DNA from: Methanospirillum hungatei JF-1
GTDB taxonomy: Archaea; Halobacteriota; Methanomicrobia; Methanomicrobiales; Methanospirillaceae
Length of the DNA stretch: 64,000 bases
Assembly: GCF_000013445.1 (NCBI RefSeq)
Contig: NC_007796.1
Coordinates: 1,214,936 to 1,278,935, forward strand
Direction: 5' to 3'
Notes under the pieces: generated by a model
What the model was told of the DNA's origin: nothing
Databases searched by the model: none
The model's input: only the letters and a program-made list of their open reading frames with translations
In this document: positions 1 through 64,000 of the stretch, one piece after another
How the letters are laid out: each line of letters opens with the position of its first letter
How positions within the stretch are numbered: the stretch's first letter is position 1
Position numbers and translations under genes: made by a program

Positions 1-925
1 CTCTTCCACGGCTGAATTGACCGGAGGCCATATAGCCTTTCATGATATTGACCCCCTCTTTCGTGTCAAATTTTATTCCCGCTACTTCATCAAAACAAAC
101 AAGATCATATTGACAGACAAGTCCTCTCTGGCCCGTTGCATTATTGACGAACATCTTTGCAACGGTTGCTTTTCCTCCACTAACGAGATGTGAATATGGA
201 CTGATTTCCTGGTAGATGTAACTTTTACCCGTTCCTCTTGGACCTAGTTCAACACAATTGTAGTTCTTTTCTACATAGGGGATCATCCGGAGGAAAATAA
301 CATCCTGTGCTCTTTTTGAGAGGGTTTCTGGTTCAAGTCCAATACTTCTGATAAGAAATGAACGCCAGTCTTCGGTGCTCATCTGCTTCCGACCTTCAGC
401 AAGATCGGAAAGGACATTTCTTTTCGAGAGTTGAATCGGTTTTAAGTTTGTGATAGAGAATGGTCGGCCCCCTTTCCCCTCTATTCCGCTTCCATATTCG
501 ATCTCGACTTCAGCATAAAACCCCCCGGTGAGCATCCGTTCATTATCATAGACCATTTCCGCAGGGATGTATACATCATCAAGGATCAAAGAGGGAAGAC
601 TAGCTTCAAAAGTATCAGTTTTCGTATCCAGCCGTGCGGTAACGAGATCTATTATTTTGACTGATCCTTTCTCCCTGGCACGGGCTTTAAATAACTCCTG
701 TTCACCTGCCCGAACTATCCGTTCCTGAAGTTGTCTTTGAACGATCTCAAGTCCTTCTTTGATCTCTTCGTCATCAGTTGTTGCGCAATATCGTCCGATA
801 AGGAATTCAGCTACATAGGTAGGGACCGGATAACTTCCTCTGAATTGCTGTGCCAGATCTTTCCGGACAACGTATCCATCAAATATCTTGGTTACTTGTT
901 CGTCCAGGTTATCTAATTCGGCCAT
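1..925 (-). CDS. brxL: BrxL, Lon-like AAA+ ATPase of BREX (partial, runs off left edge)
   Basis: About 308 N-terminal residues are visible; the C-terminal part lies outside the window. Reading on the minus strand from the ATG at 925 gives the BrxL/DUF4357-region type N-terminal domain, then a Walker A motif GPRGTGKS at about residues 228-235 and a Walker B-like CFDEVAG near 270. BrxL is the DNA-binding AAA+ ring protein of type 1 BREX; family members have a C-terminal Lon protease-like domain that cannot be checked here. The gene follows pglZ with a 5-base gap, the usual last position of a type 1 BREX operon. Assignment rests on the motifs plus the complete upstream BREX gene order. Confidence 0.93.
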   Translation of the reverse strand, partial: MAELDNLDEQVTKIFDGYVVRKDLAQQFRGSYPVPTYVAEFLIGRYCATTDDEEIKEGLEIVQRQLQERIVRAGEQELFKARAREKGSVKIIDLVTARLDTKTDTFEASLPSLILDDVYIPAEMVYDNERMLTGGFYAEVEIEYGSGIEGKGGRPFSITNLKPIQLSKRNVLSDLAEGRKQMSTEDWRSFLIRSIGLEPETLSKRAQDVIFLRMIPYVEKNYNCVELGPRGTGKSYIYQEISPYSHLVSGGKATVAKMFVNNATGQRGLVCQYDLVCFDEVAGIKFDTKEGVNIMKGYMASGQFSRGR

Positions 926-930
926 TTTAC

Positions 931-3240
931 TTACATCCCTCCAATAGTGGTCTCTTCCTGAGTGATGATCTTTCCAGTTTGATCAGTAATCACCAACCAG
1001 GCCTTTTTTCCTTCGTGTGTGTCATCCCAGATTGCGATGGAGATTACGCCATCAATCGGAATTTTTATTTGGTCTAGTGAATTTCCATCCTTATCTTTTA
1101 GGAACGTTGAGGTAGCATCTCCGGGCTGTTCCCGAATATCTATGATATATCCAGGACCAGTTGTGGCGGTAATTTTACAACGCATTCCCTTCCATTTTAT
1201 CTCATCGATGACCACACCAGTCTTAAGACTCCTCCCTTTTATAATAGTAATTTCTGGAATTACCATCTCCTGAGGAGACAAGCCACCATGATCGAAGACC
1301 GTATTCTCCTCAAAGCAGGCACCCTTGGGGGCACATGCAATATTCTTCGATCTGTCCCAGAACCATGGGAGAACCGGATATGATACCTGGGCGTTATCAC
1401 GTAACAGAGCACAACGTCCCTTTTTTATCTCTGTATTTCCCACGGGAAGTTCTGCTTTTTCCATGCCACCCGGGAGATAGATAAAGCCATGGTCAGTGAC
1501 AATATTGATCTTTTCCCATCCAGTTTGGATTAATTCAATAATTCGTGCTTCTATTCTGGACAATTCCCGATCAACAGTATGAGCAAGAGTCAATCCCTTA
1601 TCATGTCCTTCATGATCGATATTGCCAAATTCTGTCCATCCTCCTCCTGTTGGGTCGCCCAATTCATCATTTTTAATGACCTGGTATCCTTGTTCTTTGA
1701 GGAGTGAACGGAGTGATTCGATACGTGCAAAAGCTCCTGAACCTGTCTTTGGAGTGAGTTCATCTCCTGCATATAGTTTGGAAGCGACGGGCATTACCGC
1801 CGGTTTAGCCGTCTCTGTAATGCTTGGGATGACTGATAATTGAGGGGTAAGGGTAGTCTGATATCCAGCAGCAGACAGGAGGGATTGTAACCGATGACCG
1901 AGGTCCATCCGTAGACCATCAATGAAAAAGTAGAGAACTCCAGCTTGTGCAGGGATTTCTTTTTTCTTCTGCTCTGGAGGGGCTTGTATCCAGGTTTTTT
2001 GAAATGCGTCAATAGTTGTGTTCAGCCAGGGTTTGTATACATGAGCAATGACTTTTTGTAAGAGGGCGAGATGCGATGAGGTGTGAACCGATGCTATCGC
2101 GGAGAGGACTGCGTCATCAATCTTCCATGTTTCATCAGCATATCGTTCGATTTGTGCTTTCAAATCTCCGCCAGTCTTTATCTGTCTTGAATTTTCTACC
2201 AGAATCGACAGGTACTTGAGAGAATGGGCGAGATCTGCCTTCCCGATCCGTGCCCATACCCAATCTCTTCGCTTTTTGTGTTTTTCTTCCATTTCAAGGA
2301 TGAGATCTTGTGCCTGTGCGAGTGGCAAAGAGAGGAGCGATTCCAATTCTTTCAAGAGCTCAGTCTCTTCCTTCTCATTTATCTGTGGCCAGGATTCCTG
2401 ATACGGGGTGAAAGCAGGAACTTTTATTGTAGAAAGAATAGCGGGAATGTTTGGATATCTCTCTGGATTTTCAGTAAATCTATCCCATATCTCATTCCAT
2501 TTCCCTTCCTGGGTCGCAAGCTTGGTTGCCCCGGCGAGTGATCCGTCTCTTTCCGGATTGAGGTTATATTCTTTTATAGATATTCCACAGAATGGCTTCC
2601 ATTGCCCTGATTCTTTCATCTGCTTTTCTGTTTCAACGGGATCATGAATCCAGGTAAGTATCTGTTTTCGTGGGTCTGGTAATTGGATTTGATGCAGATA
2701 TGTCGCATGTAATGGAGCGTGATGTGATAACCTTTCGATTGGCTCGTCAAGAAGAAGTCCAATACTCGTCCGTAGTGCTTCTTTTGTTTCTCCATCCTGT
2801 TTGATGGCAATTCCAGGTCCTGGATCTGATGATTGTAGAAATGTAACAAGGGTCCAGTCTTTTTTTGTTTTCGATGTCCATGATACGCTTCGGTGATATA
2901 GCCCCATCAAGGGTTTTAGTTCTCCTGGGACAGTTGTGGGGTCACGTAGTTCTTCCCGACTATAACCGGGGAGATAGAGAATGGGTATGTTCCGACTGTT
3001 ATCTTCATGGTGCATAACAGAAGTTCTGATGTAAATTGCCGGGCCGGTCAGTGTCTCTTTATTATAAGACCCATACGTGTAGATGGTAAATCTCTTCTTC
3101 AGGCGATCAATGACTGGTTGCCATTCTCCGGTTTTATCAAACCAGAATACAGAGAGAGGAGCAACTACGTCTTTTTGCGCATATTCTCGTGAGACTTTTT
3201 GAAGAGAAGCACAAATAACCTCATCAAGTTTTTTTGTCAT
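931..3240 (-). CDS. pglZ: PglZ, alkaline-phosphatase-superfamily BREX protein
   Basis: 769 residues. The C-terminal half has the alkaline phosphatase/PglZ fold signatures: a metal-site stretch FFIDGLRMD near residue 438 and VTDHGF near residue 580, with a following glycine-rich segment and a beta-rich C-terminal tail. The N-terminal 400 residues are mostly helical and carry no motif I recognise. PglZ is the hallmark of all BREX types; its phosphatase-like site is needed for phage exclusion, though its substrate is unsettled. It lies one base after the DUF4276 gene and five bases before brxL, so all three are probably cotranscribed. Confidence 0.95.
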   Translation of the reverse strand: MTKKLDEVICASLQKVSREYAQKDVVAPLSVFWFDKTGEWQPVIDRLKKRFTIYTYGSYNKETLTGPAIYIRTSVMHHEDNSRNIPILYLPGYSREELRDPTTVPGELKPLMGLYHRSVSWTSKTKKDWTLVTFLQSSDPGPGIAIKQDGETKEALRTSIGLLLDEPIERLSHHAPLHATYLHQIQLPDPRKQILTWIHDPVETEKQMKESGQWKPFCGISIKEYNLNPERDGSLAGATKLATQEGKWNEIWDRFTENPERYPNIPAILSTIKVPAFTPYQESWPQINEKEETELLKELESLLSLPLAQAQDLILEMEEKHKKRRDWVWARIGKADLAHSLKYLSILVENSRQIKTGGDLKAQIERYADETWKIDDAVLSAIASVHTSSHLALLQKVIAHVYKPWLNTTIDAFQKTWIQAPPEQKKKEIPAQAGVLYFFIDGLRMDLGHRLQSLLSAAGYQTTLTPQLSVIPSITETAKPAVMPVASKLYAGDELTPKTGSGAFARIESLRSLLKEQGYQVIKNDELGDPTGGGWTEFGNIDHEGHDKGLTLAHTVDRELSRIEARIIELIQTGWEKINIVTDHGFIYLPGGMEKAELPVGNTEIKKGRCALLRDNAQVSYPVLPWFWDRSKNIACAPKGACFEENTVFDHGGLSPQEMVIPEITIIKGRSLKTGVVIDEIKWKGMRCKITATTGPGYIIDIREQPGDATSTFLKDKDGNSLDQIKIPIDGVISIAIWDDTHEGKKAWLVITDQTGKIITQEETTIGGM

Positions 3241-3241
3241 A

Positions 3242-3922
3242 TCATGGTTCTCCTAAAAGTGGAGGGAGCTGTTCTAACGTTGTCAACCAGGAATTAAAAT
3301 GAGGACATGTTGAACGAATATGATCCAGTGGAATTTTTTTGATTATTAAAATATTATGGGGATTTTTCTGGTACGATGGGTAAACATGATGAAGTCTTTT
3401 AGATGGAGCCGTATTTGGATTATCATTAATTTTCTCGGGTTCGCCGGCGATTCTAATAATTTCCTGCAGTTTTTCTTTTTGTGATGGACTATTTATGCCA
3501 ATTACATTGTCGATTGCATAAATATCAGAAAATAGGAGGGTTTCATATTCATAGAGTTGAATATGAGGAATAAACCGTCGGTTGGATATATCTTCACTGA
3601 TTGATGCTTCTAATACGATCACTTTCTCTTTACCACTCATTGAATCAGTTATCATTTGATTTCCTGGCGTATCATGAGGGAGACCATAGAGATCGAACAT
3701 AGTAGTGACATAACAATCCTTACGGCTGAGTCCATTTCTAATATTTTTTTGTATTTGAGTATAGGTTCCAACACCGCCCCTGAAGGTCTTTGAGTGGATT
3801 GATGTTGTTATAATTTGTACAATTCCCTGAATGCCAAATGAATAGAGATGAGGAATGATGATCTCATGAATAAATTGTCTTTCAGTTTGACCTTCGACTA
3901 TAAAGTGGAGATGAATACTCAT
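3242..3922 (-). CDS. DUF4276 protein (TOPRIM-like), partner of the adjacent AAA ATPase
   Basis: 226 residues from the ATG at 3922, four bases after the ATPase stop. A longer reading from 4081 would extend 159 bases through the end of the ATPase gene and is unlikely, because the conserved family start (short beta strand followed by VEGQTE) begins right after this ATG. The glutamate in VEGQTE, the aspartate in TMFDLYG near residue 80 and the LYEYETLLF block near residue 130 are typical of DUF4276 proteins, which resemble TOPRIM nuclease domains. Such proteins travel with SMC/OLD-like ATPases in defence loci. I infer a two-gene ATPase/nuclease effector carried inside the BREX operon; the activity is not proven by sequence. 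Confidence 0.85.
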   Translation of the reverse strand: MSIHLHFIVEGQTERQFIHEIIIPHLYSFGIQGIVQIITTSIHSKTFRGGVGTYTQIQKNIRNGLSRKDCYVTTMFDLYGLPHDTPGNQMITDSMSGKEKVIVLEASISEDISNRRFIPHIQLYEYETLLFSDIYAIDNVIGINSPSQKEKLQEIIRIAGEPEKINDNPNTAPSKRLHHVYPSYQKNPHNILIIKKIPLDHIRSTCPHFNSWLTTLEQLPPLLGEP

Positions 3923-3926
3923 GAAT

Positions 3927-5036
3927 TCACCGTAGGATGACTGAAGGATCGCCACCCAATAAGCCACTTTGCCATAATTCTGCAGGACTATAATCCTCCA
4001 GCCATTCTTTGAGGGCTTCCTGATCCGGAGTTCTGATGGTAGAATACCCGTGTTTTCTTTCAATAATTCGGATTTCATCAAGAGTGAACTGGTTTAAGAG
4101 TAATGGGGACTGAGTTGTGATAAGAACCTGATTATGTGCAGAAGCACTTTTCATAAGTCCAGCGAGGATATCAATTGCAACCGGGTGCAATCCTAATTCA
4201 GGTTCATCAATTATTATTATTGAAGGTCGCAACTCTACCGGTTGCATGAGAAGGGTTACGAGTGAAGTAAACCGAAGGAGACCATCTGACATCTGATGTC
4301 CCTGGAAGATAGTATCACTTCCTTCTTCCTGCCATGCAAGGCGAATCATCTCCTGGTTCTCTGCTGTGGGACGTAGTATAAATGTATGAAAGAACGGGGC
4401 TGCGAGCCGGACGGTCTCTTGAATTAACTCAAAGTGTTGAGGATACTGGTTCATTATAAGGTACAGGTATGCTGCAAGATTGGAGGCATCAGGTTTCAGG
4501 GAGAAATTATCAGATATTGGCCCAATAAGACGTGCACCAGAGGTGTCACTGGTGTCATGAAAATGATACACAGAGGTGTCTGAAAGGAATTTTTTTATCT
4601 TTTTTCCGTCAAGGAGATCATAATTCAACCTGATTAGGATGCTTTCCCGGTACCCGGGTGGATTTTTCGCATGTGAGACTTCCCTGACTCCTCCAGGAAA
4701 GGTTTGAGGTCTTTTTATATCCTCCTGAATAAACACGAGGTTATCATCACTCGAAGGCTCACAGGCAGCATGGTACACAAACTCTTCAAAGGTAAGAGTA
4801 AATTCAATTTTTTTAGTGGTATCAGGACCATTATAGAGAAGACTATGTGCACCACCAGCCTTGGCTATTGCATATGAAAACCGACCTTCTGCTATCCTAT
4901 GTAGAAAATAAAAAGCGGAGAGAAGGTTTGATTTTCCTGATCCATTTGCACCGATACATACCGTGAGGTGGTTAAGGGGAAGATCAACATATTCCAGTGA
5001 TTTAAATCCCTTGATGCAGATATTTTTTAATTTCAT
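3927..5036 (-). CDS. AAA ATPase (SMC/RecF-like, AAA_21 type) embedded in BREX
   Basis: 369 residues. Walker A GANGSGKS is at about residues 29-36, preceded by the KLKNICIKGFKSL strand typical of RecF/OLD-like ATPases; a signature-like MSDGLLRF lies near 240 and Walker B IIIIDEPELGLHP near 275, followed by the H-loop region TTQSPLLL. The start overlaps the pglX stop by four bases, so translation is probably coupled. It pairs with the DUF4276 gene downstream. Comparable ATPase plus TOPRIM pairs (PARIS, AbiL-like) act in abortive infection, but the partner here is DUF4276 rather than the DUF4435 of PARIS. Role in this cell: inferred accessory antiphage module. Confidence 0.9.
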   Translation of the reverse strand: MKLKNICIKGFKSLEYVDLPLNHLTVCIGANGSGKSNLLSAFYFLHRIAEGRFSYAIAKAGGAHSLLYNGPDTTKKIEFTLTFEEFVYHAACEPSSDDNLVFIQEDIKRPQTFPGGVREVSHAKNPPGYRESILIRLNYDLLDGKKIKKFLSDTSVYHFHDTSDTSGARLIGPISDNFSLKPDASNLAAYLYLIMNQYPQHFELIQETVRLAAPFFHTFILRPTAENQEMIRLAWQEEGSDTIFQGHQMSDGLLRFTSLVTLLMQPVELRPSIIIIDEPELGLHPVAIDILAGLMKSASAHNQVLITTQSPLLLNQFTLDEIRIIERKHGYSTIRTPDQEALKEWLEDYSPAELWQSGLLGGDPSVILR

Positions 5037-8000
5037 CCGTGTTCCCCTGCCTCTTCTCTCGCCTTCAGCTTCTCTGCCAGTGTGAAGTGCAGATCATTGA
5101 GCCGATCCGTGGTCCCGGAACAGTTCGGCACCGGATCTTTTCCCCGGTCCTTGTTCCAGTTGATCTTCGGCTGACTCCGGAGCACTCCAGCAGTAACAAA
5201 CGGCCTGATATTCATCCGAACTCCATCGTTTAAATCAGGTTCCCATCCAATCGGCTGCTCATGGAGCGGTTTCCATCTCACATAGATATCATAGGGAGAC
5301 TCTCCGTTCAGGATGAGGATGAGTTTTTTCTTGAGGTCTTCAGCAGCCTTGAGCCGGAGTTCCGCTCCGGTCTTTTCAGCTGCAACCTCTTCCCTCTGCT
5401 GGGCAATCCAGGCACCGAGGTATGAATAGATGAGTTTTTCTAATGCTTTCCGGTCAAGGAGATGGTAATTGACGAGGACCGAGAATCCGTCTTTTCTCCC
5501 GTCCCAGATCTGCCAGATGAATGGTCGCTGGTGGAAAAGTTTACAGTGAGCAGTAAAGAATTCATCCCGGAGATAGAGTTCCAGGTCTCCCTTTACCGCT
5601 CCCTCTTTTGTGGTATATCCGGATTTGATGAGGAGTTCCTGCTCCTTCTGAATTGACCAGTCTGGAAATGCTGCAGCAAGCATAGCCCTGACATATTCGA
5701 CCAGTTTTGTTTCTCCTTTCACCGGGGGAAGACAGAGAATGCCGTCGTCGTCAACGTATGGCTGAAGTTCCTTTGCTTTTTCGACCCATTCCCGTTGTTC
5801 ATCAGAGAGTTCCATCTCCGGGTCTAGTTCTGCCGGCCACTGGTATTTGAGAAGTTTTGCGACGGCTACCTGAATCGGATCATCGGAGTTGGCCGGGTGG
5901 CCGTGAAAGATCCACTGGGTAGGGTCGGAGGAGTAGGGTTTTGGCAAGCCGTTGGGGTATTTCTCGGCGGCTACTTTGGTCCAGTATTCGAGATCGAAAG
6001 GGACTTTCACAAGGGTTGCATTTGTGACGTTGAGTTTTTGATCGATTTTTCGAACCGCATCGTGATATTCAGAAGATGAACAGAAACACCAGATTGCAGT
6101 TAGATGATCTGGATTATAGGGAATAAATGTGGCAGTATTGTTATCATAATGTGGCCCACAATGAATAGTCACTGGAAGATTGTTCATTTGAGATATACGA
6201 ACACCTATTTTATCCCATGCTTGCCAACCTTGTTTCCATCCACCACTTGCGTATTGTTTTTCAGCTAATATTCTTTGATATTCAGCTAGTTGGCCTTCTC
6301 CATTTTCCCAAAGTAAAATTTGACTATTCCCTGAATAAAGAGAGGTTTTTTCTACTGTAGATCCAAAATAGACCCACTCTTTACCTTTTTCATTTTGCTC
6401 CCAAAAATTTTGAATAAAGCGTAATCCATCCCCAGTTCTCTGACCCATATATGCAAATCCGAATTTCTCTAATAATATTCCTTGAATATTATCAAAAGAT
6501 ATTCTTGCATCGGGATTATCAATCTGGCTTCTTTGAGAGATTTTTGTAATTTTTCCTGTTATTAATTTTTGCTCTTTTTCCATTGGATTATTTAATTTAG
6601 AAACATCTAATCCTTCTATATAATGGTTTTTTTTATGAAATTTACTAATTATTAGTAATTGAATATTAAAATCCCACATTGGAGTATGAAACCCCTTAGG
6701 CCCAAGACGTGCAATCATATTCCAAACCGAATTATTCAACAAATTTATCCGCAATTTGGAATATGTAGAAAGAAATAACCAATTTTGTGGAATTACAATG
6801 GTTGTTGTCCCTCCCTTTTTACAAAATTCCAAACCTTTCTCTAAAAATACTGTTGCTAGATCGTTTTTAGAGAGTGGATAATAATTTGCACAGAAATCCT
6901 TAATGCCTTCATGCTGTTTCAGCCGTACTAAATATGGCACATTCGTCGCAATCAGATGGTATCTCCCTGCCAGCATTCCTGCAGCCCGTGCCAATCCATG
7001 AGCTACAACTCCGATTCCCTCTCGTTCCTCATCCCTCTTTGTCGCTAGGACTTTATCGAGCATCGGAGCAATCTGATCCCAAGTAATCGGAATGATTTTC
7101 CCTTCTCCAAACCGTCGCATCGGGTCAATTAAACTCCCAAGGACCGGAGCCTGGGCAAACTCATCATACAGGAGATCCAGGGCAAAAGCAAGATCCTGAT
7201 TATCACCGGCAAGAGCCACCCACTCCTCTTTCTTCGACGTTATCGCAAGACCTGAACAGGCAACCGGCATATCCGGGAGCAGATGGTATCCCCCGGCATC
7301 CGGATAGGTCCAGGCAGCCAGAGCAAGAGCAAATGCCGCAATCTCGACACACCGCTCATCAATCTCAAGTCCATGGAGGTTTTCTGATAGAACGGCATCT
7401 ACCGCTTTTCCTGCTGATAACCCTTCCATCTCCATCCGCATCGGGACCAGCATGAGAAGCGTAGCCACGAGAAAATGCCCTGAACCACAACAGGGATCAA
7501 GCATCTTGAGTTCAGAAAGCTGGTCAGGCCACTCGGAGAATGTCCCGGAAGCAGGAGTCCAGACTCCATTTTCATCCTGTACAAACCGGAGATAGGTCAG
7601 GGGAACACCGGGGAGAGACGCCTTTTGTCTCAATTCCTCTTCAGAAGTGGCAGTCTTGAGATCCTCTTCTTTCAACCTCTTCCCTGCCCACCAGGCTCCA
7701 AGTGAATTATCAAGGAGAAAATGGACCATGTATGGTTCAGTAAAGAGCTGGGTTTGGGAAGGCAATTCCGCAGCTCCTATCTTGACACCTGACTTATTCA
7801 CCTCATCTTTCTTCTTCGTCTGCCAGAACTGGTATGTCCACCCGAGGGCATCTGAAGTTCTGAACGTATCTCCCGGAATCTGTGCAAGGATATCACGAAG
7901 AGCATTCCTATCCTCCGGGGCATAGGTTATCTTCAGGAGCGGATCATCCTGCTTGAATATCCCGGGGAGCATGTCCGAAGCATACCGGGCAGCAAGTTCC

Positions 8001-8356
8001 CAGGGGTCAACCTGCTCATCATGGGCGAGTTCAACCAGATCTTCAAAACTAACCGATACCTGATGTTCAGGATGGATGAGGAGATCATTCTCGATAAGAA
8101 ACCGGGCAAACAGCATCCGGTGCCATTGTTCATACGCAACCGACCGGATAAATTCCTCTTCCGTACCAAGCCGACGCAATACCACCCGTACCCGGCGACG
8201 AAGTTCAGCCTGCTCATCACTCAGGTGTTCTGGTTTCTTCTCATCCGATACCCCAAGTGAGATAAGAGCTTTCCGTGCTCCTTCCTCCGAGATATCACGG
8301 GCTTTTTGAACTGCTTTATCTAGAGCGTTCCGGTCAGATTTTGAAAGGGTGGTCAC
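5033..8356 (-). CDS. pglX: PglX/BrxX, N6-adenine DNA methyltransferase of BREX
   Basis: 1107 residues starting at a GTG (8356) with AGGAGG ten bases upstream. The SAM-binding motif LDPCCGSGHF is at about residues 286-295; the catalytic motif, usually NPPY, reads NVPY near residue 471, as in other PglX proteins. PglX methylates the BREX recognition site on the host chromosome, marking self. The stretch at roughly 6060-6920 (residues about 480-765, just after the catalytic motif) is clearly richer in A+T than both flanks, suggesting a swapped specificity region. The GTG overlaps a TGA that ends a relic of a brxC-like 3' end (see 8353-8391). Confidence 0.96.
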   Translation of the reverse strand: MTTLSKSDRNALDKAVQKARDISEEGARKALISLGVSDEKKPEHLSDEQAELRRRVRVVLRRLGTEEEFIRSVAYEQWHRMLFARFLIENDLLIHPEHQVSVSFEDLVELAHDEQVDPWELAARYASDMLPGIFKQDDPLLKITYAPEDRNALRDILAQIPGDTFRTSDALGWTYQFWQTKKKDEVNKSGVKIGAAELPSQTQLFTEPYMVHFLLDNSLGAWWAGKRLKEEDLKTATSEEELRQKASLPGVPLTYLRFVQDENGVWTPASGTFSEWPDQLSELKMLDPCCGSGHFLVATLLMLVPMRMEMEGLSAGKAVDAVLSENLHGLEIDERCVEIAAFALALAAWTYPDAGGYHLLPDMPVACSGLAITSKKEEWVALAGDNQDLAFALDLLYDEFAQAPVLGSLIDPMRRFGEGKIIPITWDQIAPMLDKVLATKRDEEREGIGVVAHGLARAAGMLAGRYHLIATNVPYLVRLKQHEGIKDFCANYYPLSKNDLATVFLEKGLEFCKKGGTTTIVIPQNWLFLSTYSKLRINLLNNSVWNMIARLGPKGFHTPMWDFNIQLLIISKFHKKNHYIEGLDVSKLNNPMEKEQKLITGKITKISQRSQIDNPDARISFDNIQGILLEKFGFAYMGQRTGDGLRFIQNFWEQNEKGKEWVYFGSTVEKTSLYSGNSQILLWENGEGQLAEYQRILAEKQYASGGWKQGWQAWDKIGVRISQMNNLPVTIHCGPHYDNNTATFIPYNPDHLTAIWCFCSSSEYHDAVRKIDQKLNVTNATLVKVPFDLEYWTKVAAEKYPNGLPKPYSSDPTQWIFHGHPANSDDPIQVAVAKLLKYQWPAELDPEMELSDEQREWVEKAKELQPYVDDDGILCLPPVKGETKLVEYVRAMLAAAFPDWSIQKEQELLIKSGYTTKEGAVKGDLELYLRDEFFTAHCKLFHQRPFIWQIWDGRKDGFSVLVNYHLLDRKALEKLIYSYLGAWIAQQREEVAAEKTGAELRLKAAEDLKKKLILILNGESPYDIYVRWKPLHEQPIGWEPDLNDGVRMNIRPFVTAGVLRSQPKINWNKDRGKDPVPNCSGTTDRLNDLHFTLAEKLKAREEAGEHG

Positions 8357-8391
8357 TGTATCAAAACCTCCTGTTTCTGATGTGAAAGAAC
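8353..8391 (-). repeat. Relic of a brxC 3' end directly before pglX
   Basis: Read on the minus strand, the bases ending in the TGA at 8353-8355 encode HQKQEVLIQ-stop. The brxC gene 500 bases upstream ends in QQKQEVLIQ-stop (8865-8891). The eight shared residues use different synonymous codons at five positions, so this is not a recent duplication. The relic also contains the AGGAGG that serves as the pglX ribosome-binding site, and its TGA overlaps the pglX GTG. A short IR-V match further upstream may extend the homology. The simplest reading is that an ancestral brxC once abutted pglX here. Confidence 0.7.
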
Positions 8392-8413
8392 GATATTGCG
8401 AATCATAAAAAAC

Positions 8414-8536
8414 TCATTCCCTGGCAAGGCTGATGATAGCAGGAGGAACAACAATATCTCCACAAATCTCCTTGATTATGGTGAGGAGGTTTAACTGGTG
8501 AAGATACAACAATGGGGTTGTATTACAGATGATCAA
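8414..8536 (-). pseudogene. Truncated PIN-domain toxin (DUF3368), 40 residues left
   Basis: A frame starting at TTG (8536), overlapping the end of the UPF0175 gene, encodes MIICNTTPLLYLHQLNLL followed by a strand ending IVVPPAIIS, then stops at 8414-8416. This is the N-terminal strand and first helices of DUF3368 PIN nucleases, in which the early aspartate/serine-asparagine-threonine motif is diagnostic, and which normally run to about 150 residues. The usual early acidic residue is replaced (IICNTT). Everything after about residue 40, including the other catalytic acids, is missing, so the toxin is dead. UPF0175 and DUF3368 genes are a known pair. Confidence 0.8.
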
Positions 8537-8789
8537 TCCCGAGTATTTCAGCTTCACGAGAAAACTCCTCTTCGGTACGTGTCAGAACGGGGAACTGGAA
8601 CTCTTTTAATTTAGAGATAAAAAGAACACGAGAGATCCCTGCCATTTTTGCTGCAGCTCCTGAAGAGAGACGCCCCATCTCATACAATTTCACAGCAGCA
8701 AGTAACCGTATCTCATCCCCAATACAGGATGGATGAGTATTTATTGCCACAAACATATCATCAGGTATAGTAATTCGTATCTCGGTCAT
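8523..8789 (-). CDS. UPF0175 family protein, probable antitoxin
   Basis: 88 residues. It shows the UPF0175 layout: an N-terminal strand (EIRITIPDDMF), then a helix-turn-helix-like central part (LYEMGRLSSGAAAKMAGISRVLFISKLKE) and a short acidic tail. GAGGAATT precedes the ATG by about five bases. UPF0175 proteins are small DNA-binding proteins usually encoded with DUF3368 PIN toxins, and the stub of such a toxin overlaps its end here. With the toxin lost, it may be a leftover antitoxin or may have been kept as a regulator. It interrupts the BREX operon between brxC and pglX. Confidence 0.85.
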   Translation of the reverse strand: MTEIRITIPDDMFVAINTHPSCIGDEIRLLAAVKLYEMGRLSSGAAAKMAGISRVLFISKLKEFQFPVLTRTEEEFSREAEILGIDHL

Positions 8790-8864
8790 GGTAATTCCTC
8801 TATTGTTCGTTCCCCTCCGCTATAGAGAGCAAAATTCAACGTTTCTCCCAGAGTTCCCACATGA

Positions 8865-11800
8865 TCATTGGATAAGTACCTCCTGCTTCTGCTGTAATAA
8901 CTCATTCACCCGCTTTCTGATATCATCAATATATATTTCCAGCTCTTCTTCATTTGTAATTTTTACTCCTCGTTTCAGAGAAACTGAAGTCAGAACCTTC
9001 TTATGTTTTGCAGCATACAAATGAGCAGCATCTGAAACAATTGGCCCCCGTGACAAATTAATGAGTTCTAACGCTTTCTGATAATCTGAAAGAGGATACC
9101 GCTTCAGGGCGTGGATTATCTCCTCATCCGTCCCAAGAGGCATCTGGGGAATCTCCCTGATATGATGAGAAGAAAGAATCTTCTCCTGCTCATGAGACTC
9201 AAGCTCATGCCAGTTTGGATCTCCCTCCAGTGATGAGATGAGATTCTGATATGCCTCTGACACCTGGCTGATACCATGAGATATCTCTTCCCGTAATCGT
9301 TCCTGAACCTTGAAAAGAAGGTCGGTGACCGGATCAGGATCAGAGAGAAGACTTCTGTGCTCCTTGATGGCTGCAGCCTCATGAATAATCACATCCAGGC
9401 CAGAAAGTCCCTCACCATGGTCAAGTAGTTTACATAGCCGTGACCACTCCTGCTGACGGACAGCAATTACATCAACAATACTTTTCCATTTCTCAATATC
9501 TGAAATAATTATATCCTTCTGTGCTGCAATCCGCTTGAGAAGAGACACACCAGAGAGCCCATCCATCTCCGCCAGATATGAAGGAATCATAACTTCTGGT
9601 AACGGTGGATCTCCTCCGGTCTTTTCCAGAAGCTCTCTGAGTTTTTCAATACAAAGAGAAGCATCTTCCCCTTCAGACCCCGCCTTGGCCTGAATTCCAA
9701 CCTTTTGATACACTGCTTTGGCTTTCAGTTTTTCCTCTGCAGTCGGGGGAGATTCACTCTCACACGTAAAGAAACTCTTCTCAAGAGTCCGACGATTATC
9801 AAGGTCACTTAAAGAGACGGTTTTATGACTATCATTAGTAGCATGGAGATGTCCGGAGGCACACAGAGCAATAATCGCCCCTTCAATTGCATCCTTGGGC
9901 CATCCAAAAGGAGCATCCTCATAGTATTTTACGATTTCAGAACCCTTCTTTGAATTTGCATTCAGGAACCGTAAAATCTCTTTACAGACATTATGTTCTT
10001 CAGTATTCCCTGAATGACCGATAACTGAAAGCGGATTTGCATGACCCGATTTGATTCTTGTAAAAACATCCGCCCAACGAGGATTATCTGCATCCTTGAA
10101 CCGGTAAAATTTCTTTTCTGATGCGATTTTCACCGCATTCAAGAGAACCTCTTTTGGTGATCCACCCTCTTTCTTATCCCCGCCACCAAGATACACAACC
10201 GCCTGGCTGATGATATCATCCAGATAGGCTTGCACTTTTGTATCATGAGCAACCTTCTTCGTTTCAATATTCTTCTTCGCCTGAATACCTTCATTCGTAT
10301 TCGGGACACCAATCGAATCCATAGTCTGCTGGGCTGCAATACTCCCTGCAATATGATCGATCAGATCCTGATGATGGTGCTTTGGCAGAAATATCTGAAT
10401 TAGCGGACTCTCCGGGCCTTCTTCAAGTGAGGTTTTTCGAACCTCCTCTTCCGAACTCCCCCATCCATTTCTCACCCATACCGGGATCTTTTTACTCACC
10501 GGGGGCTTATCTTCGGTAAAAATCCTGGCATCAATCTCCCTGACGGTCTTCGTATCGCCATCCTTATACGATATCTGTTTCAGAAGGGCTTGCACAGATT
10601 TCATCAATGCCTGATCACGGTCAAACGATATCCGATTGATATCATCCTTCCATGCATTGAGATTTTTCCGATACTCCTGGTCCCATCTCTTCCCTTCCCT
10701 GGTCTGAATCCTGAGTGTCCCATCTCCTGCATCGCTGATAATACCACGATCTTTCAGGTCATCAATAAGAAGAGGAACCTCACGACGGAGATCAACTCCT
10801 TCATACTCAAGACCTGACAAGAGCAGATCGGTAATGGTCTCCGGAGTGGCACGAACCCCTAATGATGTATCTACTTGTTGAATAAGGAAAAGAAGAGCAC
10901 AAATACGTGATTTAAGTTGCCCTGAAGAAGACGAATCATCCTCCCCCCGAATCATTTCATCTGTTTCCTGGGGGAGAATCCCATTATTTATAAGATATGG
11001 CCGCTGTTGGCTGTAGATATAATCAACCGGAATAACATATCCGAGAGGAGACTCAGCATAGGTCTTAATTCCCGAAAAGGTAAGGCGCAACTGGTTTCGA
11101 AGCTGGGTTGACAGCCCTCCCCGGTCAATAGACCGTAATATATGGTCCCAAAGCCGTTTTCTGGAAGGTAAGAGGGGATAGTCTGGAACGAGGGATTCAT
11201 TATCATCCTGACTATGAGCAATCTTCGAACCTTCAATCTGACGGGTAATTTCACCGTGAACACTCTCTAAAAGAGCGGATAATTTTGGTTTCTCACTCTC
11301 TTTCTTTCGAAGGATAGTCTGCCGAAGAACAGTATCAACATCCTTACTCTCCAGGGGAACATAAAGAGAGAATTTTCCCATTAGTTTCTGTAAGTATGGG
11401 TTTGCATGAAGTGCCTCCTGACCGGTCGCAACAAGGAGACACCGACTCTCAAACTTACTGGTCAATGCCTCAACTATCTCCTGGAAGAGAACAAGTTTTG
11501 TACTATCCTGCTCTACCGCGAGATATTGCTGGACTTCATCAAGCACGATAAGAACAAGTCCCGGTTTTTTCTTATTTTGAATTTTTGTTTTTAATATCTC
11601 ATCAATTAAACTAACCATCAGGTCAGTTGTCATATTCGTCTCTTCAGGGAATTGACGATCAAGCCTGGTAAACAGGTCCTGAGGAGTGGCTCCAAGATCA
11701 GGAAGATATTTGAGTGCAACCTGGGCAAATGCCGGGGAGATGAGACAATATTGAAGATCGTCTTCCTTTCCCATCGATTTCAGGTCCGAGCGAATAGTAT

Positions 11801-12365
11801 CAAGGATGCCTTGCTGTGCAAGCCATAGATGAATTCGGGCAAGCTGGAGATCATGATCCGGATAACCTGCAGCCCGTAAAATTACTTGTAACACTGCCTC
11901 TCTGGGATCATGTGAATCCCCTCCGGAAAGTGTCCCGGCAGCAGACCATATACCGCCTGCTCTTCTGGTTTCAGTATCAAGTCGCTTTAATGAGTCCTGA
12001 ATATCATCAGGTAGACGGGCAAGAGTCCTTGCCGTAGCGCCATCAGAGAATGTAATGTCAGCCCAAAGGAAGTCAAGAATGCGAACGAGGTGTGATTTTC
12101 CAGACCCAAAAAATCCACTGACCCAGACCGCTGGTTGCTTTGGTTGATCTAAATGATCAAGAAACGAATCTAAAATCTTTTTAAGACCAGTATAATATGA
12201 TCCCTCACAAACAAAATGCTGAAGTTCCCACCGTGCAACCTCCCACTCCTGCTCTGTTGTAATGGGGGCAACCTTGGTATACCCATCATTGGGAATTTCA
12301 TAGGCTGTCGGATCATTCTGAAAAACATCCTTATTTAATATCATATCTCTCTTACTCGTCTTCAT
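8865..12365 (-). CDS. brxC: BrxC, large P-loop ATPase of BREX
   Basis: 1166 residues from the ATG at 12365, which overlaps brxB by 14 bases; an in-frame ATG at 12344 (residue 8, MILNKDVFQ) is an equally good start and better matches where family homology begins. Walker A GFFGSGKS is at residues 84-91 and a Walker B-like LIVLDEVQQYL near 275-285. The long C-terminal half is helical with charged segments. BrxC is an essential BREX ATPase of unresolved action. The gene ends QKQEVLIQ at 8868, the same eight residues found as a relic before pglX. Confidence 0.94.
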   Translation of the reverse strand: MKTSKRDMILNKDVFQNDPTAYEIPNDGYTKVAPITTEQEWEVARWELQHFVCEGSYYTGLKKILDSFLDHLDQPKQPAVWVSGFFGSGKSHLVRILDFLWADITFSDGATARTLARLPDDIQDSLKRLDTETRRAGGIWSAAGTLSGGDSHDPREAVLQVILRAAGYPDHDLQLARIHLWLAQQGILDTIRSDLKSMGKEDDLQYCLISPAFAQVALKYLPDLGATPQDLFTRLDRQFPEETNMTTDLMVSLIDEILKTKIQNKKKPGLVLIVLDEVQQYLAVEQDSTKLVLFQEIVEALTSKFESRCLLVATGQEALHANPYLQKLMGKFSLYVPLESKDVDTVLRQTILRKKESEKPKLSALLESVHGEITRQIEGSKIAHSQDDNESLVPDYPLLPSRKRLWDHILRSIDRGGLSTQLRNQLRLTFSGIKTYAESPLGYVIPVDYIYSQQRPYLINNGILPQETDEMIRGEDDSSSSGQLKSRICALLFLIQQVDTSLGVRATPETITDLLLSGLEYEGVDLRREVPLLIDDLKDRGIISDAGDGTLRIQTREGKRWDQEYRKNLNAWKDDINRISFDRDQALMKSVQALLKQISYKDGDTKTVREIDARIFTEDKPPVSKKIPVWVRNGWGSSEEEVRKTSLEEGPESPLIQIFLPKHHHQDLIDHIAGSIAAQQTMDSIGVPNTNEGIQAKKNIETKKVAHDTKVQAYLDDIISQAVVYLGGGDKKEGGSPKEVLLNAVKIASEKKFYRFKDADNPRWADVFTRIKSGHANPLSVIGHSGNTEEHNVCKEILRFLNANSKKGSEIVKYYEDAPFGWPKDAIEGAIIALCASGHLHATNDSHKTVSLSDLDNRRTLEKSFFTCESESPPTAEEKLKAKAVYQKVGIQAKAGSEGEDASLCIEKLRELLEKTGGDPPLPEVMIPSYLAEMDGLSGVSLLKRIAAQKDIIISDIEKWKSIVDVIAVRQQEWSRLCKLLDHGEGLSGLDVIIHEAAAIKEHRSLLSDPDPVTDLLFKVQERLREEISHGISQVSEAYQNLISSLEGDPNWHELESHEQEKILSSHHIREIPQMPLGTDEEIIHALKRYPLSDYQKALELINLSRGPIVSDAAHLYAAKHKKVLTSVSLKRGVKITNEEELEIYIDDIRKRVNELLQQKQEVLIQ

Positions 12366-12906
12366 CCTTTACTTCAATTGGAAATGCCTTATAATTCCAC
12401 CCATCATGATCATTCATAAACTGGTAGCAATACCCCCGATGACTCCCTGGGAAAAAAACTAATAATCTGCCAGGAATAGGAAGTTTCTTCACTATCTCCT
12501 CAATCAATTTACTCAACCGAATTATCCCAAAAAGTGCCCCCGTCCCTGAAATAGCGATTATCTTTGAATTGTCGTCTTTATCCCACTGATGTGATAACCG
12601 TTCGATGATGAATTGAAGGAACATTTTTTCTGCAGATTTTAGACGTGTCGGATTTTTGAAAAATTCTTCCCTGTAGGGGTGGACAGTACACCATTCATCA
12701 AAAAATGTGAACATATCAATAAGAAGCCAGCTATGGCCTGCTCTTTCAGTTGCCAGGCCAAATTCATCTATCCTTCTCAGTAACCGACGTTCATCTGAAG
12801 GATCATAGACACAAAACCACACCTTCTCTTCAGGTGCAGCTCGGGGATCCCAGGGAATTGAAACCTGCTTACCAAAGACGTCTAGTAACTTTTCAATATT
12901 AGTCAT
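12352..12906 (-). CDS. brxB: BrxB (DUF1788)
   Basis: 184 residues with the DUF1788 pattern: a helical N-terminal region, a central SGTGALFGIIRLS segment near residue 120 and the conserved LLVFFPGSHRGY then DGWNYKAFPI near the C-terminus. BrxB is a core type 1 BREX protein with no known enzymatic motif. The start overlaps brxA by four bases (12903-12906) and its end overlaps the longest brxC reading, consistent with translational coupling in one operon. Confidence 0.93.
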   Translation of the reverse strand: MTNIEKLLDVFGKQVSIPWDPRAAPEEKVWFCVYDPSDERRLLRRIDEFGLATERAGHSWLLIDMFTFFDEWCTVHPYREEFFKNPTRLKSAEKMFLQFIIERLSHQWDKDDNSKIIAISGTGALFGIIRLSKLIEEIVKKLPIPGRLLVFFPGSHRGYCYQFMNDHDGWNYKAFPIEVKDEDE

Positions 12907-13679
12907 ACTCCCCCCAGAGAACGAATCAAGTCTGAAATGGTGATTTCAATCACCCCTCCCGCTGATTTATATGAGATAAGCCCCATCACAGAAGCGGAAT
13001 GGAACAGTTCATCCCGTTCGGTATCACTCAAATCCAGAATACTTATAAAAGGAGATCTCATAAGCATAACTCCTCCGAATCCGATTAATGTTCCTAAATA
13101 AAGAGCAAACGTGAATGAAGCCGGACCAGATGTGGATTTAGTACGATTTTTTTTCCCTTTTCCAATGAGATGGCCTGATTGGGTCCAGGAAGAAAGAAGG
13201 TTCTCTGCCATCGATTTGAGAGTTTTATCAGTAAAGGAGCCATCCAGATTCTGGGTTAAAGTTTGAATCAAATCATCCTTTCTTGCTTGTGTCCCACAAT
13301 CGAGAGATAATATATAATCCGCTGAAATCCTGAGTGACTTATCACGAGCCAATGCGTAGAGTAGTGTTAATGTCGGGTGTTCTTTCTCATAGTGAGTAAA
13401 AAGGTATCGAAAGACCCGGTACAGCGGGATGGAATCATCCAGTCCATACATTCGTTTCAGGAATGAAAAGGTTTTATTTCTGCCGGAAATACTCTTTTTA
13501 TTTAAAATATTTTCATTAATGATTGCATCTTTTATGGTATCGAAAGGAGCATCTGGTGAAATATTTTGAAAAAGCAACTCCATCTCCTGGAGCATGATAG
13601 TACGAGAAGAATGTGAACCGATTGATTCACAAAAGCCGTATTGTATTGGATAGTTAATTATTGTTGAAAAAGACCACAC
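12903..13679 (-). CDS. brxA: BrxA (DUF1819), first gene of the BREX operon
   Basis: 258 residues from a GTG at 13679. The N-terminal segment (YGFCESIGSHSSRTIMLQEMELLF) matches the usual DUF1819 beginning, so the internal ATG at residue 29 is not preferred. The rest is helical with a small C-terminal domain. BrxA is a small DNA-binding protein required for BREX. No ribosome-binding site precedes the GTG, but an A/T-only TATA-like box is centred about 26 bases upstream, which would put transcription start at or next to the start codon, i.e. a leaderless message. Confidence 0.9.
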   Translation of the reverse strand: MWSFSTIINYPIQYGFCESIGSHSSRTIMLQEMELLFQNISPDAPFDTIKDAIINENILNKKSISGRNKTFSFLKRMYGLDDSIPLYRVFRYLFTHYEKEHPTLTLLYALARDKSLRISADYILSLDCGTQARKDDLIQTLTQNLDGSFTDKTLKSMAENLLSSWTQSGHLIGKGKKNRTKSTSGPASFTFALYLGTLIGFGGVMLMRSPFISILDLSDTERDELFHSASVMGLISYKSAGGVIEITISDLIRSLGGV

Positions 13680-13698
13680 AACGAGAATATTTCATTTA

Positions 13699-13711
13699 TT
13701 TAAATATATTA
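13699..13711 (-). promoter_or_regulatory. Probable TATA box of the BREX operon
   Basis: Minus-strand reading AATATATTTAAATA lies 20-32 bases upstream of the brxA GTG. The spacing fits an archaeal TATA box for a leaderless transcript. No conserved BRE purines are obvious just upstream, so this is position-based. Confidence 0.5.
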
Positions 13712-14394
13712 TTATCTATATGTATTGAGTGGTTTAAAACATGTAATTCATGTGAGAAATGTCCGAATTTAGATTATCAACAACAATTTCAAAATTCGGT
13801 TTGAGATAAATAAAAATCGTTTTATTTTTCAACTCTTCAGAAAGGATATTAGCCTTAATTCCGATTCTGTAAGATTTTTAAACCCAGACCTCCAGGCCGG
13901 ATAGTGACTGGGATTTTTGATAATTACTGATCAAAAGGTCGAGAGAACATCAAAAAGGAAGATATTAACTTACATTAGAAAGCGGTTTATTTACAAATAT
14001 GGTTTTGACTCAGATTTGCTTGTTCTACCAAAAGATGACGGTCCATCTGCCAGTAAGGATATAGGGAGAATATCGTATTATGCCATTCAAGATGGGATAC
14101 CTGTGAAATGAGATATATGCAAGAGAATAAGCAGGAATTAAAAAACCTTCAGTTCTATCTACAAACATTCTAAAATTTTTTAACTCTTCTTTGTCGGAAT
14201 AAAAAGGATAATTACATTGTAACTCCAAATGACCTCAAAAATTCAATTTTCCCCCATTCATTTCAATTCAGTCTATCCCTCTAAGAAAAACAATACGTGA
14301 GTATAGATCCTTTTGTGGAGGTATGATTTCGCAGAATAAACCCACCACTCACGATTCACCCTAAAACATCCCCAAAAACCCAAAAAAAATTAAT
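13712..14394. other. AT-rich intergenic region between BREX and the accessory element
   Basis: About 680 bases without a gene I can support. Two overlapping frames of 64 codons (plus, 13917-14111) and 67 codons (minus, 14025-14228) exist, but neither has a ribosome-binding site or a recognisable family. The stretch is distinctly AT-rich with several T-runs. I see no tRNA, attachment site or clear inverted repeat. Confidence 0.5.
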
Positions 14395-14685
14395 TTATCC
14401 CATACTCCTCCGCTGAATCTCCTCTTCTACCCGGTCCCATTCACAAAGACACTCCCCGATATCACGAACCAGAAGCTGAGCTCCCCTGTACACCACTTCA
14501 GGCCTCGAATCTTCAGGGGACATCCCACAGAACATCTCCTCAAACGAGTAGAGAATATCTAAAATCTCCGTCTTAATCTCAAACAGATCCTCAATCAGCG
14601 AAGAAATATCATCACTATCCTCCGGCGGGGAAAGCCATGCAGCCTCAGCCCGATAAAATCCGGACGGAAGATCAGAACAGGACAT
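14395..14685 (-). CDS. Unknown small acidic protein of the accessory element
   Basis: 96 residues, strongly acidic and predicted helical in the middle (SSLIEDLFEIKTEILDILYSFEEMF), with no membrane segment or known motif. The ATG shares one base with the stop of the small membrane protein gene upstream (TGATG), a typical coupled arrangement, so it is likely the last gene of the operon that starts at 15949. I do not recognise the family. Confidence 0.65.
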   Translation of the reverse strand: MSCSDLPSGFYRAEAAWLSPPEDSDDISSLIEDLFEIKTEILDILYSFEEMFCGMSPEDSRPEVVYRGAQLLVRDIGECLCEWDRVEEEIQRRSMG

Positions 14686-14870
14686 CAGGACCTCTCCATC
14701 AGATCGGAGATCGGATCTGAAACCTGCACATTCCCGGTTTTATCCACGATCACCAACGGAAACACCCTCTTTGACCTTCGAACATACGACACCCACAACC
14801 CGGCGGTCCCGATACCGCTCATCACCGAAACAAGACAGGACACACCGGCAAGAATCAATTCAAATCCCAT
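14685..14870 (-). CDS. Unknown small single-span membrane protein
   Basis: 61 residues from the ATG at 14870, chosen because GGTGAT lies five bases upstream and the gene then overlaps the secreted-protein gene by 11 bases; a start at 14876 or 14903 is possible. One hydrophobic segment (residues about 3-27, ILAGVSCLVSVMSGIGTAGLWV) is followed by a basic patch YVRRSKR, predicting an N-out, C-in protein. The short cytoplasmic tail ends in an acidic helix. Function unknown; it sits between a secreted and a cytosolic protein. Confidence 0.65.
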   Translation of the reverse strand: MGFELILAGVSCLVSVMSGIGTAGLWVSYVRRSKRVFPLVIVDKTGNVQVSDPISDLMERS

Positions 14871-15420
14871 ATTCATCACCAAACACCACCTGCTCGGAAC
14901 CATTCATCGCCCCGGCAACATCTGACCCGAACGCAACTGACCGATTCCCGTCATCAGAATACGCCCTGGTAAGCAGAATACCGCTCCCATTCACCACGTA
15001 CCTGGCAATTGTCTCATCATCAAGCACCCGGCTGGAAACATACTCTCCCCTGGAAAAGAGACCAGATAACCTGACCTCATCCACACGTGCCTTCACCCCG
15101 TTATCCTCTCCAAACAGACACTCTGAATCCTCATCCGACCCGTTCACCACCTGACCTGAATACTCATCAATCCCCATCGGCCCTGCTGATTGACCCCGTG
15201 TAGACACCACAACCCCGTCATGAATGACCAGCGACCGCATAAGAGATGCCAGGTCGGTTGTGAACAGATGCGAAGCATAGGACTGACCCTGACCAAGCAC
15301 CGATGACGATACCCATGCTGCTCCATCACACACAATCGATGATGTCACCGAATCGGCATGACAGGCACCAAACCCCAGGATCAGCACCACAAGACCGGGA
15401 ATGAGCAAAACCCGGACCAT
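14860..15420 (-). CDS. Unknown secreted or membrane-anchored protein
   Basis: 186 residues from the ATG at 15420, preceded by GGGAGATGAG; a longer reading from 15483 lacks such a site. The start gives a signal peptide, VRVLLIPGLVVLILGFGACHA, with possible cleavage after ACHA near residue 22. The mature part is serine-, glycine- and valine-rich with three NGS sequons that fit archaeal N-glycosylation. No known domain recognised. It lies 25 bases after the 167-aa gene and is coupled to the small membrane gene, so these three may form an envelope- or surface-related set. Confidence 0.75.
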   Translation of the reverse strand: MVRVLLIPGLVVLILGFGACHADSVTSSIVCDGAAWVSSSVLGQGQSYASHLFTTDLASLMRSLVIHDGVVVSTRGQSAGPMGIDEYSGQVVNGSDEDSECLFGEDNGVKARVDEVRLSGLFSRGEYVSSRVLDDETIARYVVNGSGILLTRAYSDDGNRSVAFGSDVAGAMNGSEQVVFGDEYGI

Positions 15421-15445
15421 CTCATCTCCCAAAAAAAGGGAGGGA

Positions 15446-15949
15446 TTATGCAAGGGCACCAATGGTATCTGCCCATGCCTCAACGGTGTTCAGAATACTA
15501 TCAGACTCATAACTGGACACACTGATTTTGTCCCGTTTGAAGGTCACGTTAAAGAGCTCTCCATTCGCAGCATGACATTTCAGCACAACGGTAAACCCGT
15601 CTTCAGAACTGTCGTGAGATGAAACACCCCCCATTGCAGTACTTATCGCGTTATTCGCGAGAATGGTTGCAATATTGCTGTCAAACCCAGCTGCCCCCGG
15701 ACATCTGACCGAAACTCTCCCAACCTGCTTCCCATCATCATTCTCATAGATAACCGTCCCGGTATAGTACTCAGAACTCTTCTGAACCGCCGGAAAAGTC
15801 TCCCCTCCGGATACATACGGCGTACAACCCCACGGATTGTCAGCAAGAATATTCCCGATGATCGTGTTCATTGCATCCTTACTGGCAAACGGAGTTGTAA
15901 GAATCCGTTCTGCACTCTTCACCACCGATTTTGATACAAAATCTGCCAT
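15446..15949 (-). CDS. Unknown 167-aa protein, first gene of the second element operon
   Basis: 167 residues with no signal peptide. The N-terminal 35 residues are helical (KSVVKSAERILTTPFASKDAMNTIIGNIL), followed by a beta-rich body with alternating hydrophobic strands (TGTVIYENDDGKQVGRVSV, FTVVLKCHAANGELFNVTF) and a helical tail. Strand-helix layout would suit a structural or binding protein, but I recognise no family. It has its own TATA box (16003-16010) and a palindrome in the short leader, and heads an operon with the secreted and membrane proteins downstream. Confidence 0.75.
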   Translation of the reverse strand: MADFVSKSVVKSAERILTTPFASKDAMNTIIGNILADNPWGCTPYVSGGETFPAVQKSSEYYTGTVIYENDDGKQVGRVSVRCPGAAGFDSNIATILANNAISTAMGGVSSHDSSEDGFTVVLKCHAANGELFNVTFKRDKISVSSYESDSILNTVEAWADTIGALA

Positions 15950-15967
15950 GTTCGAACTACCCCTGCC

Positions 15968-15977
15968 GTGTGCACAC
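15968..15977. promoter_or_regulatory. Palindrome in the leader of the 167-aa gene
   Basis: GTGTGCACAC is a perfect 10-base palindrome 19-28 bases before the ATG at 15949, close to the expected transcription start set by the TATA box at 16003-16010. Its place suits a repressor operator; a partner protein is not identified. Confidence 0.35.
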
Positions 15978-16002
15978 CGGCCTCTTATGATAGAAACCGG
16001 AC

Positions 16003-16010
16003 TATATATA
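16003..16010 (-). promoter_or_regulatory. TATA box of the second element operon
   Basis: TATATATA lies 54-61 bases upstream of the ATG at 15949 in a 107-base gap. Transcription would start near 15980, giving a leader of about 30 bases. Confidence 0.5.
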
Positions 16011-16056
16011 TGAATTCATTCCTTTTTTGAATCTGACAGAAATTTGCGTTCAATTT

Positions 16057-16620
16057 TTAAAATATCAAATGAGATGAACACGTTGATGTACCCTCATACC
16101 TGACAGCCCGGAACACCGGAGTAGTACCCTCTCCTCCGGACAAAATCCTGCAGATCAGAAGGATGGGAGTCACATACTCCTCACCATCGATACACAGTCC
16201 ACACCCCCATCTGCCTGGTGATCTGAACAGGTATCCTCTCATCACCCTTTCCTCACCTATCCTTGCATATACCGGACAGAATCCAAACCCGAAAAACATC
16301 ATCATGGCTTGCTTCACATCTATTACAAATTCCCCTGCGTCATGGAGAATAACCACAAGATGACCATCATTGATAGATATCCGTCCACAATGAAACCAGC
16401 TGGTTTCAGTCCGTTTATGACTGGTATTCATGAGAGCATAGCACAATCCTGCTGCCTTAGTCTCACGGGGACATACGGAAAGATATGCAGGTATACAGCC
16501 GGCTAATGAGCAGAACCGGCGACGTCTCACAGATATTGGATTCTTCAGACCCTTATACACCTGCCAGACAAGGAACGGGCACCTGTCCATGACACATTGC
16601 CAGGTAACCGGCCGGCTCAT
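16057..16620 (-). CDS. Unknown cysteine-rich protein coupled to the primase gene
   Basis: 187 residues; the ATG at 16620 overlaps the primase stop by four bases (ATGA), which argues that it is real. It contains about ten cysteines spread without a clear zinc-finger pattern, a beta-strand-like segment GHLVVILHDAGEFVIDV and a basic N-terminal part. No signal peptide or known family. Base composition matches the primase gene. Last gene of the cassette that starts at 20400. Confidence 0.65.
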   Translation of the reverse strand: MSRPVTWQCVMDRCPFLVWQVYKGLKNPISVRRRRFCSLAGCIPAYLSVCPRETKAAGLCYALMNTSHKRTETSWFHCGRISINDGHLVVILHDAGEFVIDVKQAMMMFFGFGFCPVYARIGEERVMRGYLFRSPGRWGCGLCIDGEEYVTPILLICRILSGGEGTTPVFRAVRYEGTSTCSSHLIF

Positions 16621-19600
16621 AACACACCTCTCTCCTTATTGAGCCTGGATAGTTCACGGGAATAACAGGACTCACATAGACCGGTCTGTGCAGATGAATC
16701 GTGCCATGCAACTGCAAACGTGTTGCACACCTGACACCGGCCAAGGTCCCGATCTACCCGTTTCATCATATGCAGATCAAGCGTTGGTAGCATCACCAAA
16801 CGTGCTACATGCCTGCTCGCTGCCCGGGAATAACACTCCTCACAGAGCATGACCGGCTCTTTCTGATTCTTCAGATCTGATTTCGTGCAGGAATACACCG
16901 TATGAGCCCTGCCACAGACTGCACACCTGACTTTTGACGGCCAGCCCGATATACGGGTAAAGTCAGAGGGACGGATCTGTGAAATCGGTATTGAAGCAGG
17001 ATTACTGCAGGATGCGGAAAAGATCCGCTCCCTATCTGCCTGGGAAAGTTCATTTTCACCGGCATTCAGAAGTTTTTGAGTGTTGTGTTCTGCAGAGGCG
17101 GAACCACACACCGGTGGACGAGGTTCCAGATGCTCATCTAATCCGTTTTGTGTGAGTGTATGTTCTGCTTCACATAAGGGAGTACTACTATGTACATATG
17201 TATATGTACTATTCTGAGTAATATCCGCGGTTTTTGATTGTGAAGCACTTGCTTCACTCGTGCAGCAATCATCCTTATTTTTCCGCACTGCTTCACTGAC
17301 TGATTTCTCCGGACCATTCTGAGCCATGTGAGTCGTTTGACCCTCTGCACACTCGAAGATCTCCACAACATCAGAGCAACCAGAGAGAGCACCACATTTA
17401 GATGGATCATACTCATCTCCATCATCAGAATCAGAAGAGGCATGGGGATCAAAAGAGTCAATGGGATCATCCGGATCGATAGGAAGATCTGAATCAGAAT
17501 CACTTGATTCATCACCGTCATCAGGATCACGCCCTGAACACCCGGACTCATCCCGGAGACTGACCGCTCCACCCTTTACCCATGCTGCATACAGGGAGGC
17601 ATCCCAGGCATAGACCTTCGTTCTCCGCTGAATCGTCCGACCATCTTCACCGGTCGTCACCGCCCGCTCATACACCGATATAGCAGGACACTTCTCAAGA
17701 AGGCCTGAATACGTATTTCCACGGGAATTATACCCGTTGAGGAGTTTGTAGATCGATGAACTTGCCCACCCGGTAATCCTCTGCAGCTCAGGAACCGTCA
17801 TCTCAACAAGCCCCATTTTCTCAATAGAATTGATGAGGGTAGCCTCCCTCCTCGTCAGTTTCGTGGACTGGCCACCGGTCTCACCATTGAGAGCATCATA
17901 CAGCCGTACCGCTTCAGAAAAATCATCAATGGTCGCAGAGATACAAACCATCCCATCCCGGATCGTCCGCTCCCGTTGAAACTGCATGAGGATTGCATGA
18001 GTCTTTATCAGATCAAGCAACATATCCGGGTTTCTCCGGTTCGACGCAGACTGGAACTGAATACGCTCTGCATAGGGGATCAGAACAAAGGCAGGCTCAA
18101 GTTTTCGCCACATCTCCCTGACAACCAGCACATCCTCCCGGTCGTCTCCTCTGGTATCAGGAAGGTGAGCAGCTTCAGCCAGCATCCGGGATAATACCCG
18201 TTTATCCTGCTCCTCACTATCATCAATCCAGGCAGTTAGCATCCTGTTAAAAACCTGGTCATCCCCGGCACCTTCCACCTTGGCTATCCACCAAACACAT
18301 CGCTCCGGGATTGTACAGGTAACAGCATTCCGGTCTTTACTTACCGTACGGTAGGTAAACGGACGCTGAAATGATGTAGTTACGCCCTTTAAAATCTCCT
18401 GCATCTGATCTGAAAGTGTTACATCGTCAAGGGCAATGACCGTCCCAGGCTGAAGATCCTTGATGTAAAAGAGTGCCTTATCACTCATCCGGCCACTGAG
18501 CCTGACTTCCGGCGGGACAAGATTCATCATGGTATCAATAGCATGAGACTTGCCCTTCCCTGACTCTCCGGTTATCGAGACATGAAGTCCCTTGGAGTTG
18601 ATCACCGACCGGGACGCAAGAGACATGATGAGGCACTCGGCAACGACCCGGTCTCCTTCATGGTCATGGGAGAAGGTGTCAAGCATGTACGGGATGGGGT
18701 CTGCCGTGGTGAGAATCCGTTCTGCTTTCTCCTCTATTCCAGGATCAGATAGTGATGCCGGAACTCTCCCTTCATAGACCGCCTTATCCCGAATCCGATC
18801 TCCTCGGAGTTTTTTCAGTCGGTCTTCTATATCAGAGGTCCCGTCATACTTCCGTTTCAGGTCCTGCCACCGCTGGGTTCCTCCTCCGCATGAATCATGA
18901 TGACATCCGGCAAAGATGGCACCTGAACTGAACTGGATGGCATACGCTCCGTCCTGATGGGCGTCAGAGAACGGACACTGGTCCAGGATGTAGAGTGTCC
19001 CGTCAGCGTAGGGTTTTGCCACATAGCCAAGGTCATGACTTTTAAGCCAGGAGGCAAGGTCTGTCACGGGTTCTTCTTTTCCGGTTTTGGTCATCTTCTC
19101 CGGTTCTTTTGGAAAGATTTTGCCAAGTCGGTGAAGGTCAGAATCAGGAACCAGTGTAAGCCGTTCAGGCCCTGCAAAAAGACAGGCTTTTCGATGAGGA
19201 CGCTCGGTTGTATTATCACCTTTCCGTGATGTAGTGCCATAGAGTTTCCATATCCGGGCTGCGTTAAAGTTGGCACAATCAACTGTGCAGACTTCATCAG
19301 AGAAGAGGAGATGCAGGGTATGCAGGCAGGATTTGATAAGTTCCCGGCTGTCATCATCATTTGGCAGGTCTATCCGGTACAAGAGATGGGCCCCGTTTCC
19401 TGAATCTGCTCGGAGAGGAGCGGGCCAGCCAAGAGAGGTGAGATATGCAGCAATTTCATCCGCCTTTCTGAATGCTGCTGCATGTTCCTCGTCAGAGGAG
19501 GAGACACCGGATGGACGCTTAGGATCGATGTCTATCGGAAGCCAGACTCTGCGGGTGATATCGTGATCTGCGGTTGTAGCATCCTTTTTTGTTAGACGCA

Positions 19601-19835
19601 TGATTATCCGGTTCTCCCGCCGTGCAAGGAGTGCCGGGTTGATTTCGTTTAAGGTGATGTATATCCCTTTTATCTGCGGATTTGAGTCTAGGATCTTCAC
19701 CGCTTGTGCAAGTTTTGCCGGATTGTTGTAGTATCCTGATCCGATTCCATCCTGGGTGATAATCCTGACCTCTACAACCTGATCCTTTCTGGTAAGTGTT
19801 AAAAGGGATGAGAGGATGGGGTCTGCTTCGGTCAT
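16617..19835 (-). CDS. PrimPol-like primase/ATPase with C-terminal zinc fingers
   Basis: 1072 residues. The N-terminal domain is of the archaeo-eukaryotic primase type found in viruses and plasmids: DIDPKRPSG at about 102-110, then DSGNGAHLLYRIDLP and a later ARIWKLYGT...RKGDNT block. A cysteine/histidine cluster near residue 280-315 resembles a zinc knuckle. A P-loop GESGKGKSH lies at about 425-433 with a Walker B-like VIALDDV about 40 residues later, so a helicase-like ATPase follows. Residues about 765-812 are an aspartate/serine-rich linker, and four CxxC pairs between about 968 and 1060 make two zinc fingers. Likely the replication initiator of an extrachromosomal or integrated element. 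Overlaps both neighbours by four bases. Confidence 0.88.
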   Translation of the reverse strand: MTEADPILSSLLTLTRKDQVVEVRIITQDGIGSGYYNNPAKLAQAVKILDSNPQIKGIYITLNEINPALLARRENRIIMRLTKKDATTADHDITRRVWLPIDIDPKRPSGVSSSDEEHAAAFRKADEIAAYLTSLGWPAPLRADSGNGAHLLYRIDLPNDDDSRELIKSCLHTLHLLFSDEVCTVDCANFNAARIWKLYGTTSRKGDNTTERPHRKACLFAGPERLTLVPDSDLHRLGKIFPKEPEKMTKTGKEEPVTDLASWLKSHDLGYVAKPYADGTLYILDQCPFSDAHQDGAYAIQFSSGAIFAGCHHDSCGGGTQRWQDLKRKYDGTSDIEDRLKKLRGDRIRDKAVYEGRVPASLSDPGIEEKAERILTTADPIPYMLDTFSHDHEGDRVVAECLIMSLASRSVINSKGLHVSITGESGKGKSHAIDTMMNLVPPEVRLSGRMSDKALFYIKDLQPGTVIALDDVTLSDQMQEILKGVTTSFQRPFTYRTVSKDRNAVTCTIPERCVWWIAKVEGAGDDQVFNRMLTAWIDDSEEQDKRVLSRMLAEAAHLPDTRGDDREDVLVVREMWRKLEPAFVLIPYAERIQFQSASNRRNPDMLLDLIKTHAILMQFQRERTIRDGMVCISATIDDFSEAVRLYDALNGETGGQSTKLTRREATLINSIEKMGLVEMTVPELQRITGWASSSIYKLLNGYNSRGNTYSGLLEKCPAISVYERAVTTGEDGRTIQRRTKVYAWDASLYAAWVKGGAVSLRDESGCSGRDPDDGDESSDSDSDLPIDPDDPIDSFDPHASSDSDDGDEYDPSKCGALSGCSDVVEIFECAEGQTTHMAQNGPEKSVSEAVRKNKDDCCTSEASASQSKTADITQNSTYTYVHSSTPLCEAEHTLTQNGLDEHLEPRPPVCGSASAEHNTQKLLNAGENELSQADRERIFSASCSNPASIPISQIRPSDFTRISGWPSKVRCAVCGRAHTVYSCTKSDLKNQKEPVMLCEECYSRAASRHVARLVMLPTLDLHMMKRVDRDLGRCQVCNTFAVAWHDSSAQTGLCESCYSRELSRLNKERGVL

Positions 19836-20176
19836 ATGAGACCCCCGGATAAGGCACGAAATCCTCCGGCCATGACATGATACCGTTTCCAGTCCAGACC
19901 TCCTCCAATCCAGAGTTCAACCCTGCCTGGGCAGAGGATACTGCTGACAAAGGAGCGAAGCCGGTCAAGATGGGCAGTATATTTCTTCTTTGGTTTCATG
20001 CCGCGAACGGAGAATGCCCTGACGAAAAGAATGTCCTCCCGTCCTTTCCAGGCAATAAAATCAACCGGGTAGTGACGATTGGTAAGATGCATCGTGCAAT
20101 ACCCATGAGCCTCCAGAAATGACCTGGCTGCATGAGGAGCGGTTCGCATGGTCTGGTATTGAGGTATACCGGTCAT
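19832..20176 (-). CDS. Small protein, possible PD-(D/E)XK-like fold
   Basis: 114 residues from the ATG at 20176, which overlaps the preceding stop (ATGA); longer readings lack support. The segment YPVDFIAWKGREDILFVRAF resembles the core of Holliday-junction-resolvase-like nucleases, where DxxA(W)..(x)n..FVEVK is usual, but the final E-x-K is replaced by RAF, so the nuclease would be inactive or the match misleading. The C-terminal end has LWIGGGLDWKRYHV, like the closing strands of that fold. It is followed directly by the primase gene, so a replication or repair role in the element is plausible. Confidence 0.6.
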   Translation of the reverse strand: MTGIPQYQTMRTAPHAARSFLEAHGYCTMHLTNRHYPVDFIAWKGREDILFVRAFSVRGMKPKKKYTAHLDRLRSFVSSILCPGRVELWIGGGLDWKRYHVMAGGFRALSGGLI

Positions 20177-20400
20177 GCAACCCACCCAGACCGCTGCCTT
20201 GAACCTGAAGAAACGTAGGTAGGTTTTTCTAATGCCAAAATAATGTATGAATAGTCCCCTTCTGTGATCCGCCGCCAAGCTAGGTCATCGGTTGGGGACT
20301 GGGCATTCTTCTTCTCTTCTCGTGTTTGTCCTGGGTTGTATCTCACCGGTTCTTCTTCGGTGTGGATATCCCGGTGTATACGCACGGATGTTTCGTTCAT
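20173..20400 (-). CDS. Unknown 75-aa protein, first gene of the element cassette
   Basis: 75 residues, hydrophilic, mixed charge, with no motif I recognise. The ATG at 20400 is preceded by AGGAGAGGT at a good spacing and its stop overlaps the next start, so the gene is probably real. A TATA-like box and a palindrome lie about 110-135 bases upstream. Small first genes of such cassettes are often regulators, but nothing in this protein shows DNA binding. Confidence 0.6.
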   Translation of the reverse strand: MNETSVRIHRDIHTEEEPVRYNPGQTREEKKNAQSPTDDLAWRRITEGDYSYIILALEKPTYVSSGSRQRSGWVA

Positions 20401-20509
20401 GCTGTTACCTCTCCTGCCGGAATGGAAAGACCACAGGGGTTTTAACAGGGGTCAGTCCTCTTCCGGAAGGGAGAAGAGCATGCATCCGGCATGGATTAAA
20501 ATTTAGCGA

Positions 20510-20536
20510 TTTATGATCCATAAATAGGATATATTA
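20510..20536 (-). promoter_or_regulatory. Possible promoter and operator of the primase cassette
   Basis: On the minus strand a TATA-like AATATATCC (20528-20536) is followed within five bases by TTTATGGATCATAAA (20510-20524), a perfect 6-base inverted repeat with a 3-base centre. The repeat would lie between TATA box and transcription start, where archaeal repressors commonly bind. The leader to the ATG at 20400 would then be about 105 bases. Confidence 0.4.
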
Positions 20537-20579
20537 TGCATAGAAATCAGATCAACCATGAGGGTGCGGATAGGAAAGG

Positions 20580-20774
20580 GTCCTTGTTGAGAGATATTTA
20601 TCGTTCATACATCTGAGAGAGGGCAGAGGGGAAGTCCTCCGTTCATCTGGTGCAGCTACTGCTAGTATTTCAGAAAGGGTACGTATCATTCATCGAAGGA
20701 TGAACAGAAAGGGGGTTCATAGGTGAACCCATGACAACGATACGGTATTATTTTACCAAAGCAGAGTATCACTC
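20580..20774 (+). promoter_or_regulatory. Structured leader of the MFS gene
   Basis: Between the element and the MFS gene. A TATA-like ATATTTATC near 20595 could start a leader of about 150 bases. It holds GCAG-CTA-CTGC near 20652, TTCATC-GAAG-GATGAA (20689-20704) and GGGTTCA-TAGG-TGAACCC (20713-20730), three hairpins in a row. No U-run follows the last hairpin. It does not contain the fluoride riboswitch core. Could be an unrecognised RNA switch or operators; undecided. Confidence 0.4.
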
Positions 20775-21959
20775 ATGCACCTGGACAGGACTGCTCATCA
20801 TATAGCATACCGGATTATTATTATCCTCGGGATAGTCGCCCTTTTAGGAGATATCATATATGAGGGTGCCAGGAGTATCAGTGGCCCTTACCTGCTGACC
20901 CTTGGGGCATCTGCGGTCCTTGTTGGGACGATAACCGGCGCCGGTGAGTTTCTTGGATATGCAGTCCGGCTCATATCCGGCAGAGTTGCAGACTCTACCA
21001 GGATGTACTGGGCTTTGACCGCTCTCGGGTATGGGATGCTGATCACGGTGCCACTTCTTGCCTTCACCGGTTCATGGGAGATGGCAGCAGTCCTCTTCAT
21101 ACTTGAGCGAATTGGAAAAGGAATCCGTTCCCCGCCAAAAGATACCATCCTCTCCCATGCAACAGCACCCATCGGTCGGGGTATGGGATTTGGCATTCAT
21201 GAACTCCTGGACCAGATAGGAGCTGTTGCAGGCCCAGTCATTCTTGCAGTTGCTCTTGCCGGAACCGGGACCTATAAGGAGGGATTTCTTCTCCTCTTCA
21301 TTCCATTCATCATCCTCATCGGACTTGTCCTGGTTGCATGGAGACTCCTCCCTGACCCCGTGTCATTTGAGAAAGGTCATATCGCTCTCTACAGTGAGGC
21401 TACTGGGATCGGTCGGGAATTCATCATGTTCTCAGTCTTCACCCTCCTCTGCACAGCCGGGTTTCTCTCCTTCCCGCTCATATCCTTTCATGCATTACAG
21501 ACCGGTCTCATGGTTGCATATGAAATACCTCTTCTCTATGCCGGTGCTATGTTGGTGGATGCAGCTATTGCTCCCATTGCCGGAAGACTCTATGATACAA
21601 AAGGGATTATCCTCCTCCTCCCAATTCCCCTCATCGGTATCATCCTCCCGTTCCTGGGATTTGGTATGGGCAGGGAACTCATCTTCCTCTCAGCAATCCT
21701 CTTTGGTATATCAATGGGAATCCAGGAGACTGTTCTTCGTGCTGCTATTGCAGACCGGATTCATATCTCAAAGCGGGGAACCGCCTATGGCATATTCAAT
21801 ACCATCTATGGAGCAGGGTTTTTTATCGGTGGAATACTTGTCGGCTGGATGTATGAGAATTACACGGCATTTGCACCGGCTGTCCCGGCAATGGTGTCAC
21901 TTGCCGCCTGCATCGTCTTTATCAGGGTATGGCGATCTTCAGACCACCAGGAATCGTAA
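20775..21959 (+). CDS. MFS family transporter
   Basis: 394 residues with about 12 hydrophobic segments and the MFS loop 2-3 signature in the form RLISGRVADSTRMYW near residue 66-80. The conserved stretch GKGIRSPPKDTILSHA near residue 118 is typical of a subfamily of MFS proteins in bacteria and archaea whose substrate is generally unassigned. No soluble domain. It precedes the first candidate fluoride riboswitch by about 105 bases and is the same orientation, but its own leader lacks that motif. A role in drug or anion efflux is possible; the substrate cannot be read from the sequence. Confidence 0.85.
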   Translation: MHLDRTAHHIAYRIIIILGIVALLGDIIYEGARSISGPYLLTLGASAVLVGTITGAGEFLGYAVRLISGRVADSTRMYWALTALGYGMLITVPLLAFTGSWEMAAVLFILERIGKGIRSPPKDTILSHATAPIGRGMGFGIHELLDQIGAVAGPVILAVALAGTGTYKEGFLLLFIPFIILIGLVLVAWRLLPDPVSFEKGHIALYSEATGIGREFIMFSVFTLLCTAGFLSFPLISFHALQTGLMVAYEIPLLYAGAMLVDAAIAPIAGRLYDTKGIILLLPIPLIGIILPFLGFGMGRELIFLSAILFGISMGIQETVLRAAIADRIHISKRGTAYGIFNTIYGAGFFIGGILVGWMYENYTAFAPAVPAMVSLAACIVFIRVWRSSDHQES

Positions 21960-22066
21960 AATTCTTTCATACCTTTTCTGGCATTGGTAAAATCAAACCC
22001 TTACCTTTTATTATGAAATTACTCCAATAGGTACATACAGCAGGTCCTCCCTTCAAGAAATCCTGC

Positions 22067-22116
22067 CGGTGATGAGATCCACCGTAAACCGCCCGCTGCT
22101 AATGACTTCTACCCGG
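22067..22116 (+). ncRNA. Candidate fluoride (crcB-motif) riboswitch, divergent copy
   Basis: GGTGATGAGATCCACC (22068-22083) forms the P1 stem GGTG/CACC with loop ATGAGATC, followed by the conserved AAACCGCC and then CTAATGACTTCTACC. Order and spacing match the crcB motif. The pseudoknot between loop GAGATC and GACTTC has one mismatch and one G-U pair, and P3 is only two base pairs, so the copy is weaker than the one at 23411. It ends eight bases before the ATG at 22124, which would allow control by masking or exposing the start region. Confidence 0.65.
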
Positions 22117-22123
22117 AAGACGT

Positions 22124-22966
22124 ATGTTATCCGAAGGTGAAAAGGAAAAAACGATTCGCTATATCTCTGATCGTCGATGTCAAAGTGGCGGATATTGTTT
22201 TTATCAGCTCGATGAGCCAAATCTGTCTGATACCTGGTATGCCCTGGGCTGCTTAGAGGTTCTGCAAGCGGCTTTTTCAGACAATCTGACACAGGAGTAT
22301 CTATCCCGCTTTGTTAATCAAACCCGGGGATTATCAGGGTTATACCGGCTGTGGTATCTTTTCTGGTCATTCCGGTATCTAAAAAGAACAATTCCAGAAC
22401 AACTTATTGCTCACCTGTTAGCCTGTCCTGTGCCGACGATATTCCACTCCGGAACGATTGAATCTGCATCATTATTTGAGCCACTCTACTGTTATGTTAT
22501 TCTCTGTGAGGAGGCAGGCATACAGCATTCCGAATCAGAAAGGAAAAAAATTCAGGAAGAAGTGTTAAGGTGGCAGCACCCATCCGGAGGGTTTGGTCGT
22601 GATAAGGCAACCCTTATTGAGACAAGGCATGCAGTCGCGATTCTGCAGGGATTCCATATAGAGACGGATGCAGAGAGGATCTATTCATTTCTTACCAGGT
22701 GTATCGACGAACAATCAGGATTCGTAAATGTTCCCTCCTCTCATCCTGGTTATCTTGAACATCTGGATGCCGGAATCGCCCTTGCCAAATTACTAAGCCG
22801 TCCGGTTCCAAACCGTTACCAATGCCTCCTGTATCTCGATAAATGTAGAAATACTAATGGCGGATATGCACGGTCCGGATTTGGAGGGAATTCAACACTT
22901 GAATATACCTGGTATGCAATCCGGAGTCTGTGTGGGTTACATAACAAAACCGGCTGGAACTGGTAA
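22124..22966 (+). CDS. Prenyltransferase/squalene-cyclase-fold (alpha-alpha toroid) protein
   Basis: 280 residues made of repeats of the prenyltransferase/terpene-cyclase type: QSGGYCFY near residue 20, HPSGGFGRD near 152, EQSGFVNV near 203 and NGGYARSGFG near 247, each followed by a helix pair with an aspartate/histidine such as TRHAVAILQG. Such proteins include protein prenyltransferase subunits, squalene cyclases and many uncharacterised proteins. The cyclase DxDD motif is not visible, so it may bind a hydrophobic ligand rather than cyclise. The start lies right after a candidate fluoride riboswitch, which suggests fluoride control. Confidence 0.75.
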   Translation: MLSEGEKEKTIRYISDRRCQSGGYCFYQLDEPNLSDTWYALGCLEVLQAAFSDNLTQEYLSRFVNQTRGLSGLYRLWYLFWSFRYLKRTIPEQLIAHLLACPVPTIFHSGTIESASLFEPLYCYVILCEEAGIQHSESERKKIQEEVLRWQHPSGGFGRDKATLIETRHAVAILQGFHIETDAERIYSFLTRCIDEQSGFVNVPSSHPGYLEHLDAGIALAKLLSRPVPNRYQCLLYLDKCRNTNGGYARSGFGGNSTLEYTWYAIRSLCGLHNKTGWNW

Positions 22967-23011
22967 CATGGCTTGTTTCAAATTTTTAATTAAACCTATT
23001 GTGATAAATAA

Positions 23012-23367
23012 ATGACACCATATTATTGTTCATCATGCTGGCATGAAATCGAAGGAGAAGTATCATTCTGTCCGAATTGTAAAGGTACTAACCTTTGTTC
23101 AGAAGAGAGGTTTGCGGACACTCTCATAACCTGCCTTTCTCACCCGGTCCGGGAGTACCGGCTCATCGCTGTTGAGTCACTCGGAAATATCCGATATGAA
23201 CCGGGCAGCCATATCTTACCTCTATCGTTCAGTCAGAACAGGGTATGGAGATGAGAGAGGCAGCAGTTGAATCAATAAAAAGGATACATATGTACCAGCA
23301 AGGGATTGATCAGGAGAACCAAGATACACACTTCCATAAAAGTCAGATAGTACCTTTCCGTGAATAG
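23012..23367 (+). pseudogene. Zinc-ribbon/HEAT-repeat gene with a frameshift
   Basis: The first frame (23012-23254) encodes a zinc ribbon, CSSCWHEI...CPNC, and then the first helices of a HEAT repeat (REYRLIAVESLGNIRYEP). Near 23201-23206 homology moves to another frame, which goes on QPYLTSIVQSEQGMEMREAAVESIKRI and ends at 23365-23367. Together these make a normal PBS/HEAT pair of about 118 residues. Restoring the frame needs one added base, so either a 1-base deletion, a sequencing error or programmed frameshifting. The second frame's end is followed at once by the promoter of the next gene. Confidence 0.7.
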
Positions 23368-23387
23368 GGAAGATGTCAATACACCCA

Positions 23388-23396
23388 TTATACAAA
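23388..23396 (+). promoter_or_regulatory. TATA-like box before the fluoride riboswitch
   Basis: TTATACAAA lies 15-23 bases upstream of the first riboswitch stem, so transcription would start at the beginning of the aptamer, as expected for a riboswitch-controlled message. A second AT-rich CATATATG at 23397-23404 is nearer. Confidence 0.45.
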
Positions 23397-23410
23397 CATA
23401 TATGTCATAC

Positions 23411-23460
23411 TGGTGATGGAGTTCACCAAAACCGCCGTTCGGGCTGATAACTCCTACAGG
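23411..23460 (+). ncRNA. Fluoride (crcB-motif) riboswitch
   Basis: The sequence has every element of the crcB-motif aptamer in order. GGTGATGGAGTTCACC forms stem P1 (GGTG/CACC) with loop ATGGAGTT. AAAACCGCC follows, then a short P3 (GCC/GGC around GTTCG) and CTGATAACTCCTAC. The loop GGAGTT pairs perfectly with AACTCC (6 base pairs), the pseudoknot that defines the fluoride pocket. It lies 50 bases before the ATG of the dynamin-like GTPase at 23511. No crcB/fluC gene follows directly; the fluC pair is 5 kb away. Confidence 0.92.
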
Positions 23461-23510
23461 ATGTATATTATTGGCTTCATGGCCATCATTACAGATGTGG
23501 AGTATACTAC

Positions 23511-25277
23511 ATGCACAAAGACGGACACGATACCGGATCCCTGCTAGCACAGGATTATGAACTCCTGCAATCACTTGGTCCTGATTATACATCATACAAG
23601 GAACAAGTATCCGGTCTTATCTCGCGACTGGAAAGCGGACGATTTCATCTTGCTATCCTTGGTCAGTTCAAACGGGGGAAGAGCACATTTTTAAACGCCC
23701 TTCTTGGTGATGCAGTTCTCCCAAGTTCAGTCATCCCACTGACAGCAGTTCCGACTCTGATTACCTATAACCAGGAAAAAAACGTCAGAGTAAAGTATAT
23801 TAACGGGAAAGATGATGGAGTTTTTACATCTGATGACACGACCCTCATCAGGAAATTTGTTGAGGCCTATGTATCTGAAGAGTCAAATCCAAAGAACAAA
23901 CTTCAGGTACTCCAGGTTGAACTGACCTGGCCGGCAGAGATACTGGCAAAAGGGGTCGTTCTTATCGATACCCCCGGTGTAGGTTCAACCCATAAACATA
24001 ACACCGAAATGACGGTAAATTTTCTCTCTCAGTGTGATGCTGCGCTGTTTCTCGTTTCATCAGATCCACCGATCACCGAGATAGAACTGGAATTCCTTCA
24101 CCAGATAACGGATGCCATCCCCAGGATCTTTTTCCTCCTGAATAAGATAGATTATCTGAACGAGGAAGATATCGCCGTTGTCAGTGAATTTATCCGAAAA
24201 ATCCTCATTGAAAAGGGCAGCATCTCCGGGGATGTTCAGATATACCCGGTGTCCGCAAAACAGGGTCTTACTGCTCGTATGGAGAAGGATCCGGTCCTCT
24301 GGGAGAGAAGCGGGCTTTCCGAAGTATCTGATCATCTGGTTTCTTTCCTTGCTGAAGAGAAGACATCAGTTCTCGCAACGGCAATCAGGAAGAAGGCAGC
24401 GGTAGTTATTCGGGATGTGATGATGAGAAAGGCTCTCGAGGTACGATCCTTAGAACTTCCGATGAGTGACCTGCAGCGGCAACTCGAACTCTTCCGGGCA
24501 AAAGTAGAGGAAACACGTCTTCGTCAGGTCAGGACAAAGGACATTCTTGCAGGGGATCAGACACGGATCATTACGTGGCTTGAAGAAGCTGTGGCCAAAC
24601 TCCGGAAAAAAGCAGCGTCATATTTCACGGAAAAAGCAGTCGCAATTCTGGAACAGAACGGGTATAAACCGGATGAGGTCCATGATGTGATTGCTGAAGA
24701 GATTCCGGACTTTTTTGAGCATGAACTTCGGATTATTTCGCATACGACCGAGCAGACCGTAAGTCTTGTGTTAAATGAACACCAGCGTGATGTGGACGAA
24801 TTAATCCGTTCGATCAGAATGGCTGCCTCCAGTTATTTTGATATCCCTCTGCATGAGACCGGAGAGAAGAAAGTCTGGGCCCTTGAACATGAGCCATACT
24901 GGGTTGCTCGAAAGGGATGGCAGACCATGATGGGTATCCTGACTGAAGGAATTACGGGAAAACTGCTTCCCCTTTCAATTCGGAAAGGAAAGATCGTCTC
25001 AGAAGTTTCAGATAATATAATGCAGCTCATCCTGCATAATTCGGAAAATATCCGGTGGGCCACCCTGCAGAATATCAATATGACCTTCCTCCGGTTCCAT
25101 AGTGAATTTGATTCTGATATGAACCGGATTATTGAAGCAACAGAGGGGGCAATAGAGACTGCTATCAGATTCAGAACAGAACATGCTGAAAAGACTGCTG
25201 ATCGTCTTGCTGAATGCAAAATGGTTCTCCAGTATATAGAAGAGCGGGAACAACTGTATCAGAGTGATAATTCATGA
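23511..25277 (+). CDS. Dynamin-like GTPase under a fluoride riboswitch
   Basis: 588 residues. G1 GQFKRGKS is at 51-58, a switch threonine lies within PSSVIPLTAVPTLI (about 71-84), G3 DTPGVG at 153-158 and G4 NKID at 211-214. The rest is long and helical (about 290-588) as in dynamin-family stalks, with a hydrophobic-amphipathic part near residue 460-480 that could meet membrane. Bacterial relatives bind and remodel or repair membranes. The ATG is preceded by GTGGAG, and the leader holds the fluoride riboswitch at 23411-23460. Its stop overlaps the start of a 56-aa zinc protein by four bases. The link to fluoride stress is an inference from the leader. Confidence 0.9.
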   Translation: MHKDGHDTGSLLAQDYELLQSLGPDYTSYKEQVSGLISRLESGRFHLAILGQFKRGKSTFLNALLGDAVLPSSVIPLTAVPTLITYNQEKNVRVKYINGKDDGVFTSDDTTLIRKFVEAYVSEESNPKNKLQVLQVELTWPAEILAKGVVLIDTPGVGSTHKHNTEMTVNFLSQCDAALFLVSSDPPITEIELEFLHQITDAIPRIFFLLNKIDYLNEEDIAVVSEFIRKILIEKGSISGDVQIYPVSAKQGLTARMEKDPVLWERSGLSEVSDHLVSFLAEEKTSVLATAIRKKAAVVIRDVMMRKALEVRSLELPMSDLQRQLELFRAKVEETRLRQVRTKDILAGDQTRIITWLEEAVAKLRKKAASYFTEKAVAILEQNGYKPDEVHDVIAEEIPDFFEHELRIISHTTEQTVSLVLNEHQRDVDELIRSIRMAASSYFDIPLHETGEKKVWALEHEPYWVARKGWQTMMGILTEGITGKLLPLSIRKGKIVSEVSDNIMQLILHNSENIRWATLQNINMTFLRFHSEFDSDMNRIIEATEGAIETAIRFRTEHAEKTADRLAECKMVLQYIEEREQLYQSDNS

Positions 25278-25444
25278 CAAAATGTCCGTGTTGCGGATCT
25301 GATTTATTTGGGTACGAAAAGCCCTATGACCGGTTAAACCGGGGAAAGGTTATCGGAGTTGCCTGTTGTCCGTGGTGTAAATGGACCGGGACTGGTGAAC
25401 AGTACCGCGATCTGGATGATGATGACGTGAAAATTCCATATTGA
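25274..25444 (+). CDS. 56-aa zinc-ribbon protein coupled to the dynamin-like GTPase
   Basis: 56 residues, beginning MTKCPCCGSDLFGYEKPYD and continuing to VACCPWCKWTGTG, so two Cys pairs (CPCC and CCPWC) about 25 residues apart form a zinc ribbon; the tail is acidic (DLDDDD). The ATG overlaps the GTPase stop (ATGA), which supports translation coupled to it. It resembles small zinc-ribbon proteins that act as adapters, but I do not recognise a family. Presumably under the same fluoride riboswitch. Confidence 0.75.
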   Translation: MTKCPCCGSDLFGYEKPYDRLNRGKVIGVACCPWCKWTGTGEQYRDLDDDDVKIPY

Positions 25445-25822
25445 ACGAATACCTCTTATTTTTTATTTTAGAACTCAGGTGACGGACTGGATATGGAGAT
25501 GGTGGTGAAAATACGGATGGAATAGATATCTCCACCAGAATTGTTGCGATAAGAGAGACCCATAACCACTAAAATTTCATGAACTCATAACCTCATGCAT
25601 CAAAAAAATTCTATGAATAGTACATACAGGTATCTCTGTGAATTGAGATATTTTATCAGAGGATTTCTTATATTGATGAGATCATACATGGAAAATGTAT
25701 GGATGGTAATTCGAAAAAGAGGACATCATCATCTACGTCAAAAAAACTCATATAATCATTTTTTCGGTTTACGATTATGATTACCATACGGATTATATCG
25801 AAAAAATGCATGATTTTTTAAT
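25445..25822. other. Intergenic region between convergent operons
   Basis: About 380 AT-rich bases between the ends of the two dynamin-like operons. T-runs such as CTTATTTTTTATTTT near 25454 and TTTTTTAATTT near 25812 may be terminators. A 61-codon frame (25595-25780) has no ribosome-binding site or known family and is probably chance. Confidence 0.4.
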
Positions 25823-27835
25823 TTACCGGTTATTTTTTAGTATTCTTGTTATTCCCGCCCGATATTGACCGGCAGTATTTTCATATGACTTTTCAATCAA
25901 CCCTAATGTCTGTTCAGTCCACCGGACCAAAATTCGTTTATATACCTCAAAACTTTTCTTCAGTTCTTTTTTCATGAGTTCTTTTAATTTTGATCTGATG
26001 GTATTTTCTAGAAACGCCCGGCCCAGGAATGTAGAATAGACCGGAAGTGAGAACGAGATATTGAGAGAACCGGGATCATATCGTGGCATATCATGAATCT
26101 TTGACCGGAGATCTTCACTATCCCTGATACCAGGTATGGAAAGGATGGCAGCACTCTTTTCCAGGATGAGATCCAGCTGTGATGCAAGTTCTATAAGTTT
26201 GTCCTGCACCGGAGTGTTCTCTTGGTGAACATATCCCACGATATCATCTCTGATAAGAGAATGCACCTCCCCCTGTGCATCAGTACCATTCATGGATTGA
26301 ATTACATGCTCTGTCATCATCTCCCATAATGGAGAAAGATCAGAGAAGAGATTCCTGCTTTGATGGAGGGCATAATTTCGGGTCTCTTCTATATGAGCAG
26401 ACCCATTTCGGAGTGCTGTTTCAATAGACAAGAGTTCCTGTTCATGTTCGGGAGTTAATAATTCAGGATCTTTCTCCTCCTCTGACAGTGCATGTTGAAC
26501 CGCCTCCCATAACAGACCGATCTTTCGCTGGAGAGACCGGGTTTTCATATCCCGTGCATCTTTCACGAGCGGGAGAATTGCTAATTCAAACCAGGTATCC
26601 AGGAGATGGCGGTGAGATTTCCGGGTACTGACCAGATGAACCGGATAATGAACATCACATCGCACCGTTATCTGTGAGGAGATATATTCGCACAGAGAAA
26701 GACTCTCTTCATCAGAGAGAAGATCTCCTTTACTTACCAGAATCTGAACGGGAATTCCTGCACTCTGAAGTGAATACACCGTCTGAATATCCTCTGCAGT
26801 CAACGTTGATCCGGCATCGATGAGCACAATACCAAGATCACAGCTGGGAAGGTATGCACGGGTAAGTGCAGCTCCGCTTGTAGCAAGAGACCCAAGACCG
26901 GGGGTGTCTGCAAATCCTACCCCTTCCAGAAGTCTGTGAGCAGGAAGCCGCGCAATTATCCGGGTAACATGCCGTGAATTAGAAGGGTTGTGCTGCTCGG
27001 TTGCATATAAAAAGAGATCTTCAGGAGGGCAGACAATAGGATTTTTATCAACAAATGTGACCAGAATTTCCCGTTTGTCGCTCCAGCGGATATGAATAGG
27101 GAGAGCAGTGACCGGAGTTACTCCGACAGGAAGAAGATCTTCTCCAAGAATCGCATTTAATAGGGATGATTTTCCTGAACTGACTCTGCCAAATACGGCA
27201 ATCTCAAATACCTGATCATCGGCACTGTCAAGAATAGAGGATATCTGACCACGGAATTCCACAAGCCCATAATCTGATACCCGCTGCTCAATGGTGCGAA
27301 GAAGATCCAGATCATGGGATGTACTCTCCAGTTTTGAGAGTCGCTCTTTAATATTCTGTCCACCGGTCCCGGAGAGGAACTGTTCAACCTGACGAATAAG
27401 AACCCGAAGCTCACTTACCGCCCCTGACAAACAGGTCTCGCCCTCAGTGGTCATCATTCCATACCCCCGCATCGCAGAGGGACGCATTTCATCGACTGAT
27501 ATCTGCATCGATGCCAGCCTGACACGAACGGCCCTGGATGCCGGAATATCCGGAGAGGTCTTTGGGATACCTGCACTATCAAGAACCCGGGAAAGCCTGT
27601 TTCTCATATGGGAGATATAGTCTTCAATGCAGGTCTTCTGGGCAGGAGTTATATCAGGCACATACTGTGGAAATGAAGTGTTTGATGAACCTTCATCCAT
27701 TATCCGTTCAATCTCATCAAGGAGATGATCCAGGTGCTGACATCCGATTCGTATCCTGTTTGCATGACTTGGAGAGAAAATCCCATTTTTTTCAGGTTCC
27801 GGTCTCTTTTCAGACATATCCATCACCCTGGACAA
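25823..27835 (-). CDS. Second dynamin-like GTPase
   Basis: 670 residues with an N-terminal helical part of about 205 residues before the GTPase. G1 GRVSSGKSS is at 216-224, a switch region VGVTPVTALPIHIRW at about 237-251, G3 DTPGLG at 310-315 and G4 SKGD at 368-371 (in place of NKxD). The C-terminal 300 residues are helical with an amphipathic segment around 610-625 and a basic end. It differs clearly from the GTPase at 23511 in length, N-terminal region and G4, so it is not a recent duplicate. Convergent to that gene, downstream of the winged-helix gene. Pairs of different dynamin-like proteins often work together. Confidence 0.88.
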   Translation of the reverse strand: MSRVMDMSEKRPEPEKNGIFSPSHANRIRIGCQHLDHLLDEIERIMDEGSSNTSFPQYVPDITPAQKTCIEDYISHMRNRLSRVLDSAGIPKTSPDIPASRAVRVRLASMQISVDEMRPSAMRGYGMMTTEGETCLSGAVSELRVLIRQVEQFLSGTGGQNIKERLSKLESTSHDLDLLRTIEQRVSDYGLVEFRGQISSILDSADDQVFEIAVFGRVSSGKSSLLNAILGEDLLPVGVTPVTALPIHIRWSDKREILVTFVDKNPIVCPPEDLFLYATEQHNPSNSRHVTRIIARLPAHRLLEGVGFADTPGLGSLATSGAALTRAYLPSCDLGIVLIDAGSTLTAEDIQTVYSLQSAGIPVQILVSKGDLLSDEESLSLCEYISSQITVRCDVHYPVHLVSTRKSHRHLLDTWFELAILPLVKDARDMKTRSLQRKIGLLWEAVQHALSEEEKDPELLTPEHEQELLSIETALRNGSAHIEETRNYALHQSRNLFSDLSPLWEMMTEHVIQSMNGTDAQGEVHSLIRDDIVGYVHQENTPVQDKLIELASQLDLILEKSAAILSIPGIRDSEDLRSKIHDMPRYDPGSLNISFSLPVYSTFLGRAFLENTIRSKLKELMKKELKKSFEVYKRILVRWTEQTLGLIEKSYENTAGQYRAGITRILKNNR

Positions 27836-27911
27836 TATCCGATAGTACCGGATGAAAGGAGAGTGTCAGATCATTCTCATATGTCTGTTTCCATACGTAT
27901 GTCATAACCCC

Positions 27912-28469
27912 TCAATTCCTGGATGAAAGTGTATTTTTGAGCATAAGACGGATCTCCTTTAACGGATTACAAAATCCCTCAGCAAGCCTGCCTCCTTTCA
28001 TATCACGGGCGAGTGCATCAGCATAAAGCTGGTGAATGAGGATAAGAAGTCTCCAGTCATCTTGCATATCAGGGATAAAAGAGAAAGGATACAGGCTTAA
28101 TCTGAACCGCTCCAGCAGATCAGCTGGAGTTCTGGATTGAATTAAGTTATCAAAAAATGACGGTGATTTCTGCCCCATATCAATGATAACGTCATACAGC
28201 GGGGATGGAACTGACCGGTATGAGGAGGTAAGATCCTCAATAAACCACTTCATGGACCGGATCTCCTCATGGATAATCCTATAGTGCCGGTTATGATACA
28301 GATGTAACATCCGATCAACATTCCGATTCATCTCATATGCAGGATCAGACATATGGCCGGGTATTGGCATAATATATCCTGAACGTGACAGGTAGTCAAG
28401 ATGTGCCTGAATATTTTTCGGACTTTTAAATCCTATTTCGGATGCAATATCACTTTTGTACCCAAAGAA
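27912..28469 (-). pseudogene. Winged-helix protein lacking a start codon
   Basis: A minus frame opens right after a stop at 28470-28472 and runs to 27912 (185 residues). Its first 45 residues, [28 protein letters not shown] then a wing, are a clear winged-helix DNA-binding domain, but no ATG, GTG or TTG lies upstream of the domain; the first ATG (28370) is inside the wing, which is where a standard annotation (152 residues) would start. The rest is helical with no motif. The missing start and the overlap with the 5' end of fluC (28401) suggest the gene lost its beginning. Could still be translated from 28370 as a helical protein without DNA binding. Confidence 0.6.
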
Positions 28470-28823
28470 TCAGCACTCGTTGGTATTGGCGGATGTATCG
28501 GATCTGTTGCCCGGTATCAGATCAATGAATGGATTCCGTCTCTTTTAGGGACATTTATTGTCAATGTTCTGGGGTGCATTGCTATCGGGTTTCTGATGTA
28601 CGAATCCATCTACTTTGGAGCGTTCAGCCGGAACTCTCGTCTCTTCCTTGGTGCAGGATTGATCGGATCATTTACGACCTTTTCAGCCTTTGCAACCCAG
28701 ACAATAGAAGCAGGACTTTTTTATGGAATAATCTTTATCGCTGCAAACATACTGTGCGGACTTATGGGAGTATTCATTGGACGCCAGATCATACTTCGGG
28801 GTAGGAGATCATGGAACATCTGA
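28401..28823 (+). CDS. fluC1: Fluoride channel FluC/CrcB, first copy
   Basis: 140 residues with four hydrophobic segments. Family signatures are present: [15 protein letters not shown] (about 28-42), [10 protein letters not shown] and SFTTFSAF (about 93-100), the TTFS-type motif that lines the fluoride pore. FluC lets toxic fluoride leave the cell. Family homology begins near residue 25; the 24 residues before it are antisense to the winged-helix gene and no closer start exists, so the native 5' end seems lost. Overlaps the second copy by 13 bases; the two probably form a heterodimer. Confidence 0.9.
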
Positions 28824-29173
28824 TCCTTGTCGGGATTGGAGGAGCGGTCGGGGCCATGCTTCGCTTTGAGCTCTCAAAACTCCGTCCAGTCAGGAGCATT
28901 CCTCTGGGAACGGCCCTGGTTAATATTATCGGCAGTTCTCTCTTTGGATGCGTCGTTTTTTCCAGGTCTCCCGGAGATATCTTTTACCTGGTGGATGTCG
29001 GAATTCTGGGAGGGTTTACCACCTTTTCAACCTTCTCCTTTGAGACGTTCAGGATGTTTGAGGAACAGGATTATCAGACTATGGTTCTGAATATCTCAAT
29101 AAATCTTATAGGAAGCCTGATTGGAGTACTTTTAAGTTTCATTCTTGTGACGCTGATTTTAACAGGAGGATAA
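28811..29173 (+). CDS. fluC2: Fluoride channel FluC/CrcB, second copy
   Basis: 120 residues and a full-length family member: [15 protein letters not shown] at about 8-22, [14 protein letters not shown] and [12 protein letters not shown] (about 76-87), with four membrane segments. Paired fluC genes are common where the dual-topology dimer has split into two proteins of opposite orientation. It overlaps the first copy and abuts the DUF190 gene with no gap. No riboswitch precedes this operon. Confidence 0.93.
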
Positions 29174-29497
29174 ATGTTATCGGATGGCATGTTATTACGA
29201 ATATATATCGCGGAATCAGCAAAAATCGGAAAAAAGCCGGCGTATCGACATCTTGTTGAGATGTTCCAGAAGAGAGGATTTCCCGGGTGTACGGTATTCC
29301 GGGGTATGGTTGGATATGGACATGAACAGGTTATTCACACCGTTGATGTCCTGAACTTCTCAATGGACCTTCCGGTGGTCATCGATGTCGTTGATACAAA
29401 GGAACGGGTTATGAGCATAGTTGATGAAGTGGAAGAACTGGTCGAACACGGGCTTGTCATCACCCATGATGTGAAGATGGGAAGAAAACAGAAGTAA
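29174..29497 (+). CDS. DUF190 protein of the fluoride operon
   Basis: 107 residues, start directly after the fluC2 stop. The pattern LLRIYIAESAKIGKKPAYRHLVEMFQKRG...TVFRGMVGYG is the DUF190 core, a small PII-like alpha-beta fold. DUF190 genes regularly lie with fluC/crcB genes, so a role in fluoride handling, perhaps sensing a nucleotide or regulating the channel, is usual but unproven. It ends 75 bases from the convergent enolase gene. Confidence 0.9.
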   Translation: MLSDGMLLRIYIAESAKIGKKPAYRHLVEMFQKRGFPGCTVFRGMVGYGHEQVIHTVDVLNFSMDLPVVIDVVDTKERVMSIVDEVEELVEHGLVITHDVKMGRKQK

Positions 29498-29571
29498 ATC
29501 CTGGTAAACAGGAAGAGGAGTCATCAGCTGGAAAAAGCGGTTACAGGTGAACCCCATCACCCTGGTTTACA

Positions 29572-30852
29572 TTATGCAGAATTGAATGCTTGTCTTCCTG
29601 CGTATCTGGCCTTATCTCCAAGGAACTCGTTAATACGGAGGAGCTGATTATACTTCTCAACCCGCTCTCCACGACAGGGCGCACCGGTCTTGAGCTGACC
29701 ACATCCAAGTGCAACCGTCAGATCTGCAATGAATGAATCACAGGTCTCACCACTCCGGTGAGAGACCATCGTTCCCCAGCCGGCTTTTTGAGCAAGACGA
29801 ATGGCATCTATGGTTTCGGTTACCGTACCGATCTGGTTGAGCTTTATAAGAACCGCATTTGCAGTCTTTTCTTTCAGACCGCGGTGTATTCGTTCAGGAT
29901 TGGTAACAAAGATGTCATCTCCGACGATCTGGATGGTATTTCCAAGACGTTTTGTCATGAATGCAAACCCTTCCCAGTCATCCTCGGCAAGTCCGTCTTC
30001 AATAGAGATGATCGGGTAGGTCCGGATCATGTCTTCATAATAATCAGTCATTTCTTCTGATGTGAGGACCTTTTTCTCAGTCTTCAGCGTGTATTTTCCA
30101 TCCTTATAAAATCCGCTTGATGCTGGATCAAGGACCAGAGCGATATCTTTTCCTGGTATATAACCGGCCTCTTCTATTGCGTGGACGATGAGCGACGCAG
30201 GTTCAAGATTTGACGGCACAATCGGAGCAAATCCTCCTTCATCACCGACACCGGTTGAAAGTCCTTTCTTTTTCAGAACTGATTTCAGGGAGTGATAGAC
30301 TTCGCATCCCCACCGAACCGCTTCGGGATAGTCAGGAGCTCCGACCGGGGCTATCATGTACTCCTGAAAGTCTGATCCCTGCCAGTTGGCATGAGCGCCC
30401 CCGTTCATAATATTCATACAGGGAACGGGCATGAGAGTAGATTTGGGCCCGAGATACTCTGAGAGCAGAACGTCTTCGGAGTTTGCAGCAGCCCGTGCAA
30501 CTGCCATTGAGACCGTAAGAATGGCATTTGCTCCAAGTTTTGCCTTGTTCGGGGTCCCGTCAAGCTCAATCATCACCGAGTCGATACTTTTCTGCTCAAG
30601 AGCATCCCTTCCCAGAAGTTTGGGTGAGATGATGTCCATAACGGCCTGAACGGCACCCTGAACTCCCTTGCCTCCAAACCGTTTTTCACCATCTCGACGT
30701 TCAACCGCTTCATGGATCCCGGTTGATGCTCCGGAGGGACATGCCGCCCGGCCTCGTATCCCGTTATTCAGGGTGATATCGACCTCTACTGTAGGATTTC
30801 CTCGTGAATCAAGAATTTCACGGGCTATTATTCTCTTAATTCTGGTGTCCAT
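29572..30852 (-). CDS. eno: Enolase
   Basis: 426 residues, the usual length. Catalytic parts are visible: [10 protein letters not shown] loop near residue 40, [11 protein letters not shown] near 287, GDDIFVTN near 313, the lysine in LIKLNQIGT near 337 and SHRSGET near 366. It makes phosphoenolpyruvate from 2-phosphoglycerate in central metabolism. Enolase is strongly inhibited by fluoride with phosphate, and eno genes recur in fluoride-riboswitch regulons. Here it lies next to the fluC operon, but I found no riboswitch in its leader (30853-31000). Homologous throughout, no oddity. Confidence 0.97.
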
Positions 30853-31075
30853 CGGGGTTCACCATAAAGAGATTGGTCGGGATATAATAAAGGGAAAACT
30901 CATGTGAGAATTGGAGAGCGAAATAAAAATGGTGATACAGACAATATATGTGATGTTCCATCTGCTGTCCGGCGTCCCCAGGGGGAGTTCCCGGACTCAT
31001 GTCTTAATATGCGGATTCTACATTAAAATTCTTGGACTCTCCCGATAGCAGAATAAACTATACGTACCATATACC

Positions 31076-31429
31076 ATGAAAAAATTAAACCCAGGACAGG
31101 ATAATCACAAGGAAGCATCCGGGAAAGACTATAAAAATATTTTTCAGGAAACTCCGGAAGGTATTATCATCACCATAGAAGTATCAGCCGGGAGTAAAAA
31201 GTCTCTATTCCCTGACGGATATAATCCCTGGCGGAAAGCATTTGGTATTGCGGTAAAAGCTCCCCCGGTTGAGGGAAAAGCAAACAAGGCGATCATGGAA
31301 CTCATCGCCGGATATTTTCACCTGCCGGTCCATGCCGTCACCATTCTGTCAGGGCAGACCTCTTCGGTGAAGAAGGTTAGAATTCATGGTATCTCGCGTC
31401 AGCAGATAATTGACATCATCAACGAGTAG
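31076..31429 (+). CDS. DUF167 (YggU-like) family protein
   Basis: 117 residues; the DUF167 core runs from about residue 25: IIITIEVSAGSKKS...AFGIAVKAPPVEGKANKAIMELIAGYF...VTILSGQTSSVKKVRI. The first 24 residues are a hydrophilic extension from the ATG at 31076. The function of the family is unknown; its genes often lie near replication or ribosome genes. The next gene is dnaG, 69 bases on. Confidence 0.9.
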   Translation: MKKLNPGQDNHKEASGKDYKNIFQETPEGIIITIEVSAGSKKSLFPDGYNPWRKAFGIAVKAPPVEGKANKAIMELIAGYFHLPVHAVTILSGQTSSVKKVRIHGISRQQIIDIINE

Positions 31430-31498
31430 AAAACCTTCAGACTGATATGACCCTACCCTAATTCTTATATACTTTCTGGTAGATGAATCTCCGTAGAT

Positions 31499-32854
31499 AT
31501 GATTCACATTATTATGAACAGGGGTTCTTACGTGTATGAACAGGACACAACGAAGTATCGAATTCACCTGGTTGTCCAGGCTGACGGGGTGGTCGACCGA
31601 TCTGATGTAGTCGGGGCCATTTTTGGTCAGATTGAAGGACTCCTCGGGTCAGAACTTGAACTTCGTGAGCTCCAGAGACAGGGCAAACTTGGCCGGATTG
31701 ATGTCAAGATCCAGAGCAAACTGGGAAAATCATATGGTGAGATAACCATCCCGACCTCGGTAGATCGGGCAGAGACGGCAATACTTGCCGCTTCCATGGA
31801 GACTATCAACCGCGTCGGTCCCTGTGTCTCAGAAATCCATGTTCAATCGATTGAAGATGTCAGGATTACCAAACGGACCCAGATCATCGAACGGGCAAAA
31901 GCTCTCCTCCTTGAGTTTGAAGAACCAGGGATTGATCCTGATTCACTCATAGATGCTGTACGTGAAAGCCAGCGGATCGAGAAGATAGCAACCATCGGAG
32001 TCGATAACGTCCCTGCCGGACCAAACGTCCTCGCATCTGACGCCATCATCGTGGTAGAAGGGAGGGCAGATGTCATCAACCTCCTCCGGGCCGGAATTAA
32101 AAACGCTGTGGCTGTTGAAGGGACCAGTATTCCAAAGACCATCATCGACCTGTGCCGGAAAAAGACCACAACCGCTTTCTTTGACGGGGACCGGGGAGGG
32201 GATCTCATATTGCGTGAACTTCTTGAAGTCACCGATGTGGATTTTGTCGCGTATCCTACACGGGGCGAGTCGGTTGAAGACCTGAGTCGTAAGGAGATAA
32301 TTAAAGCGCTTCGAAACAAGGTGCCGGTTGAGTATGTCCTGGAAGACCGGGTCGCAGAGTACCTGGCATCACAAAAATCTGAACAACAGACTTCATCAAT
32401 TCGTGAGCCTGAACCAGAGAGGGGAAGTGAACCGGCACGATATCAACAACCAGCCCCTGCCAGTGATGCAGTAATCTCCTGTGAATGCACGGAAGAGATA
32501 CCGGATGCCGTCTCTGAAGAAGAGAGCGTCACTGAGTATCAGGCGTATCTCCCGGATGAGGAGGAAGATAACCGGCCAAGAACCGTGTTTACCCATATCA
32601 GGGAGGTAAAAAACCGTGGAACTGCACGGTTTATCGGAGTTGGCGGTGAGATGAAGAATGAACTCCCTGCCGGAGAAGTTGAGGAGAAACTCGGGGCATT
32701 GGAACAGGGCCTTGAGGGGATTGTCATTGATCAGGAGATCAACCAGCAGCTTCTTGACCAGTTCTCCATGCATGGTATCAGGTATCTTGCCGCACCCTCA
32801 TTTACCGGCATAGTGCGGCTTCCGGCTACAATACGCCTCATTCCATTCAGATAG
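31499..32854 (+). CDS. dnaG: Archaeal DnaG primase-like protein
   Basis: 451 residues as read from 31499. The family usually starts M-Y-x-D-T-T-K-Y, so the GTG at 31532 (VYEQDTTKY) after AGGGG is the likelier start, giving 440 residues. The TOPRIM domain shows [12 protein letters not shown] near 185 and [11 protein letters not shown] near 225. Residues about 290-350 are a charged, low-homology linker, then a conserved C-terminal domain. Archaeal DnaG works with the exosome and can make RNA primers. Followed by a UPF0058 gene 57 bases on. Confidence 0.95.
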
Positions 32855-32911
32855 CCGGTTTCAGGCTATTTTTTTATATTTTTCTCACTAATCAGATAAT
32901 GGAGATCCAGT

Positions 32912-33196
32912 GTGCATAAAGAAGAATTGATATCCCTCCATACCATGCTCACCAATGTCCGCGAGTATCTTCAGGAGCAGAACCCTGATGCAGACTTTAC
33001 CGAGTATGATGCCCTGGAAATTACCCCTTCACAAACCCACAGAAGCAAAATAGAGCATAAATATGCGATATTTGTCCTTGGAAATGCCATCGCAAAGGCA
33101 ATGAGGGAGGTAGACAATCCATCAGCAGCACGAATGGCTGACCGCATGCATGAACTGGCTGAGAGGACACTAAAAGAGATAGAAATGGAAGGGTAA
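32912..33196 (+). CDS. UPF0058 family protein
   Basis: 94 residues from a GTG start. It has the family pattern KEELISLHTMLTNVREYL...THRSKIEHKYAIFVLGNAIAKAM and is all-helical. Found only in archaea; function unknown. A paralogue lies at 61716. Behind dnaG, probably cotranscribed. Confidence 0.88.
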   Translation: MHKEELISLHTMLTNVREYLQEQNPDADFTEYDALEITPSQTHRSKIEHKYAIFVLGNAIAKAMREVDNPSAARMADRMHELAERTLKEIEMEG

Positions 33197-33202
33197 TACC
33201 TT

Positions 33203-33991
33203 CTACTTTTTTTGATCCTGGGAAACCAGGTACTCTGCAAGGAGCCGGGGGATCGGGGCCTGCATACAATGCCAGTTGGGTGTGCCGTTTACTTCTAATA
33301 CGACGTATGATCCATTACAGGACAGCAGGTCAACGCCTGCGTAATCTACTCCGACGACCTGTGCTGCCCTGACTGCAATATCTGCCATCTCCTGTGGAAT
33401 TTCAATTGCACTCCCGCACCCTCCCTGGTGGATGTTATGGGTCAGGTGATCAGATACCCTCATAATAGCCCCGACTGCCTTGTCTCCAATGACAAAAACC
33501 CGGAAGTCGCGGTCATTTGGCACATACTCCTGCAGGTAAAATGGTGGATCACCAAGCTCTGCCTCACTCTCAACCAGATGAATCCCAACCCCGTCAAACC
33601 CGTACACCGGTTTTGACACGGCCTTGGTATGCTTTTGTATAAACTTCCCTGCCAGCGTCCGTGATTCGGTAAAGAATGTTGCAGGAGTCGGGACCCCGTG
33701 CTGCACCAGAAGGGCCGATGTCATCACCTTACTTGCACAGGTGACAATACTCTCCGGTGAGTTAATAATCCTGTTTTTCAGTGAGAGGGCCTGGAGTGAT
33801 TCAAAATTATGACCATTCTGTCTGATTCCGCAGGCCCAGATGGTCGCTCCGGACAGATCATCTGAAAACGGATCGATTGCTTCTAAAAACCTGACCTGGT
33901 ACGGATACCCCATCCGGTCAAGTTCATCCATGACCATCCGGGTTGAATTGTCAGATGGAATATCGGTTGGTTTTGGAATAATGGTTAGCAT
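33203..33991 (-). CDS. RimK-like ATP-grasp ligase
   Basis: 262 residues. The ATP-grasp fold shows SKPVYGFDGVGIHLV near 136, LQEYVPNDRDFRVFVIGDKAVGAI near 162 and DLLSCNGSYVVLEVNGTPNW near 218-238, the last holding the metal-binding glutamate and asparagine. The RimK subgroup includes MptN and CofF, which add glutamate to tetrahydromethanopterin and coenzyme F420 in methanogens; which substrate is used here cannot be read out. Convergent with the UPF0058 gene and 20 bases from tes. Confidence 0.85.
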   Translation of the reverse strand: MLTIIPKPTDIPSDNSTRMVMDELDRMGYPYQVRFLEAIDPFSDDLSGATIWACGIRQNGHNFESLQALSLKNRIINSPESIVTCASKVMTSALLVQHGVPTPATFFTESRTLAGKFIQKHTKAVSKPVYGFDGVGIHLVESEAELGDPPFYLQEYVPNDRDFRVFVIGDKAVGAIMRVSDHLTHNIHQGGCGSAIEIPQEMADIAVRAAQVVGVDYAGVDLLSCNGSYVVLEVNGTPNWHCMQAPIPRLLAEYLVSQDQKK

Positions 33992-34011
33992 GGCACATCA
34001 AAAAAGGGAGG

Positions 34012-35499
34012 TTATTCAAAGGGTCTGCTGTACTTCTTCCAGATCTGTTCACGGAAGACCGGACCACTGTTATAGGTGCAGAAGGGAATGAGAGTCCCGT
34101 CCGGTGTAGCATAATGAATACAGCACTGGCTGACCCGCTCGACATCATAATTATAGTTGTCCATGAAATGCATCATCCCGATAAAGAGGGCATTCCAGTG
34201 GAACTCACGTAGGGAATCAAAGTTATGGGTGATAAGGGCTTTTCCAAGGCTGGTCCAGAGTTCACGGCCCCCTTCCTCGCTCTTCTTCACCGATGCATAG
34301 AGTTCCTTAATCCCATTAATGGCAACCATCTTCTTGCTGATAGGCCCTGCCGATGAGAGCTGGGTCGTGAGCCGCTCGATAGAATCAAAAAACGCATCAA
34401 CATCGATCATGCGGTTGATCGGGACGATCTTCTTATTCCTGACAAAGACATAGGTTGCTGCACCACAATGCTGGTGTGCCGTAAACCGGAGTTGGGGTTT
34501 ACCAGTATATGCCTCTACAAAGTCACTGATAGGGACTACACAGGGAACCGGATAAAAGTCCTCTTTCTCAACCGACCCTTCGGTCTGCTCTTCAATACGG
34601 TTTAGTATCTCAGGGATTGTTATCCGCTGCTGTTCGATATCTTCCGGTGACGCCGCTCCGGTAAATGAGACCGGTTGGAAGTTCACTCCACGGATTACAT
34701 CAATATTTTCTGCAGCAAACCGGACAATATCACCGATCTCATGATCATTATGGCCTTTGATGATGGTTGGTACCAGTACCACACCCTGCTTTGCTTTTCT
34801 GAGGTTTTCAATTGCTTTCAGATCATGCACCAGTTTGAAATTCGTCTCTTTTGATACCCCGTCAAAGTGCAGGTATACCGTGGAAAGGCCGGCATCTTTG
34901 AGCCTGAGTGCATAATCAGGATCCTGCGCAAGAATCAGTCCGTTCGTTGCCAGCTGCACCTGCATGAACCCCAGACTTTTTGCAAGTTGTATGATCTCAA
35001 ACAGATCTTCACGGAGCGTCGGCTCTCCTCCGGCAAACTGAACTGCCGGCGCAGGAGTTGGTTTTTCAGAGCGCAGGATCGTCAGCATATCCTTGATCTG
35101 GTCATAGCTGGGCTCATAGATGTACCCGCATGCCCGTGCATTTGCAAAACAGAAAGAACAATTCAGATTACACCGGTTTGTCAGATCCACATTAGCAAGG
35201 AGGGTCGTTGATTTATGATTGTTACAGATTCCACAATCATACGGACAACTGCTTATATCTTTCACGACCTGGGGGTTTGCAAGGCCTGATCCCTTCACCC
35301 CGAACGCCTCATATCTGCGCCATGCGTCTGCATCATCCCAGTACAGGTATGAAAAATCACCATGATCAGGACAGGTCCTGTTTATATACACCTTTCCTTC
35401 GTTCTCTATAATCTCTGCTTCTAGTACTTTTTTACATATTGGACAGAGACTTTTCGTTTTTTTGAGGAGTATACTATCACCACCAGCGGGTATTCCCAT
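34012..35499 (-). CDS. tes: Radical SAM tetraether lipid synthase-like protein (Tes family)
   Basis: 495 residues. An N-terminal rubredoxin-like site CPIC...CPDHG (about 19-47) precedes a cysteine cluster SCPYDCGIC and the radical SAM motif CNLNCSFC (about 111-118). Further cysteines, near CVVPIS, HQHCGA and SQCCIHYATPDGTLIPFC, suit extra iron-sulfur clusters. This layout matches Tes/MJ0619-type enzymes that couple two archaeol chains into tetraethers. The divergent neighbour 26 bases away is carS, also an ether-lipid gene, which supports the call. Homologous radical SAM proteins with other substrates exist, so the assignment is by pattern only. Confidence 0.8.
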   Translation of the reverse strand: MGIPAGGDSILLKKTKSLCPICKKVLEAEIIENEGKVYINRTCPDHGDFSYLYWDDADAWRRYEAFGVKGSGLANPQVVKDISSCPYDCGICNNHKSTTLLANVDLTNRCNLNCSFCFANARACGYIYEPSYDQIKDMLTILRSEKPTPAPAVQFAGGEPTLREDLFEIIQLAKSLGFMQVQLATNGLILAQDPDYALRLKDAGLSTVYLHFDGVSKETNFKLVHDLKAIENLRKAKQGVVLVPTIIKGHNDHEIGDIVRFAAENIDVIRGVNFQPVSFTGAASPEDIEQQRITIPEILNRIEEQTEGSVEKEDFYPVPCVVPISDFVEAYTGKPQLRFTAHQHCGAATYVFVRNKKIVPINRMIDVDAFFDSIERLTTQLSSAGPISKKMVAINGIKELYASVKKSEEGGRELWTSLGKALITHNFDSLREFHWNALFIGMMHFMDNYNYDVERVSQCCIHYATPDGTLIPFCTYNSGPVFREQIWKKYSRPFE

Positions 35500-35525
35500 A
35501 CCGGATTTTACTTCTGCTCATATGT

Positions 35526-36113
35526 ATGCGAAAACCTAACCTTATAGGTATGCCGGATTCTGCAACAATACTCAGTAATGGACTCATATTCATCGGCTCT
35601 GCGATATGGGTGATGCTCCCCGCATACCTGCCAAATAATTTTGCAGCACTGACCGGTGGGGGTATGCCCATTGATATGGGGAGGAACTGGACAGACGGGA
35701 GGCGTATCCTGGGGGACGGGAAGACCATCCGGGGGTTCGTCGGCGGGGTAACAGCCGGGATTCTTATCGGGGCAGTCCAGATGTACGCAGAGATATCAGG
35801 ACTTGTTCCCTGGTTTCCCCCCCATACCCTGACTGCAGTTATTCTGCTTGCCATCGGTTCACTTCTTGGAGATATGGTTAAGAGTTTTTTCAAACGACGT
35901 CAGGGGATAGACCGGGGAGGAGAGTGGTTTTTGGTGGATCAGCTGGACTTTGTCGTGGGGGCGTTGCTTCTAACCCTGCTGTTTGATCCGATATGGATGC
36001 TAAACACCATGACCATTCCACTCCTGATCGTCATTCTGGTGCTGACACCCCTGCTCCACCGGACCGTGAATATTATCGGGTATAAACTGGGATTGAAGAA
36101 GGTACCATGGTAA
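35526..36113 (+). CDS. carS: CDP-archaeol synthase
   Basis: 195 residues from 35526; an ATG at 35550 (MPDSATILSNG) is a plausible alternative, since a TATA-like box would then allow a leaderless start. Five hydrophobic segments and the CDP-alcohol transferase signatures GRRILGDGKTIRGFVGG (about 60-76) and GDMVKSFFKRRQGIDRG (about 117-133), as in CarS. It activates 2,3-digeranylgeranylglycerol phosphate with CTP for archaeal phospholipids. Overlaps pyrE by seven bases. Confidence 0.94.
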   Translation: MRKPNLIGMPDSATILSNGLIFIGSAIWVMLPAYLPNNFAALTGGGMPIDMGRNWTDGRRILGDGKTIRGFVGGVTAGILIGAVQMYAEISGLVPWFPPHTLTAVILLAIGSLLGDMVKSFFKRRQGIDRGGEWFLVDQLDFVVGALLLTLLFDPIWMLNTMTIPLLIVILVLTPLLHRTVNIIGYKLGLKKVPW

Positions 36114-36625
36114 CCGCTACATTGCGTGAGATGCTCATATCAGCTGAAGCCATACGATTTGGAGATTTTACCCTTGCGTCCGGGAAAAAAAGCACGGTAT
36201 ATATTGATATCAAAAAAGCGATCACAAGCCCGGCCATTCTGAAAAAGATTGCAGCAGAGGTTCTTACCCACAGCACGGACTTCGATGCAGTCGCAGGTGT
36301 TGCCGTCGGAGGGGTCCCCCTTGCGGTGTCAGTCTCCCTTGCCTCTGATAAACCGTATGTGATCATAAGGAAAGAGCAGAAAGGACATGGTCTTGCCAGC
36401 CTTATCATCGGTGATGTAGCTGGAAAGAGGATTCTGCTCGTTGAAGATGTCACCACTTCCGGTGGGTCTGCAGTATTCGGGATTGAACAGCTCCGCTCTG
36501 CCGGTGCAGTCGTAACCGATGTCATAGCAGTAGTTGACCGGAATGAAGGTGCTGGAAAAACACTGCAGGGCCTTGACATCACACTGACCCCCCTGGTCAG
36601 GATGCAGGATCTTATAAATGGGTGA
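36107..36625 (+). CDS. pyrE: Orotate phosphoribosyltransferase
   Basis: 172 residues. The PRPP-binding loop LLVEDVTTSGGSA lies near 109-121 and the lysine-rich KPYVIIRKEQKGHG near 83-96; the early FTLASGKKSTVYIDIKKA is the usual N-terminal hood. The enzyme makes OMP in pyrimidine synthesis. Overlap with carS suggests one transcript. Confidence 0.95.
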   Translation: MVTATLREMLISAEAIRFGDFTLASGKKSTVYIDIKKAITSPAILKKIAAEVLTHSTDFDAVAGVAVGGVPLAVSVSLASDKPYVIIRKEQKGHGLASLIIGDVAGKRILLVEDVTTSGGSAVFGIEQLRSAGAVVTDVIAVVDRNEGAGKTLQGLDITLTPLVRMQDLING

Positions 36626-36674
36626 TCGACGGGTGACAGACATGCCATTATACCCGTATGGCTAAGGTTAGTCT

Positions 36675-38240
36675 ATGAACCGGCATACGGCTGGCATCGT
36701 CATACTTCTCATAGCCGGTATTCTGGGCGGTATTCTCCTTGGATATATTTATCATGGAGATGCACCAGGACAAATCCAGAATAATACATCATGGGCAAGG
36801 CAGGCACCAGTCAGTCAGTCCGACCTGATACGGCCTTCACATATCCTGCCCCTTTCCAATGAGTCATTTTTAGTCAGTGATCTGGATGACAAGGCCCTTT
36901 TTCTGGTTCAGGCAAACGGGACGATGCAGAGGGTTATAACCAGGGATGTCGCCAAACCCTATGGATACTGGGATATCGCCGGTTTCACCCATGATAATAA
37001 GGGGAATATATACATTTCTGATTCAGCAACCCACCGGGTATTAAAACTCAGTGATAAAGGATCTCTTCTTACCAGCTGGGGAGGTTTTGGAGATGTGGAT
37101 GGTACATTTGACACGCCGGCAGGGATCAGTGTTGTTAATGCATCAGGTGAAGAATTAATATATGTTTGTGATTCAGGTAATGCACGAATCCAGGTCTTTA
37201 CCCCGCAGGGGCAGTACCTCCAGAGCCTGCAGATCCCAACCGATGAAACGAAAAAAGTCAGGATAATAAAACCCCAGGAATCACTCAATACTACCGACCT
37301 GGAGAAATTCATAGTTACTCCGCAAAAAGGAGCAAATCCTGCATTTGTAGAGCGCACATTTTCCATTCAGTCGTCAGGAAATACCCTATCGCTGACGTTT
37401 GACATCAACCGGTCGGTTCATCTGGGTGCACAAAAAGTGTCATTCCAATCATCAGATGTCTCAACGAAAAATCCGGAGGAATGGATTCCGGAGCTTTCTG
37501 CTATCCTTGCAGATAAAACAACTCAGGAGACCCTGAAGACAACATTGGAAGAACTCAGACGCCAGGCAAATATCAAAAGAATTAGTGATCGGGCGAAATC
37601 GGAATGTATTGTCCATTTTATTCAGCAGATTCCTCTGACTGAGAATGCAGAGAACCGGTACCCGATAGAGATATTGCATGATAAAATGGGGAATACGTAT
37701 GACAAAGCCCTGTTTTTATATGGTCTTCTGAGTGAGGCAGGGTATGATGTCGTTTATCTCGCATACCCGGGTCTTTCTCATGCAGCGGTTGGTATCCGTC
37801 TCACCGATCCCCTGCAGAGTACGGCAGTAGCCACATACCGGGATAGCAATGGCAGTATATACATGTATATCAATCCGGATGGGCCATCATTTATCGGGGG
37901 AATTGCCCAGAAATACCGGAAGAGTGATCCGTTTGTGATCCATCTTGAAGAGAAAGGGAAAGATATAGGAACGAGAACAGGAAGTGGAAAAGAGAAGAAG
38001 TCCATCTCTGCAGATCATCTGTATTCAACCTATGTCGTGCAGAGTATCTTTTCCCTCTCTGAAAAGTATCAATTTCTGGTAAATAAGGAGAAGGATGTAA
38101 AGAGTGATGAGGCACGGAAGATCCGGGAGAATTACCAGAAGATAAAAAGTGTTCTTGACTTTATCGAGAAAAATCCCTGGAACACCGAGATTGCCTACAT
38201 GAGAATTAAAAATTCAAAGGTAAATGATATTATCGTGTAG
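36675..38240 (+). CDS. Membrane-anchored NHL-repeat protein with transglutaminase-like fold
   Basis: 521 residues. A signal anchor (IVILLIAGILGGILLGYIY, about 8-26) leads to an external part. NHL-type beta-propeller repeats run from about 50 to 190 (GNIYISDSATHRVLKLS, YVCDSGNARIQVFTPQGQYL). Residues about 335-380 are like archaeal transglutaminase-fold proteins (TYDKALFLYGLLSEAGYDVVYLAYPG..HAAVG), but the nucleophile cysteine is threonine, so it is probably not a peptidase. The C-terminal 70 residues are helical and charged. Function unknown; a binding role on the cell surface is likely. Confidence 0.75.
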   Translation: MNRHTAGIVILLIAGILGGILLGYIYHGDAPGQIQNNTSWARQAPVSQSDLIRPSHILPLSNESFLVSDLDDKALFLVQANGTMQRVITRDVAKPYGYWDIAGFTHDNKGNIYISDSATHRVLKLSDKGSLLTSWGGFGDVDGTFDTPAGISVVNASGEELIYVCDSGNARIQVFTPQGQYLQSLQIPTDETKKVRIIKPQESLNTTDLEKFIVTPQKGANPAFVERTFSIQSSGNTLSLTFDINRSVHLGAQKVSFQSSDVSTKNPEEWIPELSAILADKTTQETLKTTLEELRRQANIKRISDRAKSECIVHFIQQIPLTENAENRYPIEILHDKMGNTYDKALFLYGLLSEAGYDVVYLAYPGLSHAAVGIRLTDPLQSTAVATYRDSNGSIYMYINPDGPSFIGGIAQKYRKSDPFVIHLEEKGKDIGTRTGSGKEKKSISADHLYSTYVVQSIFSLSEKYQFLVNKEKDVKSDEARKIRENYQKIKSVLDFIEKNPWNTEIAYMRIKNSKVNDIIV

Positions 38241-38255
38241 AATTCTATCCAGCCC

Positions 38256-39059
38256 TTATTTTTTCCCGGAAACCAGGTAGCCGGTGAAGGAACCAAAGAA
38301 TAATCCTTTCCGGTCCATTTCGGTGAGGTGAGCAAGAAACGCATCAGCCTCCTTTTGTGATACGCACCCGGCAACTGCCGCCCGATTCGCATTTTCTGTA
38401 ACGGTGAAGATTGTTTCCGCTTCTTTAAGCGTGGTCATGATCATCGTCCGTGGATAGACCGTTACATCGGTAAATCCTGCGTTCTGACACAACCGACTAA
38501 GTTTTCGTCCGATATGACCGCAGGCAAATTGATCTGACCAGAAGTTCAGAATAGCCCGTGTTACCCCTTCATCAACCCCGTCGATGATGAAATTTTCCCA
38601 ATCCGGTTCAAACAGGACACATCTTCCCCCCGGTTTTAAGACACGATACATCTCGTCAATGACATGCTGGGGATCTTGCACATGCTGAAGAACCCGGTCT
38701 TCCCTGACCGCATCACATACACCGTCACGGACTGCCGAGTATTGCCCGTCCATCCGGATGTAGGAGAGGTTCGGAATATTGAAGGCTTTTTTTGCAAGGG
38801 TTACAAGGGAAGAACTGATATCCGATCCGATTACCAGTCCTTCGGGGCTGCACCGTCCGGCAAGGATATGGACATCATCAAGAGGGCCGCACCCGATCTC
38901 AAGGATGATATCTCCGGGTGATATCTGCAAAAGCTCGAATGATTCTTCTTTTACCGACCGAAAGAAGGGATGGTTTCTGATATCTGACAGGCACCGGACT
39001 AGTTTTTCCTGATCTTCTGAATGGTCCACCTGCCGAAATCCGGTTGCAAGGAAGGTCAT
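38256..39059 (-). CDS. SAM-dependent methyltransferase
   Basis: 267 residues with a class I methyltransferase core: ILEIGCGPLDD (about 55-65, motif I), GSDISSS (acidic motif II), VREDRVLQHVQDPQHVIDEM and VLKPGGRCVLFEPDW (motif III region). It belongs to the UbiE/MenG-like group, whose substrates vary. A short gap separates it from the AAA/PD-(D/E)XK gene upstream, but the two need not be related. Confidence 0.88.
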   Translation of the reverse strand: MTFLATGFRQVDHSEDQEKLVRCLSDIRNHPFFRSVKEESFELLQISPGDIILEIGCGPLDDVHILAGRCSPEGLVIGSDISSSLVTLAKKAFNIPNLSYIRMDGQYSAVRDGVCDAVREDRVLQHVQDPQHVIDEMYRVLKPGGRCVLFEPDWENFIIDGVDEGVTRAILNFWSDQFACGHIGRKLSRLCQNAGFTDVTVYPRTMIMTTLKEAETIFTVTENANRAAVAGCVSQKEADAFLAHLTEMDRKGLFFGSFTGYLVSGKK

Positions 39060-39099
39060 AATGTTAGAGAAGAGTGTGGTTTCATATAATGTGAAGGGA

Positions 39100-40653
39100 T
39101 CATTGAACTTCCCAGTGATCGATGTTCCGTGTCATAGGATTAAAAATGATACCTATCTCAAAGATCTTCCTGCCATCGCTTTCATATTTCTCCCGGTATT
39201 TTTTTTCCCTGATCTGGTTGAGAGGGCTGTCAACTCCAGGCGAAGGAGAATCTGAAACTTTAAATTCAAATATCCAGATACCGGTTTTGGTTTTTACGGT
39301 AAGATCAATTCTGCCTTTATTGGTAGTATCTTCCGGTATAACCTCATACCCAAGACTTGCAAAATACGTGTACACGATACTCGCATAATACCCTTCAAAT
39401 TGCGACAACTGGTTCTTCCTATACCAATCGTGAGGTATTGAAGCAAAAAATGAAGAAAAAATGGTATGCACCTGACTGGGGTCTTCCCGTTCAAGAATAT
39501 CATAGAGCATTTCACGATTTTTCGAAATCTCCTGTTTTGAAAGGATTTCCGCGAACAAGGTATTTAAAGAGGTTCTGACTTCGACATTAGGGTATCCAAG
39601 CCAGCATGTAAATCCCCGAATGGGATCTGCAGACCATTTTTTAATCGTAAGATACCCTGCCTGAAAAAGCAGAGTCTCTATCCTGATATGTTCCGGATCA
39701 AATGACCCGAGGAGATCGGTCCCCGCAATAAGATCTTCGTAGTCAGCCGGAAGTCGTGGGTTTGACTCCCAGAGTTTGATGAGAAAGGTCGGCGTTCCGG
39801 TCTCGAACCAATATGGTTTGAACGTCCCTTCATCAAAAAGCAGGAGGATATCAAACGGGTTATAAACCGACTCACCGGTCCAGGAATACCCATTGTACCA
39901 TCGTTTCACCTCATCTTTATCAAATCTGGAGAGGTGCTCTGTAAAAATCTGCTCAAGATCTGTCTGAGTATACCCGCATATCGCAGAGTATCGGGAATCA
40001 AGGGTAATGTCCTTGAGATTGTTCAGACCAGAAAATATCCCGGTTTTTGCAAATTTTGAAACACCGGTGAGCATGACAAAGGTAAGAAATGGATCAAGAT
40101 CTTTAATTATACTATAAAAACTCTTGAGATCTTCACGAAGGTCTAAGGCAACCTTCTGATTATGAAGGTTATCAAGAATCGGCTTATCATATTCATCAAC
40201 CAGAAGAACAACCTTATTTCCAGTTTTTTTGAATAGTTCACGTATCAGATCTTCCAGTTGAAATCCGGACGAGATGGAATGATCAATGGAAAGCCCATAT
40301 TGTGCTGCCTCCTGGGAAATTATTCTGGTCAGATATTCAGATAATTCTGCAGATGAACGGTTCACCCGTTGTGCAAAGCTGATTTTTATAACAGGATATT
40401 TTTTCTCAAAATCCCAGCCTGATTCAGGACGTTCAAGATAAAGGCCTGAGAACAATTCTTTTTTCCCTGTAAATGCACAGGAGAGAGTGTCGATAAAAAG
40501 GCTTTTGCCAAACCTGCGTGGTCTGGAGAGAAAATAATATGAACCTTTTTGAGCTAACTCAGCGATGTATGGAGTTTTATCCACGTAGTAATACCCTTCG
40601 TTCCTGATCTTCTCAAATGACTGAATCCCGATAGGAAGTTGAAGAGAGGGCAT
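39100..40653 (-). CDS. AAA-ATPase-like protein with C-terminal PD-(D/E)XK domain
   Basis: 517 residues. It starts with a conserved LQLPIGIQSFEKIRNEGYYYVDKT, then P-loop SRPRRFGKSLF (about 43-53), LLVDEYDKP (about 150-158) and a C-terminal nuclease-like core GRIDLTVKTKTGIWIFEFKV (about 448-467). Matches the AAA-ATPase-like plus PDDEXK_9 family that is expanded in some archaea and gut bacteria; role unknown, perhaps mobile or defence-related. A second member is at 50954. Confidence 0.9.
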   Translation of the reverse strand: MPSLQLPIGIQSFEKIRNEGYYYVDKTPYIAELAQKGSYYFLSRPRRFGKSLFIDTLSCAFTGKKELFSGLYLERPESGWDFEKKYPVIKISFAQRVNRSSAELSEYLTRIISQEAAQYGLSIDHSISSGFQLEDLIRELFKKTGNKVVLLVDEYDKPILDNLHNQKVALDLREDLKSFYSIIKDLDPFLTFVMLTGVSKFAKTGIFSGLNNLKDITLDSRYSAICGYTQTDLEQIFTEHLSRFDKDEVKRWYNGYSWTGESVYNPFDILLLFDEGTFKPYWFETGTPTFLIKLWESNPRLPADYEDLIAGTDLLGSFDPEHIRIETLLFQAGYLTIKKWSADPIRGFTCWLGYPNVEVRTSLNTLFAEILSKQEISKNREMLYDILEREDPSQVHTIFSSFFASIPHDWYRKNQLSQFEGYYASIVYTYFASLGYEVIPEDTTNKGRIDLTVKTKTGIWIFEFKVSDSPSPGVDSPLNQIREKKYREKYESDGRKIFEIGIIFNPMTRNIDHWEVQ

Positions 40654-40999
40654 ATGAATAGTACGTACTTGTGATAATGAGTAATTAAGGATGGTCTTTC
40701 TTTCCTATTCTGACAGGGTCGTACCATGGATTTTTAATGATAGGTTTAATGGTGTGTACCGCATATTGGTACGAGAATATTAATCTAAGATCCGATATCT
40801 ATGGCAATTAGTACCAGAGGAGGCAATTTTTCACTCCTCCACCTGATTATTTCTCATCCCCTCTGCACGAGTGCAGAGATTTTCATTCGCAGAGCGACCA
40901 GGATCTTTATCCATTCACATGAGAGAGTGCCCCTTTTAAGCACTTTCTGAATTTTTTTAAAATTGATAGAATGATACAAATTCATCGGAGTTATCAGGA
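40654..40999. other. Intergenic region before purD with two hairpins
   Basis: 346 bases. Two inverted repeats lie near the purD side: GAGGAG...CTCCTC (about 40818-40840) and CTCTGCAC-GA-GTGCAGAG (40861-40878). The second has an 8-base stem. The region could hold the purD leader; TATA-like AATATTAATC near 40776 is at a distance. I see no known riboswitch or RNA gene. Confidence 0.4.
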
Positions 41000-42298
41000 A
41001 TGAATACACATACAAACATCCTTGTTGTCGGAAGCGGAGGCAGAGAACATGCCATTGCAAAGGCCCTTTCCAAAAATCCACAGACGAGAATATTTGCGGT
41101 AATGAACAGGATGAATCCAGGGATTGCTGAACTGGCATATAAGGTCCTGATTGCTTCAGAAACTGACCCTGAAGTGGTGAAAAAGTTCTGCATCGAGCAT
41201 CAGATTCAGTTTGCGTGTATCGGTCCTGAGGCACCCCTGGAAACCGGCGTTGTTGATGCACTTACCGCAGCCGGTGTAAAATGTGTTGGTCCTGCAAAAA
41301 TGGCAGCGAGAATAGAGACCGACAAATCATTTTGCAGAAACCTGATGAAGAAATATAATATCCCCGGTCTTCCTGAATACCATATCTTCCACTCCGGCAC
41401 TGATGCCGAAGCATTCCTGAAAACCACAACAAAAGAATATGCAATAAAACCATCCGGTTTGACCGGGGGCAAGGGAGTCAGGATTATGGGTGAACATCTG
41501 ACTCATGAGGAAGCCTGCAGATATGTTCATGAACTCAAAGGGAATGTTGTCATTGAGGAACGGCTTATCGGAGAGGAGTTCACCCTGCAGGCATTCGTCG
41601 ATGGCACCCATCTTGTCCCGATGCCTCTTGTGCAGGATCATAAACGGGCCTTTGAAGGAGATGTCGGGCCCAATACCGGTGGTATGGGATCCTATACTCT
41701 TCCTGATCACCGGTTTCCATTTGTCACCGAAGAGGATTACAATTCGGCGTTTGCCATCATGAAGCAGACCATTGCTTCACTTGCTGCTGAAGGGACACCG
41801 TATGTGGGAATTCTGTATGGTCAGTTCATGAATACGGCACAGGGTCCGATGGTTATTGAATTCAATGCCAGATTTGGTGACCCTGAAGCCATGAATGTCC
41901 TGTCATTATTGACCAGTGACTTTTCTACCCTTGTTCAGGCGATTACGACAGGAACACTTGACAAGGCGGAGGTTTCGTTTGCGAAAAAAGCAACCGTTTG
42001 TAAGTATCTTGTGCCGGAAGGATACCCGGACAACCCCGTTTCAGGCGGCAAACTGATTCCCGGACCAGATAACAAGGCACTCTGTTATTATGCCAGCGTT
42101 GTCCGGGAGGGGGAATTCCTGGTGACCCAGAGTTCACGGACCATGGCCTATGTTGGTATCGGCGATACCCTGGAAGAGGCAGAGAGGATTGCAGAAGAGG
42201 CCGCATCTGCTGTTCAGGGCCCTGTCCGTCACCGTTCTGATATTGGGACCAGAGAAGTTCTGGAGAAGAGAATTTCCCATATGAAGGAGATCAGATGA
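41000..42298 (+). CDS. purD: Phosphoribosylamine-glycine ligase
   Basis: 432 residues. The N-terminal part is [14 protein letters not shown] (about 10-23), [15 protein letters not shown] (about 74-88); ATP-grasp residues include [14 protein letters not shown] near 151 and the metal site [13 protein letters not shown] near 288-300. It makes glycinamide ribonucleotide in purine synthesis. Start ATG 41000 with GGAG ten bases upstream. Overlaps argF by four bases. Confidence 0.96.
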
Positions 42299-43203
42299 AG
42301 AAAGATTTCATATCCATTCTTGACATCTCCCGGGAAGAACTGGCAAATCTTATCGCACATGCCAGAAAATTAAAGGAAGAGCGTAGAGTCGGCATACAGA
42401 CCCCTGTTCTTGCCCATAAAACCCTGGGGATGATCTTTGAGAAATCATCGACCAGAACCCGGATATCGTTTGAGGCCGGGATGTTTGAGCTGGGAGGTCA
42501 TGCCCTGTTCCTGAATCCGAAGGACATGCAACTTGGGAGGGGAGAGGCAATTCGTGATACTGCCCGGGTTATGTCCAGGTTTGTATCGGCAATTATGATC
42601 CGGGCGAACCGTCATGATGAGGTTCTGGAACTTGCCGCCCATGCCGATATTCCGGTTATTAACGGGCTGTCAGATCGGGAGCACCCGTGTCAGATCCTGG
42701 CCGATATCATGACCATTGAGGAACGACTCTTTCGGACCGAAGGAGTGAAGGTTGCCTGGATAGGTGATGGGAATAATGTCTGTACGTCACTTATTCTGAG
42801 TACTATTCTTACCGGTATGGAGGTCATTGTGGCTTCACCTTCCGAATTTGCTCCAGGAGAAGATGTTGTTTCTGAAGCACTCCGGATGGGAGCAAAGGTC
42901 AGGATTGTGACCGATCCACGGGAAGCGGCCACTGGTGCTGATGTGGTCATGACGGACACCTGGATCTCAATGGGGCAGGAAGAGGAGATTGACCGGAGAA
43001 GACAGATCTTCATGCCCTACCAGGTGAACGCTGAACTGATGGCCTGTGCAAAACCAGGGGCTATTGTGATGCATTGTCTCCCGGCACACCGGAACTGGGA
43101 GATCACCGACGAGGTTTTGGATAGTAAGGCTAGTGCGGTGTGGGATCAGGCAGAAAACAGGCTGCATGCACAGAAAGCTCTTCTGGTCAGGTTATTGGCA
43201 TAA
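42295..43203 (+). CDS. argF: Ornithine carbamoyltransferase
   Basis: 302 residues. Signature motifs are complete: carbamoyl-phosphate loop SSTRTR (51-56), HPCQ near 130, DTWISMGQE (ornithine/SMG loop) near 222 and HCLPAHR near 259. Makes citrulline for arginine synthesis. Coupled to purD by a 4-base overlap; the pair shares no pathway, but both use carbamoyl or phosphoribosyl building blocks. Confidence 0.96.
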
Positions 43204-43290
43204 AAGAATATCAATTTCTTTTTTCTGGAATTTAACTGATTCCAGAATTGGAAAATCTATATTTTTATGCGAGATTCAGAAAAATACAAT

Positions 43291-43500
43291 GTTATTTGAT
43301 GAGGGATTGAGGCTTTTTAAATCTGCTCATTACAAGGCATGATTCGAACAATTTGCTGCGATAACAAAAACTGATGAGAATAACCATAAAGCTTGGAATG
43401 CTTCGGAATATGTCTTTTAAAATTAGGTCAATTTGACAATGCATTTTTTTGTTTTGAAAAAGCATTGAAGCTTTACCCCAGTAATAAAAGGGATGAAAAG
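43291..43500 (+). pseudogene. Broken TPR-protein gene
   Basis: From an ATG at 43291: MLFDEGLRLFKSAHYKA, then a stop, then FEQFAAITKTDENNHKAWNA in the same frame, then a frame change near 43401-43405 to GICLLKLGQFDNAFFCFEKALKLYP. Joined, these are two TPR repeats of the normal length, so the gene has an in-frame stop and a shift by one base. Continues directly into the nucleotidyltransferase fragment. Confidence 0.7.
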
Positions 43501-43710
43501 AAATATCATATCACCCGGATTGGCATCTTTGGCTCGGTTATACGAGACGAAGCAGGGCCGGGAAGTGACAAAGACATTCTGGTCGATTTCAGCGATGATG
43601 CCGGCCTTCTTGATCACTCAGGTCTGAAGATTTATCTTGAGAAACATAAAATAAGAATTGGGATGGGACTTTTTTTTGTGAAGATACCAGGCAGGTATAG
43701 AAAACCATGA
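43501..43710 (+). pseudogene. Fragment of a MNT-type nucleotidyltransferase
   Basis: The frame that continues from the TPR remnant has RIGIFGSVIRDEAGPGSDKDILVDF and GLKIYLEK, the catalytic GS(x)nDxD core and next helix of minimal nucleotidyltransferases (MntA antitoxins). After residue LEK the sequence no longer fits the family and stops at 43710; no HEPN partner gene follows. A truncated remnant now fused in frame to TPR debris. Confidence 0.7.
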
Positions 43711-43784
43711 AATATCCAATGGTTATTAAAAAGGTTCTTGAATAAATTAGAGAAACAATCCGTTTAAGATACACTGGCGAATTC

Positions 43785-44798
43785 TCAAGCCGAGATTTCC
43801 CTTTTAAATATTAAAACCGTTGCGATAACGCCAAACACGATATTCAGATAAAACATTATCAGCCTCCAGAGAATAATAAACACTCCAAGGACGGCGGTCG
43901 GGACAAACAACGCATAAAGCGAGGTTGCCGAGATTTCTGCTATCCCTGATGCACCGGGAGTTAAAGGAATCATACTGATAAGAGCGATGATGATCTGACT
44001 TAACATGGATTCCGATATGGACGGGGGAAGACCAAGTCCCATAAGAATTACTGATGCTACAATGAATTCTGAAAACCAGAAAAGAACGGAGAAAACCGCC
44101 CCCTGAATAATTCCCTTCTTTCCATGGCTGGTGAAAGCCGTAATGCCAGAGCAGAAATTATCAAACTCGACATCAGTGCTGGCAATGATCCGGTGAATAC
44201 CCGGAGTCTTCATCTTTGCCTCAATCCAGTGCAAAAGACGCATCACCTTGTCTTTCGCTGACTCCGGTTTTCGTGCTGCAAAGAACAGAACTACAACAAA
44301 CAGAATAAGCACTGCCAGGGAGAAGAATATAACAAAAACAATACCTTCTCCCATGTCCCAGATGACCTTGCCCATTACCAGGAGACTGAAGACTGTGAGT
44401 GCAACGAGGATAACTGCATCGAGCACCCGTTCCATGATAACAACCGCGGTTGCATCACCAAGCGACATATCAGCTTTGTAAAGCTCGTGGATCCGAACCG
44501 GTTCACCTCCGGCCTGACCAGGGGTTATTGCACCGATAAGCAGGTTTGCAACCACCATATTGTAACAGTGACTGTACTTTACCTGGTAGCAGAGGGATGC
44601 TGCCATGACCTTTATTCTGGCCGCCCAGAGGGAGAATGAGACGAACCGAAGTCCGATTGCGATGAGTAAAAACCAGATATTGATATGGGTGAGATATTGA
44701 AGGGTATCCTCGTTAAATGTTGATGCAAGAATAAAGACGAGGATTGCCATGGAGAATGCCAGAGACAGATAGAACCATTTCTTCTGTGTTTTGTCCAT
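43785..44798 (-). CDS. UPF0104 / lysylphosphatidylglycerol-synthase-like membrane protein
   Basis: 337 residues from the ATG at 44798, which has GGAGAG upstream; 44816 is an alternative start. About eight to nine hydrophobic segments and the family pattern NLLIGAITPGQAGGEPVRIHELYK (about 84-107) and ISMIPLTPGASGIAE. Members include flippase-like and lipid-modifying proteins (AglD-like, MprF integral part). Substrate not determined. Confidence 0.87.
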   Translation of the reverse strand: MDKTQKKWFYLSLAFSMAILVFILASTFNEDTLQYLTHINIWFLLIAIGLRFVSFSLWAARIKVMAASLCYQVKYSHCYNMVVANLLIGAITPGQAGGEPVRIHELYKADMSLGDATAVVIMERVLDAVILVALTVFSLLVMGKVIWDMGEGIVFVIFFSLAVLILFVVVLFFAARKPESAKDKVMRLLHWIEAKMKTPGIHRIIASTDVEFDNFCSGITAFTSHGKKGIIQGAVFSVLFWFSEFIVASVILMGLGLPPSISESMLSQIIIALISMIPLTPGASGIAEISATSLYALFVPTAVLGVFIILWRLIMFYLNIVFGVIATVLIFKREISA

Positions 44799-44864
44799 GT
44801 TTTCTCTCCGTGGCAAAAATTCCTGCAGATATTAAATTTAGTACTATATCTTCTTTCGCGTTAT

Positions 44865-45320
44865 CTATTCTGGGAGGAGGGAAAGTCGCTCCAGCACCTC
44901 TTCGGCCGCATCAATACCCCCGTCCAGGTACAGAGCACCGGCAAATGCTTCCATACACTCTGCAAGCACTCTGCCTGATGTCCAGACATGCATCCGTGCT
45001 TCACCCTTTCCCCATCTGACATACTGCTCAAGATGAATAGAACGGGCTGCATCACGGAGTACTGACATATTGACGAGATCCATCTTCTTGAGGGATACCG
45101 CTCCTTTGTCATGCTCACCCCCCTTGACGAGCCTGGTCAGGATAATAAGCTCAATAACGGCATCACCGAGCGTTGCCAGGGCATCAAGATGGGAATCTTC
45201 AGAAAGGCCCTGCTCCTTACTGTAGGCAAGTCTGGTCAGTGCCCTGAGCAGGAGGGACTTGTCCCTGAAGGTATAACCGGTAATCCGCTCAAGCTGTTCG
45301 GGAAATAATTCGGCAGTCAT
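44865..45320 (-). CDS. RNase III-domain protein
   Basis: 151 residues, a single RNase III domain with no dsRNA-binding domain. RITGYTFRDKSLLLRALTR near 12 and LDALATLGDAVIEL near 46 fit the RNase III core; the aspartate of GDAV and the glutamate of CMEAFAGALYLDGG near 124-137 are retained, so two-metal catalysis is possible, though the normally conserved early glutamate is aspartate. RNase III domains are uncommon in archaea. Three bases after the gltA-like gene in the operon's direction. Confidence 0.8.
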   Translation of the reverse strand: MTAELFPEQLERITGYTFRDKSLLLRALTRLAYSKEQGLSEDSHLDALATLGDAVIELIILTRLVKGGEHDKGAVSLKKMDLVNMSVLRDAARSIHLEQYVRWGKGEARMHVWTSGRVLAECMEAFAGALYLDGGIDAAEEVLERLSLLPE

Positions 45321-45323
45321 CAG

Positions 45324-46667
45324 TTACCGGGATCCAAGCATCTCGCAGATTGAACGGGCTGCCTGTTTTGCCCCTCCCATCGCCATGATGACCGTTGCTG
45401 CTCCGGTTGTGACATCTCCGGCAGCAAAAATCTTCGGATGAGAGGTTCTGCCATCTTCTTCGGTGACCACATTTCCTGCTCTGCCTTTATCAAGACCAGG
45501 GATCTGACTCACAAGGACCGGGTTCGGACCCTGCCCGATCGCCTGAATGACGACATCACAGTCAAGGGTAAAGGTGTCATTATCGATTGGTTCTGGGATC
45601 GGCCGGCCACTTTTATCAAGATTACACATCTGCATCCGGATACATTCAATACCGGTTACCGCCTGTTCACCAAGGATCCGGATCGGATTTGCACAGGTAA
45701 TAAACTCAATACCCTCTTCTTTTGCATGATGGACCTCTGCTGCACGGGCCGGAAGGTCTTCTTCACGTCTCCGGTAGACAAGGGTTACCTGTGCACCCAT
45801 CCGTCGTGCGGTACGGGCCGCATCCATGGCAACATTCCCGCCACCAACGACGACAACTCTGTTCATTTTTGCAACCGGGGTGTCATATTCAGGGAACCGC
45901 TCAGCATGCATGAGATTGACCCTGGTCAGAAACTCATTTGCAGAATAGACACCGCTCAGGTTCTCGCCAGGAATTCCCATAAAGTATGGAAGACCTGCAC
46001 CGGTTCCAAGAAGTATGGCATCATACTCTTCCAGTTCTTCAAATGAGACGGTTCTTCCGACCAGATGGTTCAGGCGGAGATCAACACCCATCGCAAGGAT
46101 AAGGTCAATCTCTGCTTTTACCACGTCTTTAGGCAGACGGAATGAAGGAATACCATAGGTCAGAACACCGCCCGGTGCATGGAGCGACTCATAGAGAACG
46201 ACATCATGACCGTCCTTTGCAAGTTCTCCAGCTGCAACAATGCCTGCCGGTCCTGAACCTATGACAGCGACCCGCTTTCCGGTTGCAGTCTTTCGTGCAG
46301 GGACAGTAAGACCCTTTGCCCGTTCCTGGTCGGCTGCAAACCGCTCAAGCTGACCGATCCGGATGGGAGTATCTTTCTTTCCAAGAATACACAATGCCTC
46401 ACACTGGGTCTCCTGCGGACAGACACGCCCGCATATAGCCGGAAGAAGGTTCTGCTGCCTGATACTCTCTGCCGCCTCTAAGAATTTACCTTTCGCGATG
46501 AGGGCAACAAAGGCGGGGATGTCTATATTGACCGGACATCCGTCAACGCATCCGGGTTTTTTGCACTGAAGACACCGGCCTGCTTCTTCTATGGCCTCTT
46601 TAGGAGAGAGCCCGTTATCTACCTCTCCAAAATCCTTCAGGCGGTCAGCAACGCTTCTATCTCCCAT
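45324..46667 (-). CDS. NADPH-dependent glutamate synthase beta-chain-like flavoprotein (GltD/SudA/NfnB type)
   Basis: 447 residues. Cysteines for two [4Fe-4S] clusters lie in AGRCLQCKKPGCVDGCPV and ICGRVCPQETQCEALC (about 31-95); FAD-binding VIGSGPAGIVAAGELA near 134; NAD(P)-binding VVVVGGGNVAMDAARTA near 272; C-terminal FAD contact IFAAGDVTTGAATVIMAMGGAK. It is one base from the SudB-like partner. The pair fits electron-bifurcating transhydrogenase NfnAB or sulfide dehydrogenase SudAB; these cannot be told apart by eye. Confidence 0.9.
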   Translation of the reverse strand: MGDRSVADRLKDFGEVDNGLSPKEAIEEAGRCLQCKKPGCVDGCPVNIDIPAFVALIAKGKFLEAAESIRQQNLLPAICGRVCPQETQCEALCILGKKDTPIRIGQLERFAADQERAKGLTVPARKTATGKRVAVIGSGPAGIVAAGELAKDGHDVVLYESLHAPGGVLTYGIPSFRLPKDVVKAEIDLILAMGVDLRLNHLVGRTVSFEELEEYDAILLGTGAGLPYFMGIPGENLSGVYSANEFLTRVNLMHAERFPEYDTPVAKMNRVVVVGGGNVAMDAARTARRMGAQVTLVYRRREEDLPARAAEVHHAKEEGIEFITCANPIRILGEQAVTGIECIRMQMCNLDKSGRPIPEPIDNDTFTLDCDVVIQAIGQGPNPVLVSQIPGLDKGRAGNVVTEEDGRTSHPKIFAAGDVTTGAATVIMAMGGAKQAARSICEMLGSR

Positions 46668-47507
46668 TTAATGCTGCCCTCCGCAGGTACACTGGTGTTC
46701 TTTCCATAATGCCAGGGCTTCCTTCTCATGCTCCATGTAATATCGCTGGCGTTGCATCAGGTTGTCAAAGTCGACCTGGTGAGCATCGAATTCTGGTCCG
46801 TCTACGCAGGCAAACTTTGTCTTTCCATCAACAACGCATCTGCAGGACCCACACATGCCGGTTCCGTCGACCATAATGGGGTTGAGCGAGACAAAGGTCT
46901 TAATCCCCTGCTCACGGGTCACATTGGATGTGACTTTCATCATGATGGTTGGGCCGATGATCCAGACCGCATCAACCTTCTCTTCACCGATAACCTGTTT
47001 CAGAAGGTCAGCTGCAAATCCGTGATGACCTTTTGAACCGTCATCTGTTGCTATGAGAAGTTTGTCACATATCTCTGCCATCTCATCCTCAAGGATAAGA
47101 AAATCTGCATTCCGTGCTCCAAGAATACCAATAACCCGGTTACCGGCATCTTTTAATGCTTGTGCGATGACGGGCGTTGATGCAATACCAACACCACCGC
47201 CAACCAGCACACAGGTCCCATATTTCTTTATTTCACTCGGGCATCCCAATGGTCCGGCGATATCGCTGATGGCACCTCCGGCAGGAACCGCAGCAAGGGC
47301 ATGCGTGGTTTTCCCAACCGCCATGAAGATGATTCGAACCAGATCTCCGGAAATCTTTGAGATTGTCAGGGGAATCCGCTCACCGGTCTCATCAGTCCGT
47401 ATGATAACAAACTGGCCGGCCTTTGCATTCCGGGTCACATGGGGAGCGTTTACCCATATCTCATAGACATTTTCGGATAATTTGAGAGATTTTTCGATTA
47501 TATACAC
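46668..47507 (-). CDS. Ferredoxin-NADP reductase-like subunit (SudB/NfnA type)
   Basis: 279 residues. A flavin domain with ERIPLTISK (about 40-48), an NAD-binding part VLVGGGVGIASTPVIAQALK (about 96-115), and a C-terminal cluster site MCGSCRCVVDGKTKFACVDGPEFDAHQVD for a [2Fe-2S] centre (about 217-245). Matches NfnA/SudB, partner of the gene at 45324. Start is preceded by a short gap from the arcS gene. Confidence 0.9.
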   Translation of the reverse strand: MYIIEKSLKLSENVYEIWVNAPHVTRNAKAGQFVIIRTDETGERIPLTISKISGDLVRIIFMAVGKTTHALAAVPAGGAISDIAGPLGCPSEIKKYGTCVLVGGGVGIASTPVIAQALKDAGNRVIGILGARNADFLILEDEMAEICDKLLIATDDGSKGHHGFAADLLKQVIGEEKVDAVWIIGPTIMMKVTSNVTREQGIKTFVSLNPIMVDGTGMCGSCRCVVDGKTKFACVDGPEFDAHQVDFDNLMQRQRYYMEHEKEALALWKEHQCTCGGQH

Positions 47508-47545
47508 CAGATGTCACATCCGGAAAAAATTATTCGGGCCCTTAT

Positions 47546-49186
47546 TTATTGCCCGTCCAGCTTCTTTACTTTACGCACCCGGACAGCAACACCGCGGGAG
47601 GATCGGATCATTTCATCAGCACTCATGACTGCCCGTCCGGTTGTCATGGCCTTATCTCCGATGACCAGCACTTCATCACCAGGGCGGATGACCGGGTCGG
47701 CATCAATGACACCTGGCGCCAGGATATCACCCTGGGGCACGAACTCATCGATATATACCCGGTACCCGGTTTCAATGAGCGACCAGCCTTCAAAGGTGGG
47801 TCTTATCAGACCGTGAGCGGGGTCGGTTGAGAAGTAGAGATTTCTGCCCCGCTTTACCACCTGCTCCGGATATGAACCTTTTACTTCCAGGTTTGGCGCC
47901 TTGAGATCATACCCGAACTGGAATGAGATCATCCCCCTGACCAGGTGCGATTTAACCTTTCGCTCACCGGAAAGGGCCTCGCTTAATGCCTGAAGTGATG
48001 CGGGATCAGTCAGCCGGTCTGTCTCGCAGGTGAATTCTATCTCAAATCCTGCCTGATCTGCAGCATCCTGTGCAATGATTCGTGCATCCCCATCCAGATG
48101 AGCAATGACCCGACGGTAGGGATGTCTGGTAAAGTACCTGACAAGAGTATTTGTGATCTGGTACCGCTCCTCATGATCCCAATACCCGGTGACCGGCACA
48201 TCATATGCTGCGGCAGGATAACAGAGCTCAAGATCACGGGGAACAAGTCCCAGGGGAGAGGTCATGATCAGTTCATGTGCCCGTCTTCCGATGGCCTGGC
48301 TGAATTTGCGATGAGACTGGGAGAGGCTGTAGGGTTTTTTTGCTGAACAGGGAATCAGAACCGCCACATCTGCTACCGGTGGGATATACCGCTCAACCAG
48401 CCGGTCTGCAAACCGTCTGACTTCCACCCGGTGAATGCTGTCTCCGGATGTTGCAAGGAAGGGCACAGTACGGGATACCGGACAATACTGCTCCATCCGG
48501 TCTGACTTATCAATATGACGCATGATCGAGACAAATTCTGGTTTTGTCCTGCATCTTCCCTCAAGAAACTCACGAAATGTCCCGTCGCGGATCCTGCGCC
48601 CGATTCTCGCCAGTTCCTGGTCGAGTGCGATCCGGTTATGCAGGAGGAGATCTCCACTCAGGCATCCCTGGCAGGAACAGAGTCCTTCTTCCATCACTTT
48701 TTCCGGATACTGTCCGTCGGGGAGACAGAATTTCTCCTGGGTCGTTGCTAGGTCGGTTGCGATGTAATCAAAGAGATCAAAACCAGCATGAACCAGAATT
48801 GCCGCATTTTCCGGTAGTGCTGCACCGGGGAGATACCAGCAGGTGTCCGGCGGTGTGGAGGCTTTCAGTTGATCCAGGAGCTGACAGAAGTCTCGGGGAC
48901 GGGAGAGCAGGGTATGCCAGTTCGGGGTGATGACCGTATCTCCTGACTGAATATTGACTGGTGCATGAATATGGAGCGGTATTGGTTGTTCTCCGTCACG
49001 GATCAGGAACCGGGATACAAAATCCGGATCCTCGATCGGCGGGATGTTTGTTCCGGACCGGGTATTCAGGGCAGGAAAGAGCCTGGTCGTATCGGTAGCA
49101 GACGGGAAGTTGAGAATAGTATCGTCCACGGTCAGGCGACCATACCGGGCTGTTCCGTCACGGCTGAGGATCTCAACTCCCTTCAT
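47546..49186 (-). CDS. arcS: Archaeosine synthase
   Basis: 546 residues. The ArcS signature [14 protein letters not shown] is near 280, and a PUA domain ([24 protein letters not shown]) closes the protein. ArcS carries lysine to the preQ0 base in tRNA position 15, which RaSEA then converts to archaeosine (or ArcS acts with other partners). Overlaps tgtA by 14 bases in one operon. Confidence 0.94.
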
Positions 49187-50642
49187 CTTGCACCTCCACG
49201 GTGGGGAGAATCTGTGTTATCAGGTCTTTCCAGACCGGACGACACCTGATGGTGAAATGAGAGTCCGGGTTCGTCTCCATGAGTCTGGCAATTCCGATAC
49301 ATCCGGTTTTAATCATTTCCTCGTCAAAATCAGGGATCTCACTCTGCCCGATGGGGAATGTTTCGGTGAGTTCTGCCGGGAAGGGACCGAAGGGAGGCTT
49401 GAAGTAAAATACGGAATCATACTCCTCGGTCTGTTTTTTCTTGATATGCCGGCTGAAGCTGATGAGAGTCCGCTCTCCGGCGGTTAGCCGCCCAACCATC
49501 TGGTGATACCGCACGACCTCGGTCCGTTTGCAGCTCTCATCGCCCCGGTAAAAGAACCGGCGTTTGGTCTCACGGTCAAGTGCGGTGAGTTCTTCATTAT
49601 ACCCAAGTAACGTCCGGTATCCCCGGAGCAGGGCTGGATGAGAACGGCATCGTTCATCCACCAGTTCCCAGAGCACACCGTCACGGATTGCCTGCCTGAC
49701 ACGGTTGATCTCGGCAAGAGAGACTCGCAGGTTATGCATGGCAAGGAGTCGCTCCCGGTCAGGTGATTCATTCAGTTCCTTTGCGGTATGACCGACACAG
49801 ACCGGACAGGGGCAGGGAAGGTAGGAGAGTTCGTTCAGGTGATAACTCCCATGGGTGGTCATGTACCGTCCGTCCTTAGCATAGAGGGCATAGGCTGCAG
49901 AATCAAAGAGATCGCATCCCATCGCTACCGCCAGGGCAAACATGGACGGGTGACCGGCTCCAAAGAGATGGACACAGACGGCTGGAGAAAGACCGCGTTT
50001 TGCAGCCATCACCACCTTTACAAGTTCAGCATACCGGTAGGATTCCATGAGAGGGACGACAGCACCAATGGGACAGAACCGAAATCCTGCCTCAGACAGT
50101 CTCCTCCCGGTTTCTTCACGAAGGTCTGGAAACAGACCACCCTGAACCGGTCCGGCAAGGGTGTGGTGCTCATGGTCTGCAATATCTTTTGCCTCCATGA
50201 TCCGGTCCATCGTCACCGATAGTTCCTGTTCCACTTGTTCCCGGGGAGAGTCAGGATGAGTCGGAATATCCAGCGGGACGATGATATCGGATTTTATAGC
50301 CTGCTGGAATGCGATGGTCTGGGCATTGGTTATCTCAACTTCGCCATAGACCGAGAGCTGAAAAGATCCAGAGTCGGTCATAATGACCCCGTCAAAATCC
50401 AGGGTCTTTGCAAGACCATCAGTAAGGGCACGCTCACGATACTCTTCAGACCGGGAGAAGATATATGCATTGGTGATGACCGCTTCAACGCCCATCTCCT
50501 GCATCTCTTTTGGGGGTATCAGGTTCAGGTGCGGGTTGATAACCGGAAGCAGGGTCGGGGTTTTGACGATCTTGCCTTGTCCGGAGAGTTTTCCGATTCG
50601 TCCGGCTATGTCTTTTTCTAAAATTTCAAAGGAGAGGGTCAT
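49173..50642 (-). CDS. tgtA: tRNA-guanine(15) transglycosylase
   Basis: 489 residues. Catalytic core: [15 protein letters not shown] (about 87-101, with the active aspartate), [12 protein letters not shown] near 165, and [38 protein letters not shown] near 220-257; zinc ligands CPCPVCVGH near 277. It puts preQ0 in place of guanine at position 15 of archaeal tRNA. The C-terminal PUA part is carried by the coupled ArcS. Confidence 0.96.
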
Positions 50643-50953
50643 ATATGAAAATTGTTTCGCATTATTGTAGTCTCCAGATTATGCTCGCGATCGCTTGTGT
50701 GAGAGGTATTGGTTAGCTAAACGATCAGGTACGTATTATTTGTGAGGGTTCACTGATTGGTTTTTCGTATAGGAGTGGGGAGTAGGATAAACTCATTCGG
50801 AAATTACCCACAATGTCAAACCAGAATAGGAGGGGTACATATGGAATACACCATTTATAAAACCTTCAATTTTCTCTTAAAATGTTTTGTATCCTTTTTT
50901 TCTTAGAGACTGCAAAAACAGATATCCAATGTCCGCATACATAGAAGTTAGGG
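50643..50953. other. Intergenic region with a possible 21-codon gene
   Basis: 311 bases between divergent tgtA and the AAA/PD-(D/E)XK gene. It contains AGGAGGGG followed by an ATG at 50841 and a 21-codon frame (MEYTIYKTFNFLLKCFVSFF, end 50906), the strongest ribosome-binding site of the stretch. Too short to judge; it might be a leader peptide or debris of a lost gene. A T-run follows. Confidence 0.3.
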
Positions 50954-52657
50954 ATGAACAGAAAACCGGTTTTCCGAATAGGAACCGATGACTTTAAAGA
51001 ACTCATCGATGAAGGAGGCTATTTCGTAGATAAATCTCTGTTTATCCGTGAAATTATTGATGGAAATAAAGTAGTTCTTCTTCCCCGTCCTCGTCGGTTT
51101 GGAAAAACCCTGAACATGACCATGCTCAGATACTTCTTTGAAAAGACGGAGAATGACCAAAATTACCTTTTTGAAGGATTAGCCATATCACATTATTCTG
51201 AATACCAGAAACACCAGGGACAATACCCGGTAATATTCATCAGTCTGAAGGATGTGAAGGGTGTATCTTGGGTTGAGAGTAGAAGACGATTGGTTGAGAA
51301 AATCGGTGAACTTCTCGCACAGTTCAAATATATCGAACCGACACTGGATCCAATCTACCAGGACGGGTTTCACGCTATCCTTTCTGGAAACCCCGATGAT
51401 GCCTCTATGAAAGCCAGTCTTAAAAACCTCATAACATGGCTTTACAATTATCATCAGAAACCCGTCATTGTCCTCATTGACGAATATGACAGCCCTATGA
51501 TCGAAGCATGGACTCATGACTACTATCATGAGATGACAGAGTTCATGCGATCATGGCTTGGCGGTGGACTCAAACATGAGAACGCCCATGCTCTCTACCG
51601 GGCAGTCATCACCGGAATACTTCGGATTGCAAAAGAGTCGATATTTTCTGACCTCAATAATCTCAAAGTTATCTCCACTCTTCAGTCCCACAAGGTATCA
51701 CAGATGTTCGGATTTACCGAACATGACATCGATACAATCCTGTCTGATTTCTCGATTCCGGATCACGGAAAAGTCATTCGCGAGTGGTATAATGGATACT
51801 CCTTTGGAGATCAGGTGATCTATAACCCCTGGTCTGTAACGAATTACATAGATAATCTACCTAATCCACCCGGCCCTCACTGGCTCAACACCTCTGCTAA
51901 TACTCTTGTGTATGAGGAACTTGGTCGCGGAGGAATTGAAATAAAGCGTGATCTGGAGAAACTCCTTTCCGGAGAAGAGATTAGGTACCCGATTACAGAA
52001 ACAATTACCTTCAGGGATATCGGAAGAAACCCTGCAAATATATGGAGTTTTCTGTACTTTTCAGGATACCTCAGGGCAGGAGATCCGAAATTTGCAGATT
52101 ATGATCCGAACCTCCTCACATATGCATTGAGTATTCCAAACAAGGAGATTTCGGCAGCATATAAACAATTTGTAAACAGCCAATTTGAGAAAGGAGATCC
52201 GTCATCTGGTATAACCTCATTTCTCTCAGTATTTCTGGAGAACAAAAAAGCAGAGATACTTGAGCAGACTTTACAAAACCTAACCATCAGTCTTGTAAGT
52301 TTCTATGATCTTGCACGACTCCCTGAAGCAGTTTTTCATGCTTTTGTTCTCGGTCTTCTCGCAAATCTGATATCAGTCTATGATGTCAGATCAAATGCAG
52401 AATCCGGACTTGGGAGAGCTGATATCCTGATGATCCCAAAAACAACCAGGTATCAGACCGGATATGTGATAGAATTTAAATCAATATATCCGAATGATGA
52501 TATCGAGAAATCGGCACAGGAGGCATTAACGCAGATTCGGGAGAGAAAGTATGATAGTTCATTCATATCCGGAGGGATAGAACCTAATATAATCCGATAT
52601 CTTGCGGTCGTGGTTCAGGGTAAAAGCGTAATGGTAAAGGAGTGGTTTGATACCTAA
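50954..52657 (+). CDS. AAA-ATPase-like protein with C-terminal PD-(D/E)XK domain, second member
   Basis: 567 residues. The same family as the gene at 39100 but a different subgroup: VFRIGTDDFKELIDEGGYFVDKS, P-loop PRPRRFGKTLN (about 44-54), VLIDEYDSPMIEAW near 173 and C-terminal GRADILMIPKTTRYQTGYVIEFKS (about 484-507). Role unknown; multicopy genes of this type often look mobile. Confidence 0.9.
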   Translation: MNRKPVFRIGTDDFKELIDEGGYFVDKSLFIREIIDGNKVVLLPRPRRFGKTLNMTMLRYFFEKTENDQNYLFEGLAISHYSEYQKHQGQYPVIFISLKDVKGVSWVESRRRLVEKIGELLAQFKYIEPTLDPIYQDGFHAILSGNPDDASMKASLKNLITWLYNYHQKPVIVLIDEYDSPMIEAWTHDYYHEMTEFMRSWLGGGLKHENAHALYRAVITGILRIAKESIFSDLNNLKVISTLQSHKVSQMFGFTEHDIDTILSDFSIPDHGKVIREWYNGYSFGDQVIYNPWSVTNYIDNLPNPPGPHWLNTSANTLVYEELGRGGIEIKRDLEKLLSGEEIRYPITETITFRDIGRNPANIWSFLYFSGYLRAGDPKFADYDPNLLTYALSIPNKEISAAYKQFVNSQFEKGDPSSGITSFLSVFLENKKAEILEQTLQNLTISLVSFYDLARLPEAVFHAFVLGLLANLISVYDVRSNAESGLGRADILMIPKTTRYQTGYVIEFKSIYPNDDIEKSAQEALTQIRERKYDSSFISGGIEPNIIRYLAVVVQGKSVMVKEWFDT

Positions 52658-52843
52658 TCAAATTAGAACAGGTAATACAGGTCAATATTTCAGTTAATTT
52701 AATTCAAACCCCACTTATCAGAAATACTACACGTGGTATCTTCTCCTGCAGATATCTTTTTTTTAATCGTATTACCCAATAGCCAATTATCCCGGTATTC
52801 AAAACCGAACATAACGTTTTTACATTCCAGATTTGGGCAGCAC

Positions 52844-53419
52844 TTATTTATGTGACCCATCCTTTTCTGAAAATATCTGCCCTTCAAATGTGAATATCTG
52901 AACCGACGATTCCTGCCAGCATCCTCTGGGAAGTCCTGCCTTCATACACGTATGGTCGAGAAACTCAGTCACATTCCATCCCCACTCCACTGGAACCTGG
53001 GGGAGTAGAAGACCGGACCGGCCATACCCTCTGACAATAAGACCATGTTTTCCAACTGTGATCGCAGCCGGTCTATCAGCAGGAACGACATCCAATAGTT
53101 CAGGTTCGGTCAGGACTGTCACTTCAACCGAAATATCCGAAAGTTCTTTTGGTGTAACCGGTGGGAACCGAGGATCGCCGGTTGCTGCAGAGCAGGCAGC
53201 TTCACGGATGGCATCCCGGAGTGGCATTATGGCATGGGGAAATCCGATGCAGCCCCGAAGATCGCCATGCTTGGTCAGCGTTACAAATACCCCGCGTTTT
53301 TTTGAGAAGACCGGTGGAAATTCCGGTTCTGTGTAGGGTTCCTGTGCTACATGTTCATGCAGTACATGGCGGGCATGAGAGAGAGCAAGTTTCCCTTCTG
53401 CTGGTGTAAGAAGCTCCAT
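52844..53419 (-). CDS. AMMECR1-domain protein
   Basis: 191 residues covering the whole AMMECR1 domain: GVFVTLTKHGDLRGCIGFPHAIMPL (about 44-68), DPRFPPVTPKEL near 82 and GLLLPQVPVEWGWNVTEFLDHTCMKAGLP near 136-164. A conserved protein of archaea and eukaryotes with unknown activity. Confidence 0.93.
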   Translation of the reverse strand: MELLTPAEGKLALSHARHVLHEHVAQEPYTEPEFPPVFSKKRGVFVTLTKHGDLRGCIGFPHAIMPLRDAIREAACSAATGDPRFPPVTPKELSDISVEVTVLTEPELLDVVPADRPAAITVGKHGLIVRGYGRSGLLLPQVPVEWGWNVTEFLDHTCMKAGLPRGCWQESSVQIFTFEGQIFSEKDGSHK

Positions 53420-53471
53420 GTATGATTGATAGTCCCTGACAGTATTTATCTGTCAGGACAAAAAAGGAAGA

Positions 53472-54680
53472 TCAGAATGAGTCAAGAAGTGACTTCAGAC
53501 CTGCTTTCCCAAGTTTTATTGCAAGCTTGGGATTTGCTGCGATGATATTTTTTATAAGATTTAAGGTATTGAAATCTGAAAGGTTCATTTTTGAGACTGA
53601 GTGCACAATTGCATTCAGGTCATCATCATTCAATTTGACGAATACCTCTTTAATCTGGTAATTTCTCTCAAGCGCCTTTCCAAGATACGATGCTCTCCAT
53701 GTCTCGTCATAGGGCATGAGTGCCTGAGTAGATGTATCGCCTTTTTCAATAGCCTTGGATCCAACATCTCCGGCAAGTTTTCCGGTATAGAGAGCGGCAT
53801 AGATACCACCACCGGTGAGAGGATCAGACACACGGGCTGCATCACCGACGATCATGAGGTTGTTTGCAACTGTGCATGGGAGTGGCTGACAGATAGAGAC
53901 ACCGCCGGCTATCAGCTCGATGGTCTTACCATTGGGAAAATTCCTGGCGACGAAACGATTCAGGTAGTCAATCGGCCGATTTCCTGGTTTGCACCGGTCT
54001 CCACCGACACCAATACCCACGTTAGCGGTTTTGTCACCTTTTGGAAATATCCATACATAGCCACCTGGAGCGATGTTGTTACCCACGTAGAACTCGGTTG
54101 CATGAGCATCGATGTCAATCCCGGTCATCAGATACTGGGCACAGGTCTCCATCTCACGAAGAGGGACCGTTGTGTCAACACCGCACCAGCGTGCAAACTT
54201 TGACTCAACACCGTCTGCTGCAATGGTAAGTCCTGCCCTTACTTCTTGAGCAATGCCTCCCTGATTAAGAATAGCACCCTTTACCGCTCCATCCTCCATG
54301 ATTGGGGTAACTGCACGGGTCTTAACCTGGATGTCTGCTCCTGCTCCGGCTGCCATCCAGACAAGGTCCCGATCAAATACCTTGCGGTGCAGAACATAGC
54401 CGACCTCTGCTCCTGCCTTTTCCGGTTCAAGTTCCATCTTAAACCCGTCAGGTGCTATGATATTGGCCTTCTCAATCTCTGCTGCAACCCACCGGTCTTC
54501 AGGCTTGAAGAACTCATGCATCAGGGCTTTTCCGACTCCTTCGGCACATCTGACCGGAGCACCAATGGCAGGGCGTTTCTCAGTGAGCAGGACAGAATAC
54601 CCCTTCTCGGCAAAGGTCTTTGCAGCAAATGCTCCGCCAGGACCTCCTCCCACTACGAGAACATCATACTCGCGCTTCAT
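53472..54680 (-). CDS. Geranylgeranyl reductase (digeranylgeranylglycerophospholipid reductase)
   Basis: 402 residues from the ATG at 54680, which overlaps the ferredoxin stop (ATGA); a longer reading to 54731 would be antisense-like and lacks support. FAD-binding [29 protein letters not shown] is at the N-terminus (about 6-34), and [12 protein letters not shown] (about 39-50) and [21 protein letters not shown] (about 274-294) are typical. It saturates archaeol side chains using reducing power from ferredoxin, which is encoded directly upstream. Confidence 0.93.
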
Positions 54681-54850
54681 TTCTTCGCCTCCAAAGCCCC
54701 AAGCGGACAGACACGGACACAGATCCCACAATTCTTACAAGTATTCGTATCGATATCCAGATAGGCATCGACAAGTTCCAGTGCCCCTTCCGGACAAACC
54801 GAGACACAACAGCCGCAATAGGCACAGATTTCCCGATGAACCTCGATCAT
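54677..54850 (-). CDS. 2[4Fe-4S] ferredoxin
   Basis: 57 residues from the ATG at 54850. Two cluster motifs are visible: [15 protein letters not shown] (about 9-23) and [15 protein letters not shown] (about 38-52), giving eight cysteines for two [4Fe-4S] centres. The gene overlaps the geranylgeranyl reductase start by four bases, so it is probably that enzyme's electron donor. Too small for most gene-length cut-offs, so easily missed. Confidence 0.93.
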
Positions 54851-54876
54851 TCCTTACATGGTTGACGCGAAATCCT

Positions 54877-56019
54877 TTAATGATTCGGGTATGGATCATA
54901 CAGATCAGGGATCTCAAATGATCCATACTTCCCACCGCCACCGGGATGAAGAATGATATGCCCCTCGCGAAATGACCGGATTGCTTTTGAAAGGCGGATA
55001 TTTATTGCTGCAATCTCTTCAGGAGGAGTTTTCATAAGAGTAGTAATTTCGTCACCGAACCGGTCAATACACTGACAATAGAGATCTCTGCAGCGCCGGG
55101 TTGTCGGGCTTTTCGTGTCAAGGACACGCTGAATAATTTCAGAAAGGGGGATAATATGAAGATAAGGCGGCCGCTCTGATACAGGACCTGATGAAAGGGA
55201 TTGTGCACGCTCCTGAACGCCTTTTTTTATCCTCCCGCCATCATCAGGGCATTTCCATGAGGTCGCTGCTGCTTCTTCAAAGGAGAACTGGCGAAAACAT
55301 CTGCTACATGCGGTCCGGTTATATTTTCCTTCCTCTGGGAAAAATCCGACATTCATCACGATATTCGCCTGCTGAACGGCAGTGAGCACACCGATGGCAT
55401 CTGATCTTTTCAGTTCCAGGACGGTGAACTCTCTTCCCAGCTTTGATGGTTCAGGACTGTGAGCATCAGAGTTGGTCAGGAAGGGCACTTTTGCAAGCTC
55501 AGCTATGCCTGCTCCATACCTGCTGTCAGCCGACAGACCAAGTTCAAGGAGATCGACCTGTTCATGAGCATAGCAGGATGAGAGTGACGGATGCATAGCA
55601 TATACTGACGTGTAGGGAGTAAATGCATGGGCCGGGCCACCAATACCTCCGACTGCATGGACATGGAAGAGGATCTCTTCTCCGGACAGGGGTACACGGG
55701 GGCGGCCATTTGAATCCATGTCCTTGCTATGTGGCCCGAGCCTTTTTGCAAGCTCTGCTGCTGCATCAAAATCAGGGAGCAGAATCACATGATGGACCCG
55801 GCCTGCTCCTTCAATTTCCGTAGTGGGAACAACGATGATATCATCATCAATAGGAACATCCTGCCACATCCGTCTCCATTCAGGATGGAGAACATCACCG
55901 GTTCCAATAACAGAGATTCCTTTGACTCTGCAGCCTTTGATGATCTCTTCCGGCACCATCCGGGGTGATGATGCCATGGAAAAACAGGAATGAATATGAA
56001 GATCTGCTGCTGCCTGCAT
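54877..56019 (-). CDS. endQ: Endonuclease Q (PHP-domain, deaminated-base repair)
   Basis: 380 residues. An N-terminal PHP metal-binding motif ADLHIHSCFS (about 5-14), TGDVLHPEWRR near 39, HVHAVGG near 119, and FLTNSDAHSPEP near 191 fit the PHP fold. A zinc finger (CSRCFRQF...CPDDGG) is near 242-266. Matches EndoQ, which nicks DNA at uracil, hypoxanthine and AP sites in archaea. Next to a chaperone gene, no other repair gene. Confidence 0.88.
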   Translation of the reverse strand: MQAAADLHIHSCFSMASSPRMVPEEIIKGCRVKGISVIGTGDVLHPEWRRMWQDVPIDDDIIVVPTTEIEGAGRVHHVILLPDFDAAAELAKRLGPHSKDMDSNGRPRVPLSGEEILFHVHAVGGIGGPAHAFTPYTSVYAMHPSLSSCYAHEQVDLLELGLSADSRYGAGIAELAKVPFLTNSDAHSPEPSKLGREFTVLELKRSDAIGVLTAVQQANIVMNVGFFPEEGKYNRTACSRCFRQFSFEEAAATSWKCPDDGGRIKKGVQERAQSLSSGPVSERPPYLHIIPLSEIIQRVLDTKSPTTRRCRDLYCQCIDRFGDEITTLMKTPPEEIAAINIRLSKAIRSFREGHIILHPGGGGKYGSFEIPDLYDPYPNH

Positions 56020-56021
56020 AT

Positions 56022-56777
56022 TCAGCCGATGTATGAAAGTTCTTCCTCGGACTTTCTCTCCTGCTCTAAAAGCCGTTGGAGGGCTACTTCCATCTCACCT
56101 GCCCGTTCGGTCAGCTTTGCATCATCTATCTCAATCCCCAGGAGTTTTGTCAGAACTGAGAGAACCGTCGTGGCACTCCTGGGATCGACAAGGTATCCGG
56201 ATGTCTCGCCCATCAGACAGATTCCCTCTATACCAAGTGGTATTGAAAGACCAAGCATGAGTCCTGCTGCACCAATAATGCCGCCACCAGGCTCTCCTTC
56301 GCTAAAAATCCCTCCGGCATCCTCAACCTGCTGTCTGAGATCCTCACGGTTCACAGCCGCAATAACCCGGGTAACCTCGTTGAAATGACCAATACCATAC
56401 CCGCCAATGGTGTAAATTCGTCTGACTCCAAGCTGGTGACAGATATCAACATAGACCTGGGATAAAAGATAATGACCTTCACCGGAAGTACTCTGAAAAT
56501 CGCCGACTAGGAAGAGATACGTACCTTTCTCACCCGAATACCGGTATATCTCATTATTACAGAGACGGACTGTTCCTCCTTCCTGGATGATAACCTGGGG
56601 AGGGAAATATATGGAGTTGATTTCTGCAATCCGGACAGCCCCAAGCTCCTGGATCATGTGCTCTGCGACAAGTTTTCCCACATGCCCGATTCCAGGGAGA
56701 CCTTCAATCATGATCGGAGCAGTCCTGTCTTCAGGAGCTATTGATTCCTCAAATCGTATGGTAATATCTTCCATCAT
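56022..56777 (-). CDS. PAC2-family protein (PbaA-like proteasome assembly chaperone)
   Basis: 251 residues. The PAC2 pattern is visible: IMIEGLPGIGHVGKLVAEHMIQEL (about 22-45), RRIYTIGGYGIGH near 119-131 and GAAGLMLGLSIPLGIEGICLMGETSGY (about 170-196). Archaeal PbaA/PbaB proteins assist proteasome assembly. The C-terminal helix is long and charged. The endQ gene follows two bases later. Confidence 0.88.
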   Translation of the reverse strand: MMEDITIRFEESIAPEDRTAPIMIEGLPGIGHVGKLVAEHMIQELGAVRIAEINSIYFPPQVIIQEGGTVRLCNNEIYRYSGEKGTYLFLVGDFQSTSGEGHYLLSQVYVDICHQLGVRRIYTIGGYGIGHFNEVTRVIAAVNREDLRQQVEDAGGIFSEGEPGGGIIGAAGLMLGLSIPLGIEGICLMGETSGYLVDPRSATTVLSVLTKLLGIEIDDAKLTERAGEMEVALQRLLEQERKSEEELSYIG

Positions 56778-56843
56778 TGCAGTAATCCTTGGGTGTTCAA
56801 TGAATGTGTGTTATCTGATAGTGTTCTGATTCTTTTGTAAAAA

Positions 56844-56993
56844 TCAGCGAATCATCCTCCGGTATTTTCCATATCGATCATCAGGAGAATACCTGGCAGG
56901 ATGGGGAGTTATTGTGGGTTTCCCACAACTGGAACAAGTTTCAGAAAGAGTGTAAAGATTATCCGAGGGGCAGTATCTGATACGCCCTTTCAT
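56844..56993 (-). CDS. nop10: H/ACA RNP protein Nop10
   Basis: 49 residues: RIRYCPSDNLYTLSETCSSCGKPT then HPARYSPDDRYGKYRRM. The zinc-site cysteines and the H-P-ARYSP..R-GKYRR tail are the hallmark of archaeal Nop10, part of the pseudouridylation machinery. The ATG overlaps the eIF2-alpha stop (TGA/ATG), so it is translated with it. Below usual length limits. Confidence 0.95.
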   Translation of the reverse strand: MKGRIRYCPSDNLYTLSETCSSCGKPTITPHPARYSPDDRYGKYRRMIR

Positions 56994-57784
56994 ACATGCT
57001 TCCCGGACTTCGATTTCCGGCTGAATTTTCCTTCTCCACCGGCTCGTTTCAGAACACCGATGGCTGCACTTGAGGCCTTCTCAAGAGCCTTCTCAGCATC
57101 CTTATAATTCGTTGCAATAACCTTTATACGGTAATTAGGCGCTCCAAGATAGGTTATCTCTATCTCTGCTCCGTCTACCTTCGGCTCTGCACTACGAAGG
57201 GCACGTCTGATGATATTTACCCCATCTGACTTGGTAGACCGCAGGAACAGGTCTCCGGAGATGGTAACCGATGGTAGTTTTACATTTTCGGTTGCAATGG
57301 TATACAGGGCATCAGCAAGCCCGGAGTCTATTTTAAGTTTATTCAGGGCATCACGGCCTTCGGTGACAAAGTCCTCAAAGGCTGCGTACAACTCACCATA
57401 TTCACGATAGAGTGCACTTGCAATATCCTGGGCACTATCAGCTTTGCCAGCTGCTTCAGCCGCAAAACCGATCCATTTTTTTGCCTTGGATTCATTCTTC
57501 CAGACACGGATCTTCTCACGGCGCTGGTGCTCGTTGACATCCTTTAAAGAGAGATCGATGTGACCTTTCTGGGGGTCGACATTCAGTACCTTGCATACAA
57601 CCTTCTGTCCCTCCCTGATGTGGTCACGGATATACTTAATCCATCCACGGGCCACTTCAGCAATAGGGATCAGTCCCTCCCGGTTGTTATACTCGTCAAG
57701 CGTGACAAATGCCACGAAATCTTTAACATTCTGAACTGAACAGACGACAAGTTCTCCCTGTTCAGGCCACTCTCTCTCCTGCAT
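56990..57784 (-). CDS. eif2a: Translation initiation factor 2 alpha subunit
   Basis: 264 residues from the ATG at 57784; a TTG at 57799 is less likely. S1 domain at the start (GELVVCSVQNVKDFVAFVTLDEYNNREGLI, about 5-34), then the helical domain with NESKAKKWIGFA, and a C-terminal alpha-beta domain. It carries initiator Met-tRNA with the beta and gamma subunits. In one run with S27e, L44e and nop10, the usual archaeal layout. Confidence 0.96.
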   Translation of the reverse strand: MQEREWPEQGELVVCSVQNVKDFVAFVTLDEYNNREGLIPIAEVARGWIKYIRDHIREGQKVVCKVLNVDPQKGHIDLSLKDVNEHQRREKIRVWKNESKAKKWIGFAAEAAGKADSAQDIASALYREYGELYAAFEDFVTEGRDALNKLKIDSGLADALYTIATENVKLPSVTISGDLFLRSTKSDGVNIIRRALRSAEPKVDGAEIEITYLGAPNYRIKVIATNYKDAEKALEKASSAAIGVLKRAGGEGKFSRKSKSGKHV

Positions 57785-57791
57785 CAGGCTC

Positions 57792-57980
57792 TCACTCAAA
57801 TGCAGTTATAATCTCTGCTTTGATTTGTGCTTTTCCACCGGTCGGGGTGGCAAGGTTTGAGCCACAAACAATGCAGTCAACCGGCGTGCATGCACGGTCA
57901 AAGATAGTCTGTTCATTCTCACAGTCCGGGCATTTTACCTTGACAAACTTGCTCCGATTCTCTCGTGTTAATTGTACCAT
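57792..57980 (-). CDS. rps27e: Ribosomal protein S27e
   Basis: 62 residues from the ATG at 57980. Zinc-ribbon cysteines VKCPDCENEQTIFDRA and VDCIVCGSNLATPTGGKA match S27e. A longer reading to 58046 would overlap L44e and is rejected. Lies between L44e and eIF2-alpha. Confidence 0.97.
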   Translation of the reverse strand: MVQLTRENRSKFVKVKCPDCENEQTIFDRACTPVDCIVCGSNLATPTGGKAQIKAEIITAFE

Positions 57981-57985
57981 TATAA

Positions 57986-58264
57986 TTACTCCGTAAGTTC
58001 GAACTTTCCAACCCTGAATCCTGCTCTCAGGTGTGCTTTCTTGCATGCAGTGCAGCGGTACCGGATATTTACTTTCTTGGTCGGCTTGTCGCCTCCGGGA
58101 ACTTTGGAGAATTTACCCATATTCCCAACCTGTCCTCTCCGTGCTTTCTGGCGATCAATCCAGTGGAGTCCGGTGGTTTTACCTTTCTTTACCTTCTCTA
58201 CCTCATGCTCCTCATGTTTGTGACAGAAGGGACAATATGTGCGGAATTTTGCTGGCATCTTCAT
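57986..58264 (-). CDS. rpl44e: Ribosomal protein L44e
   Basis: 92 residues from the ATG at 58264 ([24 protein letters not shown]); family proteins start at this MKMP. The zinc pair CPFC...CTAC (about 12 and 71) and [23 protein letters not shown] are typical. Component of the large ribosomal subunit. Confidence 0.97.
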
Positions 58265-58302
58265 GATTTTGGCCACTCCTCGTGTATAGAATACCTACAT
58301 CA

Positions 58303-58983
58303 TTAGCCCGGATGTATATTTAAGACTATGTCGCGTTCAACCAGGACTTGTGCATTTCTTGAGGGGAGCGTGAGAATATCTCCTGCTTCCATCTCATATG
58401 TCCGTCCGTCAATACCCATAAAAGGTTCCATGCTGGAAAGCGCTAACACGATATCATTTGCAAAAGGAGCGTCTGATGAGGTTTTTATCACGGGTTCAGG
58501 ATAATCGGACTCTTCTGCGCGGTTAATATCCTCAAGAGCGGCAGGTTCAGAGACCTCAACGCACAAGTTCTCCTCATCATGTACCACGCGGACCTGCCGT
58601 CCAGGAGTTGCCTTCCATTCAATGAGCTGGCTTTTGCTCTGCCGGATCGCATCAACTATCCGGTTAAACATCTCAAGTTCGGCAGGAATGAGTGAACGAA
58701 GCTCCTCCCGCTCTATATAGGATCCCTCGGCCTGGCTGAGCGCAAGCCCCACGATCTTGTCCGTCCGGATCTTGAACAGTTCTTCAACCGTTGCCCTGAC
58801 GCTGGATACCTTCTCGATGAGCAGACGGGCCTCATCTGAAAACGGATCCTCATGACTGTAGACCTCCTGCTGAAGGGACCGGATGTGCTCGGAGGTTTTC
58901 AGGAACAGGTCCGGAGATATCATCGTCAGTTCACCGGTATCACGCTCTTCAAGAAGAATGGTGCGGAGTTCATCAAGATGCAT
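58303..58983 (-). CDS. gins51: GINS complex subunit Gins51
   Basis: 226 residues from the ATG at 58983. The N-terminal helical domain (MHLDELRTILLEERDTGELTMISPDLF) and the central block VGLALSQAEGSYIEREELRSLIPAELEMFNRIVDAI are typical of the Sld5/Gins51 family. GINS links the MCM helicase, primase and polymerase. It overlaps priS by 11 bases, the usual archaeal gene order. Confidence 0.92.
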   Translation of the reverse strand: MHLDELRTILLEERDTGELTMISPDLFLKTSEHIRSLQQEVYSHEDPFSDEARLLIEKVSSVRATVEELFKIRTDKIVGLALSQAEGSYIEREELRSLIPAELEMFNRIVDAIRQSKSQLIEWKATPGRQVRVVHDEENLCVEVSEPAALEDINRAEESDYPEPVIKTSSDAPFANDIVLALSSMEPFMGIDGRTYEMEAGDILTLPSRNAQVLVERDIVLNIHPG

Positions 58984-60139
58984 GATCCAAAACCCCCCCG
59001 ATCTCTGCCATCCCTCTGCAGCAGAGAAATACTCCAACGGCTTCCGGGACTTTTAACCGGCCTTTCGGGATATCGTATGATGATCCAAGAAGGGAGAAGG
59101 AGTACTCCCGCTCTGATTCGATGATGACCTCACGCTCTCCAAAAGCAACTGCATCGATAAGCGGATCAAAATCATGAAGTTCCTTCACCTCCATCGGAAC
59201 CACTTTAAAACCGGATTTTGCATGAAGGGAACCAGGTAGTCGGATAAGCCGCCGGGTATCCGTAGTAACCGGTTCATCAGCCTGTACTGCAGCCTCCCTG
59301 ATATGAGGGAGAAGGGTACTCTCCCGCTCCGAAGTCAGGGCTCCAAAAACGGTCCTTACCGTCTGGTCACGGAGAAGGATCGATGAGGGATTGGTATTCA
59401 GCAGCGTGATGAGTTCCGGTATCATTCCGGCAAACCGTTCTGCCATGACCTGCCCGACACCTCGTAAGGAAGATAATTCTGCTTTCACTTCTTTTATGGG
59501 CCTGGTGCTGAGATCCTGAAGATACCTGGTGAGAACGAGTCTGAAACGGTCATGCCATCCACGTCTCCCCGGTTTCCAGTCATGAAGGAGAAGAGAAGGA
59601 CTGATACCGGTCCCGCAGACATAATCAACCAGCTCCCGCCGTTCAGCCGGTTCAAAATCACGGAATGCCAGTTCCTGAACATGAACATGATACCCTCGTC
59701 CCCCTGAAAAGACCAGCTTTATCGTCCGCATGTCAATTCCCAGCTCATTGTCAAGGACATCCAGTAATTTCTCAGCCTCTCCCTTGATCCGCTCAAGCAT
59801 CGCTTCATACGATCCCCGCATGATGTGATCCGCATCAAGATCAAAGATGAGATCAGCCCCCAGCCATTCTTTGTCGCCCATTGTCGGAGCCTGCGGAGTC
59901 CGGTAATATGCTGTTGAGTAGTACGCATGGGCAGGGACCAGACTTTTCACATACTCCTGCATCTCATCCCCGGATGAAAACCCGATATGACGCCTCATCC
60001 TGATATCATCAGGGTACCGGTCATCAAAGAAGATAAAACCAAACTCCCTCTCCTTTACTGATGAAGGAGGGGATATTCTGGCTTTATCATAGTAATCGGT
60101 AAACCGTTGTTTAATAAATATCCGGGTAGCAGGTCTCAT
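58973..60139 (-). CDS. priS: DNA primase small subunit
   Basis: 388 residues. Catalytic aspartates are in LIFDLDADHI (about 96-105), and SGGRGYHVHV (about 148-157) is the nucleotide-binding motif; a zinc stem is expected near residue 105-160. It makes primers with PriL. Overlaps gins51 and abuts the elp3 end with three bases between. Confidence 0.96.
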   Translation of the reverse strand: MRPATRIFIKQRFTDYYDKARISPPSSVKEREFGFIFFDDRYPDDIRMRRHIGFSSGDEMQEYVKSLVPAHAYYSTAYYRTPQAPTMGDKEWLGADLIFDLDADHIMRGSYEAMLERIKGEAEKLLDVLDNELGIDMRTIKLVFSGGRGYHVHVQELAFRDFEPAERRELVDYVCGTGISPSLLLHDWKPGRRGWHDRFRLVLTRYLQDLSTRPIKEVKAELSSLRGVGQVMAERFAGMIPELITLLNTNPSSILLRDQTVRTVFGALTSERESTLLPHIREAAVQADEPVTTDTRRLIRLPGSLHAKSGFKVVPMEVKELHDFDPLIDAVAFGEREVIIESEREYSFSLLGSSYDIPKGRLKVPEAVGVFLCCRGMAEIGGVLDHAS

Positions 60140-60142
60140 TCC

Positions 60143-61711
60143 TCACAGATCCTTAATCATATAGGGGCCTTTCCTGAAATACCCAAGTTTCTGATAGTAG
60201 GGTCTGACCCCGATCCCTGCCATGATCGCAACATGGCTGTATCCGGCATCCGCTGCGAGCGTCTCTGCTTCAGAGAGAAGTCGTGTCCCGAACCGTCTGT
60301 GTTGCTGATCCTCACCTCTTCCTTCCTGCCCGATCGGGACCACCATCCCATAGACATGAAGTTCACGGACAAACGCAGCATTCTCAGTCTCCGGTCGCCA
60401 GGGTTCTTTGGGGAACCGCAGCCGTGCGAATCCGACCAGCGAGTCATCAGATTCAAATGAGATAAACCGTTCCATACCCCCGCAGCACTCATAGGGCAGA
60501 ATATTCAGGACCGGCTCAGCCTGTGATCGTCTCCTGCCTATCTCCCTGCACCTGATACATGAGCACCTGCCACCTCTCTTGTGCAGACGTTGTTTGGCCA
60601 GTTCCCGGAAGTTTGAATGAGGAGACCCTGCCACGATCTTATCTGCAGGAATGTCCCGCTGGATTCGCTGAAGCCGGCAATATGGTGCTATCTCCATCTT
60701 TGCATCGGCCACCAGATCGATGAGGTCGTCTTCATCATATGGTGCATAAGCCCCCGATTCATAGAGCTCTTCGATCTTTGATCCCGGTGTCACAAGGCAC
60801 GGATATATTTTCAGAAAATCAGGTCTGAATCGTGGATCCGCAAAGAGATCATGGAACATCTGCCGGTCAGATGCGAAGGTGCTTCCTGGGAGATTGGGCA
60901 TCATGTGAAACCCGACTTTGAGACCGGCATCACGAAGAAAGGTATTTGCTTCCACGGTATCTGCAACGGTGCATCCCCTCAGGTTCAGGGTCAGGATTTC
61001 GTCGTCAAGGTGCTGGACCCCAAGCTCCACCTTTGTCACGCCAAGATCAAGCATCCGGTCAATATGCTCCTTCCGGCACCAGTCTGGCCGGGTTTCAAAG
61101 GTTATCGCCACACACCGTACTTTGGCGGTTTCATTTCTGGCAAATATCTCCTCCCGGCTGGTGTCGGGTAACGGGTTATCTGGGTATTCATTCATTGCCC
61201 TGATGCATTCGGTCACAAACCATTCCTGGTATGATGGCTCCCGGGCGGTCATGGTCCCTCCCATGACGATGAGTTCAGCCTTATCCACGTGATGCCCGAG
61301 CTCCTCAAACTGGGATAATCGTGCATGCACCTGATCATAGGGGATGAAATTGTGTGCAAAGGCACGTTTTGCGGCAGGTTCGCCACCGGTATAACTCTGG
61401 GGAGATTGAAAAAGCGAATCCGGGCCACCCGGACAGGGAAGACAGATACCATGCGGACAGGGGGCCGGTGATGTCATGACCGCGACCGGGGCCACACCAG
61501 ACAGAGTTCGTGATGGTTTTACCAGAAGAACAGGACGAAGCAGCGGATACTCCTCAGGGGTAGCGCAGGATAGAATATCTGAGTTCCGGGGAACAACCGG
61601 CAGATGATATTTTTTGCAGATAGTCTTGACTATCTTTCGAAGTTCTCGCTCACCGGGAGGAGTGGAGAGAATGAGAGAGATTATCTCCCGGCAGGCGGGG
61701 GTGATGTCCAT
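60143..61711 (-). CDS. elp3: Elp3, tRNA-modifying radical SAM acetyltransferase
   Basis: 522 residues from the ATG at 61711; a TTG at 61726 would add five residues. Radical SAM cysteines are CPHGICLPCPGG (about 83-94) and the C-terminal GNAT part starts near 385 (RELHVYGMVVPIGQEGRGEDQQHRRFGTRLLSEAETLA). Elp3 puts a carboxymethyl group on wobble uridine of tRNAs. Upstream is a UPF0058 gene that ends five bases away. Confidence 0.95.
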   Translation of the reverse strand: MDITPACREIISLILSTPPGERELRKIVKTICKKYHLPVVPRNSDILSCATPEEYPLLRPVLLVKPSRTLSGVAPVAVMTSPAPCPHGICLPCPGGPDSLFQSPQSYTGGEPAAKRAFAHNFIPYDQVHARLSQFEELGHHVDKAELIVMGGTMTAREPSYQEWFVTECIRAMNEYPDNPLPDTSREEIFARNETAKVRCVAITFETRPDWCRKEHIDRMLDLGVTKVELGVQHLDDEILTLNLRGCTVADTVEANTFLRDAGLKVGFHMMPNLPGSTFASDRQMFHDLFADPRFRPDFLKIYPCLVTPGSKIEELYESGAYAPYDEDDLIDLVADAKMEIAPYCRLQRIQRDIPADKIVAGSPHSNFRELAKQRLHKRGGRCSCIRCREIGRRRSQAEPVLNILPYECCGGMERFISFESDDSLVGFARLRFPKEPWRPETENAAFVRELHVYGMVVPIGQEGRGEDQQHRRFGTRLLSEAETLAADAGYSHVAIMAGIGVRPYYQKLGYFRKGPYMIKDL

Positions 61712-61715
61712 GAAA

Positions 61716-61982
61716 TTAGTTCTCAACAGCTATCTCAGAAGGTGTGGACATTTCATGGGAAAAACTTAGCATCGCCGGCTTACGCCCGATGTGATCGACA
61801 ATCTCCTGACCAAGAACAAGAATAGCCTCTTTATGAGACTTTTTGTTTTTATGTATGTGCACCGGTGAAATATGCAAACTATTATACCGCTCTGTTGGGA
61901 TTTCCTCATTGGTGATGGTTTCGTAGTACTTCCTGACATGAATAAACAGCATATGTAAATGTAGCAGCTCCTCTTTCTGCAC
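61716..61982 (-). CDS. UPF0058 family protein, second member
   Basis: 88 residues from a GTG at 61982, chosen because AGGTGAT lies three bases before it and its start aligns with the paralogue at 32912. The pattern KEELLHLHMLFIHVRKYYE...HKNKKSHKEAILVLGQEIVDHI matches UPF0058. Function unknown; it precedes elp3 and could be a companion in the operon. Confidence 0.85.
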   Translation of the reverse strand: MQKEELLHLHMLFIHVRKYYETITNEEIPTERYNSLHISPVHIHKNKKSHKEAILVLGQEIVDHIGRKPAMLSFSHEMSTPSEIAVEN

Positions 61983-62145
61983 TCTATCACCTAGAACAGT
62001 CACTTGGCATCTTCACCGGGGATAACATATAGGTTATGGGAATCTTTTATTAAAGGGAAGATGCAGAGGGGCGCATAAACCTCTAGCTCCATGAACTGAA
62101 CCTGTTTTTCTGCGCACCAGAGAGAGAACATGCTCCAGATCTTAT

Positions 62146-62619
62146 TCAGGGTGTATATCGTGGCAAACCTTCCGGAAGGGGAACAACCCTCACCAAAACA
62201 GGAGACGGCCCTGTTCTGCACGGAGCAGCTTCACCTTCCAGCACATCAGTAATGATGTATTTTTGTCCCTCTACGACTCCAATCGGATGACATGCCGCAA
62301 AAGTTTCACATGCTTCATCACATTCAGGAAACTTCACTACAATCGTGGTATTTTTTCTGGCTATATCAGGAGATACACGCATTTCAACCGGGGCTTCCGC
62401 TACATCAACCGTGACAGCCCCCCCATGGTGAACAGGACACCGGTGTGAGGCTGCACGTATAGCTACCACTTCATACCGGCGGCCTGATTCAAGGTTATGA
62501 CAGACCCGTGCAATAGTGCATGACTCACATTGATCTGCCCGGCCCATGTAGACAAACTGGGTCCCTGGCTGTGCATATACTGACCCGACAATGGTTACCC
62601 GTGTTTTTTTCTGCTCCAT
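62146..62619 (-). CDS. UPF0179 family protein
   Basis: 157 residues: VTIVGSVYAQPGTQFVYMGRADQCESCTIARVCHNLESGRRYEVV with CESCTIARVC and later DEACETFAAC, a set of conserved cysteines that may hold a metal or iron-sulfur site. Archaea-only family, function unknown. Five bases from egsA. Confidence 0.88.
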   Translation of the reverse strand: MEQKKTRVTIVGSVYAQPGTQFVYMGRADQCESCTIARVCHNLESGRRYEVVAIRAASHRCPVHHGGAVTVDVAEAPVEMRVSPDIARKNTTIVVKFPECDEACETFAACHPIGVVEGQKYIITDVLEGEAAPCRTGPSPVLVRVVPLPEGLPRYTP

Positions 62620-62623
62620 ACCC

Positions 62624-63703
62624 TTACTCCTCGTATAACATCTGCACCAGATGCTCTGCTGATTCCCGTGTCAGTCCCATGTCAAGGATAGTGAACCGCT
62701 CAGGTCTTATATCCCGTGCTTTCATGAGTGCCTCTACGATCACCTCATCAGGAATGTTCAGTTCCCGGGGAGTGGTTGGGGCACCTATCCTGGCAAGGGA
62801 GGATCTAATCTCCCGCCAGTCCCCGCCATGCAGATACATAGTCATTATTGATCCGATTCCACATGCCTCGCCATGCAATGCTGCCCCTGGCATCAACCGT
62901 TCCAGTGCATGACCAAATTTATGTTCTCCTCCTGATGCCGGCCGTGATGAACCGGCGATTGCCATCGACACCCCTGATGAAACAAGGGCCTTGACTACAA
63001 TCCAGGCTGCCTCTTCCTGACCTGGTTTTATCAGATTCGCGTCCTTGACCAGTATCTCAGCGGTCATCTTTGACAAGGCAATAGCATATTCGCTGATCTG
63101 TTCTCCCCTCAGCCGGTGAGCCAACTCCCAATCAAGAATGGCGGTGTAATTGGAGATGACGTCTGCACATCCGGATGCCATAAGCCGGTGGGGCGCCTGG
63201 GAAATAATCCCCGTGTCAGCGACTACTGCTATCGGGGGATGGGCACCAACTGAAACACTGCCAGTCTCGGTGGGAAGGGTTGCCCTTCCTGAGATAATTC
63301 CATCATGCGATGCCGCGGTCGGGACGCTGATGAACGGCTTACCCTGTTTGTACGAGACAATCTTGGCACAATCAATAACTCTTCCCCCGCCAACACCAAT
63401 AAGGAAATCCGCTGAAGATGAGGCCTGACTACAAGCTTCGAGAGTATCAGCATCCAGTTTTCCTGCAACAAAACGTCTGACTTCGTACTGATCTTTCAGA
63501 ATATCCGCGACGGTATTTCCCGCAACTTCACGGGTGGTCCCGCCGGATATGAGAAGAACTGATCGGCCGGGTTTTATATCCGCGATGATGTCAGGAAGTT
63601 GCATTATCGCCTGATGACCAATCAGAACGTCCCGTGGAAGCTGGGTCCATCTCGATTTATTGAAGCCATCCGGCTGCAATACCTGTACCGGGTCTGTGCT
63701 CAT
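62624..63703 (-). CDS. egsA: Glycerol-1-phosphate dehydrogenase
   Basis: 359 residues. NAD-binding LISGGTTREVAG near 53, IGVGGGRVIDCAKIVSYKQGKPFISVPTAASHDGI (about 102-136), and histidines for zinc in GGEHKFGHALE near 259-269 match EgsA. It sets the sn-1 stereochemistry of the archaeal lipid backbone, feeding the same pathway as carS, tes and the geranylgeranyl reductase in this window. Divergent from the DUF63 gene. Confidence 0.95.
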   Translation of the reverse strand: MSTDPVQVLQPDGFNKSRWTQLPRDVLIGHQAIMQLPDIIADIKPGRSVLLISGGTTREVAGNTVADILKDQYEVRRFVAGKLDADTLEACSQASSSADFLIGVGGGRVIDCAKIVSYKQGKPFISVPTAASHDGIISGRATLPTETGSVSVGAHPPIAVVADTGIISQAPHRLMASGCADVISNYTAILDWELAHRLRGEQISEYAIALSKMTAEILVKDANLIKPGQEEAAWIVVKALVSSGVSMAIAGSSRPASGGEHKFGHALERLMPGAALHGEACGIGSIMTMYLHGGDWREIRSSLARIGAPTTPRELNIPDEVIVEALMKARDIRPERFTILDMGLTRESAEHLVQMLYEE

Positions 63704-63717
63704 GGAGTTCTCAACAC

Positions 63718-64000
63718 ATGATTAGGGAATTCATCTACAAATATTACATAGATCCCATCCGTTATGGTCAGCCATATACTCTGGTTGATACCCTTACTTA
63801 TGCACTCATCCTGCTGGTATGTATCTGGCTGATTTACCGATGGCTTGAAGCAAACCATATCTCTATTGATCGGGAGTTTGTATACTCCCTGATTCCGTGG
63901 GTGGTATTTGGCGGTTGTCTGCGGGTTGTCGAGGACACCGGGTATATTACCTCTGACCTGCATGTGATATTTACAACGCCGCTGATCTTCTTCCTGATAT
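63718..64000 (+). CDS. DUF63 membrane protein (partial, runs off right edge)
   Basis: About 94 residues visible from the ATG at 63718. Hydrophobic segments alternate with short loops; the block GGCLRVVEDTGYI matches the family. DUF63 proteins are archaeal integral membrane proteins of unknown role. Divergent from egsA, 14 bases apart, so both promoters overlap or lie in the coding starts. Confidence 0.85.
   Translation, partial: MIREFIYKYYIDPIRYGQPYTLVDTLTYALILLVCIWLIYRWLEANHISIDREFVYSLIPWVVFGGCLRVVEDTGYITSDLHVIFTTPLIFFLI

Follow-up and report, generated by a model that had tools for sequence, protein, structure and literature searches.

The window analysed here, a stretch of 64,000 nucleotides from Methanospirillum hungatei JF-1 (contig NC_007796.1, positions 1,214,936 to 1,278,935), carries three fluoride riboswitches (RS1 to RS3), all of them inside 7.5 kb and with no others in the 3.54-Mb genome. 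This fluoride island also contains two CrcB genes, a DUF190 gene, enolase, a prenyltransferase-like toroid protein and two dynamin-like GTPases, dyn1 and dyn2. Its features are listed below, with positions counted from the first nucleotide of the window.

22059–22118, plus strand: fluoride riboswitch RS2 (45.5 bits), 5 nt ahead of the toroid gene
22124–22966, plus strand: prenyltransferase-toroid protein, 280 aa (Pfam Prenyltrans, 1.1e-13)
23403–23463, plus strand: fluoride riboswitch aptamer RS1 (RF01734; 58.2 bits, E 7e-15), with pseudoknot GGAGTT/AACTCC and covariation
23464–23510, plus strand: leader with the expression platform, seen in the sequence; GGAGT at 23500–23504 can pair with ACTCC of the aptamer, a functional role being inferred
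23511–25277, plus strand: dyn1, dynamin-like GTPase, 588 aa (Pfam Dynamin_N, 6.8e-30, 104.7 bits)
25274–25444, plus strand: four-cysteine (zinc-ribbon-like) protein, 56 aa, an open reading frame overlapping the dyn1 stop (ATGA)
25823–27835, minus strand: dyn2, second dynamin-like GTPase, 670 aa (Dynamin_N, 2.8e-21)
28401–28823 and 28811–29173, plus strand: two CrcB/FluC channel genes (Pfam CRCB, 5.4e-20 and 3.1e-24)
29174–29497, plus strand: DUF190 gene (Pfam, 1e-33)
29508–29570, minus strand: fluoride riboswitch RS3 (47.7 bits), 1 nt behind the enolase stop
29572–30852, minus strand: enolase (open reading frame)

A preliminary description of this DNA had placed a dynamin-like GTPase gene and then a 56-aa reading frame behind the RS1 aptamer, and both frames are as it stated. 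Its contrast with fluoride channels holds only for the gene right after RS1, but crcB lies in the same island: the two crcB genes, DUF190 and enolase follow 3–7 kb downstream of RS1 and dyn1, and these, together with RS2 and RS3, had been missed.

RS1 stands in the 5' leader of dyn1, on the same strand and 47 nt ahead of the gene. It matches the Rfam model RF01734 over its full length, far above the gathering score of 34, with a P1 helix GGTG/CACC and a pseudoknot whose six pairs are exact in the window. We aligned 50 fluoride aptamers from this genome and its relatives, and found that 98.6% of the cells are paired in the stated structure versus 37–55% when the partners are slid by 1–3 columns; changes on both sides occur at five pairs, and the covariation score of the structure was reached by none of 500 shuffles. 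With a score above the threshold, covariation in P1 and pseudoknot, and a leader position, RS1 qualifies as a member of RF01734. The complete set of crcB-motif elements and the perfect pseudoknot that the preliminary description had claimed are thus borne out, including by the covariance search that it had left to be done. The match score, the fluoride island and conservation rule out that RS1 is an orphan or chance switch. Low-scoring Rfam matches to PART1_3 and snoZ7 near the locus were judged to be chance.

Several further observations concern the remainder of the island. The model of the toroid protein (pLDDT 90.5) has geranylgeranyl transferase beta subunits as its nearest solved folds, and its gene adds to the fluoride regulon a second member that is not a channel: in several genera a riboswitch stands just ahead of its start, or it shares an operon with dyn1. 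The zinc-ribbon/HEAT gene that separates the toroid gene from RS1 (23012–23367) shows a one-base deletion near 23205 when compared with the intact 119-aa gene of the closest relative (locus L034), either a frameshift or a sequencing error. The dyn2 gene lies behind its own riboswitch in one related locus (L050) and 279 nt behind one in another (L038). RS3 is antisense, directed into the crcB-crcB-DUF190 operon, and that operon is not itself preceded by a switch; the placement is the same in L035, with 95% sequence identity. Since the switch precedes enolase or crcB in other genera, an old rearrangement is likely, and any present action of RS3, be it on the more distant dyn2 or as an antisense RNA, is hypothetical.

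The dyn1 protein carries the GTPase motifs G1 (GQFKRGKS), G3 (DTPG) and G4 (NKxD), and GQxKRGKS, T78, DTPG and NKxD are invariant across 47 homologues, as expected of a dynamin-type G1–G4 domain. Its AlphaFold2 model (pLDDT 83.6) consists of a GTPase domain with long helices for neck and trunk, and the loop at the tip is loose; helices 284–443 and 488–587 form the neck and trunk bundles of a DLP, and a Foldseek search returned BDLP (8.6e-23) and IniA (1.6e-22) as the nearest solved folds. The tip loop (445–487), modelled with low confidence, is aromatic (PYWV..KW) and leads into the basic start of a helix, and hydropathy analysis of dyn1 found no strongly hydrophobic stretch (best 19-residue value 1.4). 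As far as such a model can tell, the tip is closer in character to the IniA lipid loop than to a transmembrane paddle. The small four-cysteine protein has no Pfam or NCBIfam match and is retained in the nearest Methanospirillum relative.

Among this genome and 60 relatives, 22 of 61 have a fluoride switch. In the neighbourhoods extracted, a switch immediately precedes dyn1 in the window and its orthologues at 14 more loci from 13 other genomes; at one of these loci, L061, the aptamer scores only 26.5 bits. Searching 100 Methanomicrobiales genomes with Dynamin_N, we obtained clear dynamins (at least 76 bits) from 18, and position or similarity identifies every one of these proteins as dyn1 or dyn2. 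A switch was present in 17 of the 18 clear dynamin loci read, and the contig of the remaining one starts too near the gene, so that all 17 testable loci have it. Dynamin and switch also occur together at the level of genomes: of the 37 covered by both searches, 11 have both, four the switch only, none the dynamin only and 22 neither (Fisher p 1.6e-6, a guide only, given the kinship between the genomes).

The pseudoknot sequence goes with the class of gene that follows, because the aptamers ahead of dyn1 have GGAGTT/AACTCC while those ahead of the toroid gene, crcB, dyn2 and enolase mostly have GAAGTC/GACTTC or GACGTC/GACGTC (seen in the alignment; L050, L051, L052). One archaeal locus (L046, genome G033) packs seven fluoride riboswitches into about 13 kb, ahead of dyn1, an ABC exporter, an MFS carrier, glutamine synthetase, the toroid gene and others. 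At another (L058, G010), a decayed dyn1 with several stops follows a weak, decaying riboswitch of 27.6 bits, and gene and switch seem to have been lost together.

The pairing extends well beyond these archaea. A homologue search with one genome per species gave 233 relatives, of which the best 80 by similarity were analysed; the nearest among them, from a Methanospirillum hungatei MAG, is 93% identical. Using a model built from archaeal aptamers, we found a switch directly upstream, on the same strand and 26–341 nt from the estimated start, for 61 of the 77 homologues with upstream DNA; 11 more have a switch elsewhere in the locus and five have none. Within these best 80 relatives, the carriers comprise archaea and 14 bacterial phyla, as named in the submitters' titles (Thermodesulfobacteriota, Planctomycetota, Bacillota, Myxococcota, Latescibacterota, Spirochaetota, Acidobacteriota, Omnitrophota, Chloroflexota, Synergistota, Calditrichota, Bipolaricaulota, Atribacterota and Pseudomonadota). 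Since the archaeal dyn1 proteins form one clade (support 96), the pairing is found on either side of the family's split between archaea and bacteria, and it is either old or the result of gene and switch having moved together.

We also inspected 18 bacterial genomes, chosen mostly for having the switch. The sole fluoride riboswitch is the one ahead of dyn1 in seven of these assemblies, and dyn1 is the only dynamin (at 1e-10) in 14 of the 18. The one fair count in this sample concerns the other dynamin loci, none of which (0 of 6) has a switch within 1.5 kb. That dynamins in general are linked to fluoride switches is ruled out by these switchless loci, which share their genomes with dyn1, and a switch is also missing from most dynamin-bearing control genomes. 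In four genomes (G370, G374, G378 and G381) dyn1 lies behind the only riboswitch, and neither CrcB nor CLC was found in these mostly draft and possibly incomplete assemblies.

Recurrent neighbours of dyn1 belong to the gene families of enolase, the toroid protein, CrcB, DUF190, a MutS domain V pair, a Na/H exchanger and an MFS carrier; enolase is found beside it in many loci, and exporters or Na/H exchangers are likewise present in many. Fluoride riboswitches are already known to precede genes for enolase, mutS, Na/H antiporters and exporters (PMC11139923; PMC2864571). In five loci (L067–L071) dyn1, the toroid gene and enolase are consecutive, the ends of dyn1 and the toroid gene overlap, and dyn1 leads the operon. 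Altogether, we regard it as highly probable that the switch belongs to dyn1, as the preliminary description had supposed from a single locus, given 61 of 77 homologues in two domains and every testable locus in Methanomicrobiales.

How the aptamer would act on the gene is less firmly established. Folding of the window leader with ViennaRNA gives the Shine-Dalgarno sequence an unpaired probability of 0.02 when free and of 0.46 when the pseudoknot strands are blocked, and its duplex with ACTCC has an energy of -7.6 kcal/mol versus -2.5 in shuffles (p 0.016). About 7 of 13 archaeal leaders show masking when folded in full; L034 does not. The duplex energy is below the shuffle mean in 14 of 14 leaders, with p < 0.05 in half, a partly trivial result given that CTCC matches any GGAG Shine-Dalgarno sequence. 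With folding that fits about half of the leaders and a duplex test that is partly trivial, we do not accept these data as proof. Bacterial leaders show terminator-like hairpins in 25 of 41 cases versus 2.1 expected from shuffles, and in several (e.g. L122, L123, L087 and L102) the 5' arm of the terminator is the pseudoknot strand, the classical anti-terminator layout. No such hairpin was found in 20 archaeal leaders, and on this sample we rejected intrinsic terminators as the archaeal switching route. A translational fluoride riboswitch used in archaea is already on record (cited in PMC11077080). Control of translation by Shine-Dalgarno masking in archaea is likely, yet unproven.

We thus propose that RS1 is a fluoride ON switch for a fluoride-dedicated, membrane-remodelling dynamin-like GTPase, an explanation to which, as a whole and without any experiment, we assign a probability of roughly 0.65. 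Binding of Mg-fluoride would stabilize the pseudoknot GGAGUU:AACUCC, a step supported by sequence, covariation and conservation. By inference, the AACUCC strand would then be withdrawn from an alternative partner, here the Shine-Dalgarno sequence GGAGU before the start codon and, in many of the bacterial homologues, an intrinsic terminator through its 3' arm, with the presumed outcome that dyn1 and the overlapping 56-aa protein are translated. Judging from its family and predicted fold, dyn1 may attach to the cell membrane via the aromatic and basic tip loop and, under GTP hydrolysis, remodel the membrane and keep it tight and intact, while CrcB would export fluoride and enolase be replenished. 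That dyn1 preserves membrane integrity under fluoride is probable by analogy, an inference, and B. subtilis DynA is described as a membrane surveillance protein (PMC8844932). The membrane remodelling put forward in the preliminary description is supported by family and modelled fold only, which are also the ground for inferring GTP hydrolysis and membrane binding, and we rate a membrane-protective role of dyn1 as an even bet or slightly better; the more specific idea of membrane repair, which that description also raised, stays conjectural. Our analysis offers no evidence of membrane damage caused by fluoride in these organisms.

The switch could control dyn1 for another reason, namely that the GTPase is a fluoride-inhibited target overproduced in compensation. 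Metal fluorides mimic the gamma-phosphate and trap GTPases, which counts for this possibility. Enolase and pyrophosphatase under fluoride riboswitches are explained in just this way (PMC11139923). However, there is no housekeeping dynamin to replace: dyn1 and dyn2 are the only clear dynamins in 14 of the 18 bacterial genomes and in Methanomicrobiales, and related genomes without fluoride riboswitches are also without dyn1 and dyn2. We consider compensation unlikely. Marginally less likely still is disposal rather than repair, with dyn1 helping to shed membrane vesicles or to enclose poorly soluble fluoride-metal deposits. LeoA-type DLPs have been tied to vesicle release (PMC4159319), and such a role would suit the four genomes whose single fluoride riboswitch precedes dyn1 and in which neither CrcB nor CLC was found. 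Yet the draft state of most of these assemblies, the exporters or Na/H exchangers in many dyn1 loci and the absence of any direct sign of vesicles weigh against it.

It could also be doubted that RS1 regulates dyn1 at all. Only some 35 nt separate RS1 from the reading frame upstream, and read-through is therefore likely, so that dyn1 might be read from the transcript of the upstream toroid gene. As the switch still precedes dyn1 where the gene order differs, and dyn1 itself leads the operon in L067–L071, we find it very improbable that RS1 is a mere bystander. The least credible account is that dyn1 is an anti-phage dynamin of the LeoABC or DynA kind that lies in the island by chance: the PADLOC matches to LeoA (1.3e-20) and LeoBC on which it rests are weak, dyn1 reaches only 32.2 bits against the NCBIfam model LeoA/HP0731 (NF041922, cut-off 325) and 87.1 against DynA (NF052648, cut-off 1600), being a single unit versus two fused DLP units, and fluoride genes adjoin dyn1 in dozens of genomes.

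Current explanations of fluoride toxicity centre on inhibited enzymes, and those of fluoride defence on export. A fluoride switch ahead of the gene for a dynamin-like, membrane-shaping protein suggests that fluoride poisoning is met by membrane remodelling in addition to export, and the consistent tie between switch and DLP over such evolutionary distance points to the membrane as target or tool in fluoride stress. The chances are about even that, in archaea and across many bacterial phyla, a distinct and ancient DLP subfamily works in the response to fluoride, with remodelling as a general third limb of defence besides export and the replacement of inhibited enzymes; it is possibly the main limb in some lineages, because dyn1 follows the only fluoride riboswitch in genomes where CrcB and CLC were not found. 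The result also hints at what a family with no annotation beyond dynamin-like may do, and it makes fluoride a clean chemical inducer for prokaryotic dynamins, whose cellular role becomes directly testable. Switch and fold are of known kinds, whereas the fluoride-dedicated dynamin subfamily appears to be new. A search for fluoride, riboswitch and dynamin together found nothing in the open-access literature covered, and dynamin is named neither in the original crcB paper (PMC2864571) nor in a recent review (PMC11139923). The preliminary description's statement that no earlier account exists holds within that literature; an entry in the supplement of Baker et al. 2012 is not excluded.

Compared with known fluoride riboswitches of the crcB motif, RS1 has all conserved aptamer elements and scores above the curated cut-off, and, as in the B. 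cereus crcB switch, the pseudoknot strand is the switching strand. It differs in controlling a dynamin-like GTPase, and the archaeal dyn1 leaders differ in lacking a terminator, with possible Shine-Dalgarno masking instead. Among dynamins, BDLP of Nostoc punctiforme (2j68/2j69) gives the best sequence profile match (3.5e-38) and the best Foldseek E-value, yet shares only 17% identity with dyn1 and likely has a transmembrane paddle, whereas dyn1 has no strongly hydrophobic segment. The paired bacterial DLPs such as Cj-DLP1/2 (5owv) resemble the island in having two different DLP genes; dyn1 and dyn2, however, lie on opposite strands, and pairing of their proteins is only hypothetical. Mycobacterial IniA (6j72) is induced by cell-wall drugs, binds acidic lipids via a loop at the trunk tip and cuts membranes with GTP (PMC6715688). 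It belongs to another lineage, is regulated differently and, with about 16% identity to dyn1 in the structural alignment, is no close sequence relative; the resemblance is one of way of working, and membrane fission has been demonstrated for IniA alone. IniA shows the best overall fold overlap with dyn1 (TM 0.54–0.56), the tip of dyn1 is modelled, at low confidence, as a loop like that of IniA instead of a transmembrane paddle, and IniA is induced by a toxic agent, as we propose for dyn1.
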